Assembly: GCA_945898095.1 (NCBI GenBank) | Contig: CAMDHE010000003.1 | Location: 1 to 64,000, forward strand | Source of the DNA: Roseateles toxinivorans | Lineage (GTDB): Bacteria > Pseudomonadota > Gammaproteobacteria > Burkholderiales > Burkholderiaceae_C | Direction of reading: 5' to 3' | DNA length: 64,000 nucleotides | Part shown: piece after piece, positions 1 through 64,000 of the stretch | How positions within the stretch are numbered: position 1 is the first letter of the stretch | How the letters are laid out: each line of letters starts with the position of its first letter | Made by a program: the position numbers and the translations under genes | Notes under the pieces: generated by a model | Databases searched by the model: none | What the model was told of the DNA's origin: nothing | What the model saw: only the letters and a program-made list of their open reading frames with translations

Positions 1-33
1 GGCGCTAAGTGCTTGATTCCATTGCGTTATTAC

Positions 34-110
<77 letters not shown>

Positions 111-259
111 AAGCCGGCAAGTGTAGCGGTAATTTAGGTCACAATGCAAGAGGCATTGAATCCGGCCCGCTGAATTTGCCTCTTGGCAGGCCGCCCCATC
201 AAGCCAGCCCCTGCGCTAGGCCGGCGGGCCCGATTCTCGCCTTGCAAATCAAATTCCCG

Positions 260-1249
<990 letters not shown>

Positions 1250-1274
1250 CCGCCGGGCTGCCAGGGGCTGCCGT

Positions 1275-2672
1275 TTACATACCGAAGCCGCCGGGGCCGC
1301 CCATCCCCTTCATGCCGCCCATTTTCTTCATCATCTTCATCATGCCGCCGCCGCGCATTTTCTTCATCATGGTCTGCATCTGTTCGAATTGATTCAGCAT
1401 GCGGTTGACTTCCTGAACCTGCACGCCGGCGCCCATGGCGACCCGCTTCTTGCGGCTGGCCTTGAGCAACTCGGGTTTGCGGCGCTCGAGTTGGGTCATC
1501 GAGTTGATGATGCCTTCCATGCGGCGCATATCGCGTTCGGCGCGGCCCATGTCAGCGTTGGCTGCCTTGGCGACCATCTGGGAAGGCAGCTTGTCCATCA
1601 GGCTTGACAGCCCGCCCATCTTCTTCATTTGCGAGATCTGCGCGAGGAAGTCGTTGAGGTCGAAGTTGCTGCCGCTCTTGAGCTTTTCGGCCAGTTTTTG
1701 CGCGGCTTCGACGTCGATGCCTTTGGTCACGCCTTCAACCAGCGCGACGATGTCGCCCATGCCCAGCACGCGGCCGGCATGGCGCTCGGCGTCAAAGACT
1801 TCGAGACCGTCGATCTTCTCTGACACGCCGGCAAACTTGATCGGTGCACCGGTGATCTGGCGTACCGAAAGCGCTGCGCCACCGCGCGAATCGCCGTCGA
1901 GCTTGGTCAGCACCACACCGGTCAGCGGCAGCGCGTCCTTGAAGGCCCGAGCCGTGTTGATCGCGTCCTGGCCTTGCATCGCATCGACGACGAACAAGGT
2001 TTCGATCGGATTCAGTAACGCATGCAAATCGCCGATTTCGGCCATCAAGGCCGCGTCGATGGCCAGGCGACCCGCCGTGTCGACCAGCAGCACGTCGAAA
2101 TAATGCTTTCTGGCGTAATCGATCGCTGCAAGCGCGATGTCGCGCGGCTTCTGGTCCGGCGTTGACGGGAACCATTCAGCCCCGGCCTGCTTGGTCACCG
2201 TTTTCAATTGTTCGATCGCTGCCGGACGGTAGACGTCGGCCGAAACCGTCAGCACCTTTTTCTTGCGCTTCTCGATCAGGTACTTTGCCAGCTTGGCTGT
2301 CGTTGTGGTCTTGCCCGCGCCCTGGAGGCCGGCCATCAGGATCACCGCCGGGGGCTGGGTGGCGAGGTTGATGTCGGAGACCGGGCGCAGTATGCCCTTT
2401 TCGTCGACCTCGCCCATCGTCGCGGCAAGCTCCTTGTGGACGATGCCAACCAAGGCCTGGCCGGGTGACAGGGAACCGACCACCTCGGCACCCAGCGCCT
2501 TGTCTTTGACCCGGGTAATGAAGTCGCGTACGACGGGCAAGGCCACATCGGCCTCCAGCAATGCCATGCGCACTTCGCGCAGCATTTCCTGGACATTGCT
2601 CTCGGTAATGCGGGCCTGGCCACGCATCGTTTTCACGAGGCGGCTCAGGCGGTCGGTCAGATTTGATGCCAT
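1275..2672 (-). CDS. ffh: Signal recognition particle protein Ffh
   Basis: MASNLTDRLSRLVKTMRGQARITESN; GLQGAGKTTTTAKLAKYL; Met/Gly-rich C-terminal M domain. Confidence 0.95.
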   Translation of the reverse strand: MASNLTDRLSRLVKTMRGQARITESNVQEMLREVRMALLEADVALPVVRDFITRVKDKALGAEVVGSLSPGQALVGIVHKELAATMGEVDEKGILRPVSDINLATQPPAVILMAGLQGAGKTTTTAKLAKYLIEKRKKKVLTVSADVYRPAAIEQLKTVTKQAGAEWFPSTPDQKPRDIALAAIDYARKHYFDVLLVDTAGRLAIDAALMAEIGDLHALLNPIETLFVVDAMQGQDAINTARAFKDALPLTGVVLTKLDGDSRGGAALSVRQITGAPIKFAGVSEKIDGLEVFDAERHAGRVLGMGDIVALVEGVTKGIDVEAAQKLAEKLKSGSNFDLNDFLAQISQMKKMGGLSSLMDKLPSQMVAKAANADMGRAERDMRRMEGIINSMTQLERRKPELLKASRKKRVAMGAGVQVQEVNRMLNQFEQMQTMMKKMRGGGMMKMMKKMGGMKGMGGPGGFGM

Positions 2673-2722
2673 TGATATTCGCGCCGCCCGGTCAGAGTGG
2701 CGCGCAAAAGTACACTGTGACC

Positions 2723-3565
2723 ATGATTTTATCGCCCAGCCTTCCATTCGACGCCAGCCTCGCGCTGGGTCTTGCCAGTTTGGTGGCCATGGCGGCCTAT
2801 CTGGCTGCCGTGCTGATGCCACGGAACATGGGGTCGCCAAGGCAGGGAATCGATGCCTGGTTGCTGCTCGCCTGGCTCGCACAATTGCTGGCGCTGGTGT
2901 TTGATATTGCCGGCATCGGCAAGACGAGTGTCGGCGCGCGCTTTGGTTTTGCGCCGGCCTTGTCGATGACGGTCTGGCTGGTGATGACGGTCTATCTGAT
3001 CGAAAGCCGGTTTTTGCATCTGCCCAGTGCACGCCGGGTTCTGGCTGGCTTGGCCGCTCTGGCAGTGGTCTTGGCGGTCGTATTTCCTGGCGAGGCCAGG
3101 CCGTTGGCAGGCTCACCCTGGGCCCCCTTGCATTGGGTGTTCGGGCTGGCTTCTTACGGTATGTTCGGCGTTGCTGTGTTGCACGCGGTATTGCTGAACC
3201 GGGCCGAGCGCCAGATGCGCCGCCTGACGAGAACATTGGATGGCGCGGGCCAGCCGCCGGGACTGCCCTTGTTGCAACTCGAACGTTTGACCTTCCAGTT
3301 CGTCGGCGTCGGGGTCGCGGTGCTGTCGCTGGCTTTGTTGCTCGGCTGGTGGTTCACGCCGCATTGGCGTTGGGATCACAAGAACCTGTTGGCGGTCCTT
3401 GGATGGGTGGTCTTGACGGGCTTGCTTGCCGGGCGCAGCATCTTCGGCTGGCGTGGCCGGCGCGCGACCCGTTGGCTTTATTTTGGTGCCTTGCTGTTGC
3501 TTCTTTCCTATGTTGGCTCGCGCTTCGTGCTGGAGGTGGTGTTGCAGCGGCCCTATGGCCCCTGA
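2723..3565 (+). CDS. CcsA/YpjD-like cytochrome c assembly family inner membrane protein
   Basis: Multi-TM ORF with WAPLHWVFGLASYGMFGVAVLHA and WDHKNLLAVLGW motifs; divergent from ffh. Confidence 0.8.
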   Translation: MILSPSLPFDASLALGLASLVAMAAYLAAVLMPRNMGSPRQGIDAWLLLAWLAQLLALVFDIAGIGKTSVGARFGFAPALSMTVWLVMTVYLIESRFLHLPSARRVLAGLAALAVVLAVVFPGEARPLAGSPWAPLHWVFGLASYGMFGVAVLHAVLLNRAERQMRRLTRTLDGAGQPPGLPLLQLERLTFQFVGVGVAVLSLALLLGWWFTPHWRWDHKNLLAVLGWVVLTGLLAGRSIFGWRGRRATRWLYFGALLLLLSYVGSRFVLEVVLQRPYGP

Positions 3566-3576
3566 ACCCGAAGGTC

Positions 3577-3819
3577 ATGAAATACCTGTTGCTATTGATT
3601 TTGCTGGGCTTGATTGCCTTCCTCATCGGCTTCAAAAAGGCCAGGCCGCCGACCGGTTCGGCCTCGGCGCGAGCCCCAATTCCGCCAAAAACCATGGCGA
3701 GCTGCGAGCAATGCGGCTTGCATTTGCCGCTCGATGAAACGCTGCCCGGCCGCGGTGGCCGTTTTTGCAGCGCCGCGCATCGCGAAGCGTTCGAGGCGGA
3801 GCATGGCGGGCGGCCGTGA
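3577..3819 (+). CDS. PP0621-like small membrane/zinc-ribbon protein
   Basis: MKYLLLLILLGLIAFLIGFK TM helix followed by CEQCGLHLP...FCSAAHREAFE Cys/His motif. Confidence 0.7.
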   Translation: MKYLLLLILLGLIAFLIGFKKARPPTGSASARAPIPPKTMASCEQCGLHLPLDETLPGRGGRFCSAAHREAFEAEHGGRP

Positions 3820-5615
3820 AACAGCCGGCCTGGTTCGGGTCGGCTTCCAGCGTAGATATTGATCCGGCCCGGCCGCTTGACGCAAAGCCTGAGTTGATCG
3901 CTGAAGTTTGCGAGGACTTACATTCCTTCTTTCAGCCTTCTCGAAACGAAAATGCAGCGGTAAACGCTGGCAATCAAGGCTTGGCAATGAGCAGGCTTTC
4001 ACGTGCCTTTCTGGCGGCGCGTGCAGCTTTGGGGCTGGCCCTGGTGTTTGCCCAGTTGATCGCGCTGCAACTCGGTTCGCTGGCGCCGCATTGGATGATC
4101 GCCCTCTGTCTTGCCTACGCCATCCAGGCGCTGGCGCAATGGTTGTGGTCAAGGCGGGATGCCAAGGCACAGTTGCCGGTGCGGGTTGCCAGTCCCTTGT
4201 GGTGGGCCGGCATCGGGCTCGATCTGGCGGTAATCGGTTTGTTGATGGCCCTGGACCATGGGGTGAATTACAGCGCCATGCTGGTGCTGCCGGTGCTGAT
4301 GGCCGGTGTGCTCGCACCGCGCTTGCAGGGCCTGGCCACGGCGGCTGCGGCCACGCTGCTGATGCTGGTGGTGGCTGGCTGGGATGTCCTGCAGGGCGCG
4401 GATGTGGGCTTGCGCATGACGCAGGCGGGGCTGGTGGGCAGCGGATTTTTTGTTGTCAGTCTGCTGGCCAGCGAAATGGCCAGTCGGCTGGCCCGCGAAG
4501 TGCATGCCGCTCGCGACAGCATGGAGATCGCCCATCAACAGGCGGAACTCAATCGTCTGGTGATCGCAGAAATGCAGGAGGGTGTGCTGGTGGTCGACCG
4601 CAGCGGCTCGGTGCGGGCGGCCAATCCGGCCGCAATCAGTTTGCTGGATGAACCGGGCTCGTCACGCGCCACGCCGTTCCAGTTGCTCGGCGTGTCCCGC
4701 TGGCAAGCGCTGATGCTTGCCGTGGAGCAGGCTTTTGCCGGTGGCAGCTGGCCCGCAGCAGGACGTGATCTATCGATCGATTTACCTGGCGGTGTACAGC
4801 GCAGCTTGCGGCTGAGGTTGCGCTTCACAAGGCGCCAGGAGGCCAACCTGACCGAGGATCTATGCGTTCTTCTGCTCGAGGACAAGCGGCAGGTGTTGGC
4901 GCGCAGCCAACAGGAAAAGCTGGCGGCCATGGGCCGGGTCTCGGCCGGTATCGCGCATGAAATCCGCAACCCGTTGGCGGCGATTGCCCAGGCCAATGCG
5001 CTGTTGGCCGAAGACAGCGGCGAAGCGCGGGGCCGGCAGTTGACCGGCATCGTGGAATTCAATGTGCAGCGGCTCAAGCGCATCGTCGACGACGTGATGG
5101 CCGTAGCGCCAAGCCAGGCGATAGCCAGTTTGCCGGTCGAGGCGGGTAAATTGGTCGGTGAAATCTGTCGTGATTGGGCTCACACCAATCAGCTCGGTTA
5201 CGGCCCGGACGCTGCCGTCAGCTGCACGCTGCCGCAACAGCCGCTGCTGGTCGCGTTTGACGCCGAGCATTTGCGCCGGGTGTTGGTCAATTTACTCGAT
5301 AACGCGCTGCGACATGCCGGGCAGGTGCAGGTCGAGTTGGCGGCCGAGCCGGCCGGCAAAGGCGAGCCATCCGTGCGGTTGTCGGTGTTCAGTGCCGGAG
5401 CGCCGATTCCGCTCGAGGTCGAACAACATCTGTTCGAGCCGTTTTTCTCCACCAGGAGCCGGGGAAACGGCCTGGGCTTATTTATTTGCCGCGAATTGTG
5501 CGAACGCTATGACGCAAGGATCGAATGCAAGCGACGATCTGTTCCGCTGCCGGGCAATGAATTCACCGTCTGGCTGCGTCGCCTTGAATTTCCAACGCCA
5601 ATGAGCCGCCGCTAG
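3816..5615 (+). CDS. pilS: Two-component sensor histidine kinase PilS-like
   Basis: N-terminal TM helices, H-box GIAHEIRNPLAAIAQAN, N-box NLLDNALRHA, G-box; GTG start overlaps upstream stop; followed by pilR. Confidence 0.85.
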   Translation: MKQPAWFGSASSVDIDPARPLDAKPELIAEVCEDLHSFFQPSRNENAAVNAGNQGLAMSRLSRAFLAARAALGLALVFAQLIALQLGSLAPHWMIALCLAYAIQALAQWLWSRRDAKAQLPVRVASPLWWAGIGLDLAVIGLLMALDHGVNYSAMLVLPVLMAGVLAPRLQGLATAAAATLLMLVVAGWDVLQGADVGLRMTQAGLVGSGFFVVSLLASEMASRLAREVHAARDSMEIAHQQAELNRLVIAEMQEGVLVVDRSGSVRAANPAAISLLDEPGSSRATPFQLLGVSRWQALMLAVEQAFAGGSWPAAGRDLSIDLPGGVQRSLRLRLRFTRRQEANLTEDLCVLLLEDKRQVLARSQQEKLAAMGRVSAGIAHEIRNPLAAIAQANALLAEDSGEARGRQLTGIVEFNVQRLKRIVDDVMAVAPSQAIASLPVEAGKLVGEICRDWAHTNQLGYGPDAAVSCTLPQQPLLVAFDAEHLRRVLVNLLDNALRHAGQVQVELAAEPAGKGEPSVRLSVFSAGAPIPLEVEQHLFEPFFSTRSRGNGLGLFICRELCERYDARIECKRRSVPLPGNEFTVWLRRLEFPTPMSRR

Positions 5616-5631
5616 TTGCCCAAAATAAAGC

Positions 5632-7131
5632 ATGACCACTGAGTCCAGTTTCAGTTTGCTGGTCGTTGATGACGAACCGGATTTGCGCACTCTGTATGAA
5701 CTGACCCTCTTGCGTGAGGGCTATGAATTGGAGTCGGCCGGAACAGTCACTGAGGCGCTGTCCTGTCTGCAGCGACGCAGCTACAGCGCTGTCATCACTG
5801 ACATGCGCTTGCCCGATGGCACGGGACTCGATTTGTTGCACTGGATCGAGCGTCAGCATCGCAGCGAGAAGACGCTGGTGATCACCGCCTTCGGCTCGGC
5901 CGAAAACGCAGTCGAGGCATTGAAGGCTGGCGCCTATGACTACCTGACCAAACCGGTTGATTTGCGCCAGTTCCGCCTGGCAGTGGCTGCTGCGCTGGGC
6001 CGGCAGCCTGCATTGCTGCCCGCGCAAGCGCTGCGTGATGCGCCGCGAGTCGCCCTTGCCGAAGCTGCCAACCCGGCGCTGGCACGGCTGGCCGGCCAAT
6101 CAGCGGCAATGCAGCAGATGCTCGAATTGATCGAAAAGGTTTCGCGGAGCATGGCGCCGGTACTTCTGCAAGGCGAGTCGGGCACGGGCAAGGAGTTGGT
6201 GGCGCGGGCGATTCACGATTGCAATTTGCGCAAGTGCCATGCTTTTGTGGCCGTCAACTGCGGCGCCATCCCTGAGCAATTGCTGGAGGCCGAATTCTTC
6301 GGCTATCGCAAGGGCGCTTTCACTGGTGCGCATGAAGACCGCGAAGGCTTTTTTCAGGCTGCTGATGGGGGGACACTGTTTCTGGACGAGATTGGTGACC
6401 TGCCCCTGACGATGCAGAGCAAGCTTCTGCGTTCGATCCAGGAGCGCAAGGTGCGACCGGTGGGTGCCGTGCTGGAGACGCCGGTCAATGTACGCATCCT
6501 CAGCGCCACGAACAAGGATCTGGCAGGCGAGGTGCTGGCATGCCGTTTCCGCCAAGATCTGTTTTACCGCTTGAATGTGATCCAGATTCGCGTGCCGCCG
6601 CTGCGCGAGCGGCTCGAGGATGTGGCCGCGATCAGTGCAAGCCTGCTCGAGCGTATTGCCGGGGATGCAGGGGTTGCGCCCGTGCCATGTTTGACCCCTG
6701 CCGCCTTGGCAAGGCTGCAACGCTACGCCTTCCCCGGTAATGTGCGCGAACTGGAAAACCTTCTGCACCGTGCTTTGGCCTTGTCGGGAGCCGAGGTGAT
6801 CGACGCCGACGATCTGGGCCTGCCGGAGTCGATGCTCGATGAATCGCCGACGGCTCGACTCGACTGTTCGGATGAATCGGTTCAACCTGGCCCGCCGGAA
6901 ACTTCAGCGGGCGCAGCGGCCAATGGACCGCTGGGCGAGCTGGATTTGCCGCTTGATCTGGCGGCTTATCTGGATGACATCGAGCGCAACATTTTGCAGC
7001 GTACGCTGGAGCGTCATCGCTTCAATCGCACTGTCGCCGGTGCCAGGTTGGGGCTGTCGCTGCGGCAAATTCGCTACCGCATGGCAAGGCTCGGCATCAA
7101 GTCTGGCGAAGGCCCCGCATTGGACGCTTGA
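5632..7131 (+). CDS. pilR: Sigma-54 dependent response regulator PilR-like
   Basis: Receiver domain, AAA+ GESGTGKELVARAIH, GAFTGA, C-terminal HTH. Confidence 0.88.
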   Translation: MTTESSFSLLVVDDEPDLRTLYELTLLREGYELESAGTVTEALSCLQRRSYSAVITDMRLPDGTGLDLLHWIERQHRSEKTLVITAFGSAENAVEALKAGAYDYLTKPVDLRQFRLAVAAALGRQPALLPAQALRDAPRVALAEAANPALARLAGQSAAMQQMLELIEKVSRSMAPVLLQGESGTGKELVARAIHDCNLRKCHAFVAVNCGAIPEQLLEAEFFGYRKGAFTGAHEDREGFFQAADGGTLFLDEIGDLPLTMQSKLLRSIQERKVRPVGAVLETPVNVRILSATNKDLAGEVLACRFRQDLFYRLNVIQIRVPPLRERLEDVAAISASLLERIAGDAGVAPVPCLTPAALARLQRYAFPGNVRELENLLHRALALSGAEVIDADDLGLPESMLDESPTARLDCSDESVQPGPPETSAGAAANGPLGELDLPLDLAAYLDDIERNILQRTLERHRFNRTVAGARLGLSLRQIRYRMARLGIKSGEGPALDA

Positions 7132-7186
7132 AGCTGCGCCGGACGCTGCTGTAGCGTATTCCGGGGCTGCGGTCAATGGGATAGAT

Positions 7187-7233
7187 ACGCTATCGGTAGT
7201 GCTTGAAAGGGGTGTTGACACCAGATATAGTGG
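7187..7233. promoter_or_regulatory. Putative NrdR box pair upstream of nrdA
   Basis: acgctatcggtagtgc (7187-7202) and acaccagatatagtgg (7218-7233) are offset by exactly 31 bp; by my count 11/16 and 13/16 matches to the acaCwAtATaTwGtgt consensus. Confidence 0.6.
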
Positions 7234-7423
7234 GCGCAGAAGTCGTGCACTGATTTCGCTATTGCGCCTGACAGGGGTCTTGGAAAGCAGCAAAAGCGCC
7301 AGATACAAGCCAGAAAAAAAGAAATAAGCAAGCCAATCGGCGTGCCAGAAGAAAAAATCGAAGACTACGCTATTGGCGCAGCCATCTCATATTGAAGTAA
7401 ACCAGACCAGACGAGGAAGACTG

Positions 7424-10318
7424 ATGCAAACCCATGTCGCGCACAATGCGCCCGAAGGCGCAAGCCGTACCAACCCCACTGCGGCCAACGAGATTGTGCA
7501 ATCGGCATTTCAGGACTATCAGATCATTCGCCGCAACGGCGCGGTGGTGTCTTTCGAGCCTAGCAAGATCGCTGTGGCGTTGATGAAGGCATTTCTGGCG
7601 GTGCATGGCACCAGCGGTGCGGCATCCGCCAGCGTGCGCGAGACGGTTGACGGACTGACCGAAACGGTGGTTCGCGCTTTGCTGCGTTCGCGGCCAAGCG
7701 GCGGCACCTTCCATATCGAGGATGTCCAGGATCATGTCGAGCTGGGTTTGATGCGCGGGGGGCAGCATGAAGTGGCACGCGCTTATGTGCTCTATCGCGA
7801 GCGCCGTGCGCAGGAGCGTATACGCAAGGGCGAGGCTCAAAAGTCGGCGCCTGAGGTGGCTTTGACGGTGATTGACGGCGGCCAGCGTATCCCCCTGGAC
7901 TGGGCGCATTTGCAAAGCCTGATCACGGCGGCTTGCGCCGATCTGGGCGCCGATGTAACGCCCGATCCGGTGCTGGCCGAGACCAAGCGCAATCTGTACG
8001 ACGGAGTGTCGATCGATGAGGTTTACAAGGCCGCCATCCTGGCCGCCCGTACCTTGATCGAAAAGGACCCGGGCTACAGCCACGCAACGGCACGCCTGCT
8101 GCTGCACACGATCCGCCGTGAAGTCATCGGTGGCGAGATTTCGCAGGAGCAGATGCACAGCCGTTATGCCGAGTATTTTCCCGGCTATATCAAGAAGGGT
8201 GTAAAAGCCGAACTGCTCGACGAGCGTTTGCAGCAATATGACCTGGCGCGTCTGGGCGCTGCCTTGAAGGCCGAGCGCGATCTGCAGTTCGACTATCTGG
8301 GGCTTCAGACCCTGTATGACCGCTACTTCCAGCATATCGACGATCAGCGCATCGAAATGCCGCAAGCTTTCTTCATGCGTGTGGCGATGGGCTTGGCGCT
8401 GAATGAAATCGACCGCGAGGCGCGCGCGATCGAGTTCTACGAGGTGCTGTCCAGGTTCGATTTCATGAGTTCGACACCGACCTTGTTCAATTCGGGTACG
8501 CGCCGCTCGCAGTTGTCGAGCTGCTACCTGACCACGGTCGCCGATGACCTGGACGGCATTTACGAGGCGCTCAAAGAGAATGCTTTGCTGTCCAAGTTTG
8601 CCGGCGGGCTGGGCAACGACTGGACCCCGGTGCGCGCGCTGGGCTCTCATATCAAGGGCACCAACGGCAAGAGCCAGGGTGTCGTGCCGTTCCTGAAAGT
8701 GGTCAATGACACCGCGGTGGCGGTCAACCAGGGCGGCAAGCGCAAGGGCGCGGTCTGCGCTTACCTGGAAACCTGGCACCTCGACATTGAGGAATTCCTG
8801 GAACTGCGCAAAAACACCGGCGACGACCGCCGCCGCACGCATGACATGAATACGGCGAACTGGATCCCGGATCTGTTCATGCGCCGGGTCATGGACGGTG
8901 GCGACTGGACCTTGTTCAGCCCATCGAACACGCCGGACCTGCATGACCTGTTCGGGGCAGCGTTCGAGACCGCCTATGTCGGATATGAAGCCAAGGCCGA
9001 CCGTGGTGAGCTCAAGCTGTTCAGGCGTTTGCCGGCCCGGGACCTCTGGCGCAAGATGCTGTCGATGCTGTTCGAGACCGGCCATCCCTGGATTACTTTC
9101 AAGGATGCCTGCAATGTGCGCTCACCGCAGCAGCATGTCGGTGTTGTGCATTCGAGCAACCTCTGCACCGAAATCACGTTGAATACGAACGACAGCGAAA
9201 TTGCCGTCTGCAATCTCGGGTCGGTGAACTTGATCCAGCATTTGAAGACCGGCGCCAATGGCCAGGAACTCGATCACGACAAGTTGCGCAAGACCATTTC
9301 GACGGCGATGCGCATGCTCGACAATGTCATCGACATCAACTTCTACGCAGTCAAGAAAGCTCGCGACTCAAACCTCAGGCACCGGCCGGTGGGCTTGGGC
9401 CTGATGGGTTTTCAGGACGCGCTCTATGCGTTGCGTGTGCCTTACGCCTCGGAAGCGGCGGTCGAGTTTGCCGACCGGTCGATGGAAGCGATCTGCTACT
9501 ACGCCTACCAGGCCTCGACTGAGTTGGCGCAGGAGCGTGGCCGTTATTCTTCATTCCGTGGTTCGCTCTGGGATCGGGGCATTCTGCCGATCGACTCGCT
9601 CGATCTGCTGGCCAAGGAGCGTGGCGGGTATGTCGAAGTCGACCGCAGTACGACGCTGGACTGGGCGGCCTTGCGTGCCCGCATCCAGTTGCACGGCATG
9701 CGCAACAGCAACTGCGTGGCGATTGCCCCGACGGCGACAATCTCGAACATCATTGGCGTCGACGCATCGATTGAGCCTTGTTTTGGCAACCTGTCGGTCA
9801 AGTCCAATCTGTCGGGCGAGTTCACCATCATCAATCAGGCCCTGGTGCGCGATCTGAAGAAGCTCGGCATCTGGGACGATGTGATGGTGATGGATCTGAA
9901 GCATTTTGATGGCTCGCTGCGGCGCATCGACCGTGTACCTGAAGAGCTGAAGCTGCTCTATGCCACAGCCTTCGAGGTCGAGACGCAATGGCTGGTTGAA
10001 GCTGCCGCAAGGCGCCAGAAATGGATCGATCAGGCCCAATCGCTGAACATCTATATGGCCGGCGCTTCGGGCAAGAAGCTCGATGAAACCTACAAACTCG
10101 CCTGGCTGCGCGGCCTGAAGACGACTTACTATTTGCGCACGATGGGCGCTACCCACGCCGAGAAAAGCACGGTGAAGTCGTCCGGGCAATTGAATGCGGT
10201 GTCGTCGGGGGGTGGCGAGTCGATGTTGTCTGCGGCTGTTCCGGTCGACGACGGATTGCCTGCCACCGATATGAAATTCTGCTCGATTGACAATCCCGAC
10301 TGCGAGGCCTGTCAATAA
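7424..10318 (+). CDS. nrdA: Ribonucleoside-diphosphate reductase alpha subunit (class Ia, ATP-cone)
   Basis: ATP-cone IIRRNGAVVSFEPSKI; SCYLTTVADDLDGIY; RPVGLGLMGFQDALY; C-terminal CEAC. Confidence 0.95.
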   Translation: MQTHVAHNAPEGASRTNPTAANEIVQSAFQDYQIIRRNGAVVSFEPSKIAVALMKAFLAVHGTSGAASASVRETVDGLTETVVRALLRSRPSGGTFHIEDVQDHVELGLMRGGQHEVARAYVLYRERRAQERIRKGEAQKSAPEVALTVIDGGQRIPLDWAHLQSLITAACADLGADVTPDPVLAETKRNLYDGVSIDEVYKAAILAARTLIEKDPGYSHATARLLLHTIRREVIGGEISQEQMHSRYAEYFPGYIKKGVKAELLDERLQQYDLARLGAALKAERDLQFDYLGLQTLYDRYFQHIDDQRIEMPQAFFMRVAMGLALNEIDREARAIEFYEVLSRFDFMSSTPTLFNSGTRRSQLSSCYLTTVADDLDGIYEALKENALLSKFAGGLGNDWTPVRALGSHIKGTNGKSQGVVPFLKVVNDTAVAVNQGGKRKGAVCAYLETWHLDIEEFLELRKNTGDDRRRTHDMNTANWIPDLFMRRVMDGGDWTLFSPSNTPDLHDLFGAAFETAYVGYEAKADRGELKLFRRLPARDLWRKMLSMLFETGHPWITFKDACNVRSPQQHVGVVHSSNLCTEITLNTNDSEIAVCNLGSVNLIQHLKTGANGQELDHDKLRKTISTAMRMLDNVIDINFYAVKKARDSNLRHRPVGLGLMGFQDALYALRVPYASEAAVEFADRSMEAICYYAYQASTELAQERGRYSSFRGSLWDRGILPIDSLDLLAKERGGYVEVDRSTTLDWAALRARIQLHGMRNSNCVAIAPTATISNIIGVDASIEPCFGNLSVKSNLSGEFTIINQALVRDLKKLGIWDDVMVMDLKHFDGSLRRIDRVPEELKLLYATAFEVETQWLVEAAARRQKWIDQAQSLNIYMAGASGKKLDETYKLAWLRGLKTTYYLRTMGATHAEKSTVKSSGQLNAVSSGGGESMLSAAVPVDDGLPATDMKFCSIDNPDCEACQ

Positions 10319-10374
10319 ACGAAGTGATGCCGCATGACAGGCCGTCTTGTCAGGTCGTCAGTGGCTTTGGTCGA

Positions 10375-10411
10375 ATGCCAGCAGCGGTGGGAATTGCCGC
10401 TGCGGCATTGC
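10375..10411. other. Intercistronic hairpin between nrdA and nrdB
   Basis: AATGCC-a-GCAGCGG tgggaattg CCGCTGC-GGCATT, about 13 bp of stem with one bulge. Confidence 0.6.
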
Positions 10412-10514
10412 GACTGGCAAGGAGATACCGGTTTGCAGTTGAGGTTTTCTTGTCAATAAGTACTTGGCGTTTGACCGCAACGCTCACATAATTCGATACC
10501 TTAGGAAATACGCC

Positions 10515-11672
10515 ATGCTGGTTTGGGAAGAAGAAGTCAAGAGCAACGGACGAGCTGCTGAAAATATCGCGATCAATCCTGCTGTGATCGCAGCTTCAGT
10601 TGCCGCCGCAATGGTAGTCAAAGCACCAGAAAAATCCATACCGCAAGTCGCGGCGCGGCGCGTCAATGCCGCTGACAAACGTATCATCAATGGGCAGACC
10701 GACGTCAACCAGTTGGTGCCATTCAAATACAAATGGGCCTGGGAAAAATACCTTGCCACTTGCGCCAATCACTGGATGCCGCAAGAGGTGAATATGTCCC
10801 GCGACATCGCGCTCTGGAAGGACCCGAACGGGTTGACCGAAGATGAGCGGCGCATCATCAAGCGTAATCTTGGTTTCTTCGTGACCGCTGATTCGCTGGC
10901 CGCCAACAACATCGTGCTGGGTACCTATCGTCATATCACAGCACCTGAATGCCGGCAGTTCTTGCTGCGGCAGGCCTTTGAAGAGGCGATTCATACCCAC
11001 GCTTATCAATACATCGTTGAGTCTCTCGGCTTGGACGAGGCCGAGATCTTCAACGCCTACAACGAGATCAAGTCGATCCGCGACAAGGATGAGTTTTTGC
11101 TCCCCTTTATCGGCGCGATCATGGATCCGCATTTCCATACTGGCACGCCTGCAAACGATCAGACCTTGCTGAAGAGTTTGATCGTGTTTGCCTGTTTGAT
11201 GGAGGGTTTGTTCTTCTACGTGGGTTTTGCACAGATTCTCGCCATGGGTCGCCAGAACAAGATGACCGGTGCCGCCGAGCAATACCAGTACATCTTGCGT
11301 GACGAATCGATGCATTGCAATTTTGGTATCGACCTGATCAATCAGTTGAAACTGGAAAACCCGCACCTGTGGACGGCGGAATTCAAAGTCGAGATCAAGG
11401 CTTTGTTCATGAAAGCCGTTGAACTGGAATATGCCTATGCCGAAGACACCATGCCGCGCGGCGTGCTCGGCATGAACGCATCGATGTTCAAGGGTTATCT
11501 GCGCTATATCGCGAACCGGCGTGCGGTGCAGATCGGCCTCGAGGAACTCTTTCCGAATGAGGAAAATCCGTTCCCCTGGATGAGTGAAATGATTGATCTG
11601 AAGAAGGAACGTAATTTCTTTGAAACCCGCGTCATCGAATACCAATCCGGTGGCGCATTGTCATGGGACTGA
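10515..11672 (+). CDS. nrdB: Ribonucleoside-diphosphate reductase beta subunit
   Basis: [27 protein letters not shown]-terminal [19 protein letters not shown]. Confidence 0.94.
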
Positions 11673-11680
11673 CCCCGGAC

Positions 11681-11708
11681 ACATGACAAGCCCGGCGGCT
11701 TGTCATGT
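11681..11708. terminator. Hairpin downstream of nrdB
   Basis: ACATGACAAGCC cggc GGCTTGTCATGT, perfect 12-bp stem; no clear T-run. Confidence 0.6.
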
Positions 11709-12113
11709 GCCTGGGACAGGCCCGAGCGCTTGCAAGCGCTTGGGCTGACCCCGAAAGCAGGATGAATTTCGACATGGTTTGCGCCTTGTCAATTTAACGC
11801 CCGACTTAACAGAAATTTTTGTCAAAGTCCTAAATTAGACTGACCAGCGTCTCGGCTCGTGGGATTGTCCGGGGCAAGTCAGAGCGTGGTGAAGCGCTTC
11901 GGCTGAATTTTTAAAGCTGCCAGTCGCGGATTTTGTAAGGTCAAGTTTGGCGAGCACCATGACCATTGGCTGAAAGGCATTGTTGGTGGCTCGCAACCCG
12001 ATTCGCCGTAGCAGAGCGCTCCTCCTGGGCGACTTAGAACGGTGAATTGCTGCGCTGCAACGGCATGGCTGCTTGCAGGCAGTGCTCTTTCCACTTGATC
12101 AAGGAGAACTTGA

Positions 12114-12680
12114 ATGGCAACTGCAACAAAGGCTTCGGCCAAGAAGGCCGCACCCGCGAAAACAGCCGCTCCAGCGAAGAAAGCCGCTGCGCCTGCGAAG
12201 GCTGCGGCACCAGCGAAGAAGGCTGCTGCGCCTGCGAAGGCTGCGGCACCAGCGAAAAAAGCTGCCGCACCTGCGAAGAAGGCCGCTGCGCCTGCGAAGG
12301 CTGCGGCACCAGCGAAGAAGGCTGCTGCACCTGCGAAGAAGGCCGCTGCGCCTGCGAAGGCTGCGGCTCCTGCGAAGAAGGCTGCTGCCCCTGCCAAGGC
12401 TGCCGCACCTGCAAAGAAGGCTGCTGCCCCTGCCAAGGCTGCCGCACCTGCAAAGAAGGCTGCTGCTCCTGCCAAGGCTGCCGCACCTGCAAAGAAGGCG
12501 GCCGCTCCTGCCAAGGCTGCTGCGCCGGCTAAGAAGGCTGCTGCCCCTGCCAAGGCTGCCGCACCGGCAAAGCCTGCAGCCAAGAAGGTCGCCGCCAAGC
12601 CAGTTGCTGCGGCACCATCAGCCAAGACGACCTTGAGCCCGCAAGCGGCTTGGCCTTTCCCGACTGGCAACAAGCCTTAA
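12114..12680 (+). CDS. Histone H1-like Ala/Lys/Pro-repeat DNA-binding protein
   Basis: MATATKASAKKAAPAKTAAPAKKAAAPAKAAA... tandem PAKKAAA/PAKAAA repeats typical of bacterial H1-like proteins. Confidence 0.85.
   Translation: MATATKASAKKAAPAKTAAPAKKAAAPAKAAAPAKKAAAPAKAAAPAKKAAAPAKKAAAPAKAAAPAKKAAAPAKKAAAPAKAAAPAKKAAAPAKAAAPAKKAAAPAKAAAPAKKAAAPAKAAAPAKKAAAPAKAAAPAKKAAAPAKAAAPAKPAAKKVAAKPVAAAPSAKTTLSPQAAWPFPTGNKP
12150..12590 (+). repeat. In-gene tandem repeat encoding (A)PAK(K)AAA units
   Basis: Repeated gcaccagcgaagaaggctgctgcgcctgcgaaggctgcg-type units. Confidence 0.9.
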
Positions 12681-12687
12681 GACTTGA

Positions 12688-12714
12688 GCAAGGTGCAGTC
12701 AAACTGCACCTTGC
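12688..12714. terminator. Hairpin downstream of H1-like gene
   Basis: GCAAGGTGCAG tcaaa CTGCACCTTGC, perfect 11-bp stem between convergent genes. Confidence 0.65.
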
Positions 12715-12741
12715 CAGGTCCACCGGGAAGCCAGCGAGAAG

Positions 12742-12761
12742 GTCGGGCAAGCTTGCCCGAC
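12742..12761. other. Perfect 20-bp palindrome between convergent genes
   Basis: GTCGGGCAAG|CTTGCCCGAC. Confidence 0.8.
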
Positions 12762-12788
12762 TGGCTTGTTCGCTCGCGCCCGGCCCGC

Positions 12789-13766
12789 TCAGCGGTTGAA
12801 AATTTCGATGCTGTAGCCGGCGACGCTTTGTTCGCCGGTTGACAGCAGTTTTTTCAGCGGCAGATCAGCGTTTGCTGCGATGAGAGGCGCACCGGCCTCG
12901 AAATCTGCTGGTGCGAGCATTCGTCTTGCCAGCAACCCGCCGGCTTGGTCGGTCAAAGTCAATTCGATCGATGGCATGGCCACTGCAATATCGGCCTTGT
13001 TATGCAGGGTCAAGGCGAGTAGATATTGATGGCCTGCGGCGGCTTTGCTGAGCGAACTGCTCTCGACGCTGAGAGCATCAATTCGCCGCCAAGGCTGCAA
13101 CTCACAAGCGCGTATTTCGCACATTGCCCGCAATGCCTGCCGGGTCGCCGGGTACTTGGCTGCTATGGCGTCATGAAAATGATCTACAGCCTGTGCGCCG
13201 AGCATCAATAAAAGCAACAAGGCCAGCAGGCTCAAACCGTATTGCATACCGGGCTTGCTCCAACGATCAACCGCTGGTTTCCGCATGAAGCCGGGCAAGG
13301 GCTGCAGGCTGTCCGCATGTATGACGGTCAAAGGGACAGTTGCAGAAATATCGATCTCGATCAGGTCCGCAGCAGGCTCGGCATTGCTGCTTGTCGTATC
13401 AGCCCAATGCGGTTCTTGACGTGAGTCTGGCTTGACAGGCCGCTCGGCCACGATAAGGTCGGCAGGCATTGTCGATACTTCGACAGTAATTTCAGCTTCC
13501 AGGGGGCTGCTGGATTCAGGTGCAAGCAGTGGCGGTTGCATGTCGTCGACTGGCAGCAATTCGACCATAGCGTGTGGCAGCAGCGGCGTCGGACTGGCTG
13601 GCGACCATGGCGGAGGCGGCTCCCGGTCCGGGTTGAATAGCTGCTTGCCGGCGTCGAATAATTCAGCGCAGCGGCCGCAACGCACCCAGCCCTCAGAGAC
13701 CCGGAGTTGATCCTGCACCACACGGAAGATGGTGCCGCAGACCAAACAACGGGTGGCAAGCCTCAT
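12789..13766 (-). CDS. Zinc-ribbon (MJ0042-type) / DUF3426-like membrane protein
   Basis: N-terminal CLVCGTIFRVVQDQLRVSEGWVRCGRC, single TM, C-terminal domain. Confidence 0.8.
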   Translation of the reverse strand: MRLATRCLVCGTIFRVVQDQLRVSEGWVRCGRCAELFDAGKQLFNPDREPPPPWSPASPTPLLPHAMVELLPVDDMQPPLLAPESSSPLEAEITVEVSTMPADLIVAERPVKPDSRQEPHWADTTSSNAEPAADLIEIDISATVPLTVIHADSLQPLPGFMRKPAVDRWSKPGMQYGLSLLALLLLLMLGAQAVDHFHDAIAAKYPATRQALRAMCEIRACELQPWRRIDALSVESSSLSKAAAGHQYLLALTLHNKADIAVAMPSIELTLTDQAGGLLARRMLAPADFEAGAPLIAANADLPLKKLLSTGEQSVAGYSIEIFNR

Positions 13767-13802
13767 ATCGCGATCATGCCTTGTGCATACCAGCAGGCGC
13801 AG

Positions 13803-14714
13803 TCAAACCCGCTGTGCGGTCATCAAGATCCAGCCCTCTTGCTCGTCGCTGACTTCCAGTCTGACCCAGGGGGCATAGGCGAGTTTCAATTCATCGGCCT
13901 GGCGCGCCAGAATCCCGGCCAAAATCAAGTGCCCGCCAGGTGCCATGTGAGCGCAAAGCAGCGGCGCCAACAGTTTCAGCGGCGAGGCCAGGATATTGGC
14001 CAGCACCAGCGGGTACTCGCTGGTCGCCGCCTCGGGCAAGGCGGCGCGCAATGACACCTTGTTGTCAAAGGCATTGGCCCGACAAGCCTGGATGGCGGCA
14101 GGGTCGATGTCGACCGCATCGATATTACTGGCGCCGTACAGTGCGACGCCGATCGCCAGGATGCCAGAGCCGCAGCCGTAGTCGAGCACCCTGTCCCAAT
14201 TGCTGCCAAGCACCGCATGTTGTGCGATCCAGCGCAGGCACATACGTGTTGTGGGATGAGTGCCTGTACCGAATGCCAGACCTGGATCCAGGCGCATCAC
14301 CAAGCGCGCTTGTTCTGGTGCCTGGTGCCATGAAGGGACAATCCAGAAATCGGGCGTTATTTCGACGGGTGCAAATTGCGATTGGGTCAGCCGGACCCAG
14401 TCCTGTTCAGGCACGGATTGCACCGCTTGAACATGCACATCCTCAGCCCAGTCCTGGCTCAGTATCAATGTTGCGCATTCGGTGGCTGCGGCTTCGTCGG
14501 GAAATAGGGCGCGAACGACCGAGCGTTGCCAGCCACCGCGTGGTGCCGGCATGCCGGGCTCGCCGAAGAGCGCTTGTTCTATCGGCGTATCGGCGTCGGC
14601 GTCTTCTACCGAGACTGAAAGCGCATCGAGTTCCATCAGCGCATCGCTGACGGTCTCGACCACATCCTCGCCGCAGATCAGAACCAGTTCGTGCAGGTTG
14701 CTGGCATTGGTCAA
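13803..14714 (-). CDS. prmA: Ribosomal protein L11 methyltransferase
   Basis: [47 protein letters not shown]. Confidence 0.92.
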
Positions 14715-16060
14715 CGTTTGTGCTGGCTCATCCAGCCCTCGAGGTAATGAATATTGGTGCCGCCCTCAACGAATTTGGCATCGACCATCAGTTCGCGATG
14801 CAAGGGGATATTGGTCAGAATACCCTCGACCACGGTCTCTGACAGGGCAATACGCATGCGTGCCAAGGCCTGCTCGCGCGTATCTCCGTGGACGATGATC
14901 TTGCCGATCATCGAGTCGTAATGCGGCGGCACGAAGTAGTTGGTATAGACATGCGAATCCACCCGTACACCTGGGCCTCCCGGGGCATGCCACATCGTGA
15001 TGCGGCCCGGCGAAGGCGTGAATTTGAATGGATCTTCAGCATTGATCCGGCATTCGATCGCATGCCCGCGCAGGCTGATAGCGCGCTGCGTGAACGGGAG
15101 CTTCTCGCCGGCTGCGATCCTGATCTGCATCTGCACGATGTCGATGCCGGTAACCATTTCCGTGACCGGGTGTTCGACCTGCACGCGCGTGTTCATCTCG
15201 ATGAAATAGAACTCGCCGTTCTCGAACAGGAACTCGAATGTGCCGGCGCCGCGATAGCCCATCTTGCGGCAAGCCGCCGAGCAGCGGTCGCCGATCTTCT
15301 CGATCACACGCCGCGCAATTCCCGGTGCTGGGGCTTCTTCGAGGATCTTCTGGTGGCGCCGCTGCATTGAGCAGTCGCGCTCACCCAACCAGACTGCATT
15401 CTTGTGTTCGTCGGCCAGCACCTGGATTTCAATATGGCGAGGGTTCTCCAGGAATTTTTCCAGATAGACCTGCGGATTGCCGAAAGCCGCTCCGGCCTCA
15501 GCGCGGGTGGTCTGCACGGCGTTCACCAGGGCTGCCTCGGTGTGGACAACCCGCATGCCGCGCCCGCCACCGCCGCCAGCGGCCTTGATGATCACCGGGT
15601 AACCGACAGCACGGGCGATCTTGATGATTTCCTTCGGGTCATCGGGCAGGGCGCCTTCCGAGCCAGGTACACAGGGTACGCCGGCGCGGATCATCGCTTG
15701 CTTGGCAGATACCTTGTCGCCCATCATCCGGATGGATTCGGGTGTCGGGCCAATGAAGGTAAAGCCGCTGCGCTCGACACGCTCGGCAAAGTCAGCGTTT
15801 TCGCTCAGGAAGCCGTAGCCGGGATGGATCGCCTCGGCGTCCGTTACTTCGGCAGTCGCGATGATGGCAGGCATGCTCAGATAGCTCTGCGCCGATGCGG
15901 CCGGGCCGATGCAGACCGCCTCATCGGCCAGCTTCACATACTTGGCATCGCGGTCGGCTTCGGAATAAACCACCACCGACTTGATGCCCATTTCGCGGCA
16001 GGCGCGCTGGATCCGGAGGGCGATCTCGCCTCGATTAGCAATCAGTATTTTTTTGAACAT
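14711..16060 (-). CDS. accC: Acetyl-CoA carboxylase biotin carboxylase subunit
   Basis: [25 protein letters not shown]...; [17 protein letters not shown] overlap with prmA. Confidence 0.95.
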
Positions 16061-16290
16061 AGGTCCTCGGCTCAATCGCCCTGACGGGCTGCGCCCGGAG
16101 GGCAATTTGGCTTCGCCGCAAGGCTGGAAGCCTTGTCGCCTCGATTGGCACTCAGTATTTTTTTGAACATAGGTCCTCGGCTCAATCGCCCTGACGGGCT
16201 GCGCCCGGAGGGCAATTTGGCTTCGCCGCAAGGCTGGGAGCCTTGTCGCCTCGATTAGCAATCAGTATTTTTTTGAACATAGGTCCTCGG
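16026..16290 (-). repeat. 110-bp tandem repeat (2.4 copies) covering the accC start
   Basis: 45-bp core at 16026-16070, 16136-16180 and 16246-16290, separated by near-identical 65-bp spacers; each core has the accC leader, ATG and first codons. Confidence 0.95.
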
Positions 16291-16342
16291 TTCCGTCGCG
16301 GTCGCCTGGCTCATCGAGCCAGAGCCGATCCGGTCAAAATGC

Positions 16343-16795
16343 TTACTCGATGATGAAAAGTGGTTGACCGAATTCGACCGGTTGTCCGTTTTCGCAGAAG
16401 ACGCGGGTAATGGTGCCGCTCTTGTCGGCGTCGATCTCGTTCATGATCTTCATCGCTTCGATGATGCAGATTGCCTCACCTTCCTTGATCTGTTGACCGA
16501 CTTCGGCAAACGGCTTGGCATTTGGATTGGCTGCGCGGTAGAAGGTACCCACCATCGGGGACTTCACCTCGTGACCTGTTTCGGCGACAGGCTCTGCAAC
16601 TGCCAATGCTGCGACCGGCGCTGCTGCAACTGCCGCAACGGGAGCCGCGGCGACAGCCATGGGCATCGCCACATGGCTTGCACCGACTGCTGACTTGACG
16701 ATCCTGACCTTGCCTTCGGCTTCGGTGATTTCAAGTTCGGAAATATTCGACTCGGATACCAGGTCGATCAAGGTTTTAAGCTTGCGCAGATCCAT
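16343..16795 (-). CDS. accB: Acetyl-CoA carboxylase biotin carboxyl carrier protein
   Basis: [23 protein letters not shown]; biotinylation motif EAMKIMNEI. Confidence 0.95.
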
Positions 16796-16864
16796 TTTCT
16801 TCTCCAACGAAAACATTTAAAAGATTGGCCGGTCAGCGATGAATGCTGCCTTGCCGGCGGCCTG

Positions 16865-17320
16865 TCAAGCAGGCTTTGAAAGCGGGTTGCCGAGTTGTTC
16901 GATGGCACAAGCCAAGGCCAGTTGGTAGCCCTGGGCACCGAGTCCGCAAATCACACCCAGCGCGAGCTCGGAGAAAAAGCTGTGGTGGCGAAAAGTTTCG
17001 CGTTTGTGGATATTCGACAGATGAACTTCAATGAATGGCAGATCAACAGCGGCCAATGCGTCGCGCATTGCAACGCTGGTATGTGTGTATGCGGCCGGAT
17101 TGATGATGATGAAGCGGCATCCTTCTCGAGCCGCTGTCTGAATCCGGTCGACCAAGGCACCCTCGTGGTTGCTTTGGAGGGATTCTAGCGAAAACCCGGC
17201 TTTCGCTGCTATTTCTGCAAGATTGGCGTCGATCTGCGCCAAAGTTGTCGAGCCATAAACAGTCGGCTCACGGCTGCCGAGCAGGTTTAGGTTGGGGCCG
17301 TGGAGTACAAGGATTTGCAT
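16865..17320 (-). CDS. aroQ: 3-dehydroquinate dehydratase type II
   Basis: [48 protein letters not shown]. Confidence 0.94.
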
Positions 17321-17361
17321 TTTGAGCTAAAAGAGCCGTCGATGTTGTCTGTAGTTCGAGA

Positions 17362-17390
17362 CGTAAAAGTGCGATGACTTGCACTTTACG
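17362..17390. terminator. Hairpin between tlpA-like gene and aroQ
   Basis: cgtaaaagtgc gatgactt gcactttacg, near-perfect stem. Confidence 0.45.
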
Positions 17391-17434
17391 CTTTTTAGGA
17401 CCCGATCGATAAAGATTGACGCAAATAAATCGAT

Positions 17435-17962
17435 TTATGCCAGACCCTTCGCAAGCTCCCGCAACTCTTCAAGATTGGTGCTGCCCAGTTTGCGCCAGAT
17501 GACTTCACCATCAGCTCCGAATGCCACGCTGAATGGCAAACCGCCTTGGGTATTGCCCAGCTTGCGCGTCAGCTCCGTTCCCGTCAAGCCGGCCATGCCA
17601 ATGTCAAAGTCAAGTGGCAGCTTCTTCAAAAATTCACGCACCGGGGTTGGCGAGTCAACCGCCAAACCCAGAACCTGCCATCCCTGCGCCCGGAACTCCC
17701 GTTGGAATTGAGCCAGTTCCGGCAACTCCTGCACGCAAGGCGGACACCAGGTGGCCCAGAAATTCAGCAGCAAGGGCCTGCCTTGCAGGCTGGCCGCAAC
17801 TAACTCGCCCCCTTCTGGCCGGTCAAAGCGCGAAGACCAGAAGGCCAGGGCCTCGGTCGAGAGCGCGCGTCCGGCTTGATGTCGCCAAGCCAGTCCCAGC
17901 CCCAGGGCAGCCAGGCCTGCACCGGTGATCAACCATTTGCGGCGTCGCTTGTTTATCGTCAT
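17435..17962 (-). CDS. TlpA/ResA-like thiol:disulfide oxidoreductase
   Basis: N-terminal TM; NFWATWCPPCVQELPEL active site. Confidence 0.85.
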   Translation of the reverse strand: MTINKRRRKWLITGAGLAALGLGLAWRHQAGRALSTEALAFWSSRFDRPEGGELVAASLQGRPLLLNFWATWCPPCVQELPELAQFQREFRAQGWQVLGLAVDSPTPVREFLKKLPLDFDIGMAGLTGTELTRKLGNTQGGLPFSVAFGADGEVIWRKLGSTNLEELRELAKGLA

Positions 17963-18564
17963 GTCGGAATCTCCATCAGTCTTCGCAAGGCGGCGAGGTC
18001 GCCGCGTTCACTATTTCCGCGGGCGTCAGGTTTGAGCGCGCCGCGCAGGTCATCGAAATCGAGAATGCTCAGGTGAATGGTCACCAGTTCACCGAGGGAG
18101 GGGCAGCGAGCGGCCAGCGACAGCACATCGATCTGCCTGTTCCTGGGTCCTGCCGTGGCGCCGACTTCATAGTCGACGCCCTGATTGATCAGTGCGATCT
18201 CGGTGGATTTGCTGTCGTCGCAATAGAGCTGCAGGTGGATGTTGGACAGCCTTGTCGCCGTCCCGCGCCAGACCGCTCCACATAGATGAGGACGGAATTC
18301 TTCCAGACGCGCCATCCAGGTTGCTGCCAGTTGGCGCAGTGCGTTCAGTTCAGCAGGCTGGGTGTCGGCGCAGAACAGGGCCAGGTAGTCGCGTACTTCG
18401 TCTTCTAATTCATTGTTGTCGGGCAACCGGTTGCGTCCGTTACGTTGCAGGCCCAAGGCCTTCAGCGCCTGCTGCTTGGCCGGGCCATATTCAAGCCCCT
18501 CTTCAACCACTAGGCGGGCGGCAGTAGCGGCAATCTCGGCTGTGATTTGATTGTCGATCGGCAT
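17959..18564 (-). CDS. Conserved hypothetical protein
   Basis: Operonic ORF MPIDNQITAEIAATAARLVVEEGLEYGPAKQQAL..., 4-bp overlap with tlpA-like gene. Confidence 0.7.
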   Translation of the reverse strand: MPIDNQITAEIAATAARLVVEEGLEYGPAKQQALKALGLQRNGRNRLPDNNELEDEVRDYLALFCADTQPAELNALRQLAATWMARLEEFRPHLCGAVWRGTATRLSNIHLQLYCDDSKSTEIALINQGVDYEVGATAGPRNRQIDVLSLAARCPSLGELVTIHLSILDFDDLRGALKPDARGNSERGDLAALRRLMEIPT

Positions 18565-18565
18565 G

Positions 18566-19321
18566 TCAGGGGACTTCGACGCCGCCCATGCGTGCTTCGA
18601 TGATGGCAGCACGGGACAGCAGATAGGGTGAAGCAGGGCGCTTCTCGAAGCGTTTCGGGGCCGGCAGCATGACGGCGAGGCGGGCCGCTTGCTCGGCATT
18701 CAATTGTCTTGCGTCGATACGGAAATAATGGCGCGCCGCTGCCTGTGCGCCGAACAGGCCTTCGCCCCATTCGACATTGTTCAAATAGATTTCCAGAATG
18801 CGGCGCTTGCTCAGCGCTGCTTCCAGCATCAATGTGATGACGAATTCCTGGGCTTTGCGGACGAAATTGCGTTCGCCGCTGAGAAACATGTTCTTTGCCA
18901 ACTGCTGGGTGATGGTCGAGCCGCCAATGATTTTGGCTGTGGGCGGCGGTTTGGCAGCCGTTGCTGGCTTGGCTTGCGAGCGTTTCACCGCCCTTGCGGC
19001 TTCACGCTGATTGCGCTCCCAGGCCTTTTCCATCGCGTCCCATTCAACCCCACCATGGTCGACAAAGCCGGCGTCTTCACTGGCAATGACCGCGCGCTTG
19101 AGCTGATTGCCGAGCATTGCGGCCTCGACCCATTGCTGACTCCAGAGGACCTGCTGTTTATCGATGGCCAGGCGCCAGATTTCCGACCGCTGGAAGCTGC
19201 TCGACTGCGGTGCCACCCAGTTCATCAACATGATCCGCAAGCCGAAATAGACCTGCAATGCCAGCAGGCCGATGACAAGCAACAAGCCCAGGCGCAGCAG
19301 CGCGGCGGCTGTCCTCTTCAT
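18566..19321 (-). CDS. mtgA: Monofunctional peptidoglycan transglycosylase
   Basis: [59 protein letters not shown]. Confidence 0.92.
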
Positions 19322-20151
19322 GCCAGTCGCTCGATCAATGCGGCCAAGACTGGCTTGGTTTCAGGGCGCAGTCCGCGCCAAACCTCGAAGGCTTCGGCCG
19401 CCTGCTCGACCAGCATGCCCAGACCATCGCGCGCTTGCGCGCCGTGGCTGCGTGCCCAGGCAAGGAAATTTGCCGCGGGCGGGCCATACATCATGTCCAG
19501 CGCCAGCGCACCTGGTTTGAGTACTTCAGCCGATACCGGCACGCCGGCTCCAGCCAGGCTCGCACTGGTGCCGTTGACAAGGATGTCGTAGCTGCGACCG
19601 CAGTCGGTCAGCCCGCAAGCCAGCAGTTGAACGCCACGGGCTTGCGCCAGTTCCTGGTGCGACTCAACCAGAGCGCGAGCCTTGTCGGGATTGCGGTTGG
19701 CCACAGTGATCGCGGCCGGAGCTGTGCCGATCAGGCCTCCCAGCACACCGGCTGCGGCGCCGCCAGCGCCGAGCAGCAGGATGCGTTGGCCAGCCATCGG
19801 GATTCCCGCATTTCTTTCGATGTCCCGTACCAAGCCGGCGCCATCGGTGTTGTCGCCGAACCAGCCATCCGGGTCAAAGCGCAAGGTGTTGACCGCAGTG
19901 GCCAGCGCAGCGCGAGGGCTCAATGTCCGGGCCAGCCGGCAGGCCTCAAACTTGAACGGCACGGTGACATTGCAGCCGCGCCCGCCCGCCGCAGCAAAGG
20001 CCTGCACAGTTGTCGAAAAACCGTCGATGGGGCATTGCAGGCGCTCGTAGCTGATCAGTTGGCCCGTCTGCCGTGCAAACTGCGCGTGGATGAAAGGCGA
20101 CTGACTGTGCGCGACTGGATTGCCGGCAACTGCGTAAATATCAGGTTTCAT
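19318..20151 (-). CDS. aroE: Shikimate dehydrogenase
   Basis: [43 protein letters not shown]. Confidence 0.93.
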
Positions 20152-21002
20152 CGGGGGGCACTCAAACTGGTTTCCAGACCATCTTCGCGGGTAAAACGAA
20201 AGCGCGAAGTGATCACCAGCACCTCCGCGCCCTGGCGCATCGCGCTGCTGAATTCACCGAAAGGCGCTGCGGCGAGAACGATAGCGACGGCCCGGCGATC
20301 GAGGTTGCGATCACCTGAAGGTGCAACCAGGTCGGTTTCGATCACCTGGCCGTGCAGATCGACATGAATATTCATCGTCAGTTCGCCGTATAGCTTGCGA
20401 CCCTCATGTTCGGGGAAATAACGTGTGCCGCGATCTTCGACGCGCCGGCGCAAGTGATCGTAATACTTGGCGTAAACCACTTCGCGCGTGGCCGGACTGA
20501 CATAGCGTTTGCGCGGCCTGGCGGATTCGTCATTGACACGTTTTTCAATCTCGGCGAGCAACTGCACCAGTTGTCGTCGCTGCTCCACTTGCTCGCGCGC
20601 AGCCAGCGCTCCCTTGTCGATCTGCGGACCTGATGGCGTCAACAAGGCCAGCTCGCGCCGCACCACCGCCAGTAGTTGCTGCTGTTGTTCCTTCAGCTGG
20701 TCGATTTCGGCGCGCTGCGACTCAATCGATTCGCCGATCTCCATCAACGGAGATGGCGGCAAGGGCGAGCTTGACCGACCTTTTTCGAGTTCGCCACCGC
20801 CGGCCAGATTGGCTTGCGCCAGTGCCATTGCTTTCGTCGGCAATTCCTTGCTGCGCGAATTGACCAGCACCACTTCCAGCGACTGCACCTGGAAAACCCG
20901 GTTGAAACCCTCCGGGTCGACCAAGCGTAGCGTCAGCACTGCAGCATGCAGGCCCAACGACAAGACCAAAGCAATTTGCAGCGATGAAAGCTTGGCCGGC
21001 AT
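20148..21002 (-). CDS. Energy transducer TonB-like protein
   Basis: N-terminal TM, coiled-coil, TonB C-terminal-like [37 protein letters not shown]. Confidence 0.75.
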
Positions 21003-21004
21003 CT

Positions 21005-23059
21005 TCAGCTTGCAGCGACTACCTCCGGGCTGACAAGGTCATCACCCGGCAGGTCGTCAGATGTCAGGTCAATGGCCAGGGTCAGCGGGCCGCTGCCTGC
21101 GGTCTCATCGTCGTCTATGTTGTCGGCCATTTGCGGCGCCTCATCGAGGCGCTCGATCAGGGACGCATGCAGGTCCAGCGTCATCTCGTCGGTGCCGGTG
21201 ATGCGTACGCGCACATGGGTGCCGCGTGGCAGCGCATCGCAGCCCGCGACTTTGAAGACCAGAGGAAGGTCGTCGGCTCGCACCAGACCATCCTTCATCA
21301 CGACGGCGTTCAGTTCGGCGATCTGCATCTGCGTCACGTAGCGCAGCGTCCAGAAGCGCTCGATGCCGTTCTGGAAACCGTTGTATTCAGCATAAGCTGA
21401 GTCAAAACCCGAGATGATCGAGAACAGCTGTGCGTCCTTGGGCTTGAACGGCGCCACCAGGGCCGCGGTGCGGCCATGCCTGGCGCAGGCAATGATCTGC
21501 CATTGATTGACCAGATCAACATAGCGGCGCAGCGGCGAGGTGGCCCAGGTGTATTGCGCCACTCCGAGGCCGGCATGCGGCTGGGCCTTGGTGCCCATTC
21601 GCACCTTGATGCCTGGTGCCATGCTGGCTTGGCTGCGATAGATGCCCGGCAGACCCAGTTCATTCAGCCAGCCGCCCCAGGTCGAATTGGCCAGAATCAT
21701 CGCTTCGGCAACGATCAGATCAAGCGGTGCGCCGCGCTGTCGGGTGCTGATGCTGACCAGCTCGCTGCCGTCAGGTTCGCCGGGCGAGGCCTGCGGATTG
21801 GCGGCGCTCAGGCGGAAGTTGTAATCGGGGCGGTTGAAGTTCTCGGGCTTGCCACGCACGACTTCGCGCTGCGCTTTCAATGACTTTGCAAGCCGGAAGG
21901 CGAAAGCCAGTTCAGGCGCGAATGCATAGTCGGCAGTCTCCTCGCCGGTCAGCGTCGCCTCGGTGATCAAGGCATCGAGCTTGTCATGGCGCAGATTGGC
22001 CTTGATCGGTACCAGTTCGAGCTTTGTCTGGCTGCTCTGGACTGCCAACGTGGCCTCGTCGAGCGTCACATACAGGGAGACGGCCGGGCAATTGCGCCCC
22101 TCGATCAGCGTATAGGCCTGCACCACCTCGTCGGGCAGCATGGTCAGCTTCCAGCCCGGCATATAGACGGTTGAAAGCCGCTCGCGCGCAACCCGGTCGA
22201 TCGCCGAATCAGGCTGGAATGCCAGGCCGGGCGCGGCGATATGGACACCGAAGATGATGGTGCCGCTGCCCAATCCTTGCACCGACAGCGCATCGTCGAT
22301 CTCGGTGGTGGCCGAATCGTCAATCGAGAAAGCGCTGACCTGCGCCAGCGGCAACTCGTCCTTGATCTCGGGTGCGACCAAGGCCGGGAATCCATGGCCG
22401 GCGGGGAATTGCTCGAACAGGAAGCGCTTCCAGTGGAACTGATAGGCGCTGCTGATGGCGCCAGCCGCTTTCAACAAATCCAATGGCGCTTTGTGCGAAC
22501 GACGCGTCGCTTCGAGGACGGCTTTGTATTCAGGGCCGTTCTTGTCGGGTTTGAAGAGGATCTTGTAGATTTGCTCGCGCACCGACTCGGGGCAGCTGCC
22601 TGCGGCCAGGTCGGTTGCCCATTGTTCGATCTGCAGGCCCTGCAGGCGCTTGCGCTCAAGCCCCAGCAAGGCGGCCTTGACGATTTCTTCGGGCGCCTTC
22701 TTGAACATGCCTTTGCCGGCGCGACGGAAGTAATGCGGCGCGTCGAAGAGTCTGAACAGGGCTGCGGCCTGATGCGCGATGCCGGCCTTGGCGTCAAAAT
22801 ATTCACGCGCCAAATCGGCAAAACCGAATTCGTTGTCGGGGGCGAATTCCCAGGCCAAGTCGAGGTCGATTTCCTGCGCCAGTCGCTGGGCCTCGGCAAT
22901 CAGCTCAGCAGGCGCTGGTTTTTCGAACTTGAGCAGCACATTGGCTGCCTTCACTTTGACGCGTTTGCCCGAATCCAGCTCGATTTGCATCGAACTATCG
23001 GCTTCAGACATCACGCGGCCGGCGAGGAATTTTCCGGCGTCATCGAACAGAGCAAACAT
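21005..23059 (-). CDS. RNB-domain exoribonuclease (RNase II/R family)
   Basis: SIDDSATTEIDDALSV; HIAAPGLAFQPDSAID; YTWATSPLRRYVDLVNQWQI. Confidence 0.88.
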   Translation of the reverse strand: MFALFDDAGKFLAGRVMSEADSSMQIELDSGKRVKVKAANVLLKFEKPAPAELIAEAQRLAQEIDLDLAWEFAPDNEFGFADLAREYFDAKAGIAHQAAALFRLFDAPHYFRRAGKGMFKKAPEEIVKAALLGLERKRLQGLQIEQWATDLAAGSCPESVREQIYKILFKPDKNGPEYKAVLEATRRSHKAPLDLLKAAGAISSAYQFHWKRFLFEQFPAGHGFPALVAPEIKDELPLAQVSAFSIDDSATTEIDDALSVQGLGSGTIIFGVHIAAPGLAFQPDSAIDRVARERLSTVYMPGWKLTMLPDEVVQAYTLIEGRNCPAVSLYVTLDEATLAVQSSQTKLELVPIKANLRHDKLDALITEATLTGEETADYAFAPELAFAFRLAKSLKAQREVVRGKPENFNRPDYNFRLSAANPQASPGEPDGSELVSISTRQRGAPLDLIVAEAMILANSTWGGWLNELGLPGIYRSQASMAPGIKVRMGTKAQPHAGLGVAQYTWATSPLRRYVDLVNQWQIIACARHGRTAALVAPFKPKDAQLFSIISGFDSAYAEYNGFQNGIERFWTLRYVTQMQIAELNAVVMKDGLVRADDLPLVFKVAGCDALPRGTHVRVRITGTDEMTLDLHASLIERLDEAPQMADNIDDDETAGSGPLTLAIDLTSDDLPGDDLVSPEVVAAS

Positions 23060-23126
23060 ATGGGTGCCATTGTCGCTGATCAGCCGCCCTGGCCCGCAAA
23101 GCGCAACTCACGGCGGCGGGTGAGTA

Positions 23127-23918
23127 TCAGCCTGCAACGGCGAGCATCACTGCCGATGACTTGAAGACTGCGCTGGCCGCCTGGCCGATGCTCAGGGACA
23201 TCGCCTCGACTGCGTCATTGGTGACGCTGGCGGTGATGACAACGCCGCCTGGCAGCGTCAAGCCGATCAGCGACGAGACGGCACCCCGCGCGATCCGCGA
23301 GATGCTGCCGGCGAGCTGGTTGCTGGCAGACAGCTTGTAGCCGGCGAAGTCGCCGACCAGCACGACGCTCGAAGCTTTCACCATTGCGAGGGCTTCCTGG
23401 CCCTGCTGCAAGTCGAGTTGCAAGGCAGCGCTGCTGCTCAGCGCCACCGTGATCGCCTGTCCGCCGCGCAAGGCGAGCCTGACTTCGGTGGTCACCGGCC
23501 CGGACTGGATGGCGTCAATGGTTCCGCTGAACTGGTTGCGGGCGCTGGTTTTCATCGCAATTCTCCTCAAGGTTCCGGCCAGGGCCGGTTGTGCAGTAAT
23601 CCAGGCCTCCTGCTCATGCAGAAAGTCGGTATGGGCGCGCTGCAACTGCTTCCAGGCATCGAGCAGAGCCTGGCCTGCAAGCGTCAGCTGGCTGCCGCCA
23701 CCGCCCCGGCCGCCGGTGCTGCGGGTCAGCAAGGCTTCATGGGACAGATTGGCGGCAGTTTCAAGCAACAGCCAAGCACCCTTGTAGCTGTAGCCGGCGG
23801 TGCTGGCGCCACGGCTGATCGAGCCGGTGGCGGCGACCGCTTCCAGCAGCGCAAAGAACCGCGCATCGAGCCGGCCCGCCAGACGCAACTCGCCGCTGAG
23901 AATTCTTGGCTCAGCCAT
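23127..23918 (-). CDS. modE: Molybdate-responsive regulator ModE (HTH plus TOBE domains)
   Basis: N-terminal ModE-like HTH GSISRGASTAGYSYKGAWLLLE; two Mop/TOBE repeats SARNQFSGTIDAIQSG and SASNQLAGSISRIARG. Confidence 0.88.
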   Translation of the reverse strand: MAEPRILSGELRLAGRLDARFFALLEAVAATGSISRGASTAGYSYKGAWLLLETAANLSHEALLTRSTGGRGGGGSQLTLAGQALLDAWKQLQRAHTDFLHEQEAWITAQPALAGTLRRIAMKTSARNQFSGTIDAIQSGPVTTEVRLALRGGQAITVALSSSAALQLDLQQGQEALAMVKASSVVLVGDFAGYKLSASNQLAGSISRIARGAVSSLIGLTLPGGVVITASVTNDAVEAMSLSIGQAASAVFKSSAVMLAVAG

Positions 23919-24690
23919 CTCGGTCTGGGTCGAGCAATTGACCGATGCGGCGTGCCTGCGGATGCGGCATTTGGCCGGGGTTCTCGGGACTGAAAAATTC
24001 GCTCGCCGTACCGCTGTGCAGATCGATTTGCCGCATGACCTGGCCCTGCTCGATCACCAGCGCTTCATCGGCCAGCGCCAGCACATCGTCGATATCGTGG
24101 CTGATCATCACGATCGGGATCTGCCATTGTTCGCGCAACTGCTTCAGTTGTTCGCGCATGCCGCGCCGCAGCAGCGGGTTCAAGGCGGCAAAGGGCTCGT
24201 CCAGCAGCAGCAACTCGGGTCTGCAGGCCAGCGCGCGAGCCAACGCAACGCGTTGCTGCTGACCTCCTGACAGGTCGATCGGCCTGGCTTGGGCCAATCC
24301 CTGCAGATCGAAACGCTGTAAAAGCGTTGTGACCCAATCCTGGTTTTCGCGGCTCAAGCGCGGTTGGTGCCAACTGCACAGGCCGAAGCCGATGTTGGCG
24401 CGGACCGATAGATGCGGAAACAGGGCATAGCTCTGGAACAGATAGCCGATGCGACGCTCGGCAGGCGCCAAGTTGATGCCATGCTGTGAATCGAACAAGC
24501 TGCGCCCGCCAATTCGCACATGGCCAGCGTCGGGGCGCAATAGGCCGGCCATCGCCTGCAATGTCAACGATTTGCCGGCGCCGGATGGTCCGAACAGCGC
24601 CAACACCGGCGCAGCCGAACTGAAACTCATACGCAGCCCGAAGCGGCGCTGTTTGTCGCGAAGGCTCAGCTTGAAATCGACATCGATCAT
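23911..24690 (-). CDS. modC: Molybdate ABC transporter ATP-binding protein
   Basis: Walker A GPSGAGKSLTLQ, signature LSGGQQQRVALARAL, in mod operon. Confidence 0.88.
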   Translation of the reverse strand: MIDVDFKLSLRDKQRRFGLRMSFSSAAPVLALFGPSGAGKSLTLQAMAGLLRPDAGHVRIGGRSLFDSQHGINLAPAERRIGYLFQSYALFPHLSVRANIGFGLCSWHQPRLSRENQDWVTTLLQRFDLQGLAQARPIDLSGGQQQRVALARALACRPELLLLDEPFAALNPLLRRGMREQLKQLREQWQIPIVMISHDIDDVLALADEALVIEQGQVMRQIDLHSGTASEFFSPENPGQMPHPQARRIGQLLDPDRDG

Positions 24691-25424
24691 GGTCTGGAAA
24701 ATCCATGGTTGATCAAGCTCTGCTGGGCTGCAGCCGATTGCAGATAGTCGACGAATTGCTGAGCCAGCAGCGGTTGCTTCGCTTCGCGGGCGACTGCCAC
24801 CGGGTATTTCGCCCAGCCGGCGAATTGTTCGACGATGCGCACCTGCCCCTTCATTGACAGCGCGTCGCTGCGGTAGACCAAACCAGCTTGCGCCTCACCG
24901 CGGGCGACATGGGCTAGGGCCTGGCGAACATTTCCGGCCTGCACATATTTCGGCAGCAGTTTTTCCCAAAGGCCGGCCTTTTCAAGCGTTTGGCGGGCAT
25001 AGCGGCCGGCAGGTACGCTGGCCGGATTGCCGATCGCGATGCGCCGAACGTCATTTCGATTCAAGTCGTTCAACTGCCGCAGCGGCAAACCATCTTGCGC
25101 CGGGACGATCAGCACCAACTGGTTGGCGCTGAAGTTGCGCCGGCTGCCAGGAACGATCAGTTGCTGGCGCTGCGCGCTATCCATGCTTTCCTGGTCGGCG
25201 CTGGCGATCAGGTCGACCGGCGCTCCTTGAGCGAGTTGCTGCACCAGCAATGACGAAGCTGCAAAGTTCAGGCGCAGATGGGTTCCGGGGTGAGCCGCTT
25301 CGAAGTTGTGGCTGATCTCGCGCATCGCATCGCTGAGGCTTGAAGCCGCCGAGATCGTCAGCTGCTGCGCATTGACCAGCAAGGGCCAAGCCAGGAGCAA
25401 GGTCAGGAGCCAGCGCATTCGCAA
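24687..25424 (-). CDS. modA: Molybdate ABC transporter substrate-binding protein
   Basis: Signal peptide, LTISAASSLSDAMREISHNFEAAHPG, NFAASSLLVQQLAQGAPVDLIASAD. Confidence 0.92.
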   Translation of the reverse strand: MRMRWLLTLLLAWPLLVNAQQLTISAASSLSDAMREISHNFEAAHPGTHLRLNFAASSLLVQQLAQGAPVDLIASADQESMDSAQRQQLIVPGSRRNFSANQLVLIVPAQDGLPLRQLNDLNRNDVRRIAIGNPASVPAGRYARQTLEKAGLWEKLLPKYVQAGNVRQALAHVARGEAQAGLVYRSDALSMKGQVRIVEQFAGWAKYPVAVAREAKQPLLAQQFVDYLQSAAAQQSLINHGFSRP

Positions 25425-25425
25425 C

Positions 25426-26100
25426 TCAAGCGCGGCTGAAAAGCCGCCGGGACAACATCAAGACGGCCATCGCGAGCGCCGAAGTCAGCAGCACCAGCCA
25501 CAGCGCGGTGTCATCGTTGCCACTCTGCACCGCATCGTAAATCGCCATCGAAGCGGTCTGTGTTTGTTTCGGGATCGAGCCTGCGACCATCAGCGAAGCG
25601 CCGAATTCGCCCATCGCACGGGCGAAAGCCAGCAGGCTACCGGCCAGAATGCCGGGCCAGGCCAGGGGCAGGGTGATGCGCAGGAACACGCCCCAGGGCG
25701 TTTGCCGCAAGGTCCTCGCCGCAGCCTCCAGGGCTGGATCGACCGCGCCGAACGCAGCCCGCGCCGACTGCAGGACCAGCGGCAAGGCCACCAGCGTCGA
25801 GGCCAGCACGGCGCCATGCCAACTGAAGATGATCGAATAATCGAAGTGCTCATGCAGCCAACCACCTAGCGCACTACGCCGCCCCATCAGCACCAGCAGG
25901 CCGTAGCCGACGACGGTCGGTGGCAGTACCAAGGGCAACATGCAGGCAGCCTCGAGCAGGCCTGAACCGGGAAAAGATCGGCGTGCAAACAGCCAGCCCA
26001 GCGCAACGCCGGCGATCAAGGCCAGCAGCGTGGCCACGCCGGCCACTTGCATTGACAGCAGCAGCGGAAACCAGTCGAGCGTCGAAAAGGTGGCGAGCAT
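25426..26100 (-). CDS. modB: Molybdate ABC transporter permease
   Basis: MLATFSTLDWFPLLLSMQVAGVATLLALIAGVALGWLFARR; EAA loop ARTLRQTPWGVFLRITLPLAWPGI; ARAMGEFGASLMVAG. Confidence 0.92.
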   Translation of the reverse strand: MLATFSTLDWFPLLLSMQVAGVATLLALIAGVALGWLFARRSFPGSGLLEAACMLPLVLPPTVVGYGLLVLMGRRSALGGWLHEHFDYSIIFSWHGAVLASTLVALPLVLQSARAAFGAVDPALEAAARTLRQTPWGVFLRITLPLAWPGILAGSLLAFARAMGEFGASLMVAGSIPKQTQTASMAIYDAVQSGNDDTALWLVLLTSALAMAVLMLSRRLFSRA

Positions 26101-26126
26101 TCGTTATGTAATGAGCTACATAACGA
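26101..26126. promoter_or_regulatory. Putative ModE operator directly abutting the modB start codon
   Basis: Perfect palindrome TCGTTATGTA atgagc TACATAACGA, resembling the ModE box (CGTTATATA-N6-TATATAACG as recalled). Confidence 0.82.
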
Positions 26127-26184
26127 TCATAGCCTTGTTCACGCCGCAGGTTCTTGTCTGGCCTGGTCAGAACCCGGGCCGGCG

Positions 26185-28767
26185 TTATCCGGCGGCGATT
26201 CGCATTGCCAGATGAGCCAAGGCATCTTCTACCTGGTCGACCAGTACAAGGCATAGGTCGCCTGGCTCAAGCCTGGCCAAGGCCTTGTCGATGGCGATGA
26301 ATTCACCCTGGATTTCAGCGACGAAGCTGGTGCGGCTGGCACCTTGCAGACCTTCGCGCAACAGGGCCAGTACCTCGCCATCGGCGCGCCCGCGCTGGCA
26401 GGCATCTTCAAACAGGATCACCTCGTCAAACGCTGCGCCAAGGACCTGGGTCTGCTCGATGATGTCGTTGTCGCGCCGGTCGCCGGCGCCGCTGATCACC
26501 ACCGAACGCTTCTTGCCCGGCAGCGCCTGCACGGCGGCGACCAGCGCACGCATTGCATCAGCGTTGTGGCCATAGTCGGCAATGACGGTGGCGCCGCGGT
26601 AGTCCATCACATTGAAGCGACCCGGTGCGTTGTCCGCATCGTTGGCAAAGCTGGCAAGTCCGCGCCGCACCGTGTCCCAGTCGAGTCCGACACCCCAAGC
26701 AGCAGCGACCGACGCCATCGCGTTCTCGACCTGAAATCCGATGGCGCCGCCGCGGGTGATCGGAATGTCGCGTAATGCAATGTTCTCGCGCCAACTGCCC
26801 TGCGCTGCGACCAGCATCTCGCCATCGATGAAGACGCAGCGCTTGCCTTGCGCGCGGTGTGTGGCCATCAGCGGATGATGCCGGTCAGCCGCAAAAAATA
26901 TCACCTGGCCCGGACAGGCCGCAGCCATATTGGCGACTACCGGGTCCGCAGCATTGAGCACGGCATAGCCGCCGGGAGCGACGTTCTGCACGATCACGCG
27001 CTTGACCAGCGCGAGTTCGTCCACCGTATTGAGAAAATTCATCCCCAAATGGTCGCCGGCGCCCAGATTCGTCACCACCGCCACCTGGCAGCGGTCAAAA
27101 CCGAGGCCTTCACGCAAAATGCCACCGCGAGCGGTTTCGAAGACTGCTGCTTCAACGTCAGGGTGCATCAGCACATTGCGTGCGCTCTTCGGTCCCGAGC
27201 AGTCGCCGCTGTCGGTCTGTCGTCCGTCAATCGTCACGCCATCGGTATTGGTCATGCCGACCTTCAGTCCGCAGGTCGTGAACAGATGCGCAATCAAGCG
27301 TGTCGTTGTCGTCTTGCCATTGGTGCCACTGACGGCGACGACCGGGATGCGGCCGTCTTCCTGCTTGTTCGGGCCGGCGCCATAGAGATGCGCAATGATG
27401 GCTTCGCCGACATTGCGACCCTTGCCATATGAAGGCGACAAGTGCATGCGCAGACCCGGCGCAGCATTGACTTCAACGATGCCGCCGCTTTGTTCTTCAA
27501 GCGGCCGCAACACGCTCTCGGTGACGATGTCGACGCCGCATACATGCAGACCGACGACCTGGGCGGCAGCAATCGCGCGGGCGGCAACTTCTGGGTGCAC
27601 ATCGTCGGTCACATCGGTGGCAGTGCCACCGGTTGACAAATTGGCATTGTTGCGCAAGATCACCCGGCGGCCTTTTTCAGGCACCGACTCAGGAGTCAGA
27701 CCCTGCATTTCCAAGCGGGCTACAGCGATCTCGTCAAAGCGGATCTTGGTCAGCGAGGTCGCGTGGCCATCGCCACGTTTCGGGTCGGCATTGACCCGGT
27801 CGACCAGTTGTTTGACTTGATGCTTGCCATCGCCGATCACATGTGGCGGGTCGCGCCTGGCTGCGGCAACCAATTTGTCGCCGACGACCAGCAGTCGGTA
27901 GTCGCTGCCGGGCAGAAATTTCTCCACCATCACATGACCGATTTCCTCAGCGACACGGTAAGCGTTTTCCATGTCTTCACGCGTGTTGACATTGACCGTC
28001 ACACCCTTGCCCTGGTTGCCGTCCTGCGGCTTGACCACGACCGGCAGGCCGATTTCTACCGCCACCTGCCAGGCTTCGTCGATGCTGTCGACCGGCTGAC
28101 CGAGCGGCACCGGCACACCAGCCGACTGCAACAGGCGTTTGCTCAAGTCCTTGTCCTGGGCGATTGATTCAGAAACGGCGCTGGTCGCGTCGACCTCGGC
28201 CGCCCAGATGCGGCGCTGCTTGGCGCCCCAGCCGAACTGCACCAGGCTTCCCTGTGTCAGCCTACGGTAGGGGACGCCGCGCGCTACCGCTGCATCGACG
28301 ATCGCACCGGTTGAAGGCCCGAGCCGCACATCCTCATCGAGTTCGCGCAGTTTCGCCAAGCTGGCGTCGACATCGAAGCTGCCATCGTCGCGTGCGGCTT
28401 CAACCAAGCGGCAGGCCGCCTCGAAGGCAAGCCGACCGACATCTTCCTCGCTGTACTCGACCACGACCTGGAAACTGCCCGGCTCGCTGGTTACATGGGT
28501 GCGGCTGAAAGTGACCGGGCAGCCGGCCTGCGCCTGCAAAGCCAGCGTTGCCTGTTCCAGCACATGGGCCAGCGAAATCAGCGGATGCTGGGTGCTGGCC
28601 GGGCGCAAAGCACCGATGCTGGGGAACATCGCGCGCAACCTGGCTTCAAAACCCGGCAGATTGGCGATCGACAACTCGACCTCATTGCAATGAACAATCG
28701 CTTCGATGGCCGTATGCCGGCTCCACATATTCGGGCCACGCAAGGCCCTTGTGCGAGAAACTTCCAT
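26185..28767 (-). CDS. cphA: Cyanophycin synthetase
   Basis: ATP-grasp plus Mur-ligase-like domain [44 protein letters not shown]. Confidence 0.94.
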   Translation of the reverse strand: MEVSRTRALRGPNMWSRHTAIEAIVHCNEVELSIANLPGFEARLRAMFPSIGALRPASTQHPLISLAHVLEQATLALQAQAGCPVTFSRTHVTSEPGSFQVVVEYSEEDVGRLAFEAACRLVEAARDDGSFDVDASLAKLRELDEDVRLGPSTGAIVDAAVARGVPYRRLTQGSLVQFGWGAKQRRIWAAEVDATSAVSESIAQDKDLSKRLLQSAGVPVPLGQPVDSIDEAWQVAVEIGLPVVVKPQDGNQGKGVTVNVNTREDMENAYRVAEEIGHVMVEKFLPGSDYRLLVVGDKLVAAARRDPPHVIGDGKHQVKQLVDRVNADPKRGDGHATSLTKIRFDEIAVARLEMQGLTPESVPEKGRRVILRNNANLSTGGTATDVTDDVHPEVAARAIAAAQVVGLHVCGVDIVTESVLRPLEEQSGGIVEVNAAPGLRMHLSPSYGKGRNVGEAIIAHLYGAGPNKQEDGRIPVVAVSGTNGKTTTTRLIAHLFTTCGLKVGMTNTDGVTIDGRQTDSGDCSGPKSARNVLMHPDVEAAVFETARGGILREGLGFDRCQVAVVTNLGAGDHLGMNFLNTVDELALVKRVIVQNVAPGGYAVLNAADPVVANMAAACPGQVIFFAADRHHPLMATHRAQGKRCVFIDGEMLVAAQGSWRENIALRDIPITRGGAIGFQVENAMASVAAAWGVGLDWDTVRRGLASFANDADNAPGRFNVMDYRGATVIADYGHNADAMRALVAAVQALPGKKRSVVISGAGDRRDNDIIEQTQVLGAAFDEVILFEDACQRGRADGEVLALLREGLQGASRTSFVAEIQGEFIAIDKALARLEPGDLCLVLVDQVEDALAHLAMRIAAG

Positions 28768-28814
28768 AGGTCAAGTCCGGTTTCGTTCAAGGATTGTTCT
28801 GGCGGGGCTGCTGC

Positions 28815-31016
28815 TTATATTCTGGCCTTGGTATCACCAGGCAGATTCGGCACAAAAGTATCCATGCCAGCTGAAATCAGCTCGGGTGAAATATTCAAGG
28901 CCCAGGCTGCGGCGACCGCAGCCAAGACCGTGGAGGCATCGACTTCGGCGCTGATCGCTCTCTTGCTGGCAGCAAAGCGACGCAGCAAGGCATCGACATT
29001 GGCGCCCGAAGTTTCCGATTGGCCTTGCGCAAGCACGGCCGCACCACGTTGCAAAAAGACCGCCCGGCCGCCCTTGGCACGATGCTCGGCCATAGCCGGC
29101 AGCTTGCCATCGGCCGCGTAGAGAATCACTTCGCCATCGCTGAGTTCAGCCATTTCAGTCAATCTTGGCACCGCCGCGTTGAGCACGGCAACGCCTTCGC
29201 CGAGCACGACATCGATTTGTGTGCGCAGCACTTTGTAGAGCTGGTCGTCGTTGTACACGTCGAATTCGGCCAGCGATTCAATCCCGTCCATGTCGGTGAC
29301 CACGCCGACTTGGCAGCGGTCATAGGACAGTCCATCGCGCAGCACCGAGGCTGCGCTGTTCTCGATCACGACTGCGTCGATGCCGCGGTTGATCAGCAAG
29401 CGGTGCGCAGCGTCCCAGCGCGCACTGTCCTTGCGCTCGACCTGACGGGTGCCCAGGAACAAGCCGTCGCGGCAGGCCAGCCCGACATGGCGGCCGTTCA
29501 AATGCAGCAACCAAGCGACCAGGCGGGAGATCGTCTGCGTACCGCGCGAGCCGGCCACACCGATGATCGGAATACGCCCGTTCTCCTCCTCGGCAAACAA
29601 ATGGTCGATGATCGCTTTGCCGACGGGCTGCGGTTTGCCTTCGGCAGGCTTCAAATGCATCAGCAGACCCGGGCCGGCATTGACTTCGACGACGGCGCCG
29701 CCCTGCTCGTGCAAGGGACGGCTGATGTCTTCGGCCACGACATCGACGCCGGCGATGTCAAGACCGACAACCCGTGCCGCCAGGGCCACCGCATATGCGA
29801 CCTCGGGGTGAACTTCGGCCGTGCAATCGATCGACACATTGCCATTGCGCTGAATCAGTACGCGGCGACCTGCTTCAGGAATGGCCGTCCCGCTCAAACC
29901 CTGGCGTTCCAGGTCAAGCAGGATGACCCCATCGCTGGCGGCGTTCAGGCGGTTCAGCGGAAATTCTTCGGTCAGTCCGCGCCGCGGGTCGGAATTGATC
30001 TGCAACTCGACCAGCTCGAGGACCGTTGACTTGCCATCGCCGAGCACCCAGGCGACTTCACCGCGCGCAGCAGCAACGAGTTGCCCGCCGACGACCAGCA
30101 AGCGGTGCTCATTGCCGCGGATATAGCGTTCGACCAGAACTTCGCTGCCATGGCGCTGGGCGACTTCGAAGGCGGCCAGGACATCGTCGCGCAGTTTCAA
30201 ATCCAGCGTCACGCCGCGGCCATGATTGCCATCGGACGGCTTGACGACGACCGGCAGCCCTAGATCTTCAGCGGCTTCCCAGGCTTCTTGAGCCGATTTG
30301 ACCGCCCGACCTTCGGGTACCGGCACACCGCAGGCTTTCAACAAGGTCTTGGTCAGATCCTTGTCGCCGGCGATGCCTTCGGCGATCGCGCTGGTCATAT
30401 CGGTCTCTGCCGTCCAGATCCGGCGCTGGCGCGCGCCATGGCCGAGTTGCACCAGATTGCCATCGTTGAGACGGATATGGGGAATGCGACGGTCGGTGGC
30501 TGCGGCGACGATGGCGGCGGTTGACGGACCAAGATAGCAATCATCGAGCTTGTCACGGACCCGGGTGACGGCGGCTTCGACATCGAAGGGCAGGCTGTTG
30601 ATCGTCGCCATCAACAAGGCATGACCTTCAGCCAGGGCGATACGGGCGACCTGTTCGTCACGGGCGCGGAACACCATGCGGTAGACGCCGCGGGTCGAGG
30701 TGCTGCGGGTCTGGCCAAAACCGGTGGGCATGCCCGAGAGGTTGAGTAATTCGATCACGACATGCTCAAGGACATGACCGCACCAGGTACCTTCGACCAA
30801 GCGCTGCATGAATCCGCCGCGCTCGCCGACGCCGCAATGGTGGTCACCCAGGGCCGGCAAGGCCTTGGTGATGCGATCGGTGAAACCGTCGAGCAGGTTG
30901 GTCGGCAAATCTTCCAGTTCGCCCAGATCCAGCCAGACCTCCAGCACCGGACGGTAAGTCCACATATTCGGACCGCGCAGATAATTGACGCGCAGCAGCT
31001 TGATATCGTTTCTCAT
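28815..31016 (-). CDS. Second cyanophycin synthetase paralogue (CphA'-like)
   Basis: LRVNYLRGPNMWTYRPVLEVWLDL; ATP-grasp; Mur-like P-loop replaced by IIGVAGSRGTQTISRLVAW. Confidence 0.88.
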   Translation of the reverse strand: MRNDIKLLRVNYLRGPNMWTYRPVLEVWLDLGELEDLPTNLLDGFTDRITKALPALGDHHCGVGERGGFMQRLVEGTWCGHVLEHVVIELLNLSGMPTGFGQTRSTSTRGVYRMVFRARDEQVARIALAEGHALLMATINSLPFDVEAAVTRVRDKLDDCYLGPSTAAIVAAATDRRIPHIRLNDGNLVQLGHGARQRRIWTAETDMTSAIAEGIAGDKDLTKTLLKACGVPVPEGRAVKSAQEAWEAAEDLGLPVVVKPSDGNHGRGVTLDLKLRDDVLAAFEVAQRHGSEVLVERYIRGNEHRLLVVGGQLVAAARGEVAWVLGDGKSTVLELVELQINSDPRRGLTEEFPLNRLNAASDGVILLDLERQGLSGTAIPEAGRRVLIQRNGNVSIDCTAEVHPEVAYAVALAARVVGLDIAGVDVVAEDISRPLHEQGGAVVEVNAGPGLLMHLKPAEGKPQPVGKAIIDHLFAEEENGRIPIIGVAGSRGTQTISRLVAWLLHLNGRHVGLACRDGLFLGTRQVERKDSARWDAAHRLLINRGIDAVVIENSAASVLRDGLSYDRCQVGVVTDMDGIESLAEFDVYNDDQLYKVLRTQIDVVLGEGVAVLNAAVPRLTEMAELSDGEVILYAADGKLPAMAEHRAKGGRAVFLQRGAAVLAQGQSETSGANVDALLRRFAASKRAISAEVDASTVLAAVAAAWALNISPELISAGMDTFVPNLPGDTKARI

Positions 31017-31284
31017 AGGTAGCTTGCCCGTTCAGGGCCGGACGCATTGACGAGGAATGAGGCAGGGCGTGATTGTGCGCCCAGTTCGGTATCAGTCAGG
31101 TGGAACCGTATGCCGATGGCAAAGCAGCTCATAGGGTTCGAGCCAAGCTTGCGCAGTCGCAGTATTTTCGCTGGCTGTTTCGGGGACAGATTGATGAATT
31201 GACCGGGCAGTGCACGGTCTTGAGTGAAAATCGGCCTTCAAACATTGCCAAGAGCCGATCCCGGCGTCTTGGCTGAAAAACATA

Positions 31285-33588
31285 ATGCACGATCATCATC
31301 TCGTCGAAACCCCTCAGCATCCCCAGTTGGCCGAATGCCAAGCGCGCTTGCTTGAAAATGAAAACGTCTTGGCGACACTTGAGGTTGACCTGGATTCGAA
31401 AATGCGCTTCGGGCGCGACTTGCTGGTGCTGACGAATCAACGCATTCTGGCCTGGAATGGCGACGCGAAGGCCTGGCTTGACTGGTTGCTGCAGTCTGGT
31501 TTGATCCTGAAACAATCGGACCATGGCGGGATCGGCAGCCTCGAGTTACTCGACGCCGAACGCCGTTTGGCGCATTGGCGGTTTACGCTGGCGATCAATG
31601 TGCGGGCGCAGCGCTGGCTTGAACAGTTCGAACGGCAGCAAGCTCGGCTGGCCGGCCAGCCCTTGCCCGAGGGCGACGAAGTCTCGCTGTGTCCCGCCTG
31701 CCAGGCACCGTTGCCGCCCGAGACCGAGGTCTGTCCGGTCTGCGCACGCGAACTTCACACGCCCCCTTCGACCTGGGTGCTGCTGCGCTTGTGGCGCTTC
31801 GCAAGACCTTATCAATGGCAGTTGATACTTGGCTTCGTTCTGACGCTGCTGTCGACTGCCGCGACGCTGGTGCCGCCCTACCTGACCATGCCCCTGATGG
31901 ACGATGTGCTGATTCCGTTCCAGAACGGCAAACACATCGACCCCTGGCTGGTGGCGGCTTATCTGGGGGGGCTGGCAGGTGCGGCGCTGGTCGCCTGGGC
32001 GCTGGGCTGGGCAAGAACCTATCTACTGGCCTTGGTCTCGGAGCGTATCGGGGCTGATCTTCGCACCGCGACATTTGACCATTTGCTGCAGTTGTCACTC
32101 GACTATTTCGGCGGCAAGCGCACCGGCGACCTGATGTCGCGGATCGGGTCGGAGACCGACCGGATCTGCGTCTTTCTGTCAATGCATGCGCTCGACTTTG
32201 CCACCGATGTGTTGATGATCGGCATGACGGCGGCGATCCTGTTCTCGATCAACCCGATGCTGGCATTGGTTACCTTGACGCCGTTGCCCTTCATTGCCTG
32301 GATGATCCATCTGGTGCGCGACCGCCTGCGTACCGGGTTCGAGCGTATCGACCGGGTCTGGGGCGAAGTCACCAGTGTGCTGGCCGACACGATCCCGGGC
32401 ATTCGCGTGGTCAAGGCCTTTGCACAGGAAGCGCGTGAGGCCCAGCGGTTCCGGGAAGCCAATGCGAACAATCTGAAGGTGAATGACAAGCTCAACAAGA
32501 TCTGGAGCGTCTTCACCCCGGCCGTTTCGTTGCTGACCGAAATGGGCTTGCTGGTGGTCTGGGCCTGCGGCATCTGGTTGGTTTCCAATCAGCAGATCAC
32601 GGTCGGCGTGCTGACCGCATTCATCGCCTATATCGGTCGCTTTTATGGACGCATGGATTCGATGAGTCGCATTGTCTCGGTGACGCAGAGAGCAGCGGCC
32701 GGCGCCAAGAGAATCTTCGACATCCTCGATCATGTCTCGAACGTGCCCGAGCCGGTCGACCCGGTCAAGCTGGCCGTGATCAAGGGCGGCATCACGATGC
32801 ACGACATCGGTTTTCGCTATGGCAACCGCGCTGTCATACGCGGGCTTGACCTGGAGATCAAACCGGGCGAGATGATCGGTCTGGTTGGACATTCGGGATC
32901 CGGCAAGAGTACGCTGGTCAATCTGATCTGCCGTTTCTACGATGTCACCGAGGGATCAATCCGGGTTGATGGCGTCGACCTGAGACGCTTTGCCGTGTCG
33001 GATTACCGCCGCAATATCGGCCTGGTGTTGCAGGAACCCTTTTTGTTCTTCGGCACGATCGCCGAGAACATTGCTTATGGCAAGCCGCAGGCGACGCGTG
33101 ACGAGGTCGTCGCGGCCGCGCGTGCGGCGCATGCGCATGAGTTCATCCTGAGGCTGCCGCAAGGTTATGACTCGCTGGTCGGCGAACGCGGGCAGGGCTT
33201 GTCGGGCGGCGAACGCCAGCGCATTTCGATCGCCCGTGCGCTGCTGATCGACCCGCGCATCCTGATCCTCGATGAAGCGACTTCGTCGGTCGACACCGAA
33301 ACCGAGACTGAAATCCAGAAGGCACTCGATAACCTGGTGCTGGGACGCACGACGATCGCGATTGCGCACCGTTTGTCGACGCTGCGCAAAGCCGATCGCC
33401 TGGTGGTGATGGACCGCGGGCAGGTGGTCGAAGTCGGGCCGCATGACGAGTTGATGGCCAAGCAAGGTGCTTACTGGCGGCTTTATGAAGCGCAGGCGCG
33501 CCGTGTCGATGCCGACGCAGATGATGAAGCGGCTGACGATGTCCGTATCATGCCGCCCAATCCTTCCTCCCATACGATCAACGCTTGA
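31285..33588 (+). CDS. ABC exporter (TMD-NBD fusion) with N-terminal PH-like and zinc-ribbon extension
   Basis: LVLTNQRILAW PH-like strand; CPACQAPLPPETEVCPVCA; exporter TMD; Walker A GHSGSGKSTLVNLI; LSGGERQRISIARALLIDPRILILDEATSS. Confidence 0.88.
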   Translation: MHDHHLVETPQHPQLAECQARLLENENVLATLEVDLDSKMRFGRDLLVLTNQRILAWNGDAKAWLDWLLQSGLILKQSDHGGIGSLELLDAERRLAHWRFTLAINVRAQRWLEQFERQQARLAGQPLPEGDEVSLCPACQAPLPPETEVCPVCARELHTPPSTWVLLRLWRFARPYQWQLILGFVLTLLSTAATLVPPYLTMPLMDDVLIPFQNGKHIDPWLVAAYLGGLAGAALVAWALGWARTYLLALVSERIGADLRTATFDHLLQLSLDYFGGKRTGDLMSRIGSETDRICVFLSMHALDFATDVLMIGMTAAILFSINPMLALVTLTPLPFIAWMIHLVRDRLRTGFERIDRVWGEVTSVLADTIPGIRVVKAFAQEAREAQRFREANANNLKVNDKLNKIWSVFTPAVSLLTEMGLLVVWACGIWLVSNQQITVGVLTAFIAYIGRFYGRMDSMSRIVSVTQRAAAGAKRIFDILDHVSNVPEPVDPVKLAVIKGGITMHDIGFRYGNRAVIRGLDLEIKPGEMIGLVGHSGSGKSTLVNLICRFYDVTEGSIRVDGVDLRRFAVSDYRRNIGLVLQEPFLFFGTIAENIAYGKPQATRDEVVAAARAAHAHEFILRLPQGYDSLVGERGQGLSGGERQRISIARALLIDPRILILDEATSSVDTETETEIQKALDNLVLGRTTIAIAHRLSTLRKADRLVVMDRGQVVEVGPHDELMAKQGAYWRLYEAQARRVDADADDEAADDVRIMPPNPSSHTINA

Positions 33589-33599
33589 GCCTGCCCTTC

Positions 33600-34085
33600 A
33601 TGACGCAAACGATGTTGACGCTGCCATTTCAAGCGCTGTCTCGAGATGCTTTTGGTCATCTCCTTCTGACCGATGCCCAGGGCTTGCTGCATGAGGGCGT
33701 GGTGCCGGTGCGTGCGCATCCGATTTCGGCACCCGACGAAGGCCTGTCCCTGGTGGGGCAGGATGGTCATGAACTGGCCTGGATTGCCTGCTTGTCCGAA
33801 CTGCCTGAGCGTGAGCGCGAATTGCTCGAAACCGATTTGGCCAGCCGTGATTTCATGCCGACCATCCTGCGCATCAAGAGCGTTTCGACCTTTTCGACGC
33901 CGAGTCATTGGACTGTCGAGACTGACCGTGGTGAAGCGCAGTTCATTCTGCGTACCGAGGAAGACATCCGCAGCCTGGGATCAGGCCGTTTGTTGATTGC
34001 CAGCAGTCATGGTCTTCAGTTACTGTTGGCTGATCGATTTGCGCTCGACAAGTTATCGAAGAAATTGCTCGAGCGATTCTTGTAA
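33600..34085 (+). CDS. DUF1854-family protein, likely cyanophycin-associated
   Basis: FMPTILRIKSVSTFSTPSHWTVETDRGEAQFILRTEEDIR; start 12 nt after the ABC exporter stop. Confidence 0.75.
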   Translation: MTQTMLTLPFQALSRDAFGHLLLTDAQGLLHEGVVPVRAHPISAPDEGLSLVGQDGHELAWIACLSELPERERELLETDLASRDFMPTILRIKSVSTFSTPSHWTVETDRGEAQFILRTEEDIRSLGSGRLLIASSHGLQLLLADRFALDKLSKKLLERFL

Positions 34086-34116
34086 ACCGCCTTGGCGCGA
34101 GCAAGGGCGCGTTGCG

Positions 34117-35097
34117 TCATTGCGGTTGAAAGCCGCTGGCCTTGATGATCCGCGACCAGGTCGCCGTGTAAGCGCGCTCGCGGGCGGCAAGCTGAGCCTG
34201 TGTCATGAAGCCAACCGACAAGCCCATTGCGGTGAGTCGCTCCTTGACCTCCGGGATGGCGATGACTTTGGCCAGCGCGACAGAGAAGGGATCGAGCAAC
34301 GCTTTCGACGTACCTGCCGGGGCGAAGAAGCCATAGAAAGGCAATTCCTCGAATCCGGCCAGCCCGACCTCGCCCAAGGTCGGTACCTCGGGCAGCGTGG
34401 CCTGACGTGAGGAGCCCATCACGGCGACGACATGGAGTTTGCCGCTACGGTGGTTCTCTATGAAGTCCGGGATCGAGCCGATGCCAGCGGCAATCTGGTT
34501 GCCGAGCATGTCGTTGATCATCGGCGCGCTGCCGCGGTAGGGCGCTGCGATCAAGTCGATCTGAAACTTCCCGCCCAGCACCTTGACCAGAAATTCAGGC
34601 ACCGAAGCCGGTGCCGGGACGCCGATTGCGCCTTTGCCGCTGCCGGCGTTCTTGACCCAGGCCACATAGGCCTCCACCGACTTGGCTGGAGTGCCGCTGG
34701 AAATTGCCAGCGCGTTGGCGAAACTGGCGAAGCCGCCCACTGGCATGAAGTCCTTGGCCGTGTCAAAGCCAGGGGTCTTGACGACCAGAGGCAGGATCGA
34801 GACCGTGTGGTCATGGGTCAAGAAAAAAGTGCTGCCATCGGGCGCCGCAGCTTTCAAGGCTTGCGCTGCCAATTGACCTCCAGCACCGGGCTTGTTTTCG
34901 ACCAGAACCTGTACGCCGAGTTCGTCCTTCAGGCGATCTGCGAGCAGACGCGCGATCGCATCGGTACCGCCACCCGCAGGAAAACCGACCAGCAACCTGA
35001 TCGTCTTGCCGCTCTGCGCGAAGGCAGAACTGGTCAAGGCAGCGCAGGCGACGGCGCCCAGCAATCGCAAAGTGCGGCGGCGGATCAGTGATTTCAT
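34117..35097 (-). CDS. Tripartite tricarboxylate transporter substrate-binding protein (Bug/TctC family)
   Basis: Signal peptide; [49 protein letters not shown]. Confidence 0.9.
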
Positions 35098-35218
35098 GGC
35101 TTCTCCTGGATACGGACGGGTCGTTGATTCGGATGGGGCATTGTGAAGCAAGTCGAACTGCCCGCCAAAGCAGCATGCCACGACTGCGTCACAAGCCGCC
35201 GAAAAATATCCCGGAGGA

Positions 35219-35250
35219 TTTACGTTTACGTAAACGTCAACCGGTAAACT
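35219..35250 (+). promoter_or_regulatory. Palindrome and candidate MerR-type promoter upstream of ivd
   Basis: Perfect 16-bp palindrome ACGTTTACGTAAACGT (35222-35237) between TTTACG (35219) and TAAACT (35245), 20-bp spacer. Confidence 0.6.
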
Positions 35251-35306
35251 GTCAGGCTGTTGTCGTCAGAACCCAGCTTCTGGCCCCATTCGAATCGGAG
35301 ACTGCG

Positions 35307-36485
35307 ATGAATCTGCCTGGCCTGAATTTTCAACTTGGCGAAGAGGTCGACGCGCTGCGCGATGCAGTGCAACATTTTGCGCAGCAGGAGATCGCGCCGC
35401 GCGCGGCTGAAATCGACGCGAGCGACCAGTTTCCTATGGACTTGTGGCGCAAGATGGGCGAGCTCGGGGTGTTGGGCATCACCGTCGCTGAGGAATATGG
35501 GGGCGCCAATATGGGTTATCTGGCGCACATGATCGCGATGGAAGAAATCAGCCGCGCTTCGGCCTCGGTCGGCTTGTCTTATGGCGCTCATTCAAACCTC
35601 TGCGTCAACCAGCTCAAGCGCAATGGCAGCGAGGCGCAGAAGCAGAAATACCTGCCCAAGCTGATCAGCGGCGAGCATGTCGGTGCTTTGGCAATGAGCG
35701 AGCCGGGAGCTGGCTCGGATGTCATCAGCATGAAGCTGAAAGCCGAAGACAAGGGCGGTTATTACCTGCTCAATGGCAGCAAGATGTGGATCACCAACGG
35801 GCCTGACGCCGACACCTTGGTGGTCTATGCCAAGACCGAACCCGAGCTCGGAGCGCGCGGCGTGACTGCTTTCTTGATTGAAAAGGGCATGTCCGGTTTC
35901 AGCGTGGCGCAAAAACTGAACAAGCTCGGTATGCGCGGCTCGCATACCGGCGAGCTGGTGTTCAGCAATGTCGAAGTGCCGGCCGCCAACATCCTTGGCC
36001 ATTTGAACGGCGGCGCCAAGGTCTTGATGTCGGGGCTCGACTATGAGCGTGCAGTGCTGGCCGCAGGGCCGATCGGCATCATGCAGTCGGTGATGGACAA
36101 CGTCGTGCCTTATATCCACGACCGCAAGCAATTCGGTCGCAGCATCGGCGAGTTTCAGCTGATCCAGGGCAAGGTCGCCGACATGTACACGGTGCTGCAA
36201 GCCGGCCGGGCTTTTTGTTACACGGTCGGCAAGAACCTAGATTTGCTGGGCCTGGAACATGTGCGCCAGGTACGCAAGGATTGCGCCTCGGTGATTCTGT
36301 GGTGTGCCGAAAAAGCGACCTGGATGGCCGGCGAGGGCGTGCAGATCTTCGGCGGTAATGGCTATATCAACGACTACCCGCTAGGCCGCCTCTGGCGCGA
36401 CGCCAAACTCTATGAAATCGGGGCGGGCACCAGTGAAATCAGACGAATGTTGATTGGACGCGAGTTGTTTGCGGAAACGATGTGA
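35307..36485 (+). CDS. ivd: Isovaleryl-CoA dehydrogenase
   Basis: [84 protein letters not shown]-type C-terminus. Confidence 0.9.
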
Positions 36486-36640
36486 AGCAGGTCGTGAGCC
36501 TCGATTCGGTGAAGGCTCATGTCCGCCTTGCGGACGTGAAGGCGCAATGCGCCGGCCGCAGCCAAATCGGGGCGGGCACCAGTGAAATCCGGAGAATGCT
36601 GATTGGGCGTGAGTTGTTTGCGGAAACGATGTGAAGCAGG
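36415..36640 (+). repeat. Duplicated ivd 3' end (77 bp, 149-bp period) around a 72-bp spacer
   Basis: 36415-36491 repeated at 36564-36640 with 6 nucleotide differences, all synonymous in the ivd frame. Confidence 0.95.
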
Positions 36641-36686
36641 GGCCGCCTATGGCAATCAAAGGCGATGAACAGCGACAATATGCAAC

Positions 36687-37367
36687 ATGACGATTGAACT
36701 TCAAGAGCTGCTGGACAGCAACAAGCAATGGGCCGACGAGACCGAGGTCCGCGAGCCGGGGTTCTTTTCGCGCCTGCTCACGCAGCAGACGCCGCAATAC
36801 CTCTGGATAGGCTGCGCCGACAGTCGGGTGCCGGCCAATGAGCTGGTGAACCTTTTACCGGGCGAGCTTTTTGTGCACCGCAATGTGGCCAATGTGGTTG
36901 TGCATTCGGACCTGAATTGCCTTTCGGTGATGCAATACGCGGTCGATGCCTTGCGGGTCAAGCACATCATCGTCGTCGGGCATTCGGGCTGCGGCGGCGT
37001 CAAGGCCGCTTTGCTCGATGTGCGAGTCGGGCTGGCGGACAACTGGCTGCGCCATGTGCAGGATGTGCGCAATCACCATCAGGAATGGCTGGATCAACTC
37101 GACCTGCAGCAGCGGGTCAATGCGCTGTGCGAGTTGAATGTGCTCGAGCAGGCCCGCAATGCCTGCCAGACGACGGTGGTCCAGGATGCCTGGGCGCGTG
37201 GCCAGGAGGTCGTCGTACATGGCTGGGTCTATGGGCTGCATAACGGCTTGCTGGAGGATCTGCAGATCACCGCCGCTGCGCCTGAACAGGTCAGCCCGGC
37301 ATTCCAGCGTGCTTTGCAAGCCGTCAAGCGGCGCTATGACGGCCAGCGCTTGAGCAGCCAGTCCTGA
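36687..37367 (+). CDS. can: Beta-class carbonic anhydrase
   Basis: WIGCADSRVPANELVNLLPGELFVHRNVANVV; VVGHSGCGGVKAAL. Confidence 0.93.
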   Translation: MTIELQELLDSNKQWADETEVREPGFFSRLLTQQTPQYLWIGCADSRVPANELVNLLPGELFVHRNVANVVVHSDLNCLSVMQYAVDALRVKHIIVVGHSGCGGVKAALLDVRVGLADNWLRHVQDVRNHHQEWLDQLDLQQRVNALCELNVLEQARNACQTTVVQDAWARGQEVVVHGWVYGLHNGLLEDLQITAAAPEQVSPAFQRALQAVKRRYDGQRLSSQS

Positions 37368-37388
37368 TCTGCCCGGGCTTGAGCATCG

Positions 37389-39203
37389 ATGTTCCCGCAG
37401 AAGCTCAACGACCCTCGCGCCTTTCAGATTGCCAAGGCGATGTTGGAGGGATTCAACCTCCATTACCGGATCTTTCGAGAAGCCTCGGCCGCTGCCAAAC
37501 AGCGTTTTGAACGGGCTGATTGGCATGGCCAGCAGAGGGCCCAGCGCGAACGCATCGAGTTTTACGACTTGCGTGTCGACGAGGCCGTTGCGGCGCTGGA
37601 GCAGGCGTTCAAGACCAGTGCCTTGCCAATGGAAATCTGGCAGCAGGTCAAGCTGCATTTCATCGGCCTGTTGATCGACCATCACCAGCCCGAACTGGCC
37701 GAGACCTTTTTCAATTCAGTCTGCACCCGCATCCTGCATCACGGTTATTTTCACAACGACTTCATCTTCGTTCGACCGGCCGTTTCGACCGAATATATCG
37801 AGAACGAGGAGCCTGCCGCCAAGCCGACCTATCGCGCTTATTACCCGACGCGCCAGAACCTGGCCGAAACCTTGCAGCGTGTCATCACCAACTTTCAGCT
37901 CGAGGTCGAATTCGAGGATCTGTCGCGCGATGCGAGTCTTGTGCTGGCAGCGGTGCAGAAGGAACTCGGCGATTTCCGCTGGCGTACCAATTTCCAGATC
38001 CAGGTGCTCAGCTCACTGTTCTATCGCAACAAGGGCGCTTACCTGGTCGGAAAAATCATCAACGGCTTTGACGAAACACCGTTCGCGCTGCCGATTCTTC
38101 ATGGGGCTAAGGGCCAGCTCGTCATCGATGCAGCGCTCTTTGGTGAAGACGATCTGCTGATGCTGTTCAGCTTTGCGCGCGCCTACTTCATGGTCGATAT
38201 GGAAGTGCCCAGCGCCTATGTTCAGTTCCTGCGCTCGATGATGCCGCGCAAGCCGCGTGGCGAAATCTACAGCGCGATCGGCCTGCAAAAGCATGGCAAG
38301 AATCTTTTCTATCGTGACTTCCTCTATCACCTGCGCCATTCAAGCGACAAGCTGCGCATCGCCCCGGGCATCAAGGGCATGGTGATGCTGGTGTTCGACC
38401 TGCCTTCCTACCCCTTCGTCTTCAAGCTGATCAAGGACTTTTTCCCGCCGCAAAAAGACACCTCGCGCGAGCTGATCCAGAGCAAATACCTGTTGGTCAA
38501 GCAGCATGACCGGGTCGGGCGCATGGCCGACACGCTGGAGTATTCGAACGTTGCTTTTCCGCGCCAGCGTTTTGAAGAGGAATTGATCGCCGAGTTGCGC
38601 CATTTCTGCCCAAGTTTGATCGAGGAAAAGGGCGACTATCTGGTACTGCGCCATGTCTACATCGAGCGCCGCATGGTGCCGCTGAACATCTATCTGCAGG
38701 AAGCCAACCCGGCGCAGATGGAGCATGCGGTGATCGAATATGGCAATGCGATCAAGGATCTGGTGGCGGCCAATATCTTCCCTGGTGACATGCTCTGGAA
38801 GAATTTCGGTGTGACCCGCCACGGCAAGGTCGTTTTCTATGACTATGACGAAATCGAATATCTGACCGATTGCAATTTCCGGCGCGTGCCCGAGCCTCGG
38901 ACCGAGGAAGAAGAAATGTCAGGTGAGGTCTGGTACCGGGTCGGCCCGCGCGACATCTTCCCTGAAACCTTCGGGCCGTTCTTGCTCGGCCATCCTGGCG
39001 TGCGCGCACTTTTCATGCGCCACCATGCCGACCTGCTCGATGCCGGCTTCTGGCAGTCGCACAAGGCGAGCATCCTGGCCGGCCATGTGCACGATGTTTT
39101 TCCCTACGACGAGCACAAGCGCTTCAATTCAACCCACGGCGGCGCGGTCAGCAACTCGGCGCTGATGGATTCGATAGGCCATCTCGATCTTCCGGTTCAA
39201 TAA
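37389..39203 (+). CDS. aceK: Isocitrate dehydrogenase kinase/phosphatase
   Basis: Full-length 604-aa AceK-like; [40 protein letters not shown]. Confidence 0.94.
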
Positions 39204-39217
39204 GGAGCTTCTCAATC

Positions 39218-40396
39218 ATGTCGGATCCCGTTGTCATCGTTTCTGCCGCACGCACGCCGATCGGTGGTCTGCTCGGCGATTTCTCCAGCTTGGCAGCCTG
39301 GGAGTTGGGTGCCGCGGCGATTCAAGCCGCGGTCCAGCGCGCCGGCATTTCCGCCGACCTGATCGATGAGGCCTTGATCGGCAACTGCCTGATGGCGGGT
39401 CAGGGTCAGGCGCCGGCGCGCCAGGCGGTGCTGAAAGCCGGTCTGCCGCAATCGGTCGGCGCGGTGACGCTGTCGAAGATGTGCGGTTCCGGTATGCGGG
39501 CCGTGATGTTCGCGCATGACGCCTTGAAAGCCGGCAGCGCCGAGATCATGATCGCCGGCGGCATGGAGAGCATGAGCAATGCGCCGCATCTGATGCATGC
39601 CCGCAAAGGCATCAAATACGGCGCCGCGCAATTGTTTGACCATATGGCGCTTGACGGGCTCGAAGATGCCTATGAGCGCGGCAAGGCGATGGGTGTTTTC
39701 GCCGAGCAATGCGTGGCCCGGTACGGTTTCAGCCGTGCGGCCCAGGATGCTTTTGCCGTGGCGTCGACCGAGCGGGCAAGGCGCGCTAATGAAGATGGCA
39801 GCTTTGCCTGGGAGATCGCGCCGGTGACGGTCTCCGGCCGAGGCGGCGACGTCGTCATCAGCCGCGACGAACAACCGTTCAAGGCCAAGCTCGACAAGAT
39901 CGCCGGCTTGAGGCCGGCCTTTGTCAAGGATGGCACGATCACCGCAGCGACTTCCTCGTCGATCTCCGATGGTGCTGCCGCGATGTTGCTGATGCTCGAA
40001 AGCCGGGCCGCCAAGCTCGGTCTGCAACCGGTGGCGCGCATCCATGGCCATGCAGTGCATGCGCAGGCACCCGAATGGTTTGCCACCGCGCCAGCCGGCG
40101 CGATTGCCAAGCTGCTGGCCAGGAATGGCTGGGATGTCGGCAATGTCGACCTCTGGGAAGTCAACGAGGCCTTTGCCGCTGTCACGATGGCGGCGATGGC
40201 CGAGTTCCAGCTGCCGCATGAGAAAGTCAATGTCAACGGCGGCGCAGTCGCGCTCGGCCATCCGATCGGCGCCTCAGGCGCGCGCATCATCGTCACCCTG
40301 ATCGGCGCCTTGAAACATCGCGGCCTGAAGCGCGGCGTCGCCTCTCTCTGCATCGGCGGCGGAGAAGCGACTGCGCTAGGCATCGAGATCCTGTGA
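39218..40396 (+). CDS. Acetyl-CoA C-acyltransferase (thiolase)
   Basis: NGGAVALGHPIGASGARI; SKMCGSGMRAVMFAHDAL; CIGGGEATALGIEIL. Confidence 0.93.
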   Translation: MSDPVVIVSAARTPIGGLLGDFSSLAAWELGAAAIQAAVQRAGISADLIDEALIGNCLMAGQGQAPARQAVLKAGLPQSVGAVTLSKMCGSGMRAVMFAHDALKAGSAEIMIAGGMESMSNAPHLMHARKGIKYGAAQLFDHMALDGLEDAYERGKAMGVFAEQCVARYGFSRAAQDAFAVASTERARRANEDGSFAWEIAPVTVSGRGGDVVISRDEQPFKAKLDKIAGLRPAFVKDGTITAATSSSISDGAAAMLLMLESRAAKLGLQPVARIHGHAVHAQAPEWFATAPAGAIAKLLARNGWDVGNVDLWEVNEAFAAVTMAAMAEFQLPHEKVNVNGGAVALGHPIGASGARIIVTLIGALKHRGLKRGVASLCIGGGEATALGIEIL

Positions 40397-40407
40397 ATCT
40401 CGATGCC
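40379..40407. terminator. Hairpin enclosing the thiolase stop codon
   Basis: GGCATCGAGAT cctgtga ATCTCGATGCC, perfect 11-bp stem with TGA in the loop. Confidence 0.6.
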
Positions 40408-40507
40408 GCGCAGTCGGGCGCTAGGCCTGGAAAATCTGTGAATCTCGATGCCGCGCAGTCGGGCGCTAGGCCTGGAAAATCTTTGAATCTCGATGCCGCG
40501 CAGTCGG
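40395..40507 (+). repeat. 45-bp tandem repeat (2.5 copies) downstream of thiolase
   Basis: gaatctcgatgccgcgcagtcgggcgctaggcctggaaaatctgt at 40395 and 40440, partial at 40485; contains a variant of the thiolase 3' end. Confidence 0.95.
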
Positions 40508-40615
40508 ACGTTCGGCAGCGCTATGGCCCTGGGCCGCGCAGTCGGGCGCCTGGAATTGAATGGGTCTGAGCCGCAATACCACCTCGCTGCATGGCGAACC
40601 AAAACAGGAAATACG

Positions 40616-41749
40616 ATGATCCTCTCAGAAGAGCACCAAGCCGTTCAGGACGCGATCCGCGCCTATGTTCAGGAACAGATTGCGCCGCAAGCCGCAACCT
40701 GGGACAAGAGCCATCATTTCCCTGCGGCTGAGCTGAAGGGTCTGGCGGCGCTGGGCTGCTATGGAGTCGCTGTGCCGACCGGCTATGACGGCGCCGGTCT
40801 CGACTATCTGGCGCTGAGCATCATTATTGAAGAGATCGCCGCCGGCGACGGGGCTACCTCGACGGTGGTCAGCGTCAACAACTGTCCGGTTTGTTCGATC
40901 CTGATGGCCTTCGGCAACGAGGACCAAAAGCAGCGGTTCCTGAAACCGTTGGCGCGCGGCGACATGCTCGGTGCGTTCTGCCTGACCGAACCCCATGTGG
41001 GTTCAGAAGCCGGCGGGCTGAAGACGACGGCGGTTCGCGACGGCGCTGACTATCTGATCAATGGGGTCAAGCAGTTCATCACCAGCGGCAAGAACGGCGA
41101 TCTGGCGATCGTCATGGCGGTGACTGACAAAGCCGCTGGCAAGAAAGGCATCAGCGCCTTTCTCGTGCCGACGGCGACGCCTGGCTATCTGGTCGCCCGG
41201 ATCGAAGACAAGCTTGGTCAGCATGCCAGCGACACCGCACAGATCAACTTCGAGAACTGCCGCGTGCCGGCCGCCAATTTGATCGGCATCGAAGGTCAGG
41301 GGCTGAAGATCGCCTTGTCGGGGCTGGAAGGCGGGCGCATCGGCATCGCCAGTCAGGCGGTGGGCATGGCGCGGGCGGCGTTCGAAGCCGCGCTGCAGTA
41401 CAGCAAGGACCGCAGCAGCTTCGGCCAGCCGATCTTCAAGCATCAGGCGATCCAGTTCAAGCTCGCCGACATGGCCACCCAGATCGAAGCGGCGCGGCAG
41501 TTGATCCGCCATGCTGCTTGTCTGAAGGACGCCGGCCTGCCTTGCCTGAAGGAAGCCGCGATGGCCAAGTTGTTCGCCAGCGAGATGGCTGAAAAAGTCT
41601 GCTCGGAAGCGATCCAGATCCACGGGGGCTATGGCTATGTCAGCGACTTCCCCGTCGAGCGAATCTACCGCGATGTGCGCGTCTGCCAGATCTATGAGGG
41701 CACGTCCGAGGTGCAGAAGATCCTGATCGGGCGCGCCTTGGCGGCTTAG
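40616..41749 (+). CDS. Acyl-CoA dehydrogenase
   Basis: [80 protein letters not shown]. Confidence 0.92.
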
Positions 41750-41758
41750 CGCGAGCCC

Positions 41759-44125
41759 TCAGGCTTGGGCTTTCCAGCGCTTCAGCAGCAATGCGTTGCT
41801 GACCACCGAGACGCTTGAAAAAGCCATCGCCGCACCCGCCAGCACCGGGTTCAAGAGGCCGAAAGCGGCCAGCGGAATACCGACGACGTTGTAGGCAAAA
41901 GCCCAGAACAGGTTCTGCCTGATCTTGGCATAGGTGCGGCGCGAGATCGAAATCGCGTCTGCGACTAGCGCCGGGTTGCCGCGCATCAGCGTAATGCCGG
42001 CTGCGGCCATCGCGACCTCGGTGCCGCTGGACATCGCCATGCCGACATCGGCGGCAGCCAGCGCCGGCGCATCATTGATACCGTCTCCCACCATCGCGAC
42101 GCGTCGCCCGCCGGCGCGCAACTCGGCGACGATGCGGGCCTTGTCGGCCGGCAGCACTTCCGCGTGCAGCAAATCGATTCCCAGCGCCTGGGCTACGGCG
42201 CCGGCGCTGCCGCGGTTATCGCCGCTGAGCAACGCCGTCTTGATGCCCATCCGGTGCAGGCGCGCTATCGCTGCAGCAGCAGAATTTTTGACTGCATCGC
42301 CGAAGGCCAGCATGCCGATCAATCGCGGTGGATCCTCGACGACGGCCAGCCAGGACAGGCTGTGACCTTCAGCCTGCAATGACCCAGCGCGTTGCTGCCA
42401 GGCTGTCAGGTCGATGCCTTGTTCCTGCATCAAGCGGCTGCTGCCCAGCAACAGATTCATGGGGTGACCTTCGAAATTGACGCTGCCTGTCACGCCGCGC
42501 CCTGGCAAGGCACGCAGATCCTGCACCGGCAGCGGCGGCAATGAGGCGGCCGTAGCAGCATGGCTCACGGCATGAGCCAGTGGATGTTCGCTGCCGGCTT
42601 GGAGGCTGGCTGCGAGCAGCAAGAGCTCGGGTTCGCCTTCGATCGCCACCAGTTGCGGCCGGCCCTCGGTCAATGTGCCGGTCTTGTCAAAAGCGACCAG
42701 TTCGATGCCATGGGCCAGTTCCAGCGCTTGCGCGTCCTTGATCAAGATGCCATAGCGTGCGGCGACGCCGGTGCCGGCCATGATGGCGGTCGGCGTCGCC
42801 AGCCCGAGCGCGCAGGGGCAAGCGATCACCAGCACCGAGACTGCGTTGAGCAGCGCATGCTCCCAGTTGCCACCCAGCAGCCCCCAGCCGAGCAGCGTCA
42901 GCAGCGCCAGGCCCAGCACCACCGGAACGAAAACTGCGCTGACCTGATCGACCAGGCGCTGGATCGGTGCCTTTTGGCCTTGAGCGTCCTCGACCATGCG
43001 GGCGATCCGCGCCAGCGTCGATTCAGCTCCGATTGCCGTGCAACGCAGTTTCAGCAAGCCATCGCCATTGACCGCACCGCCGGTCACCTGGTCACCCGGC
43101 GACTTGGCCACTGGCAGGCTTTCGCCGGTGATCAAGGATTCATCGGCCTCGCTGCTGCCTTCGAGCACCTGGCCGTCGACCGGGATGCGCTCGCCGGGTC
43201 GCACCAGGATCAGGTCTCCAAGCTGCAGCGCGGCGACCGGCAGCAACAACTGCTGGCCGTCACGCAGTACCAGCGCTTGCTCGGGTTGCAGCGCTTGCAG
43301 CGCGCGGATCGCCGCCGTGGTCTGGCGCTTGGCGCGCGCTTCCAGCCATTTGCCCAGCAGCACCAGGGTGATCACGACCGCCGCCGACTCGAAATAGAGC
43401 GCCATCGCATGCGGCCCCTGCATCAGCAACTGGTAGACCGACAAGCCGAAGGCGGCGCTGGTGCCGAGGGCCACCAGCAGATCCATATTGCCGCTGGCGG
43501 CACGCAGCGCGGCCCAACCGGCTTTGTAGAAGCGCGCGCCGAGCCAGAACTGCACTGGCAAGGTCAGCGCCAGCTGCCAGTAACCGTTCAGCATCCAATG
43601 TTTTCCTGCCAGCATTGCCAGCATCGGCAGCGCCAAGGGGGCCGAAAGCAGGGCCGCGATCAGCACCGGCCAGCCGCTGCTTTGCCAGGGCGCTTGGGTC
43701 GGCGTCTCGGCCTCGAGGCTGGCCGAATAACCTGCTTTGCTCACGGCAGCGATCAGCAGATCTGGTGTGACATTGGAAAGCAATCTGATGCTTGCCGTTT
43801 CGGTCGCCAGATTGACTTCGGCGCTGAGCAAGCCGGGAATCTTTTTCAGCGCGCGCTCGACCCGGCTGACGCAGGAGGCGCAGGTCATGCCGCTGATCCG
43901 CAGCCGCAGCTGTTGTTGCTTCAATTGGTAGCCGGCTTTTTCTACTGCAGCCTGCAAGGCTTCGAAGGGTGCCGAACCCTCGACGCTGGCAACTTCGGTG
44001 GCCAGATTGACATCGGCCTGGATCACGCCGGGCACAGCCAGCAAGCGTTTTTCAACCCGCGCAACGCAAGATGCACAAGTCATGCCTTCGATCGGTAATT
44101 TCGATTGATAGTTCAGTTGGCTCAT
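41759..44125 (-). CDS. copA: Copper-translocating P-type ATPase with two HMA domains
   Basis: Two GMTCASCV motifs, CPC ([12 protein letters not shown]), [19 protein letters not shown]. Confidence 0.93.
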
Positions 44126-44196
44126 CTGCCTAGTGTCAACCATCGAGCGGCCTGATGCGGTTAAGCTGGCGCAAAGCTGCTCAGGAGCGACAAGCA

Positions 44197-44397
44197 ATGA
44201 ACCAATTCCAATTCCATCTGCCCGACATGACTTGCGGGCATTGCGCCGCAACGGTGACCAAGACGCTGCTGGCCCTCGACTCGGAAGCGCAAGTCAATAT
44301 CGACCGCCCTGCCAGGCAGGTGCAAGTCAGTACCAGCGCGAATCGCGAAGCGCTGGTGGCGGCTTTGAGCGAAGAGGGTTTCCCGCCAGCGGAATGA
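44197..44397 (+). CDS. Heavy-metal-associated domain protein (CopZ-like)
   Basis: [28 protein letters not shown]. Confidence 0.88.
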
Positions 44398-44425
44398 TCA
44401 TCCGGACCGGCGGCCCGGATGATCA
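44395..44425. terminator. Hairpin between convergent copZ-like and Mo-hydroxylase genes
   Basis: TGATCATCCGG accggcggc CCGGATGATCA, 11-bp stem; the copZ-like TGA is in the left arm. Confidence 0.65.
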
Positions 44426-44430
44426 GGCGA

Positions 44431-46569
44431 TCAGGCGCGCTTCAGCGCCTCGCTGTCGATCGGCAGACTGCGCAAACGCACGCCGGTGGCAGCGAAGATC
44501 GCGTTGGTGACAGCCGGCGCGATCGGCGGTGTGCCGGGCTCGCCGATGCCGCCGGGCGCTTCCATGCTGGGCAGGATATGCACTTCGACTTTGGGCATCT
44601 CGTTGATGCGAACGACCGGGTAGTCGTGGAAATTGCCCTGTTCAACGCGGCCATCCTTGTAGCTGACCTTGCCGTATAAAGCGGCTGACAGGCCGAAGCA
44701 GATCGCACTTTCGATCTGGCGTGCAATCGTCAGTGGGTTGACGGTCATGCCGCAATCAACCGCAGCGGTGACACGGTGCACGCGGGGCTTGCCATCTTTG
44801 GCCACCGAAACTTCGACCACCTGGGCGACATAGCTGCCAAAGCTCTCGGCCACCGCGATACCGCGCTTGACGCCAGCCGGCAGCGGCTTGCCCCAGCCGG
44901 CTTTGGCCGCCGCCGCCACCAATACGGCCTGGTGGCGCGGCTTCTTGCTCAGCATGGATAGTCGGAACTGCAGCGGGTCGGCCTTGGCTGCATGGGCCAG
45001 CTCGTCGATGAAGCTTTCGATGAAGAAGGTATTTTGCGAGCTGCCGACCGAACGCCAGAACCAGACCTGCGGACCGGGTTCGGCGCGACCATAGGCGATG
45101 CGCTGATTCGGAATGTCATAGGGATGGTCAGCCAGACCTTCTACAGCCATCGCGTCAACACCGCTTGCCGGAAGCGCCATGAAGCCGCTGCCAGCCATGA
45201 TCGACGGCGCAGCCACATTGGCGTTGAGCAGCGTGGCCCGGCCCTGGGCGTCGAGCGCCGCGTTGAACTGCACCAGCGCTGCCGGGCGGTAATAGCCGGC
45301 TGCCATGTCGTCTTCACGGGTGTAGATCAGCTTGACCGGACTGCCGCTGAGCTTGGACAGCAGCGTCGCGTCGATCGTGAAGTCAGGCGCAAAACGCCGC
45401 CCGAAGCCGCCGCCGAGCAGCATCGTATTGACCTTGACCTTGGCTGGCGTGACCTGTGCCACCTGGCTCAGGATGCCTTGCGCCGGACCCTGGCTTTGGG
45501 TGCCGGCCCAGATCGTCACGTTGTCGCCCTGGACCCAGGCCAGGCAGTTCATCGGCTCCATGCAGGCATGGGCCAGATAAGGCACTTCATAGCTGGCGCT
45601 GAGGCGCTGCGCTGCATCGGCTACAGCCGGCTCACCTTGCTTGAAGGCGATGGCGCCGCTGCTTGCGGCTTGGGTGGCAGCCTCTGTCAGCATTGTGGTG
45701 ACCTTGGCGCTCGAGAGCAAAGCTGGGCCGAGATCCCATTGCACTGCCAGCGCGTCGCGACCTTTCTTGGCGGCCCAGAAGCCATCGGCCAGCACCGCTA
45801 CGCCGTTCCGTATCGCGATGATTTTCTGCACGCCCTTGATTGCCTTGGCTGCAGCCTCGTCCATCGACTTGAGCTTGGCTTGGGGCGAAGGCGAACGCGC
45901 CATCACGGCCACCAGCATGCCGTCGATGCGGGCATCGATGCCGAACATCGCGCTGCCGTTGACTTTGGCCGGGGTGTCCAGGCGGCGGGTCGGCTTGCCC
46001 AGAATCTTGAAGTCTTTCGGCGCTTTCAGCACCGGCTTGGCCGGCAGCGTCAATTGGCTTGCCGCGGCGACGAGGGCGCCGTAGCTGAGCTTTCTGCCAT
46101 CAGGTGCAATCACCTGGCTGCGCTCGGTGCGCAGTTGCGCGGCAGGCAGACGCCATTGGGCTGCAGCAGCGGCGACGAGCATCTCGCGCGCTGCCGCACC
46201 TGCTTCACGCAGCGGTGTCCAGAAGGCCCTGATGGTGGTGCTGCCGCCGGTCGCCTGCATGCCGAACATCGGGTTGTTGTAGGCTGAATCAGCTTGGGCC
46301 TGCTCGACGCTGACCAGTTTCCAGTCGGCATCGAGTTCTTCGGCCACCAACATCGGCAGTGCGGTCAGCACGCCCTGGCCCATTTCGGCCGAACCGCTGA
46401 TGATGGTGATGCGGTTGTCGGGCGTGATGCGCAGCCAGGCATTCGGCGCGAAGGTATTGGTCTGGGCTTGTGCGCGCTTGAGCGTCAGGGGCAAGGCAAA
46501 GCCGATCAGCAAGGCCGAGCCGGCGCTGGTCTTCAAGAAATTGCGGCGGTTGGTTTGCAAGCTGTCCAT
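44431..46569 (-). CDS. Xanthine dehydrogenase family molybdopterin-binding subunit (IorB-like)
   Basis: TAT-like [56 protein letters not shown]. Confidence 0.9.
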
Positions 46570-46570
46570 C

Positions 46571-47047
46571 TCAGGCTGCCTTGTGGCTTGCAGAAAGCGA
46601 CGCGGCGGCGACATGGATCGCCTCGCGGATCTGGCCGTAAGTACCGCATCGGCAGATGTTTCCGCTCATCGCGCCGTCGATGTCTGCATCGCTGGGCGTC
46701 TTTTTGCTTGCCAGCAGCGCGCAGGCGCTCATGATCTGGCCGCTCTGGCAATACCCGCATTGGGGCACATCGATCTTGACCCAGGCGGCTTGCACCGCGC
46801 TGCCGGTTTTGCTGGCGCCGATGCCCTCGATCGTGGTGACTTTCTTGCCGACTGCTGCCGACAGCGGTGTCGAGCAGGCGCGGACTGCCTGACCATTCAG
46901 ATGCACGGTGCAAGCGCCGCAAAGTGCCATGCCGCAGCCGAACTTGGTGCCGGTCAGTTGCAGGTCTTCGCGCAATGCCCACAGCAGCGGCATTTCCGGG
47001 TCAACGTCGAGCGCTACAGCCTTGCCATTGACAGTCAGATTGATCAC
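46571..47047 (-). CDS. (2Fe-2S)-binding subunit (IorA-like)
   Basis: [49 protein letters not shown]. Confidence 0.92.
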
Positions 47048-47198
47048 GGGATTCCTTGAGTTGGATTAAAAATTTTGATGGCTTTTGGCCTTGACTTGGC
47101 GAAGATCGTAAGTCAGCTCCAAGTTTTCCGCCTGACTTGCTCAGTCAGTCATCTGCCGGGTGAGGGCAGTGGCGCCAATCTTCACCGATAATGCCGAG

Positions 47199-47571
47199 GT
47201 GAAGCAAGCCAGACCGCCGCTGGTGCGAGCATGGAAACATGGCACTGGAGGAAGGTCCGGACTGCATAGAGCAGCGTAGCAGTTAACGGCTGTCCGGCGT
47301 GAGCCGAGGATCAGAGCAACAGAGACGAATCGATCGAACGTGCAAGGCGCAAGCTTTGCGGGACTGGTGGCGCAGCCACCAGGATCGGGTGAAACGGGCA
47401 ATCTCTACGCGCAGCAACACCAAGTAGGCCAGTATTGATGCGGCTCGCAGAGCTGGCGGGTAGGTGGCACCGAGCCGGGCAGCGATGCCCGGCCAAGAGG
47501 AATGGCGGTCACAGGGCTGGCGTCGCAAGACGCAAGTCCTGCACAGAATCCGGCCTATCGGCTTGCTTCAC
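47199..47571 (+). ncRNA. rnpB: RNase P RNA (bacterial class A)
   Basis: GAGGAAGGTCCGGACT and ACAGAATCCGGCCTATCGG conserved regions; ends pair GTGAAGCAAGCC/GGCTTGCTTCAC. Confidence 0.93.
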
Positions 47572-47580
47572 AATAAATTT

Positions 47581-48552
47581 TCAAGGCGCCAGCAAGGCCT
47601 CGATCGTTTGTTGCACGGCCAATGCCTCGGCATAGCCGGGCAGGCTGTGCGGCCGACCTTCGATCAGCGCGACCCATTGGTCCAGTTGGTCGGAATGTGC
47701 GGTTTGGCGCAGGTCGCCGCTCAATCCCGGTAGCTTGCTGCCACCGCGCTGTTCGACCCGGCTGAACCATTCGCCCAGTTCGATCTCGCCCGTTGCAGCA
47801 CGCCACAGCATCAGGTTGTGGTCGGCCAACTCGCCGCCGACCCGGCCTGAAATTTGCACCGTGACAGCGCCGATTTGCAGCAGGGCTTGCAGGTCAGTTT
47901 CGGCGCTGCGGCCGTCAGTCGGGTAGCTGACCAGCCTGTGTTTGACGCTTGCTGTCCCGAGCACGCGCTGCAGCGCGAAGATGAAATGCGACAGCACTTC
48001 GCGGGTGAAGCCGCCTTCGATGCGCTCGCTCAGCCATGCGCCAGCGCCAGCCTGCCAAGGCCTTGGCCAAGCCGCAAAGGCCAGTTCCAGCCGGACCTCG
48101 CTTAAAGCGCCCAGCGGCAAGCTTGAGTTGCTGCCAAAAGCCGCTTGTAGTTGTGTCAAGCCCGGTGCCGAGGCCAGCGCGAAGTTGACCGCGGCGCGAA
48201 GATTTTCCCGCTCGATACGGGCGATGCAGGCGCTTGCGGCGACGAAGTCGACGGTCAAGGGTTTTTCGCAGAACACGGCCAAGCCCGCGTCGAAAGCGAG
48301 CTCTGACAAGGCCATATGCGGTGCTGGCGGCGTTGCGATGTAGAGGCTGTGCAGACCTGCCGTGGCGATCAAATCGTCTGCACTGTCGGCGGCGCGCAAG
48401 ACCGGCCAGGTCTGCAAGGTCTTCGCAATCGCGGCCGGATCGGCGTCCCAGACCGCGACGGCCTGCAAGCGTTTGTGGGCAGCCAATCTTGCCAGCATGC
48501 GCTGACCCATGACGCCCAGACCGATCACTCCGACATTCAATTGCTCACCCAT
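47581..48552 (-). CDS. Gfo/Idh/MocA-family oxidoreductase
   Basis: LNVGVIGLGVMGQRMLARLAAH; GLAVFCEKPLTVDF. Confidence 0.87.
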   Translation of the reverse strand: MGEQLNVGVIGLGVMGQRMLARLAAHKRLQAVAVWDADPAAIAKTLQTWPVLRAADSADDLIATAGLHSLYIATPPAPHMALSELAFDAGLAVFCEKPLTVDFVAASACIARIERENLRAAVNFALASAPGLTQLQAAFGSNSSLPLGALSEVRLELAFAAWPRPWQAGAGAWLSERIEGGFTREVLSHFIFALQRVLGTASVKHRLVSYPTDGRSAETDLQALLQIGAVTVQISGRVGGELADHNLMLWRAATGEIELGEWFSRVEQRGGSKLPGLSGDLRQTAHSDQLDQWVALIEGRPHSLPGYAEALAVQQTIEALLAP

Positions 48553-48655
48553 GCAGCCCCCGGTTCAAACGCGCAGTTTAGGCGCGGCCGCTACACTTCC
48601 GCTCGCCCAAGAGGCCCGGCAACTTCGTCGGGTGCAGCAGACCCTGATCCCGAAG

Positions 48656-49861
48656 ATGAATCCTGAAGCCAGCAAGTTATGGCGCGCACCGCGCTGGGCC
48701 TTGGCCGTTCTGCTGGCCTGTCTGGGCATGCTGGGCCCTTTTTCGATTGACACTTTTTTGCCGGCCTTCTCCGGCATCGCCGCAGCGCTTGATGCGACAC
48801 CGGTGCAGATGCAGCAGACCCTGTCGAGCTATTTACTCGGCTTTGCGGTGATGAATTTATTTCACGGGGCGCTGTCCGACAGCTTCGGGCGCCGGCCGGT
48901 CGTGTTGTGGGGTATGGCGGCGTTCAGCCTCGCTTCAATGGGTTGCGCGCTTGCCGGCAGCATCGGCCAGTTGGTGTTCTGGCGTACGGTGCAGGGCATG
49001 TCGGCGGGGGCGGGCATCGTTGTTTCGCGCGCCATCATCCGCGATATGTTCGACCCGTCGGAAGCGCAGCGGGTGATGTCCCAGGTAACGATTTTCTTCG
49101 GCATTGCCCCGGCAGTCGCGCCCATGGTCGGAGGCTTCTTGTTCGTGCATGCCGATTGGCATTCGATCTTCTGGTTCCTGATGCTGGTCGGTATCACCTT
49201 GTTTGTCGCCAACTGGCGGCTCCTGCCCGAAACCCTGCACAAGGATTCGGTCCAGCCCTTCAATCTGCGTCATTTGATGCGAGGCTATCGCCGCCTGCTC
49301 GGCAGCCGCCGTTTCGTCCCTTTGGCCCTGGCCAGTGGGATTCCGTTCAATGGCCTGTTTCTCTATGTGCTGGCGGCGCCGGTTTTCGTCGGCGAACACC
49401 TGCAATTGGCACCGACGCAGTTCTTCTGGTTTTTCTGCTTTTCGATCGGCGGCATCATGGGTGGCGCCTTTTTGAGCGGCCGCCTGGCCGGCAGAATCAA
49501 GCCGAAGCGCCAGATCCGTTATGGCTTCACCATCATGCTGCTGGTGTCGATCCTGAACGTCGGTTTGAACTATTTGTTGCCGCCGAGCCCGTTCTGGGCC
49601 TTGCCGGTGATTTCGGCCTTTGCCTTCGGTTGGTCGCTGATGGTGCCGGTCGTCACGCTGATGGCATTGGACGAGGCACCAATGCGGCGCGGCATGGCGT
49701 CTTCCTTGCAATCCTGCATTGGCAGCGCGGCCAACGCCTTCGTCGCCGGCGTGATCGTTCCGCTGGTGATGCATTCCACGCTGGCCCTGGCCTGGACTTC
49801 GCTGGGCATGATGTGCATCGGCCTGATTGCCTGGCTCTGGGTCAAGCGCCAAATGGCCTGA
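48656..49861 (+). CDS. Bcr/CflA-family MFS drug efflux transporter
   Basis: 12-TM profile; LGPFSIDTFLPAFSGIAAALDATPVQMQQTLSSYLLGFA; GALSDSFGRRPVVLWG. Confidence 0.9.
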   Translation: MNPEASKLWRAPRWALAVLLACLGMLGPFSIDTFLPAFSGIAAALDATPVQMQQTLSSYLLGFAVMNLFHGALSDSFGRRPVVLWGMAAFSLASMGCALAGSIGQLVFWRTVQGMSAGAGIVVSRAIIRDMFDPSEAQRVMSQVTIFFGIAPAVAPMVGGFLFVHADWHSIFWFLMLVGITLFVANWRLLPETLHKDSVQPFNLRHLMRGYRRLLGSRRFVPLALASGIPFNGLFLYVLAAPVFVGEHLQLAPTQFFWFFCFSIGGIMGGAFLSGRLAGRIKPKRQIRYGFTIMLLVSILNVGLNYLLPPSPFWALPVISAFAFGWSLMVPVVTLMALDEAPMRRGMASSLQSCIGSAANAFVAGVIVPLVMHSTLALAWTSLGMMCIGLIAWLWVKRQMA

Positions 49862-50042
49862 GGGCTGGGTCGATCGACATGAGTTGGCCCAGGTAAGCTC
49901 ATCTTCCACTTGCAGACCGGATTGCAAGTCCTTATTTTAGAACGATATATGCCTTCCTTGATGCTCGAAGGTATGAATCTAAGTGCTTGATTTCATTGAG
50001 TTTCTTGCGATTTTTCTTGACCTGGAACGGTTCCGTGATTAA

Positions 50043-50073
50043 AGTGGCGAAAAGTGCACTTTAGTGGGTTGCT
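50043..50073 (+). promoter_or_regulatory. Candidate MraZ boxes upstream of mraZ
   Basis: AGTGGC / AGTGCA / AGTGGG at 50043, 50053, 50063, 10-bp periodicity. Confidence 0.5.
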
Positions 50074-50514
50074 GTGGCGGAATATGTGTTTCAGGGGGCT
50101 TCTGCCTTGGCGATGGATGCCAAGGGGCGTCTGGCCGTCCCGACACGCCACCGTGACCTGTTGCAGGGCCTGTGCTCAGGGCAATTGACGGTGACCAAGC
50201 ACCCGGAAGGCTGCTTGATGTTGTTCCCTCGCCCAGCCTGGGAAAACTTCCGTGACCGTATTGCGGCTTTGCCGATGTCGGCTTCCGGTTGGAAGCGGAT
50301 CTTTTTGGGCAATGCGATCGACGTCGAGATCGACGCTTCAGGTCGCGCCTTGATCGCGCCCGAATTGCGTAATGCCGCAGGTCTGCAAAAAGACGTGATG
50401 CTGCTCGGCATGGGCAGTCATTTCGAGCTCTGGGATGCGGCAGCCTATGCCCTGCATGAGGCTCAGGTGATGCAGTCAGAACTGCCTGCAGCCCTCAAGG
50501 ATTTCAGTTTCTGA
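50074..50514 (+). CDS. mraZ: Transcriptional regulator MraZ
   Basis: GTG start; [25 protein letters not shown]; first gene of dcw cluster. Confidence 0.93.
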
Positions 50515-51506
50515 TGGATCTGCCGCCCGCCATCGCGCCGCAGTTGCTGCACAACACCGTGCTGCTTGAGGAGGCTGTCGAAGCCTTGTTGACAAGGCCG
50601 GATGCGATCTATGTGGACGGCACTTTCGGCCGTGGTGGGCATTCGCGTTTGTTGCTCGAAAAAATGGCCCCCGAAGGGCGGTTGGTAGCGATAGACCGCG
50701 ACCTCGATGCCATCGCTGCAGCCACCGAGGGCGATGCCAAGATCACTGATCCGCGGTTTTCGATTGTCCATTCGCCATTTGCCGATATGAAGTCCCGCTT
50801 GGCGAGGCTTGGTATCAAGCAGGTGCAGGGTGTGTTGCTGGATCTGGGCGTTTCGAGCCCACAGATCGACAACCCGGAGCGCGGCTTCAGTTTTCGATTC
50901 AGCGCACCGCTGGACATGCGCATGGACCGCAGTCGTGGCGAGAGCGCTGCAGATTTTCTGGCGCGTGCCGATGAGCGCCAAATTGCCGAGGTGATCAAGG
51001 ACTATGGAGAAGAACGGTTTGCTGTTCAGATTGCAAAAGCGCTTGTTGCTCGCCGCGCAGAGGGGAAGCCGGTACGAAGCACGGACGAACTCTCCGACCT
51101 CGTGGCTCGTGCGGTCAAGACCCGGGAGCCGGGCCAGAACCCCGCAACGCGCACATTTCAAGCTCTTCGGATTCACGTCAATGCCGAACTTGAAGAACTC
51201 GAGCAGGGACTGAGCGCCGCATTGAATCTGCTGTCGCCAGGTGGGCGCATGGCGATCATCAGCTTCCATTCGCTTGAAGACCGCATCGTCAAGACCTTCA
51301 TCGCTGCGCATAGCAAACAGTTGGTCGACCGACGCGCCTTGTTTGCCGAGCCCAAACCGCTGGCGCTGCGCGCTGTGGCGCGAATCAAACCCAGTGACGC
51401 CGAGGTACGCGCCAACCCGCGTTCGCGCTCGGCGATTCTGCGTGTGGCCGAGCGCACCGAAGCGCCGTTGCCGCTCGAGCATCAAAAACGTCGACGGGCG
51501 GAATGA
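50514..51506 (+). CDS. rsmH: 16S rRNA (cytosine-1402-N4)-methyltransferase
   Basis: [38 protein letters not shown]. Confidence 0.95.
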
Positions 51507-51509
51507 GTG

Positions 51510-51800
51510 ATGGCGCGCCTGAATATGTTGTTGTTGTTCCTCGTGCTGGGCAGCGGCCTGCTGCTGGTCCGCAATGCCTATGAGGCGCGCCGGCTGTTCA
51601 CCGCGCTCGACCGTGCGCATACCGAGGCGCAGCGCCTGGAAGCAGACAGCCAGCGCTTGCAAGCCGAACGCCACGCTCAGGCGACCAATATCCGTGTCGA
51701 GCAAGTGGCGCGCCAGCGTCTGCAGATGAAAACGATCACACCGGCTCTGCGACAGTCTGCGCAAGACCACGCAGCTTCAGCCCCGGGAGCCAAGCGATGA
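51510..51800 (+). CDS. ftsL: Cell division protein FtsL
   Basis: Short TM plus coiled coil between rsmH and ftsI. Confidence 0.88.
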   Translation: MARLNMLLLFLVLGSGLLLVRNAYEARRLFTALDRAHTEAQRLEADSQRLQAERHAQATNIRVEQVARQRLQMKTITPALRQSAQDHAASAPGAKR

Positions 51801-53647
51801 AATGGCTGCGAAGCTTCAGCAAGTCGGTGCAAAGGAAGCCAGGTGCCAGGCCGGCGACCAAGGCCGGCAGAGACACAAGGCATGGCGCCGCGGCGCACGG
51901 CACAAGGGGCGTCAGTTATTCCACCAGCCCGCTGCTGGCTTCGAAGACGCCGCCATGGCGCTCGCATTTTCTGGTGGCTGTGGTTGGTCTGGCGTTCGCC
52001 GGATTGCTCGGCCGCGCGCTCTATGTCCAGGTGATCGCCACCGATTTTTATCAAAAGCAGGGCGAGGCCCGCTATGTGCATACGATCGAGTTGCCAGCCA
52101 GCCGTGGTCGCATCAACGACCGCAACGGTCAGGTGCTTGCCGCAAGTGTGGCTGTGCCATCAATCTGGGCGATCCCCAAGGAAGTAGATACCGACCCCGA
52201 AAAACGGCGCGCGCTGGGCAAGATCCTCGGTTGGAGCCCGGCCGAAGTCGAGCATCGGCTGGATCCGGCGACAAGATTCGCCTGGCTGCGGCGCCAAGCC
52301 GACGATTCGACAGCCGCGCAGATCAAGGCCTTGGGGCTCAAAGGCGTGTTCCAGGATCGGGAATACAAGCGCAAGTATCCGGAAGGCGAGGCCGCCGCCC
52401 ATGTGGTCGGTTTCACCAATGTGGAAGAGCGGGGCCAGGAAGGCATTGAGCTGGCGTTCCAGAAAGACCTGCAGGGACGCGTTGGATCGCGATCGGTGGT
52501 GCGTGACCGCTTGGGCCGGGTCGTCGAGGCTGTCGGCGAGGCCGTCCCGGCGATGAATGGCCATGACATCGAGCTGTCGGTTGATTCCAAAGTTCAGTTT
52601 TTTGCCTATCAGCGCATCCGTGATGCGGTGGCTGATCACAAGGCCAAGGCCGGTAGCGTGGTCGTTCTCGACGTGCAAACCGGTGAAGTCCTGGCGCTTG
52701 CCAATTACCCAAGCTATGACCCGGGAGACCGCAAGAATCTCAGCGGCGCGCAGTTGCGCAACCGCGCGCTGACCGATATTTTTGAGCCAGGGTCAACGAT
52801 GAAACCCTTCATCGTCGGACTCGCGCTCGAGACCGGTCGCGTCAACCCTGAAACGGTGATCAACACCGCACCGCGCAGCGTGGTCATCAGCGGTTGGTCT
52901 CCGACCGATGCGCATCCCCATGGCGACCTCAGCGTGACCCAGGTGATCCAGAAATCGAGCAATGTCGGTATCGTCAAGATAGCGATGAGCATGCCGGCGC
53001 GCGAGATGCACGAGACCTATACGGCCATCGGCCTTGGCCAGCGTCCGCAGATCGACTTCCCCGGCGCCATCAGTGGCAAGCTGCGGCCCTACAAGAGCTG
53101 GCGACCGATCGAACAGGCGACGATGTCCTTTGGCTATGGCGTGTCAGCCTCTTTGTTCCAGTTGGCGCAAGCCTATACGGTGTTTGCCCGCGACGGCGAA
53201 ATCATCCCGGTCACGATGATGCGCAAGCCCGCCGGCGAAACGGTTCATGGCATCAAGGTCTTCTCGCCGAAGACCGCGCTGCAATTGCGTGAAATGCTGC
53301 AATTGGCCGCAGGTCCGGGCGGTACCGCGCCGCAAGCGCAGGTCAGTGGCTATAGCGTTGGCGGCAAATCGGGGACGGCGCTAAAGCAGGAAGGCAAGGG
53401 CTATGCAGGTCAAAAATATCGGTCCTGGTTCGTCGGCATCGCACCGATCAACAAGCCGCGCATCATCGTCGCGGTGATGGTCGACGAGCCGACGACTGGC
53501 GGGCATTATGGCGGCGAGGTCGCAGGCCCGGTGTTCAGCCAGGTGGTGGCGCAGAGCTTGCGTCTGCTGGGTGTGCCACCTGATCTGGATGTCAAGTCGC
53601 AGATCGTCGCGAACCAGAAGCTGCAAGCGGTCGAAGAGAGCTTCTGA
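51797..53647 (+). CDS. ftsI: Peptidoglycan D,D-transpeptidase FtsI (PBP3)
   Basis: EPGSTMKPFIVGLALE, SSNVGIVKIA, GKSGTALK. Confidence 0.95.
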   Translation: MKWLRSFSKSVQRKPGARPATKAGRDTRHGAAAHGTRGVSYSTSPLLASKTPPWRSHFLVAVVGLAFAGLLGRALYVQVIATDFYQKQGEARYVHTIELPASRGRINDRNGQVLAASVAVPSIWAIPKEVDTDPEKRRALGKILGWSPAEVEHRLDPATRFAWLRRQADDSTAAQIKALGLKGVFQDREYKRKYPEGEAAAHVVGFTNVEERGQEGIELAFQKDLQGRVGSRSVVRDRLGRVVEAVGEAVPAMNGHDIELSVDSKVQFFAYQRIRDAVADHKAKAGSVVVLDVQTGEVLALANYPSYDPGDRKNLSGAQLRNRALTDIFEPGSTMKPFIVGLALETGRVNPETVINTAPRSVVISGWSPTDAHPHGDLSVTQVIQKSSNVGIVKIAMSMPAREMHETYTAIGLGQRPQIDFPGAISGKLRPYKSWRPIEQATMSFGYGVSASLFQLAQAYTVFARDGEIIPVTMMRKPAGETVHGIKVFSPKTALQLREMLQLAAGPGGTAPQAQVSGYSVGGKSGTALKQEGKGYAGQKYRSWFVGIAPINKPRIIVAVMVDEPTTGGHYGGEVAGPVFSQVVAQSLRLLGVPPDLDVKSQIVANQKLQAVEESF

Positions 53648-53650
53648 GTC

Positions 53651-55147
53651 ATGGCCAGCCGATTCCAATCCCCCGAGGCTGCAGCAGGCTGGTTGCAGCA
53701 AAAAGGTTGCGGCCGCTTGCAGACCGACAGTCGCATGGTCCAGGCCGGTGATGCTTTCATCGCCTGGTCCGGTCATGTCAGTGACGGCCGCAAGTTCGTG
53801 CCCGCGGCCTTGGCAGCAGGCGCCGCGGCCTGCCTGGTCGAAGCCGAGGCTGTCGAAGAATTCGGATTTCCTGCTGCTCAGGTCGCATCCCTGGTCGACT
53901 TGAAGGCGCAAGCCGGGCGGGTCGCAGCGGCTTATTACGAGATGCCCTCGAAAGCGCTCGCGGTGCTGGCCGTGACGGGCACCAATGGCAAGACCTCCTG
54001 TGCCTGGTGGCTCGCGCAGACCTTGTCGCTGCTGGGTCAACGCTGCGGCGTCATCGGCACGCTCGGGATTGGCGAGCCGCCAAGCCCGGACCAGCCGGCA
54101 AGGCTCGAAGAAACCGGGCTGACCACGCCCGACCCGGTGAAGTTGCAATCTGCCTTGCGCTCGATGGCCGATCAGGACTTCAAGGCCTGTGCGATCGAAG
54201 CCTCGTCGATCGGCCTGACCGAGAAGCGCCTGGCGGGCCTTTCGGTGCGGGCGGCCTTGTTCACCAACTTCAGCCAAGACCATCTTGACTATCACCAAGG
54301 GATGGATGCCTATTGGTCAGCCAAGCGAGAGCTGTTTGAATTCGATGGTTTGCAAGCGGCCGTGATCAACCTCGATGACGCCAAGGGCGCCGAGCTGGCG
54401 GCGGAACTGGCCGGGCGTCTCGAAGTCTGGACCTATGGGCTGGAAACACCAGCGCGCTTGAACGCGCATTCGCTGCATTACCGCGACGGCGGCGTGGCGT
54501 TCACCTTGCAGGAGCAGGGCGCCTTGCCGGTCTTGATCGAAACCGGCTTGATCGGTGAATTCAATGTGGCCAATCTGCTCGCTGTCATCGGGGGCTTGCG
54601 TGCGCTTGGGCATGCGCTGGCTTCGATCGTCGCAGTCATCGGCCGGGTGACTCCGGTGCCCGGGCGGATGCAGCGAGTTGGCAACGGCCGGGACCTGCCG
54701 CAAGTGGTCGTCGACTATGCCCACACGCCTGACGCGCTTGAAAAAGCGCTGAATGCCTTGAAGCCACTGACGGCGGCGCGCGGCGGTGATCTGCATTGCC
54801 TGTTCGGCTGCGGCGGTAACCGCGACCAGACCAAGAGGCCGTTGATGGGCGCGATTGCGGCCCGTTTGGCCGACCGGGTCACCATCACCAGCGACAACCC
54901 GCGCCATGAAGATCTGGCAGCCATCATCGCTAACATTGTTGCGGGCTTGCCTGCTGCAGCGCGTCCTTCGATCGAACCCGATCGGCGCGCTGCGATTTTG
55001 CATGCCGTACTTGGCGCCGATCGGCGCGATGTGCTGCTGTTGGCTGGCAAGGGACATGAGGATTACCAGGAATTGGCCGGCTTGCGCAGGCATTTTTCTG
55101 ATCTCGAAGAAGCCCGCCAGGCGCTGCTGTCGAGGGCCGGGCTATGA
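53651..55147 (+). CDS. murE: UDP-MurNAc-tripeptide synthetase
   Basis: VTGTNGKTSCAWWLAQTL; DYAHTPDALEKAL; FGCGGNRDQTKRPLMG; SDNPRHED. Confidence 0.94.
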   Translation: MASRFQSPEAAAGWLQQKGCGRLQTDSRMVQAGDAFIAWSGHVSDGRKFVPAALAAGAAACLVEAEAVEEFGFPAAQVASLVDLKAQAGRVAAAYYEMPSKALAVLAVTGTNGKTSCAWWLAQTLSLLGQRCGVIGTLGIGEPPSPDQPARLEETGLTTPDPVKLQSALRSMADQDFKACAIEASSIGLTEKRLAGLSVRAALFTNFSQDHLDYHQGMDAYWSAKRELFEFDGLQAAVINLDDAKGAELAAELAGRLEVWTYGLETPARLNAHSLHYRDGGVAFTLQEQGALPVLIETGLIGEFNVANLLAVIGGLRALGHALASIVAVIGRVTPVPGRMQRVGNGRDLPQVVVDYAHTPDALEKALNALKPLTAARGGDLHCLFGCGGNRDQTKRPLMGAIAARLADRVTITSDNPRHEDLAAIIANIVAGLPAAARPSIEPDRRAAILHAVLGADRRDVLLLAGKGHEDYQELAGLRRHFSDLEEARQALLSRAGL

Positions 55148-56556
55148 CGATGATTACGCTGGCGCAAGCCCATCAGCTGCTGCTGCCCGCATTGCCAACT
55201 GCGACCTTGGTCGGCGATGGCGGCATCGACATCATCCGTGTGCATAGCGACACGCGCAGTCTGCAGCCCGGCGACCTGTTCATCGCCTTGCGCGGCGAGC
55301 ACTTTGATGCCCATGAATTTTTGCCCCAGGCAGCCGCAGCCGGAGCAGTCGCAGCGCTGGCCGAGCATGGTCTTGCCGAGACCGGTCTACCCGGCATTCT
55401 GGTGCCCGATGTGAAAGTCGCGCTGGGGCTGCTGGCTGCCGCCTGGCGCCGCCGTTTCGACCTGCCCTTGATCGCAGTGACCGGCAGCAATGGCAAGACA
55501 ACGGTGACGCAGATGATCGCCAGCATCCTGTTTGAGTGGCAGGGCAACCATGCGCTGGCCACGGCAGGCAATTTCAACAATGACATTGGCGTGCCCCTGA
55601 CCTTGCTGCGCTTGCGCCAGAACGAGACGCTGCAGCACCGCGTTGCGGTGCTTGAACTCGGCATGAACCATCCCGGCGAGATCGCGCCGCTGGCAGCCAT
55701 GGTGGCGCCGACGGTGGCCTTGGTGAACAACGCGCAGCGCGAGCATCAGGAGTTCTTGCAGACTGTAGAGGCTGCAGCGCGCGAGAACGGTGCCGTGATC
55801 GAAGCGCTCGGCCCTGACGGCGTTGCGGTATACCCGGCCGAAGATCCCTGCGCACCGATCTGGCAGCAACTGGCGGGACCGCGCCATGCCATCAGCTTCG
55901 CGCTGCAGGGGCTGGCTGATGTAAGCGGCAATGCAACTTGGGCAGCAGCCGGCCATTGGACGCTGCAATTGCAATCTCCTGCTGGCGCTGCGCGCTTGTT
56001 GCTGAAAGTCGCCGGTCAGCACAATGTCCGCAACGCCTTGGCAGCGGCGGCTTGCGCCATGGCTGCGGGCGCACCAATGGCTGCAATCGTCGCGGGCCTC
56101 GAACAGTTCCAGCCAGTCAAGGGCCGCTCGCAACTGCAGACCTTGGTGCGCGATGGCCAGCCGCTGGCCCTGATTGATGACAGCTACAACGCCAACCCCG
56201 ACAGTGTTCGCGCCGCGATCGATTTGCTCGCCGGACTGCCGGGCCTGTCCTGGCTGGTCCTCGGTGACATGGGTGAAGTCGGCGACCAGGGGCCGGCATT
56301 CCACGCTGAAGTTGGCGCCTATGCGCAAGCCCGCGGACTGGCAGAACTGTGGACCGCCGGCAGTGCAGCCGCCGATGCCGCCGCTGCTTTCGGCAGCAAG
56401 GCCAGACATTTCGACAATGCCGCTGCGTTGACCGCGGCTTTGCCTGATGCGCCCAAGGTGCGAAATATTTTGATCAAGGGGTCCAGATTCATGCGCATGG
56501 AACAAGTCGTCGCTGCCTTGCAGAACGAGCCGGCCGGAGCACAACATGCTGCTTAG
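55144..56556 (+). CDS. murF: UDP-MurNAc-tripeptide--D-Ala-D-Ala ligase
   Basis: [41 protein letters not shown]. Confidence 0.94.
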
Positions 56557-57724
56557 CCTGGCGCAATGGCTGCAGGCCCATTACCCCGAGATGGGGTTTC
56601 TGCGGGTCTTCCAGTACATCACCTTCCGTGCAGTGATGGCGGCGATGACCGCCTTGTTGATCGGGCTGGCTTTCGGCCCCTGGGTGATCAGGCGGCTGAC
56701 CGAAATGAAAATCGGCCAGCCGATTCGTCAATATGGCGTCGAGCAGCATCTGTCCAAGAGCGGCACGCCGACGATGGGCGGGGTGCTGATCCTGATCGGC
56801 ATCGGCGTGTCGACCCTGCTCTGGTTCGACTGGAGCAACCGCTTTGTCTGGATCGTGATGCTGGTGACAATGGGTTTCGGCGCCATCGGCTGGGTCGATG
56901 ACTGGCGCAAGGTGGTCGACAAGAACCCGGAAGGCATGCGCAGCCGCGAGAAGTTTTTCTGGCAGTCGCTGATCGGGCTGATCGCCGCGCTTTATCTGGC
57001 CTTCAGCGTTTCGGAGACATCGATTGTTGGTGTTCTGCAGTTGTTCACGCGCTGGGTCACCAGTGGTTTTTCGACCGACCTGCCACCCAAAGCCGACCTG
57101 CTCTTGCCCTTCTTCAAGACGGTCAGCTATCCGCTGGGGGTGTTCGGCTTCATTGCCTTGTCCTATTTCGTCATCGTCGGAACCAGCAACGCAGTCAATT
57201 TCACTGACGGCCTCGATGGTCTGGCGATCATGCCAGTGGTGCTGGTCGGCTCGGCCCTGGGCCTTTTTGCCTATGTGACGGGCTCTTCGGTGTTCGCCAA
57301 ATACCTGCTGCTGCCCTATATCCCCGGGGCTGGCGAATTGCTGATTTTCTGCGCGGCGATGGCCGGAGCCGGTCTGGCATTCCTCTGGTTCAACACCCAT
57401 CCAGCCCAGGTTTTCATGGGCGATGTCGGCGCGCTGTCGCTCGGCGGCGCCCTCGGCACGCTGGCCGTCATCACGCGCCAGGAAATCGTGCTGGGCATCA
57501 TGGGCGGCGTATTCGTCGCCGAGGTGATGTCGGTGATCATCCAGGTCAGCTGGTTCAAGTTCACGAAAAGGAGATACGGCGTCGGGCGTCGCATCTTCAA
57601 GATGGCGCCCTTGCACCATCATTTCGAAAAATCAGGCTGGCTGGAGTCGCAGGTCGTGGTGCGCTTCTGGATCATCACGATGCTCCTGTGTCTGGTTGGT
57701 CTGGCCAGCTTGAAGCTGCGTTGA
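56546..57724 (+). CDS. mraY: Phospho-MurNAc-pentapeptide-transferase
   Basis: [45 protein letters not shown]. Confidence 0.95.
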
Positions 57725-57728
57725 CGCG

Positions 57729-59387
57729 ATGAAAAATCTGCAAGGACTCAAGGTGCTGGTGCTGGGGCTGGGTGACTCCGGCCTGGCCATGGCGGCCTGG
57801 GTCCAGCGCTGCGGCGGGCAAGCGCGGGTCTGGGATTCGCGCGAGCAGCCGCCGCAGCTCGAGCGCCTTCGCAAGGACCTGCCGCAGGTTGAGTTCTTCA
57901 GCGGTTTGCTGGATGAACAAGCGCTGGACCTTGTGCAATTGCTGCTGAAAAGCCCGGGACTGGCCCCGCATGACCCGCGCATCGCAGCGCTGCTTGGCTC
58001 GGCCAGACAGCAGGGCTTGCCGGTGCAGGGGGAACTCGATCTCTTCGCACAGGCGCTGGCTGATCTGAAGCAGGAACGTGGCTATGCGCCGCAGTTGCTG
58101 GCCATCACCGGCACCAATGGCAAGACCACGACGACCTGCATGACCGCGCTGCTGGTCGAACGCGCCGGACGACGCGTCGCGATGGCCGGCAATGTCGGAC
58201 CCAGCATGTTGACGACGCTGTCTGTGGCGCTCGATCAGGAACCGCTGGCGATCGCAGCGCCCGAGAAGGAGATCGTCGCGGCCGAGTTGACCACGCTCGA
58301 GCAGGTCGATGCGATGCTCGATGAAGCGCCACTGCCGATCAAGCCGCCGGTACCCAAAGGTCCGTCTTTCTTGTACCTGCCCGAGGTCTGGGTACTCGAG
58401 TTGTCGAGCTTTCAGCTTGATGGCGTGCAAGGATTCGAAGCCAGTGCAGCCGCATTGTTGAATCTGACTGAGGATCACCTCGACTGGCATGGCGACATGT
58501 CCGCCTATATCAAGGCCAAGGCGCGAGTTTTCGGTCAACAGGCCGTGATGGTGATCAACCGCGACGACCCAAGGGTCGAGGCGCTGGTGCCGGCGCCGTT
58601 GCTGGTCAAACCCTTGCGGGGTCGACCGAAGCTGGTGGGCCGGCAAGTGCTTCGATTCGGACTGAACGCGCCGCAGCATCCGGGCGATTTCGGTCTCGTC
58701 CAGGAAGGCGGCATGTCCTGGCTGGTGCGTGCGCGCGAAGCCGACGAGACGGTCAAGTCCAAACCGAGTGAGGTCGAAGATATATCGCTGCAGCGCCTGA
58801 TGCCGGCCGACGCCTTGCGGGTGCGCGGCCGCCATAACTCGGCCAACGCCTTGGCTGCACTGGCCCTGGCTACCGTCGCCGGTTGTTCACTGGCGCCGAT
58901 GCTGCATGCCTTGCGCGAATACCGGGGCGAGCCGCATCGGGTCGAACATATCGGCACGATCAATGGAGTCGATTTCTACGACGACTCCAAGGGCACCAAT
59001 GTCGGCGCGACCGTCGCTGCGATCAGCGGCCTGGGGCTGGACCGGGCGCCGGCCAGGCTGCTGTTGATACTCGGCGGCGACGGCAAGGGCCAGGACTTCA
59101 GTCCTTTGGCGGATCCGGTTTTTCGCCATGCCCGGGCAGTCGCGCTGATCGGGCGCGACGCAAAGCAGATCGCCGCGGCGCTGAGCGACAGCCCTCTGCC
59201 CATGCAATTCCTGCCTACGCTTGAAGCAGCCACCGAATGGTGCGTGGCGCAAGCGCATAGCGGTGACTCGGTGTTGCTGAGCCCGGCCTGTGCCAGCCTC
59301 GACATGTTCCGCAACTATGAGCATCGTGCCGAAGTCTTTGTCGCTGCGGTGCAGTCGCTGGCGCAGGACCAGGGGATCGCCGCATGA
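57729..59387 (+). CDS. murD: UDP-MurNAc-L-alanine--D-glutamate ligase
   Basis: [58 protein letters not shown]. Confidence 0.93.
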
Positions 59388-60640
59388 GCGCCATGCTTTC
59401 CATCAGGGAGCTTTCCTCACGCCTGAAAGCGCGCTGGTCAGGCGCTGCTGCAGGTGATGTCCCGGTGCGCGATTGGGTCAATGTCGGCGCCGGTCAGCCG
59501 ACCAAGCTGGCGGGCTTTGACCAGACCCTGGTCTGGGTCGTACTCGCCTTGCTGGGCCTGGGCTTGTTGATGGTCTATTCGGCTTCGATCGCAATGCCCG
59601 ACAACCCCAAATCCAGCCATTACCTGCCAACCCATTTCCTTTTGCGCCATGTGCTGTCGATCCTGTTTTCGCTGTTGGTCGCGCTGACCGTCATGCAGTT
59701 GCCGGTGTCCTATTGGGAACGGGCCGCGCCATGGTTGTTCGTGGTCTCGTTGGTGCTGCTGGTGATCGTGCTCATTCCCTTTATCGGCAAAGTCGTCAAT
59801 GGCGCGCGCCGCTGGTTGCCGCTGGGGGTGATCAACTTCCAGCCTTCCGAGTTGGCCAAGTTGGCGATCGCTATGTATGCCGCCAGCTATATGGTGCGCA
59901 AGATGGAGGCCAGGGAGAACTTCATCCAGGCGGTCTGGCCGATGGCCGCTGCGTTGGCGGTTGTCGGTGTGCTGTTGCTGGCCGAACCGGATATGGGTGC
60001 CTTCATGGTGATTGCGGCGATCGCGATGGGCATTCTCTTTCTCGGCGGTGTCAACGGCCGCATGATTGCCTTGATCGTTGCGGTGCTGGTCGGAGCTTTT
60101 GTGCTGATGATCACCTTCAGCGACTTCCGCCGTGAACGCATCTTCGCCTACCTGAATCCCTGGGATGAAAAATACGCACAGGGAAAAGCCTACCAGTTGA
60201 CTCATTCATTGATTGCCTTCGGGCGTGGGGAATGGACTGGCCAGGGATTGGGGTCGAGTGTCGAGAAGCTGCATTACCTGCCTGAAGCGCATACCGATTT
60301 CCTGCTCGCCGTGATTGGCGAAGAGCTCGGCTTTGTCGGTGTCGCGATCGTCATCTGTGCTTTTTTCTGGATTTCGCGCCGCCTGTTCCACATCGGCCGC
60401 CAGGCGATCGCCCTGGACCGGATCTTCGCCGGCTTGTATGCGCAGGGCATCGGCATCTGGATGGGTGGCCAGGCTTTCATCAATATGGGTGTGAATCTCG
60501 GTGCCCTGCCGACCAAAGGCCTGACCCTGCCTTTGATGAGCTTTGGCGGCTCGGCCATCCTGATGAACTGCATCGCCCTCGCCATCGTCCTCCGCATCGA
60601 TATTGAGAACAGGCAACTGATGCGCGGAGGCCGCGCATGA
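59384..60640 (+). CDS. ftsW: Peptidoglycan glycosyltransferase FtsW
   Basis: SEDS family; [59 protein letters not shown]. Confidence 0.94.
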
Positions 60641-60748
60641 GCGGCTTGCAGCGGAGCGAAAAGCCGGCAAGGCAGCCGGGGCTGTCTTGCATGGCGGTTT
60701 CGGCGCAGCCAAAACAGGCAATTGGTCCGAGGAGGCCGAGCATGAGCG
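60608..60748 (+). repeat. Duplicated ftsW 3' end (36 bp, 105-bp period) around a 69-bp spacer
   Basis: AACAGGCAACTGATGCGCGGAGGCCGCGCATGAGCG (60608-60643) and AACAGGCAATTGGTCCGAGGAGGCCGAGCATGAGCG (60713-60748); [10 protein letters not shown] versus NRQLVRGGRA*. Confidence 0.9.
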
Positions 60749-60848
60749 CATTGATCCGTAGCCCGCTATGCAGGCCAAAGGCCGGAATGCGGGAGGGACT
60801 GTGCGTTGGCGTCGACCGACCCGCATTGCGCTGCGCTGCATGCGGGCT

Positions 60849-60909
60849 ACCGACATGCCGACGACCGACATGCGGACGACCGACATACGGGCGTCCTGTA
60901 TGTCGGCTA
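60849..60909. repeat. 15-bp direct repeats ending in a hairpin, upstream of murG
   Basis: ccgacatgccgacga / ccgacatgcggacga / ccgacatacgggcgt, then CCGACATAC gggcgtcct GTATGTCGG. Confidence 0.85.
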
Positions 60910-60932
60910 CCGCTGCCCAAAGGAGCGCAGGC

Positions 60933-62009
60933 ATGAGCCGCCACCTCGTCATCATGGCCGCGGGTACGGGCGGTCACATCATTCCGGGTTTGGCCGTGGC
61001 CGAGGAAATCATGCGGCGCGGCTGGACCGTCAGCTGGCTCGGTACCGAGCATGGCATGGAGAACAAGCTGGTGCCACCGACCGGATTGCCGCTCGATCGT
61101 CTGGCATTTTCCGGCTTGCGCGGCAAGGGTTTCAAGCATGCCTTCCGTGGTCTCTTCAAGCTGGCCCAGGCTTTCGTCCAAAGCCGGCAGGTGTTGAGCC
61201 ATCGCCGCGCCGATGCGGTGCTGGGTATGGGCGGCTATGTCTGTCTGCCCGGCGGGTTGATGGCATGGCTGATGCGCAGGCCGCTACTGCTGGTCAACGC
61301 CGATGCGGCGATGCTGCTCAGCAACCAGTCCTTGAAGCCGTTTGCCCGGCGGATTGCCTTCGGCTTTGACGGCGCTGCTGCCGCCTCGACGCGCAAGGCC
61401 GTGGTGACCGGCAATCCGGTGCGCGCCGAGATCGAGGAACTGGCCCCGCCAGCACAGCGCTTTGCCGGCCGCAGCGGGCCCTTGAAGCTGCTCGTCGTCG
61501 GGGGCTCGCTCGGCGCCCAGGTGCTGAATCAGACCTTGCCTCAAGCCCTGGTTTTATGGCCGCAAGAACAGCGGCCGCTGGTGGTACATCAGACCGGATT
61601 GGCCAACTTCGCTGCAGTGCAAGCGGCCTATGCCGACGCCGGTGTCGAGGGCGATTTGCGGCCATTCATCGACGACATGGCTGCGGAGTTGGCCGAGGCC
61701 GATCTGGTGATTTGCCGGGCCGGTGCGGTGACGGTCAGTGAGCTCTGCGCCGCCGGACTGCCTTCGCTGCTGGTGCCACTGGTGCTCAGCACCACTTCGC
61801 ACCAACGCGACAACGCCCGCTTCATGGCCCAGCATGGTGCGGCCGTCGACCTACCGCAAGATCAGTTGACAGCCCAACATCTGCATCAATTACTCTGCGG
61901 GCTTGACCGCGCTGCCTTGCTGAGCATGGCTGAAAAGGCCCGCGGCCTGGCACGTCCGCGCGCCGCCAGTCGGGTGGCGGACGAGATCGAAGCGATGGTG
62001 AAGTCATGA
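60933..62009 (+). CDS. murG: Undecaprenyldiphospho-muramoylpentapeptide GlcNAc-transferase
   Basis: [40 protein letters not shown]. Confidence 0.95.
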
Positions 62010-63427
62010 AACACGCCGTCAAGAAGATCCATTTCGTCGGAGTCGGCGGCGCCGGCATGAGCGGCATCGCCGAAATCCTGCACAACCTCGGCTACCAGGT
62101 CTCGGGCTCGGATCAGGCAGAAAGTGCAACGACGCAGCGCCTGGCCGGGCTGGGCCTGAAGATCGCGATCGGCCATGACGCTGCCCATGTCGCCGGTGCG
62201 CAAGCGGTGGTGACTTCGACCGCGGTCAAGGGTGATAACGCAGAGGTGATCGCGGCGCGAGCCAGACGCATTCCGGTCGTGCCGCGCGCGGTGATGCTGG
62301 CCGAGTTGATGCGTTTGAAAAAGGGCATTGCGATTGCCGGCACCCATGGCAAGACCACGACAACCTCGCTGGTCACCTCGGTGCTGGCCGAGGCCGGTGT
62401 CGATCCGACTTTCGTCATCGGCGGCAAGCTGATGCGTGCCGGTGCCAATTCGGCACTCGGTTCTGGCGAATACATCGTCGTCGAGGCCGACGAGTCAGAC
62501 GCATCCTTCCTGAACCTGCTGCCGATGCTGGCCGTCGTTACCAATATCGACGCCGACCATATGGAAACCTATGGGCATGACTTCGCGAGGCTGAAAGCGG
62601 CTTTTGTCGAATTCTTGCACCGCATGCCCTTCTACGGCGCGGCCGTGCTCTGCGGCGACGATGCCGGCGTGCGCTCGATCATTCCTCTGCTGTCGCGCCC
62701 TGTCATCAGCTATGGCCTGGGTGCGGAAAATCAGGTCCGAGCGGTTGACTTGCAGGCCTTGCCCGGCGGCCAGATGCGTTTCACCGTGCTGCGCAATTAC
62801 GGCCAGCCTGAGCACAAATTCCCGGACTTGAAAGTGACCTTGAATCTGCCCGGTGTGCACAATGTGCTGAACGCCTTGGCGGCGATCGCGGTGGCAACCG
62901 AGCTCGAGTTGCCTGACGCACCGATCGTCGCCGCGCTGGAGAAATTCGCCGGTGTCGGCCGGCGCTTCCAGAGCTTCGGTGACTTGCCCGCAAGCGGTGG
63001 CGGCAGTTTTGCGCTGATTGACGATTACGGTCACCATCCGGTCGAGATGGCCGCCGTGCTTGCGGCAGCGCGGGGGGCTTTCCCGGGGCGGCGCATTGTG
63101 CTGGCTTTTCAGCCGCACCGGTACACCCGCACTCGTGACTGTTTCGAGGATTTTGTCCGTGTCATGTCGACCGCCGACATGGTGTTGCTGACCGAGGTCT
63201 ACCCGGCTGGCGAGGCCGCGATCGTTGCGGCCGATGGCCGCTCGCTGGTGCGTGCCTTGCGGGTGGCCGGACGAGTCGAACCCCTGTTCGTCGATGCCGT
63301 GACGGCAATGCCGCAAGCGATTGCCGCACAAGCGCGCGCCGATGATGTCGTGATCGTGATGGGTGCCGGTTCGATCGGAGCCGTGCCTGCGCTGACTGTT
63401 CAACTGCTGAAGGAAGTCCAGCCATGA
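62006..63427 (+). CDS. murC: UDP-N-acetylmuramate--L-alanine ligase
   Basis: [57 protein letters not shown]. Confidence 0.95.
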
Positions 63428-64000
63428 ACCTGGATTTTTCAATCGATCCGCAATCCCTCGGCAAAGTGGCCGTCTTGATGGGGGGCAGTTCGGCCGAACG
63501 CGAGGTCTCGCTGATGTCCGGTGCGGGCGTGCTGCAGGCTCTGCGGGCGACCGGTGTCGACGCGCATGCTTTCGATCCGGCTTCGCAGCCACTGCATCTG
63601 CTCAAGCAGCAAGGCTTTGTCCGCTGTTTTATCGCCCTGCATGGACGGCATGGCGAAGACGGCACGGTGCAAGGCGCACTTGAATTGCTGGGCATTCCCT
63701 ATACCGGCTCGGGTGTGATGGCCTCCAGCGTGGCGATCGACAAGATCACCACCAAGCGTTTGTGGCGGGCCGATGGCCTCAGCACCCCGCGCTGGTTGAG
63801 CCTCGACCGCGACCAGTTGTCCACCGACCTTGTCGACAGGACAGTGGCCGAACTAGGTCTGCCTTTGTTCGTCAAGCCGCCGCATGAAGGATCGAGCATC
63901 GGCATCTCCAAGGTGTCCAACAGCAGCGAGATGCAGGCGGCGTTAGCCAGCGCGGCGCAGTTCGACCGCAGTCTGCTGTGCGAAGAGTTCATCGATGGGC
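63424..64000 (+). CDS. ddl: D-alanine--D-alanine ligase (truncated by window end)
   Basis: [79 protein letters not shown]. Confidence 0.93.

Follow-up and report, generated by a model that had tools for sequence, protein, structure and literature searches.

An echoed gene end in Roseateles toxinivorans belongs to a betaproteobacterial family of small non-coding, putatively mobile units

The window, a 64,000-nucleotide stretch of a Roseateles toxinivorans draft genome (contig CAMDHE010000003.1, positions 1 to 64,000), encodes on its plus strand an acyl-CoA dehydrogenase (35307–36485; open reading frame with Pfam Acyl-CoA_dh_N/M/1), for which the name isovaleryl-CoA dehydrogenase (ivd) given in a preliminary description is fair, and a carbonic anhydrase (36687–37367, plus strand; Pfam Pro_CA). 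The last 23 codons of the dehydrogenase gene, including TGA, and the adjoining AGCAGG (copy A, 36415–36491, plus strand) recurred as an untranslated second tail (copy B, 36564–36640, plus strand). A repeat search recovered the two tails as one family, 77 nt long, 92% identical and 149 bp apart from start to start. Their six differences, at 36441, 36443, 36444, 36450, 36458 and 36461, were all silent (AGA CGA/CGG AGA, TTG/CTG, GGA/GGG and CGC/CGT), and the stop codon and AGCAGG were kept in both copies. In a simulation, six random substitutions in 66 coding nucleotides were all silent with a probability of 1.8 × 10−4. The downstream echo with silent-only differences, as first described, was thus borne out (chance about 2 × 10−4), and a coding origin of both tails is supported.

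Copy A forms the left end of a 149-bp unit, whose left boundary (AAATC after GA) is as at the other target genes discussed below. The stop codon is followed by a linker (36486–36502, plus strand) that is unlike the post-stop sequence of copy B beyond its first 6 nt (after-stop identity 8/17), and then by E (36503–36567, plus strand), a conserved 65-nt core with an imperfect outer stem and two inner hairpins that was recognized by alignment and by a covariance model match (2.0 × 10−15). Hairpin 1 (36514–36539, plus strand; GGCTCATGTCCGC-CTT-GCGGACGTGA) has invariant flanks and a covarying upper stem, and hairpin 2 (36541–36553, plus strand) reads GGCGC-AAT-GCGCC. The first bases of the unit (X_A, 36414–36427, plus strand) are partly complementary (AATCG.GGC) to a segment at the left of E (X', 36496–36509, plus strand; reverse complement CCGAATCGAGGCTC); by the family statistic this is one of the weaker loci, X' scoring 6.5 against copy A and 7.0 against copy B. 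The earlier phrase 'only a 72-bp hairpin-rich spacer' is apt as a description of what separates the tails, but the spacer belongs to a unit of about 149 bp, made up of gene tail, linker and hairpin core, that has a large family.

Aligned copies of E had the ends GNTTCGGC...GCCRAANC, with outer arms TTTCGGC and GCCRAA. The stem GGCTCATGTC...GACGTGAAG was invariant and its upper pairs covaried; the second hairpin was variable in sequence. With a covariance model built from 23 copies, E was found in 77 of 201 genomes of the family and in 55 of 141 genera, reaching at least 25 copies per genome, and it was repeated within the window's own genome and genus. A pattern scan matched Acidovorax, Thiobacillus, Rubrivivax, Schlegelella, Methylibium, Rhodocyclaceae and others; the pattern alone also gives chance matches in unrelated phyla, which are told apart by the missing remainder of E. 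No E locus had a convincing Rfam match at E ≤ 1, the one weak overlap scoring 26 bits against a cut-off of 66. E lay in either orientation with respect to genes, at 5′ as well as 3′ ends, and within the gene of an RND efflux pump it was read through in frame (L063, 3245–6661, minus strand; open reading frame of 1139 codons). An in-frame E was also seen at the end of a CysH-like protein (L049), and the peptide encoded by E at these two loci reads ...SAQAHV..DVKA..GR.QN.... At a further set of loci (L110, L230, L232, L234, L235, L236, L238, L239, L242, L245, L250 and L254), representing many genera, a form of E that has a minimal CAACGGC-GAA-GCCGTTG arm and lacks a gene copy adjoined a conserved terminator-like sequence (AAAAAAGGCACGTCGAAA...GACGCGCCTT); these loci are apparently one orthologous site.

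Direct repeats flanking E exceeded the shuffled maximum in 81 of 144 distinct E loci, while nearly half of the E copies had no gene-end copy. The latter include most of those in genome G215 (L116, L199–L207, L211, L215), where at least 25 E copies were present, some as 61–73 bp tandems, and where the E family is perhaps active. Where gene-end copies were present, the right one (B) started where E ends and the left one (A) about 75–95 bp before E, giving units of 105–210 bp and a period of mostly 130–162 bp. The same point in the same gene recurred in many genera, at the 3′ ends of argF, ftsW, ivd, metK and cysH and at the 5′ ends of ruvC and a CobW-type GTPase gene; ttcA, glmS and xerC (3′) and folD and a biotin-dependent carboxylase gene (5′) were met once or a few times. 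The bias towards gene ends probably reflects survivorship, as a unit carrying 10–45 target codons restores a gene only near its end; elsewhere only in-frame units probably survive, as in the efflux pump gene. The window's own genome contained further units: a tandem at the 5′ end of ruvC (L002, G000:C127:3248), one at the 5′ end of folD (L290, G000:C31:28592) with two silent differences between its copies (CTC/CTG and GAC/GAT), and two with a variant E at the 3′ end of a branched-chain amino acid permease gene (L288, G000:C12:56972).

The silent bias seen in the window extended across the family. In 67 locus comparisons in the true frame, codon differences between copies A and B were silent in 212 cases and non-silent in 48, with ratios of 42:4 at argF, 26:2 at ftsW and 28:1 at ivd; cysH accounted for 15 of the non-silent differences and ruvC for 10, several of the latter at the junction with E. 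Frames were set by amino-acid motifs of identified genes and checked with NCBIfam, since framing by the longest open reading frame or by GC3 mis-framed many loci; the motifs lean towards conserved residues, so the silent to non-silent ratio is approximate. At the 31 loci with a single unit, identity between copies A and B was 83% as far as the stop codon and fell to 30%, close to chance, in the 20 nt beyond it, which indicates that copy A and the linker come from a different lineage than copy B. Wherever similarity did continue through the linker in the loci checked (L173, L187, L181, L253, L002, L030 and L123), a second or truncated E was present, marking tandem arrays. Arrays of whole units were found at L173, L043, L123, L187 and L181; by gene they comprised argF (three units, G022), xerC (two), the carboxylase gene (three, Schlegelella), glmS and ruvC (G000/G016). 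Two were head-to-tail triplets, with a period of 149 bp at the carboxylase 5′ end in Schlegelella koreensis (L123) and of 160 bp at the argF 3′ end in G022 (L173). Similar arrangements were present in the single-contig genomes G022, G137 and G146.

The match between the arm and its own target was a property of the family. X' scored on average 7.64 against the start of copy A at its own locus and 4.75 against the A starts of other loci, none of 200 permutations attaining the former value, and it paired better with its own A than with its own B (44:13). The best scores, 16–18, were obtained at argF (L204), ftsW (L196) and glmS (L181), and pairing was weak at some loci, the window locus among them. 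Because X' is complementary to X_A, a circularized or tandem unit would bring X', E and X_A together as one long imperfect palindrome.

Which of the two copies is native could be read directly at ruvC, which is polymorphic in the genus. Four genomes with an empty site (G003, G006, G008 and G014) had a native gene start (ATGAGAATTC) matching copy B, not A: the displaced B copies start with ATGAGAATT, in common with the empty-site genomes, and the in-gene A copies start with [AT]TGCGYATH. The native upstream sequence also follows B. This comparison covered genomes other than G000 and G016, in which the units are in tandem. At argF, codon identity at shared residues rose from 0.57–0.62 in the 16 codons before the unit to 0.91 inside copy A (ten genomes, several genera). 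Third-position identity was 0.95 in copy A and 0.73 in copy B, against about 0.73 in the gene body (0.67 with L155, which was set aside because its body alignment is out of frame). To judge from these identities, copy A at argF seems to have spread recently, and copy B to be the native one. A sharp step where the unit begins was present at argF, ambiguous at ftsW and absent at ruvC, and it is therefore evidence from one gene. Several A/B pairs had within-genome variants in common over part of their length, at ruvC away from the start codon, which implies an additional part for gene conversion or homologous crossover. The xerC gene body is continuous with copy B rather than A, leaving the carried end outside the gene; that end is thus not needed to restore xerC, and restoration cannot account for everything.

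The ivd locus itself was compared in relatives, as had been suggested, and an empty site was present in one of them (G013, 95% identical), where the dehydrogenase gene runs straight into the carbonic anhydrase gene. With this empty site and a silent rather than random divergence of the tails, neither of the outcomes named beforehand as refuting the first interpretation was observed. A second relative (G016, 96% identical) carried the same insertion in an independent assembly, over two contigs overlapping inside copy B. At 36441, 36444 and 36450, copy A of the window has the allele of the empty-site G013 and copy B that of the unit-bearing G016, whereas at 36476 and 36479 copy A has the G016 allele. 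A single crossover between the native and the unit-borne tail, inside the tail at about 36462–36475, may have placed a native block in copy A and a unit-borne block in copy B; a later conversion would then have altered the left copy in G016. From these alleles, it looks as though most of the incoming tail resides not in the gene but in the downstream echo of the window, which carries the G016 tail allele and then native downstream DNA. The order first envisaged, in which an incoming tail displaces the old end, was seen directly at ruvC, but does not fit ivd in the window. In two further genomes (G005 and G015; L017 and L015 between them), a variant hairpin (CTCATATCCGC..GCGGATGTGAG, ending GCAGCC) followed the ivd stop codon, and the final codons were briefly echoed (AGACGATGTGATG); this gene end seems to have undergone a separate event there.

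We consider it most probable, at roughly 0.57, that these are small non-coding mobile units of the form X_A, gene-end copy A, linker, X' and E, each carrying a gene end. By sequence comparison the family is widespread in Betaproteobacteria, and it is apparently undescribed. In this reading each unit sits at a short motif (roughly GA^AAAC) among the terminal or initial codons of a conserved gene, which is completed by copy A, and the displaced end B remains beyond E. That A and B differ almost only at silent positions would follow if both descend from functional genes, each of a different strain or species. The unit may move as a whole, presumably in the form of a small circle or a folded single strand and by a recombinase acting in trans; homologous exchange within the tail is a likely further route; movement, excision, insertion and the acting enzyme are here proposed from sequence patterns. 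A bolder version makes them protein-free homing units, structured as RNA or single-stranded DNA, that would be moved in trans by an E-recognizing recombinase to a target chosen by the arm, so that a recoded gene end spreads between species and insertion into essential genes is harmless; this we put forward tentatively and hold to be less likely than not.

The main rival dispenses with mobility of the unit. It supposes that E inserted rarely and that E-bearing alleles then spread by ordinary homologous recombination (natural transformation), crossovers within the short tail leaving a native end beside an imported one. The ivd copies do have the appearance of the two reciprocal outcomes of a single crossover near 36462–36475, the ruvC copies share genome-specific variants away from the start codon, and no enzyme was found; on the other hand, random crossovers in a 900-bp gene would not produce a conserved argF block that is abrupt at the left end of the unit in ten genomes, nor does homologous spread account for the same architecture, with X' complementary to its own start, at about a dozen genes, or for tandem arrays of whole units. 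We regard this explanation as somewhat unlikely, though stronger than those that follow. An assembly or binning artefact might come to mind, as the window is from a 209-contig draft and the G016 assembly breaks inside copy B, but the recurrence of the arrangement in independent assemblies, including single-contig genomes, makes this exceedingly improbable.

Two other readings are both quite improbable. A plain long target-site duplication of about 80 bp could have accompanied insertion of E, with selection keeping only the coding copy; it would explain the fairly constant period (mostly 130–162) and the position of B right at E. An untranslated B should, however, gain mostly non-silent changes, yet 212 of 260 were silent, and similarity through the linker was confined, in the loci checked, to those with a second or truncated E. 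A long target-site duplication was rejected on the loss of similarity at the stop codon (83% before, 30% after, 31 single-unit loci). Alternatively, E could be a functional RNA or regulatory element, such as a terminator or mRNA stabilizer, with copy B under selection. The strong hairpins in E and linker, the covarying upper stem of E, the murG ribosome-binding site carried by copy B at ftsW and the terminator-like sequence next to E in several genera are consistent with such a role; the lack of an Rfam match, the occurrence in both orientations, at either end of genes and, in the efflux pump gene, even in frame, the absence of E from close relatives and the lack of an evident role for B in argF and ivd argue against it.

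If the mobile-unit reading holds, a selfish sequence sits harmlessly in conserved, often essential genes (ftsW, glmS, metK, folD, ruvC and argF), as a natural counterpart of the 'recoded rescue' of gene drives, and the arm matching its own target suggests a retargetable system. Such units would also reveal an origin of synonymous tail swaps, a point of consequence when silent-site evolution is interpreted, and orphan gene-end echoes in draft genomes would be simply explained.

Searches for a mobilizing partner gave the following. The units, at 105–210 bp, hold no gene, and no longer version was present among the loci read; neither a recombinase nor a transposase nor a larger autonomous version was found. 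No convincing distant A copies were found for E copies lacking a near one. The argF unit was absent from the phage and plasmid records searched, and the plasmid matches to the ivd stretch include ordinary isovaleryl-CoA dehydrogenase genes. Y1_Tnp was present in 54 of 77 E-bearing against 76 of 124 other genomes (p 0.23), with no association at this level of presence per genome. Integron integrases were present in about half of the sampled family genomes; IntI occurred in 48 of 77 E-bearing and 51 of 124 other genomes (odds ratio 2.4, p 0.004, uncorrected for relatedness). The open-access literature searched contained no description of the units.

Among known systems, Rickettsia palindromic elements, REP, MITE and SMS sequences resemble the units in being short, structured, non-coding, interspersed and sometimes in frame in proteins; unlike them, the units carry a copy of the target gene end and a target-complementary arm and occupy the same sites across genera. 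An exact target duplication irrespective of coding, as in MITEs, was not found, identity being 30% after the stop codon and 83% before it (31 loci). GTAG- and CGTC-tagged REPs are palindromic and some are intragenic, the CGTC class having no known transposase (PMC3733652, whose text contains neither Acidovorax, Thiobacillus nor the word Betaproteobacteria). E differs from them in its 65-nt core of two hairpins, its extended outer stem and the gene-end copies beside it. Elements that integrate at a gene 3′ end and restore the gene, such as prophage e14 in icd, likewise bring in a synonymous gene end and leave the old one beyond the insert. At ruvC the insert supplies the gene end and the empty sites carry the displaced one, with xerC as an exception. 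Unlike e14-type elements, the units have no integrase or cargo, measure about 150 bp, use 5′ ends too and have many different target genes.

Integron cassettes also share features with the units. In cassettes, the junction completes the attC palindrome. They are, like the units, short, have first bases complementary to the left arm of a terminal palindrome that only the circle or tandem completes, and occur in tandem; the self-pairing of attC arms often extends beyond the 7-nt core to 9–11 nt (PMC2727003). Unlike cassettes, the units target a gene end with a gene-specific start, and E has no RYYYAAC...GTTRRRY core and no attI or integrase nearby. E as an attC site was ruled out by this core sequence, the attC sites of integrons in the same genomes being canonical and unlike E. 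Canonical attC sites lay only beside integrases (for example, G000:C27 and G137); the window's own genome has an integron integrase with canonical attC (L255, G000:C27). Every known kind tested thus departs from the units in at least one defining feature, and we place the unit in none of them: E alone would be one more small palindromic repeat, whereas the whole unit, with its carried gene end and self-matched arm, would stand apart.
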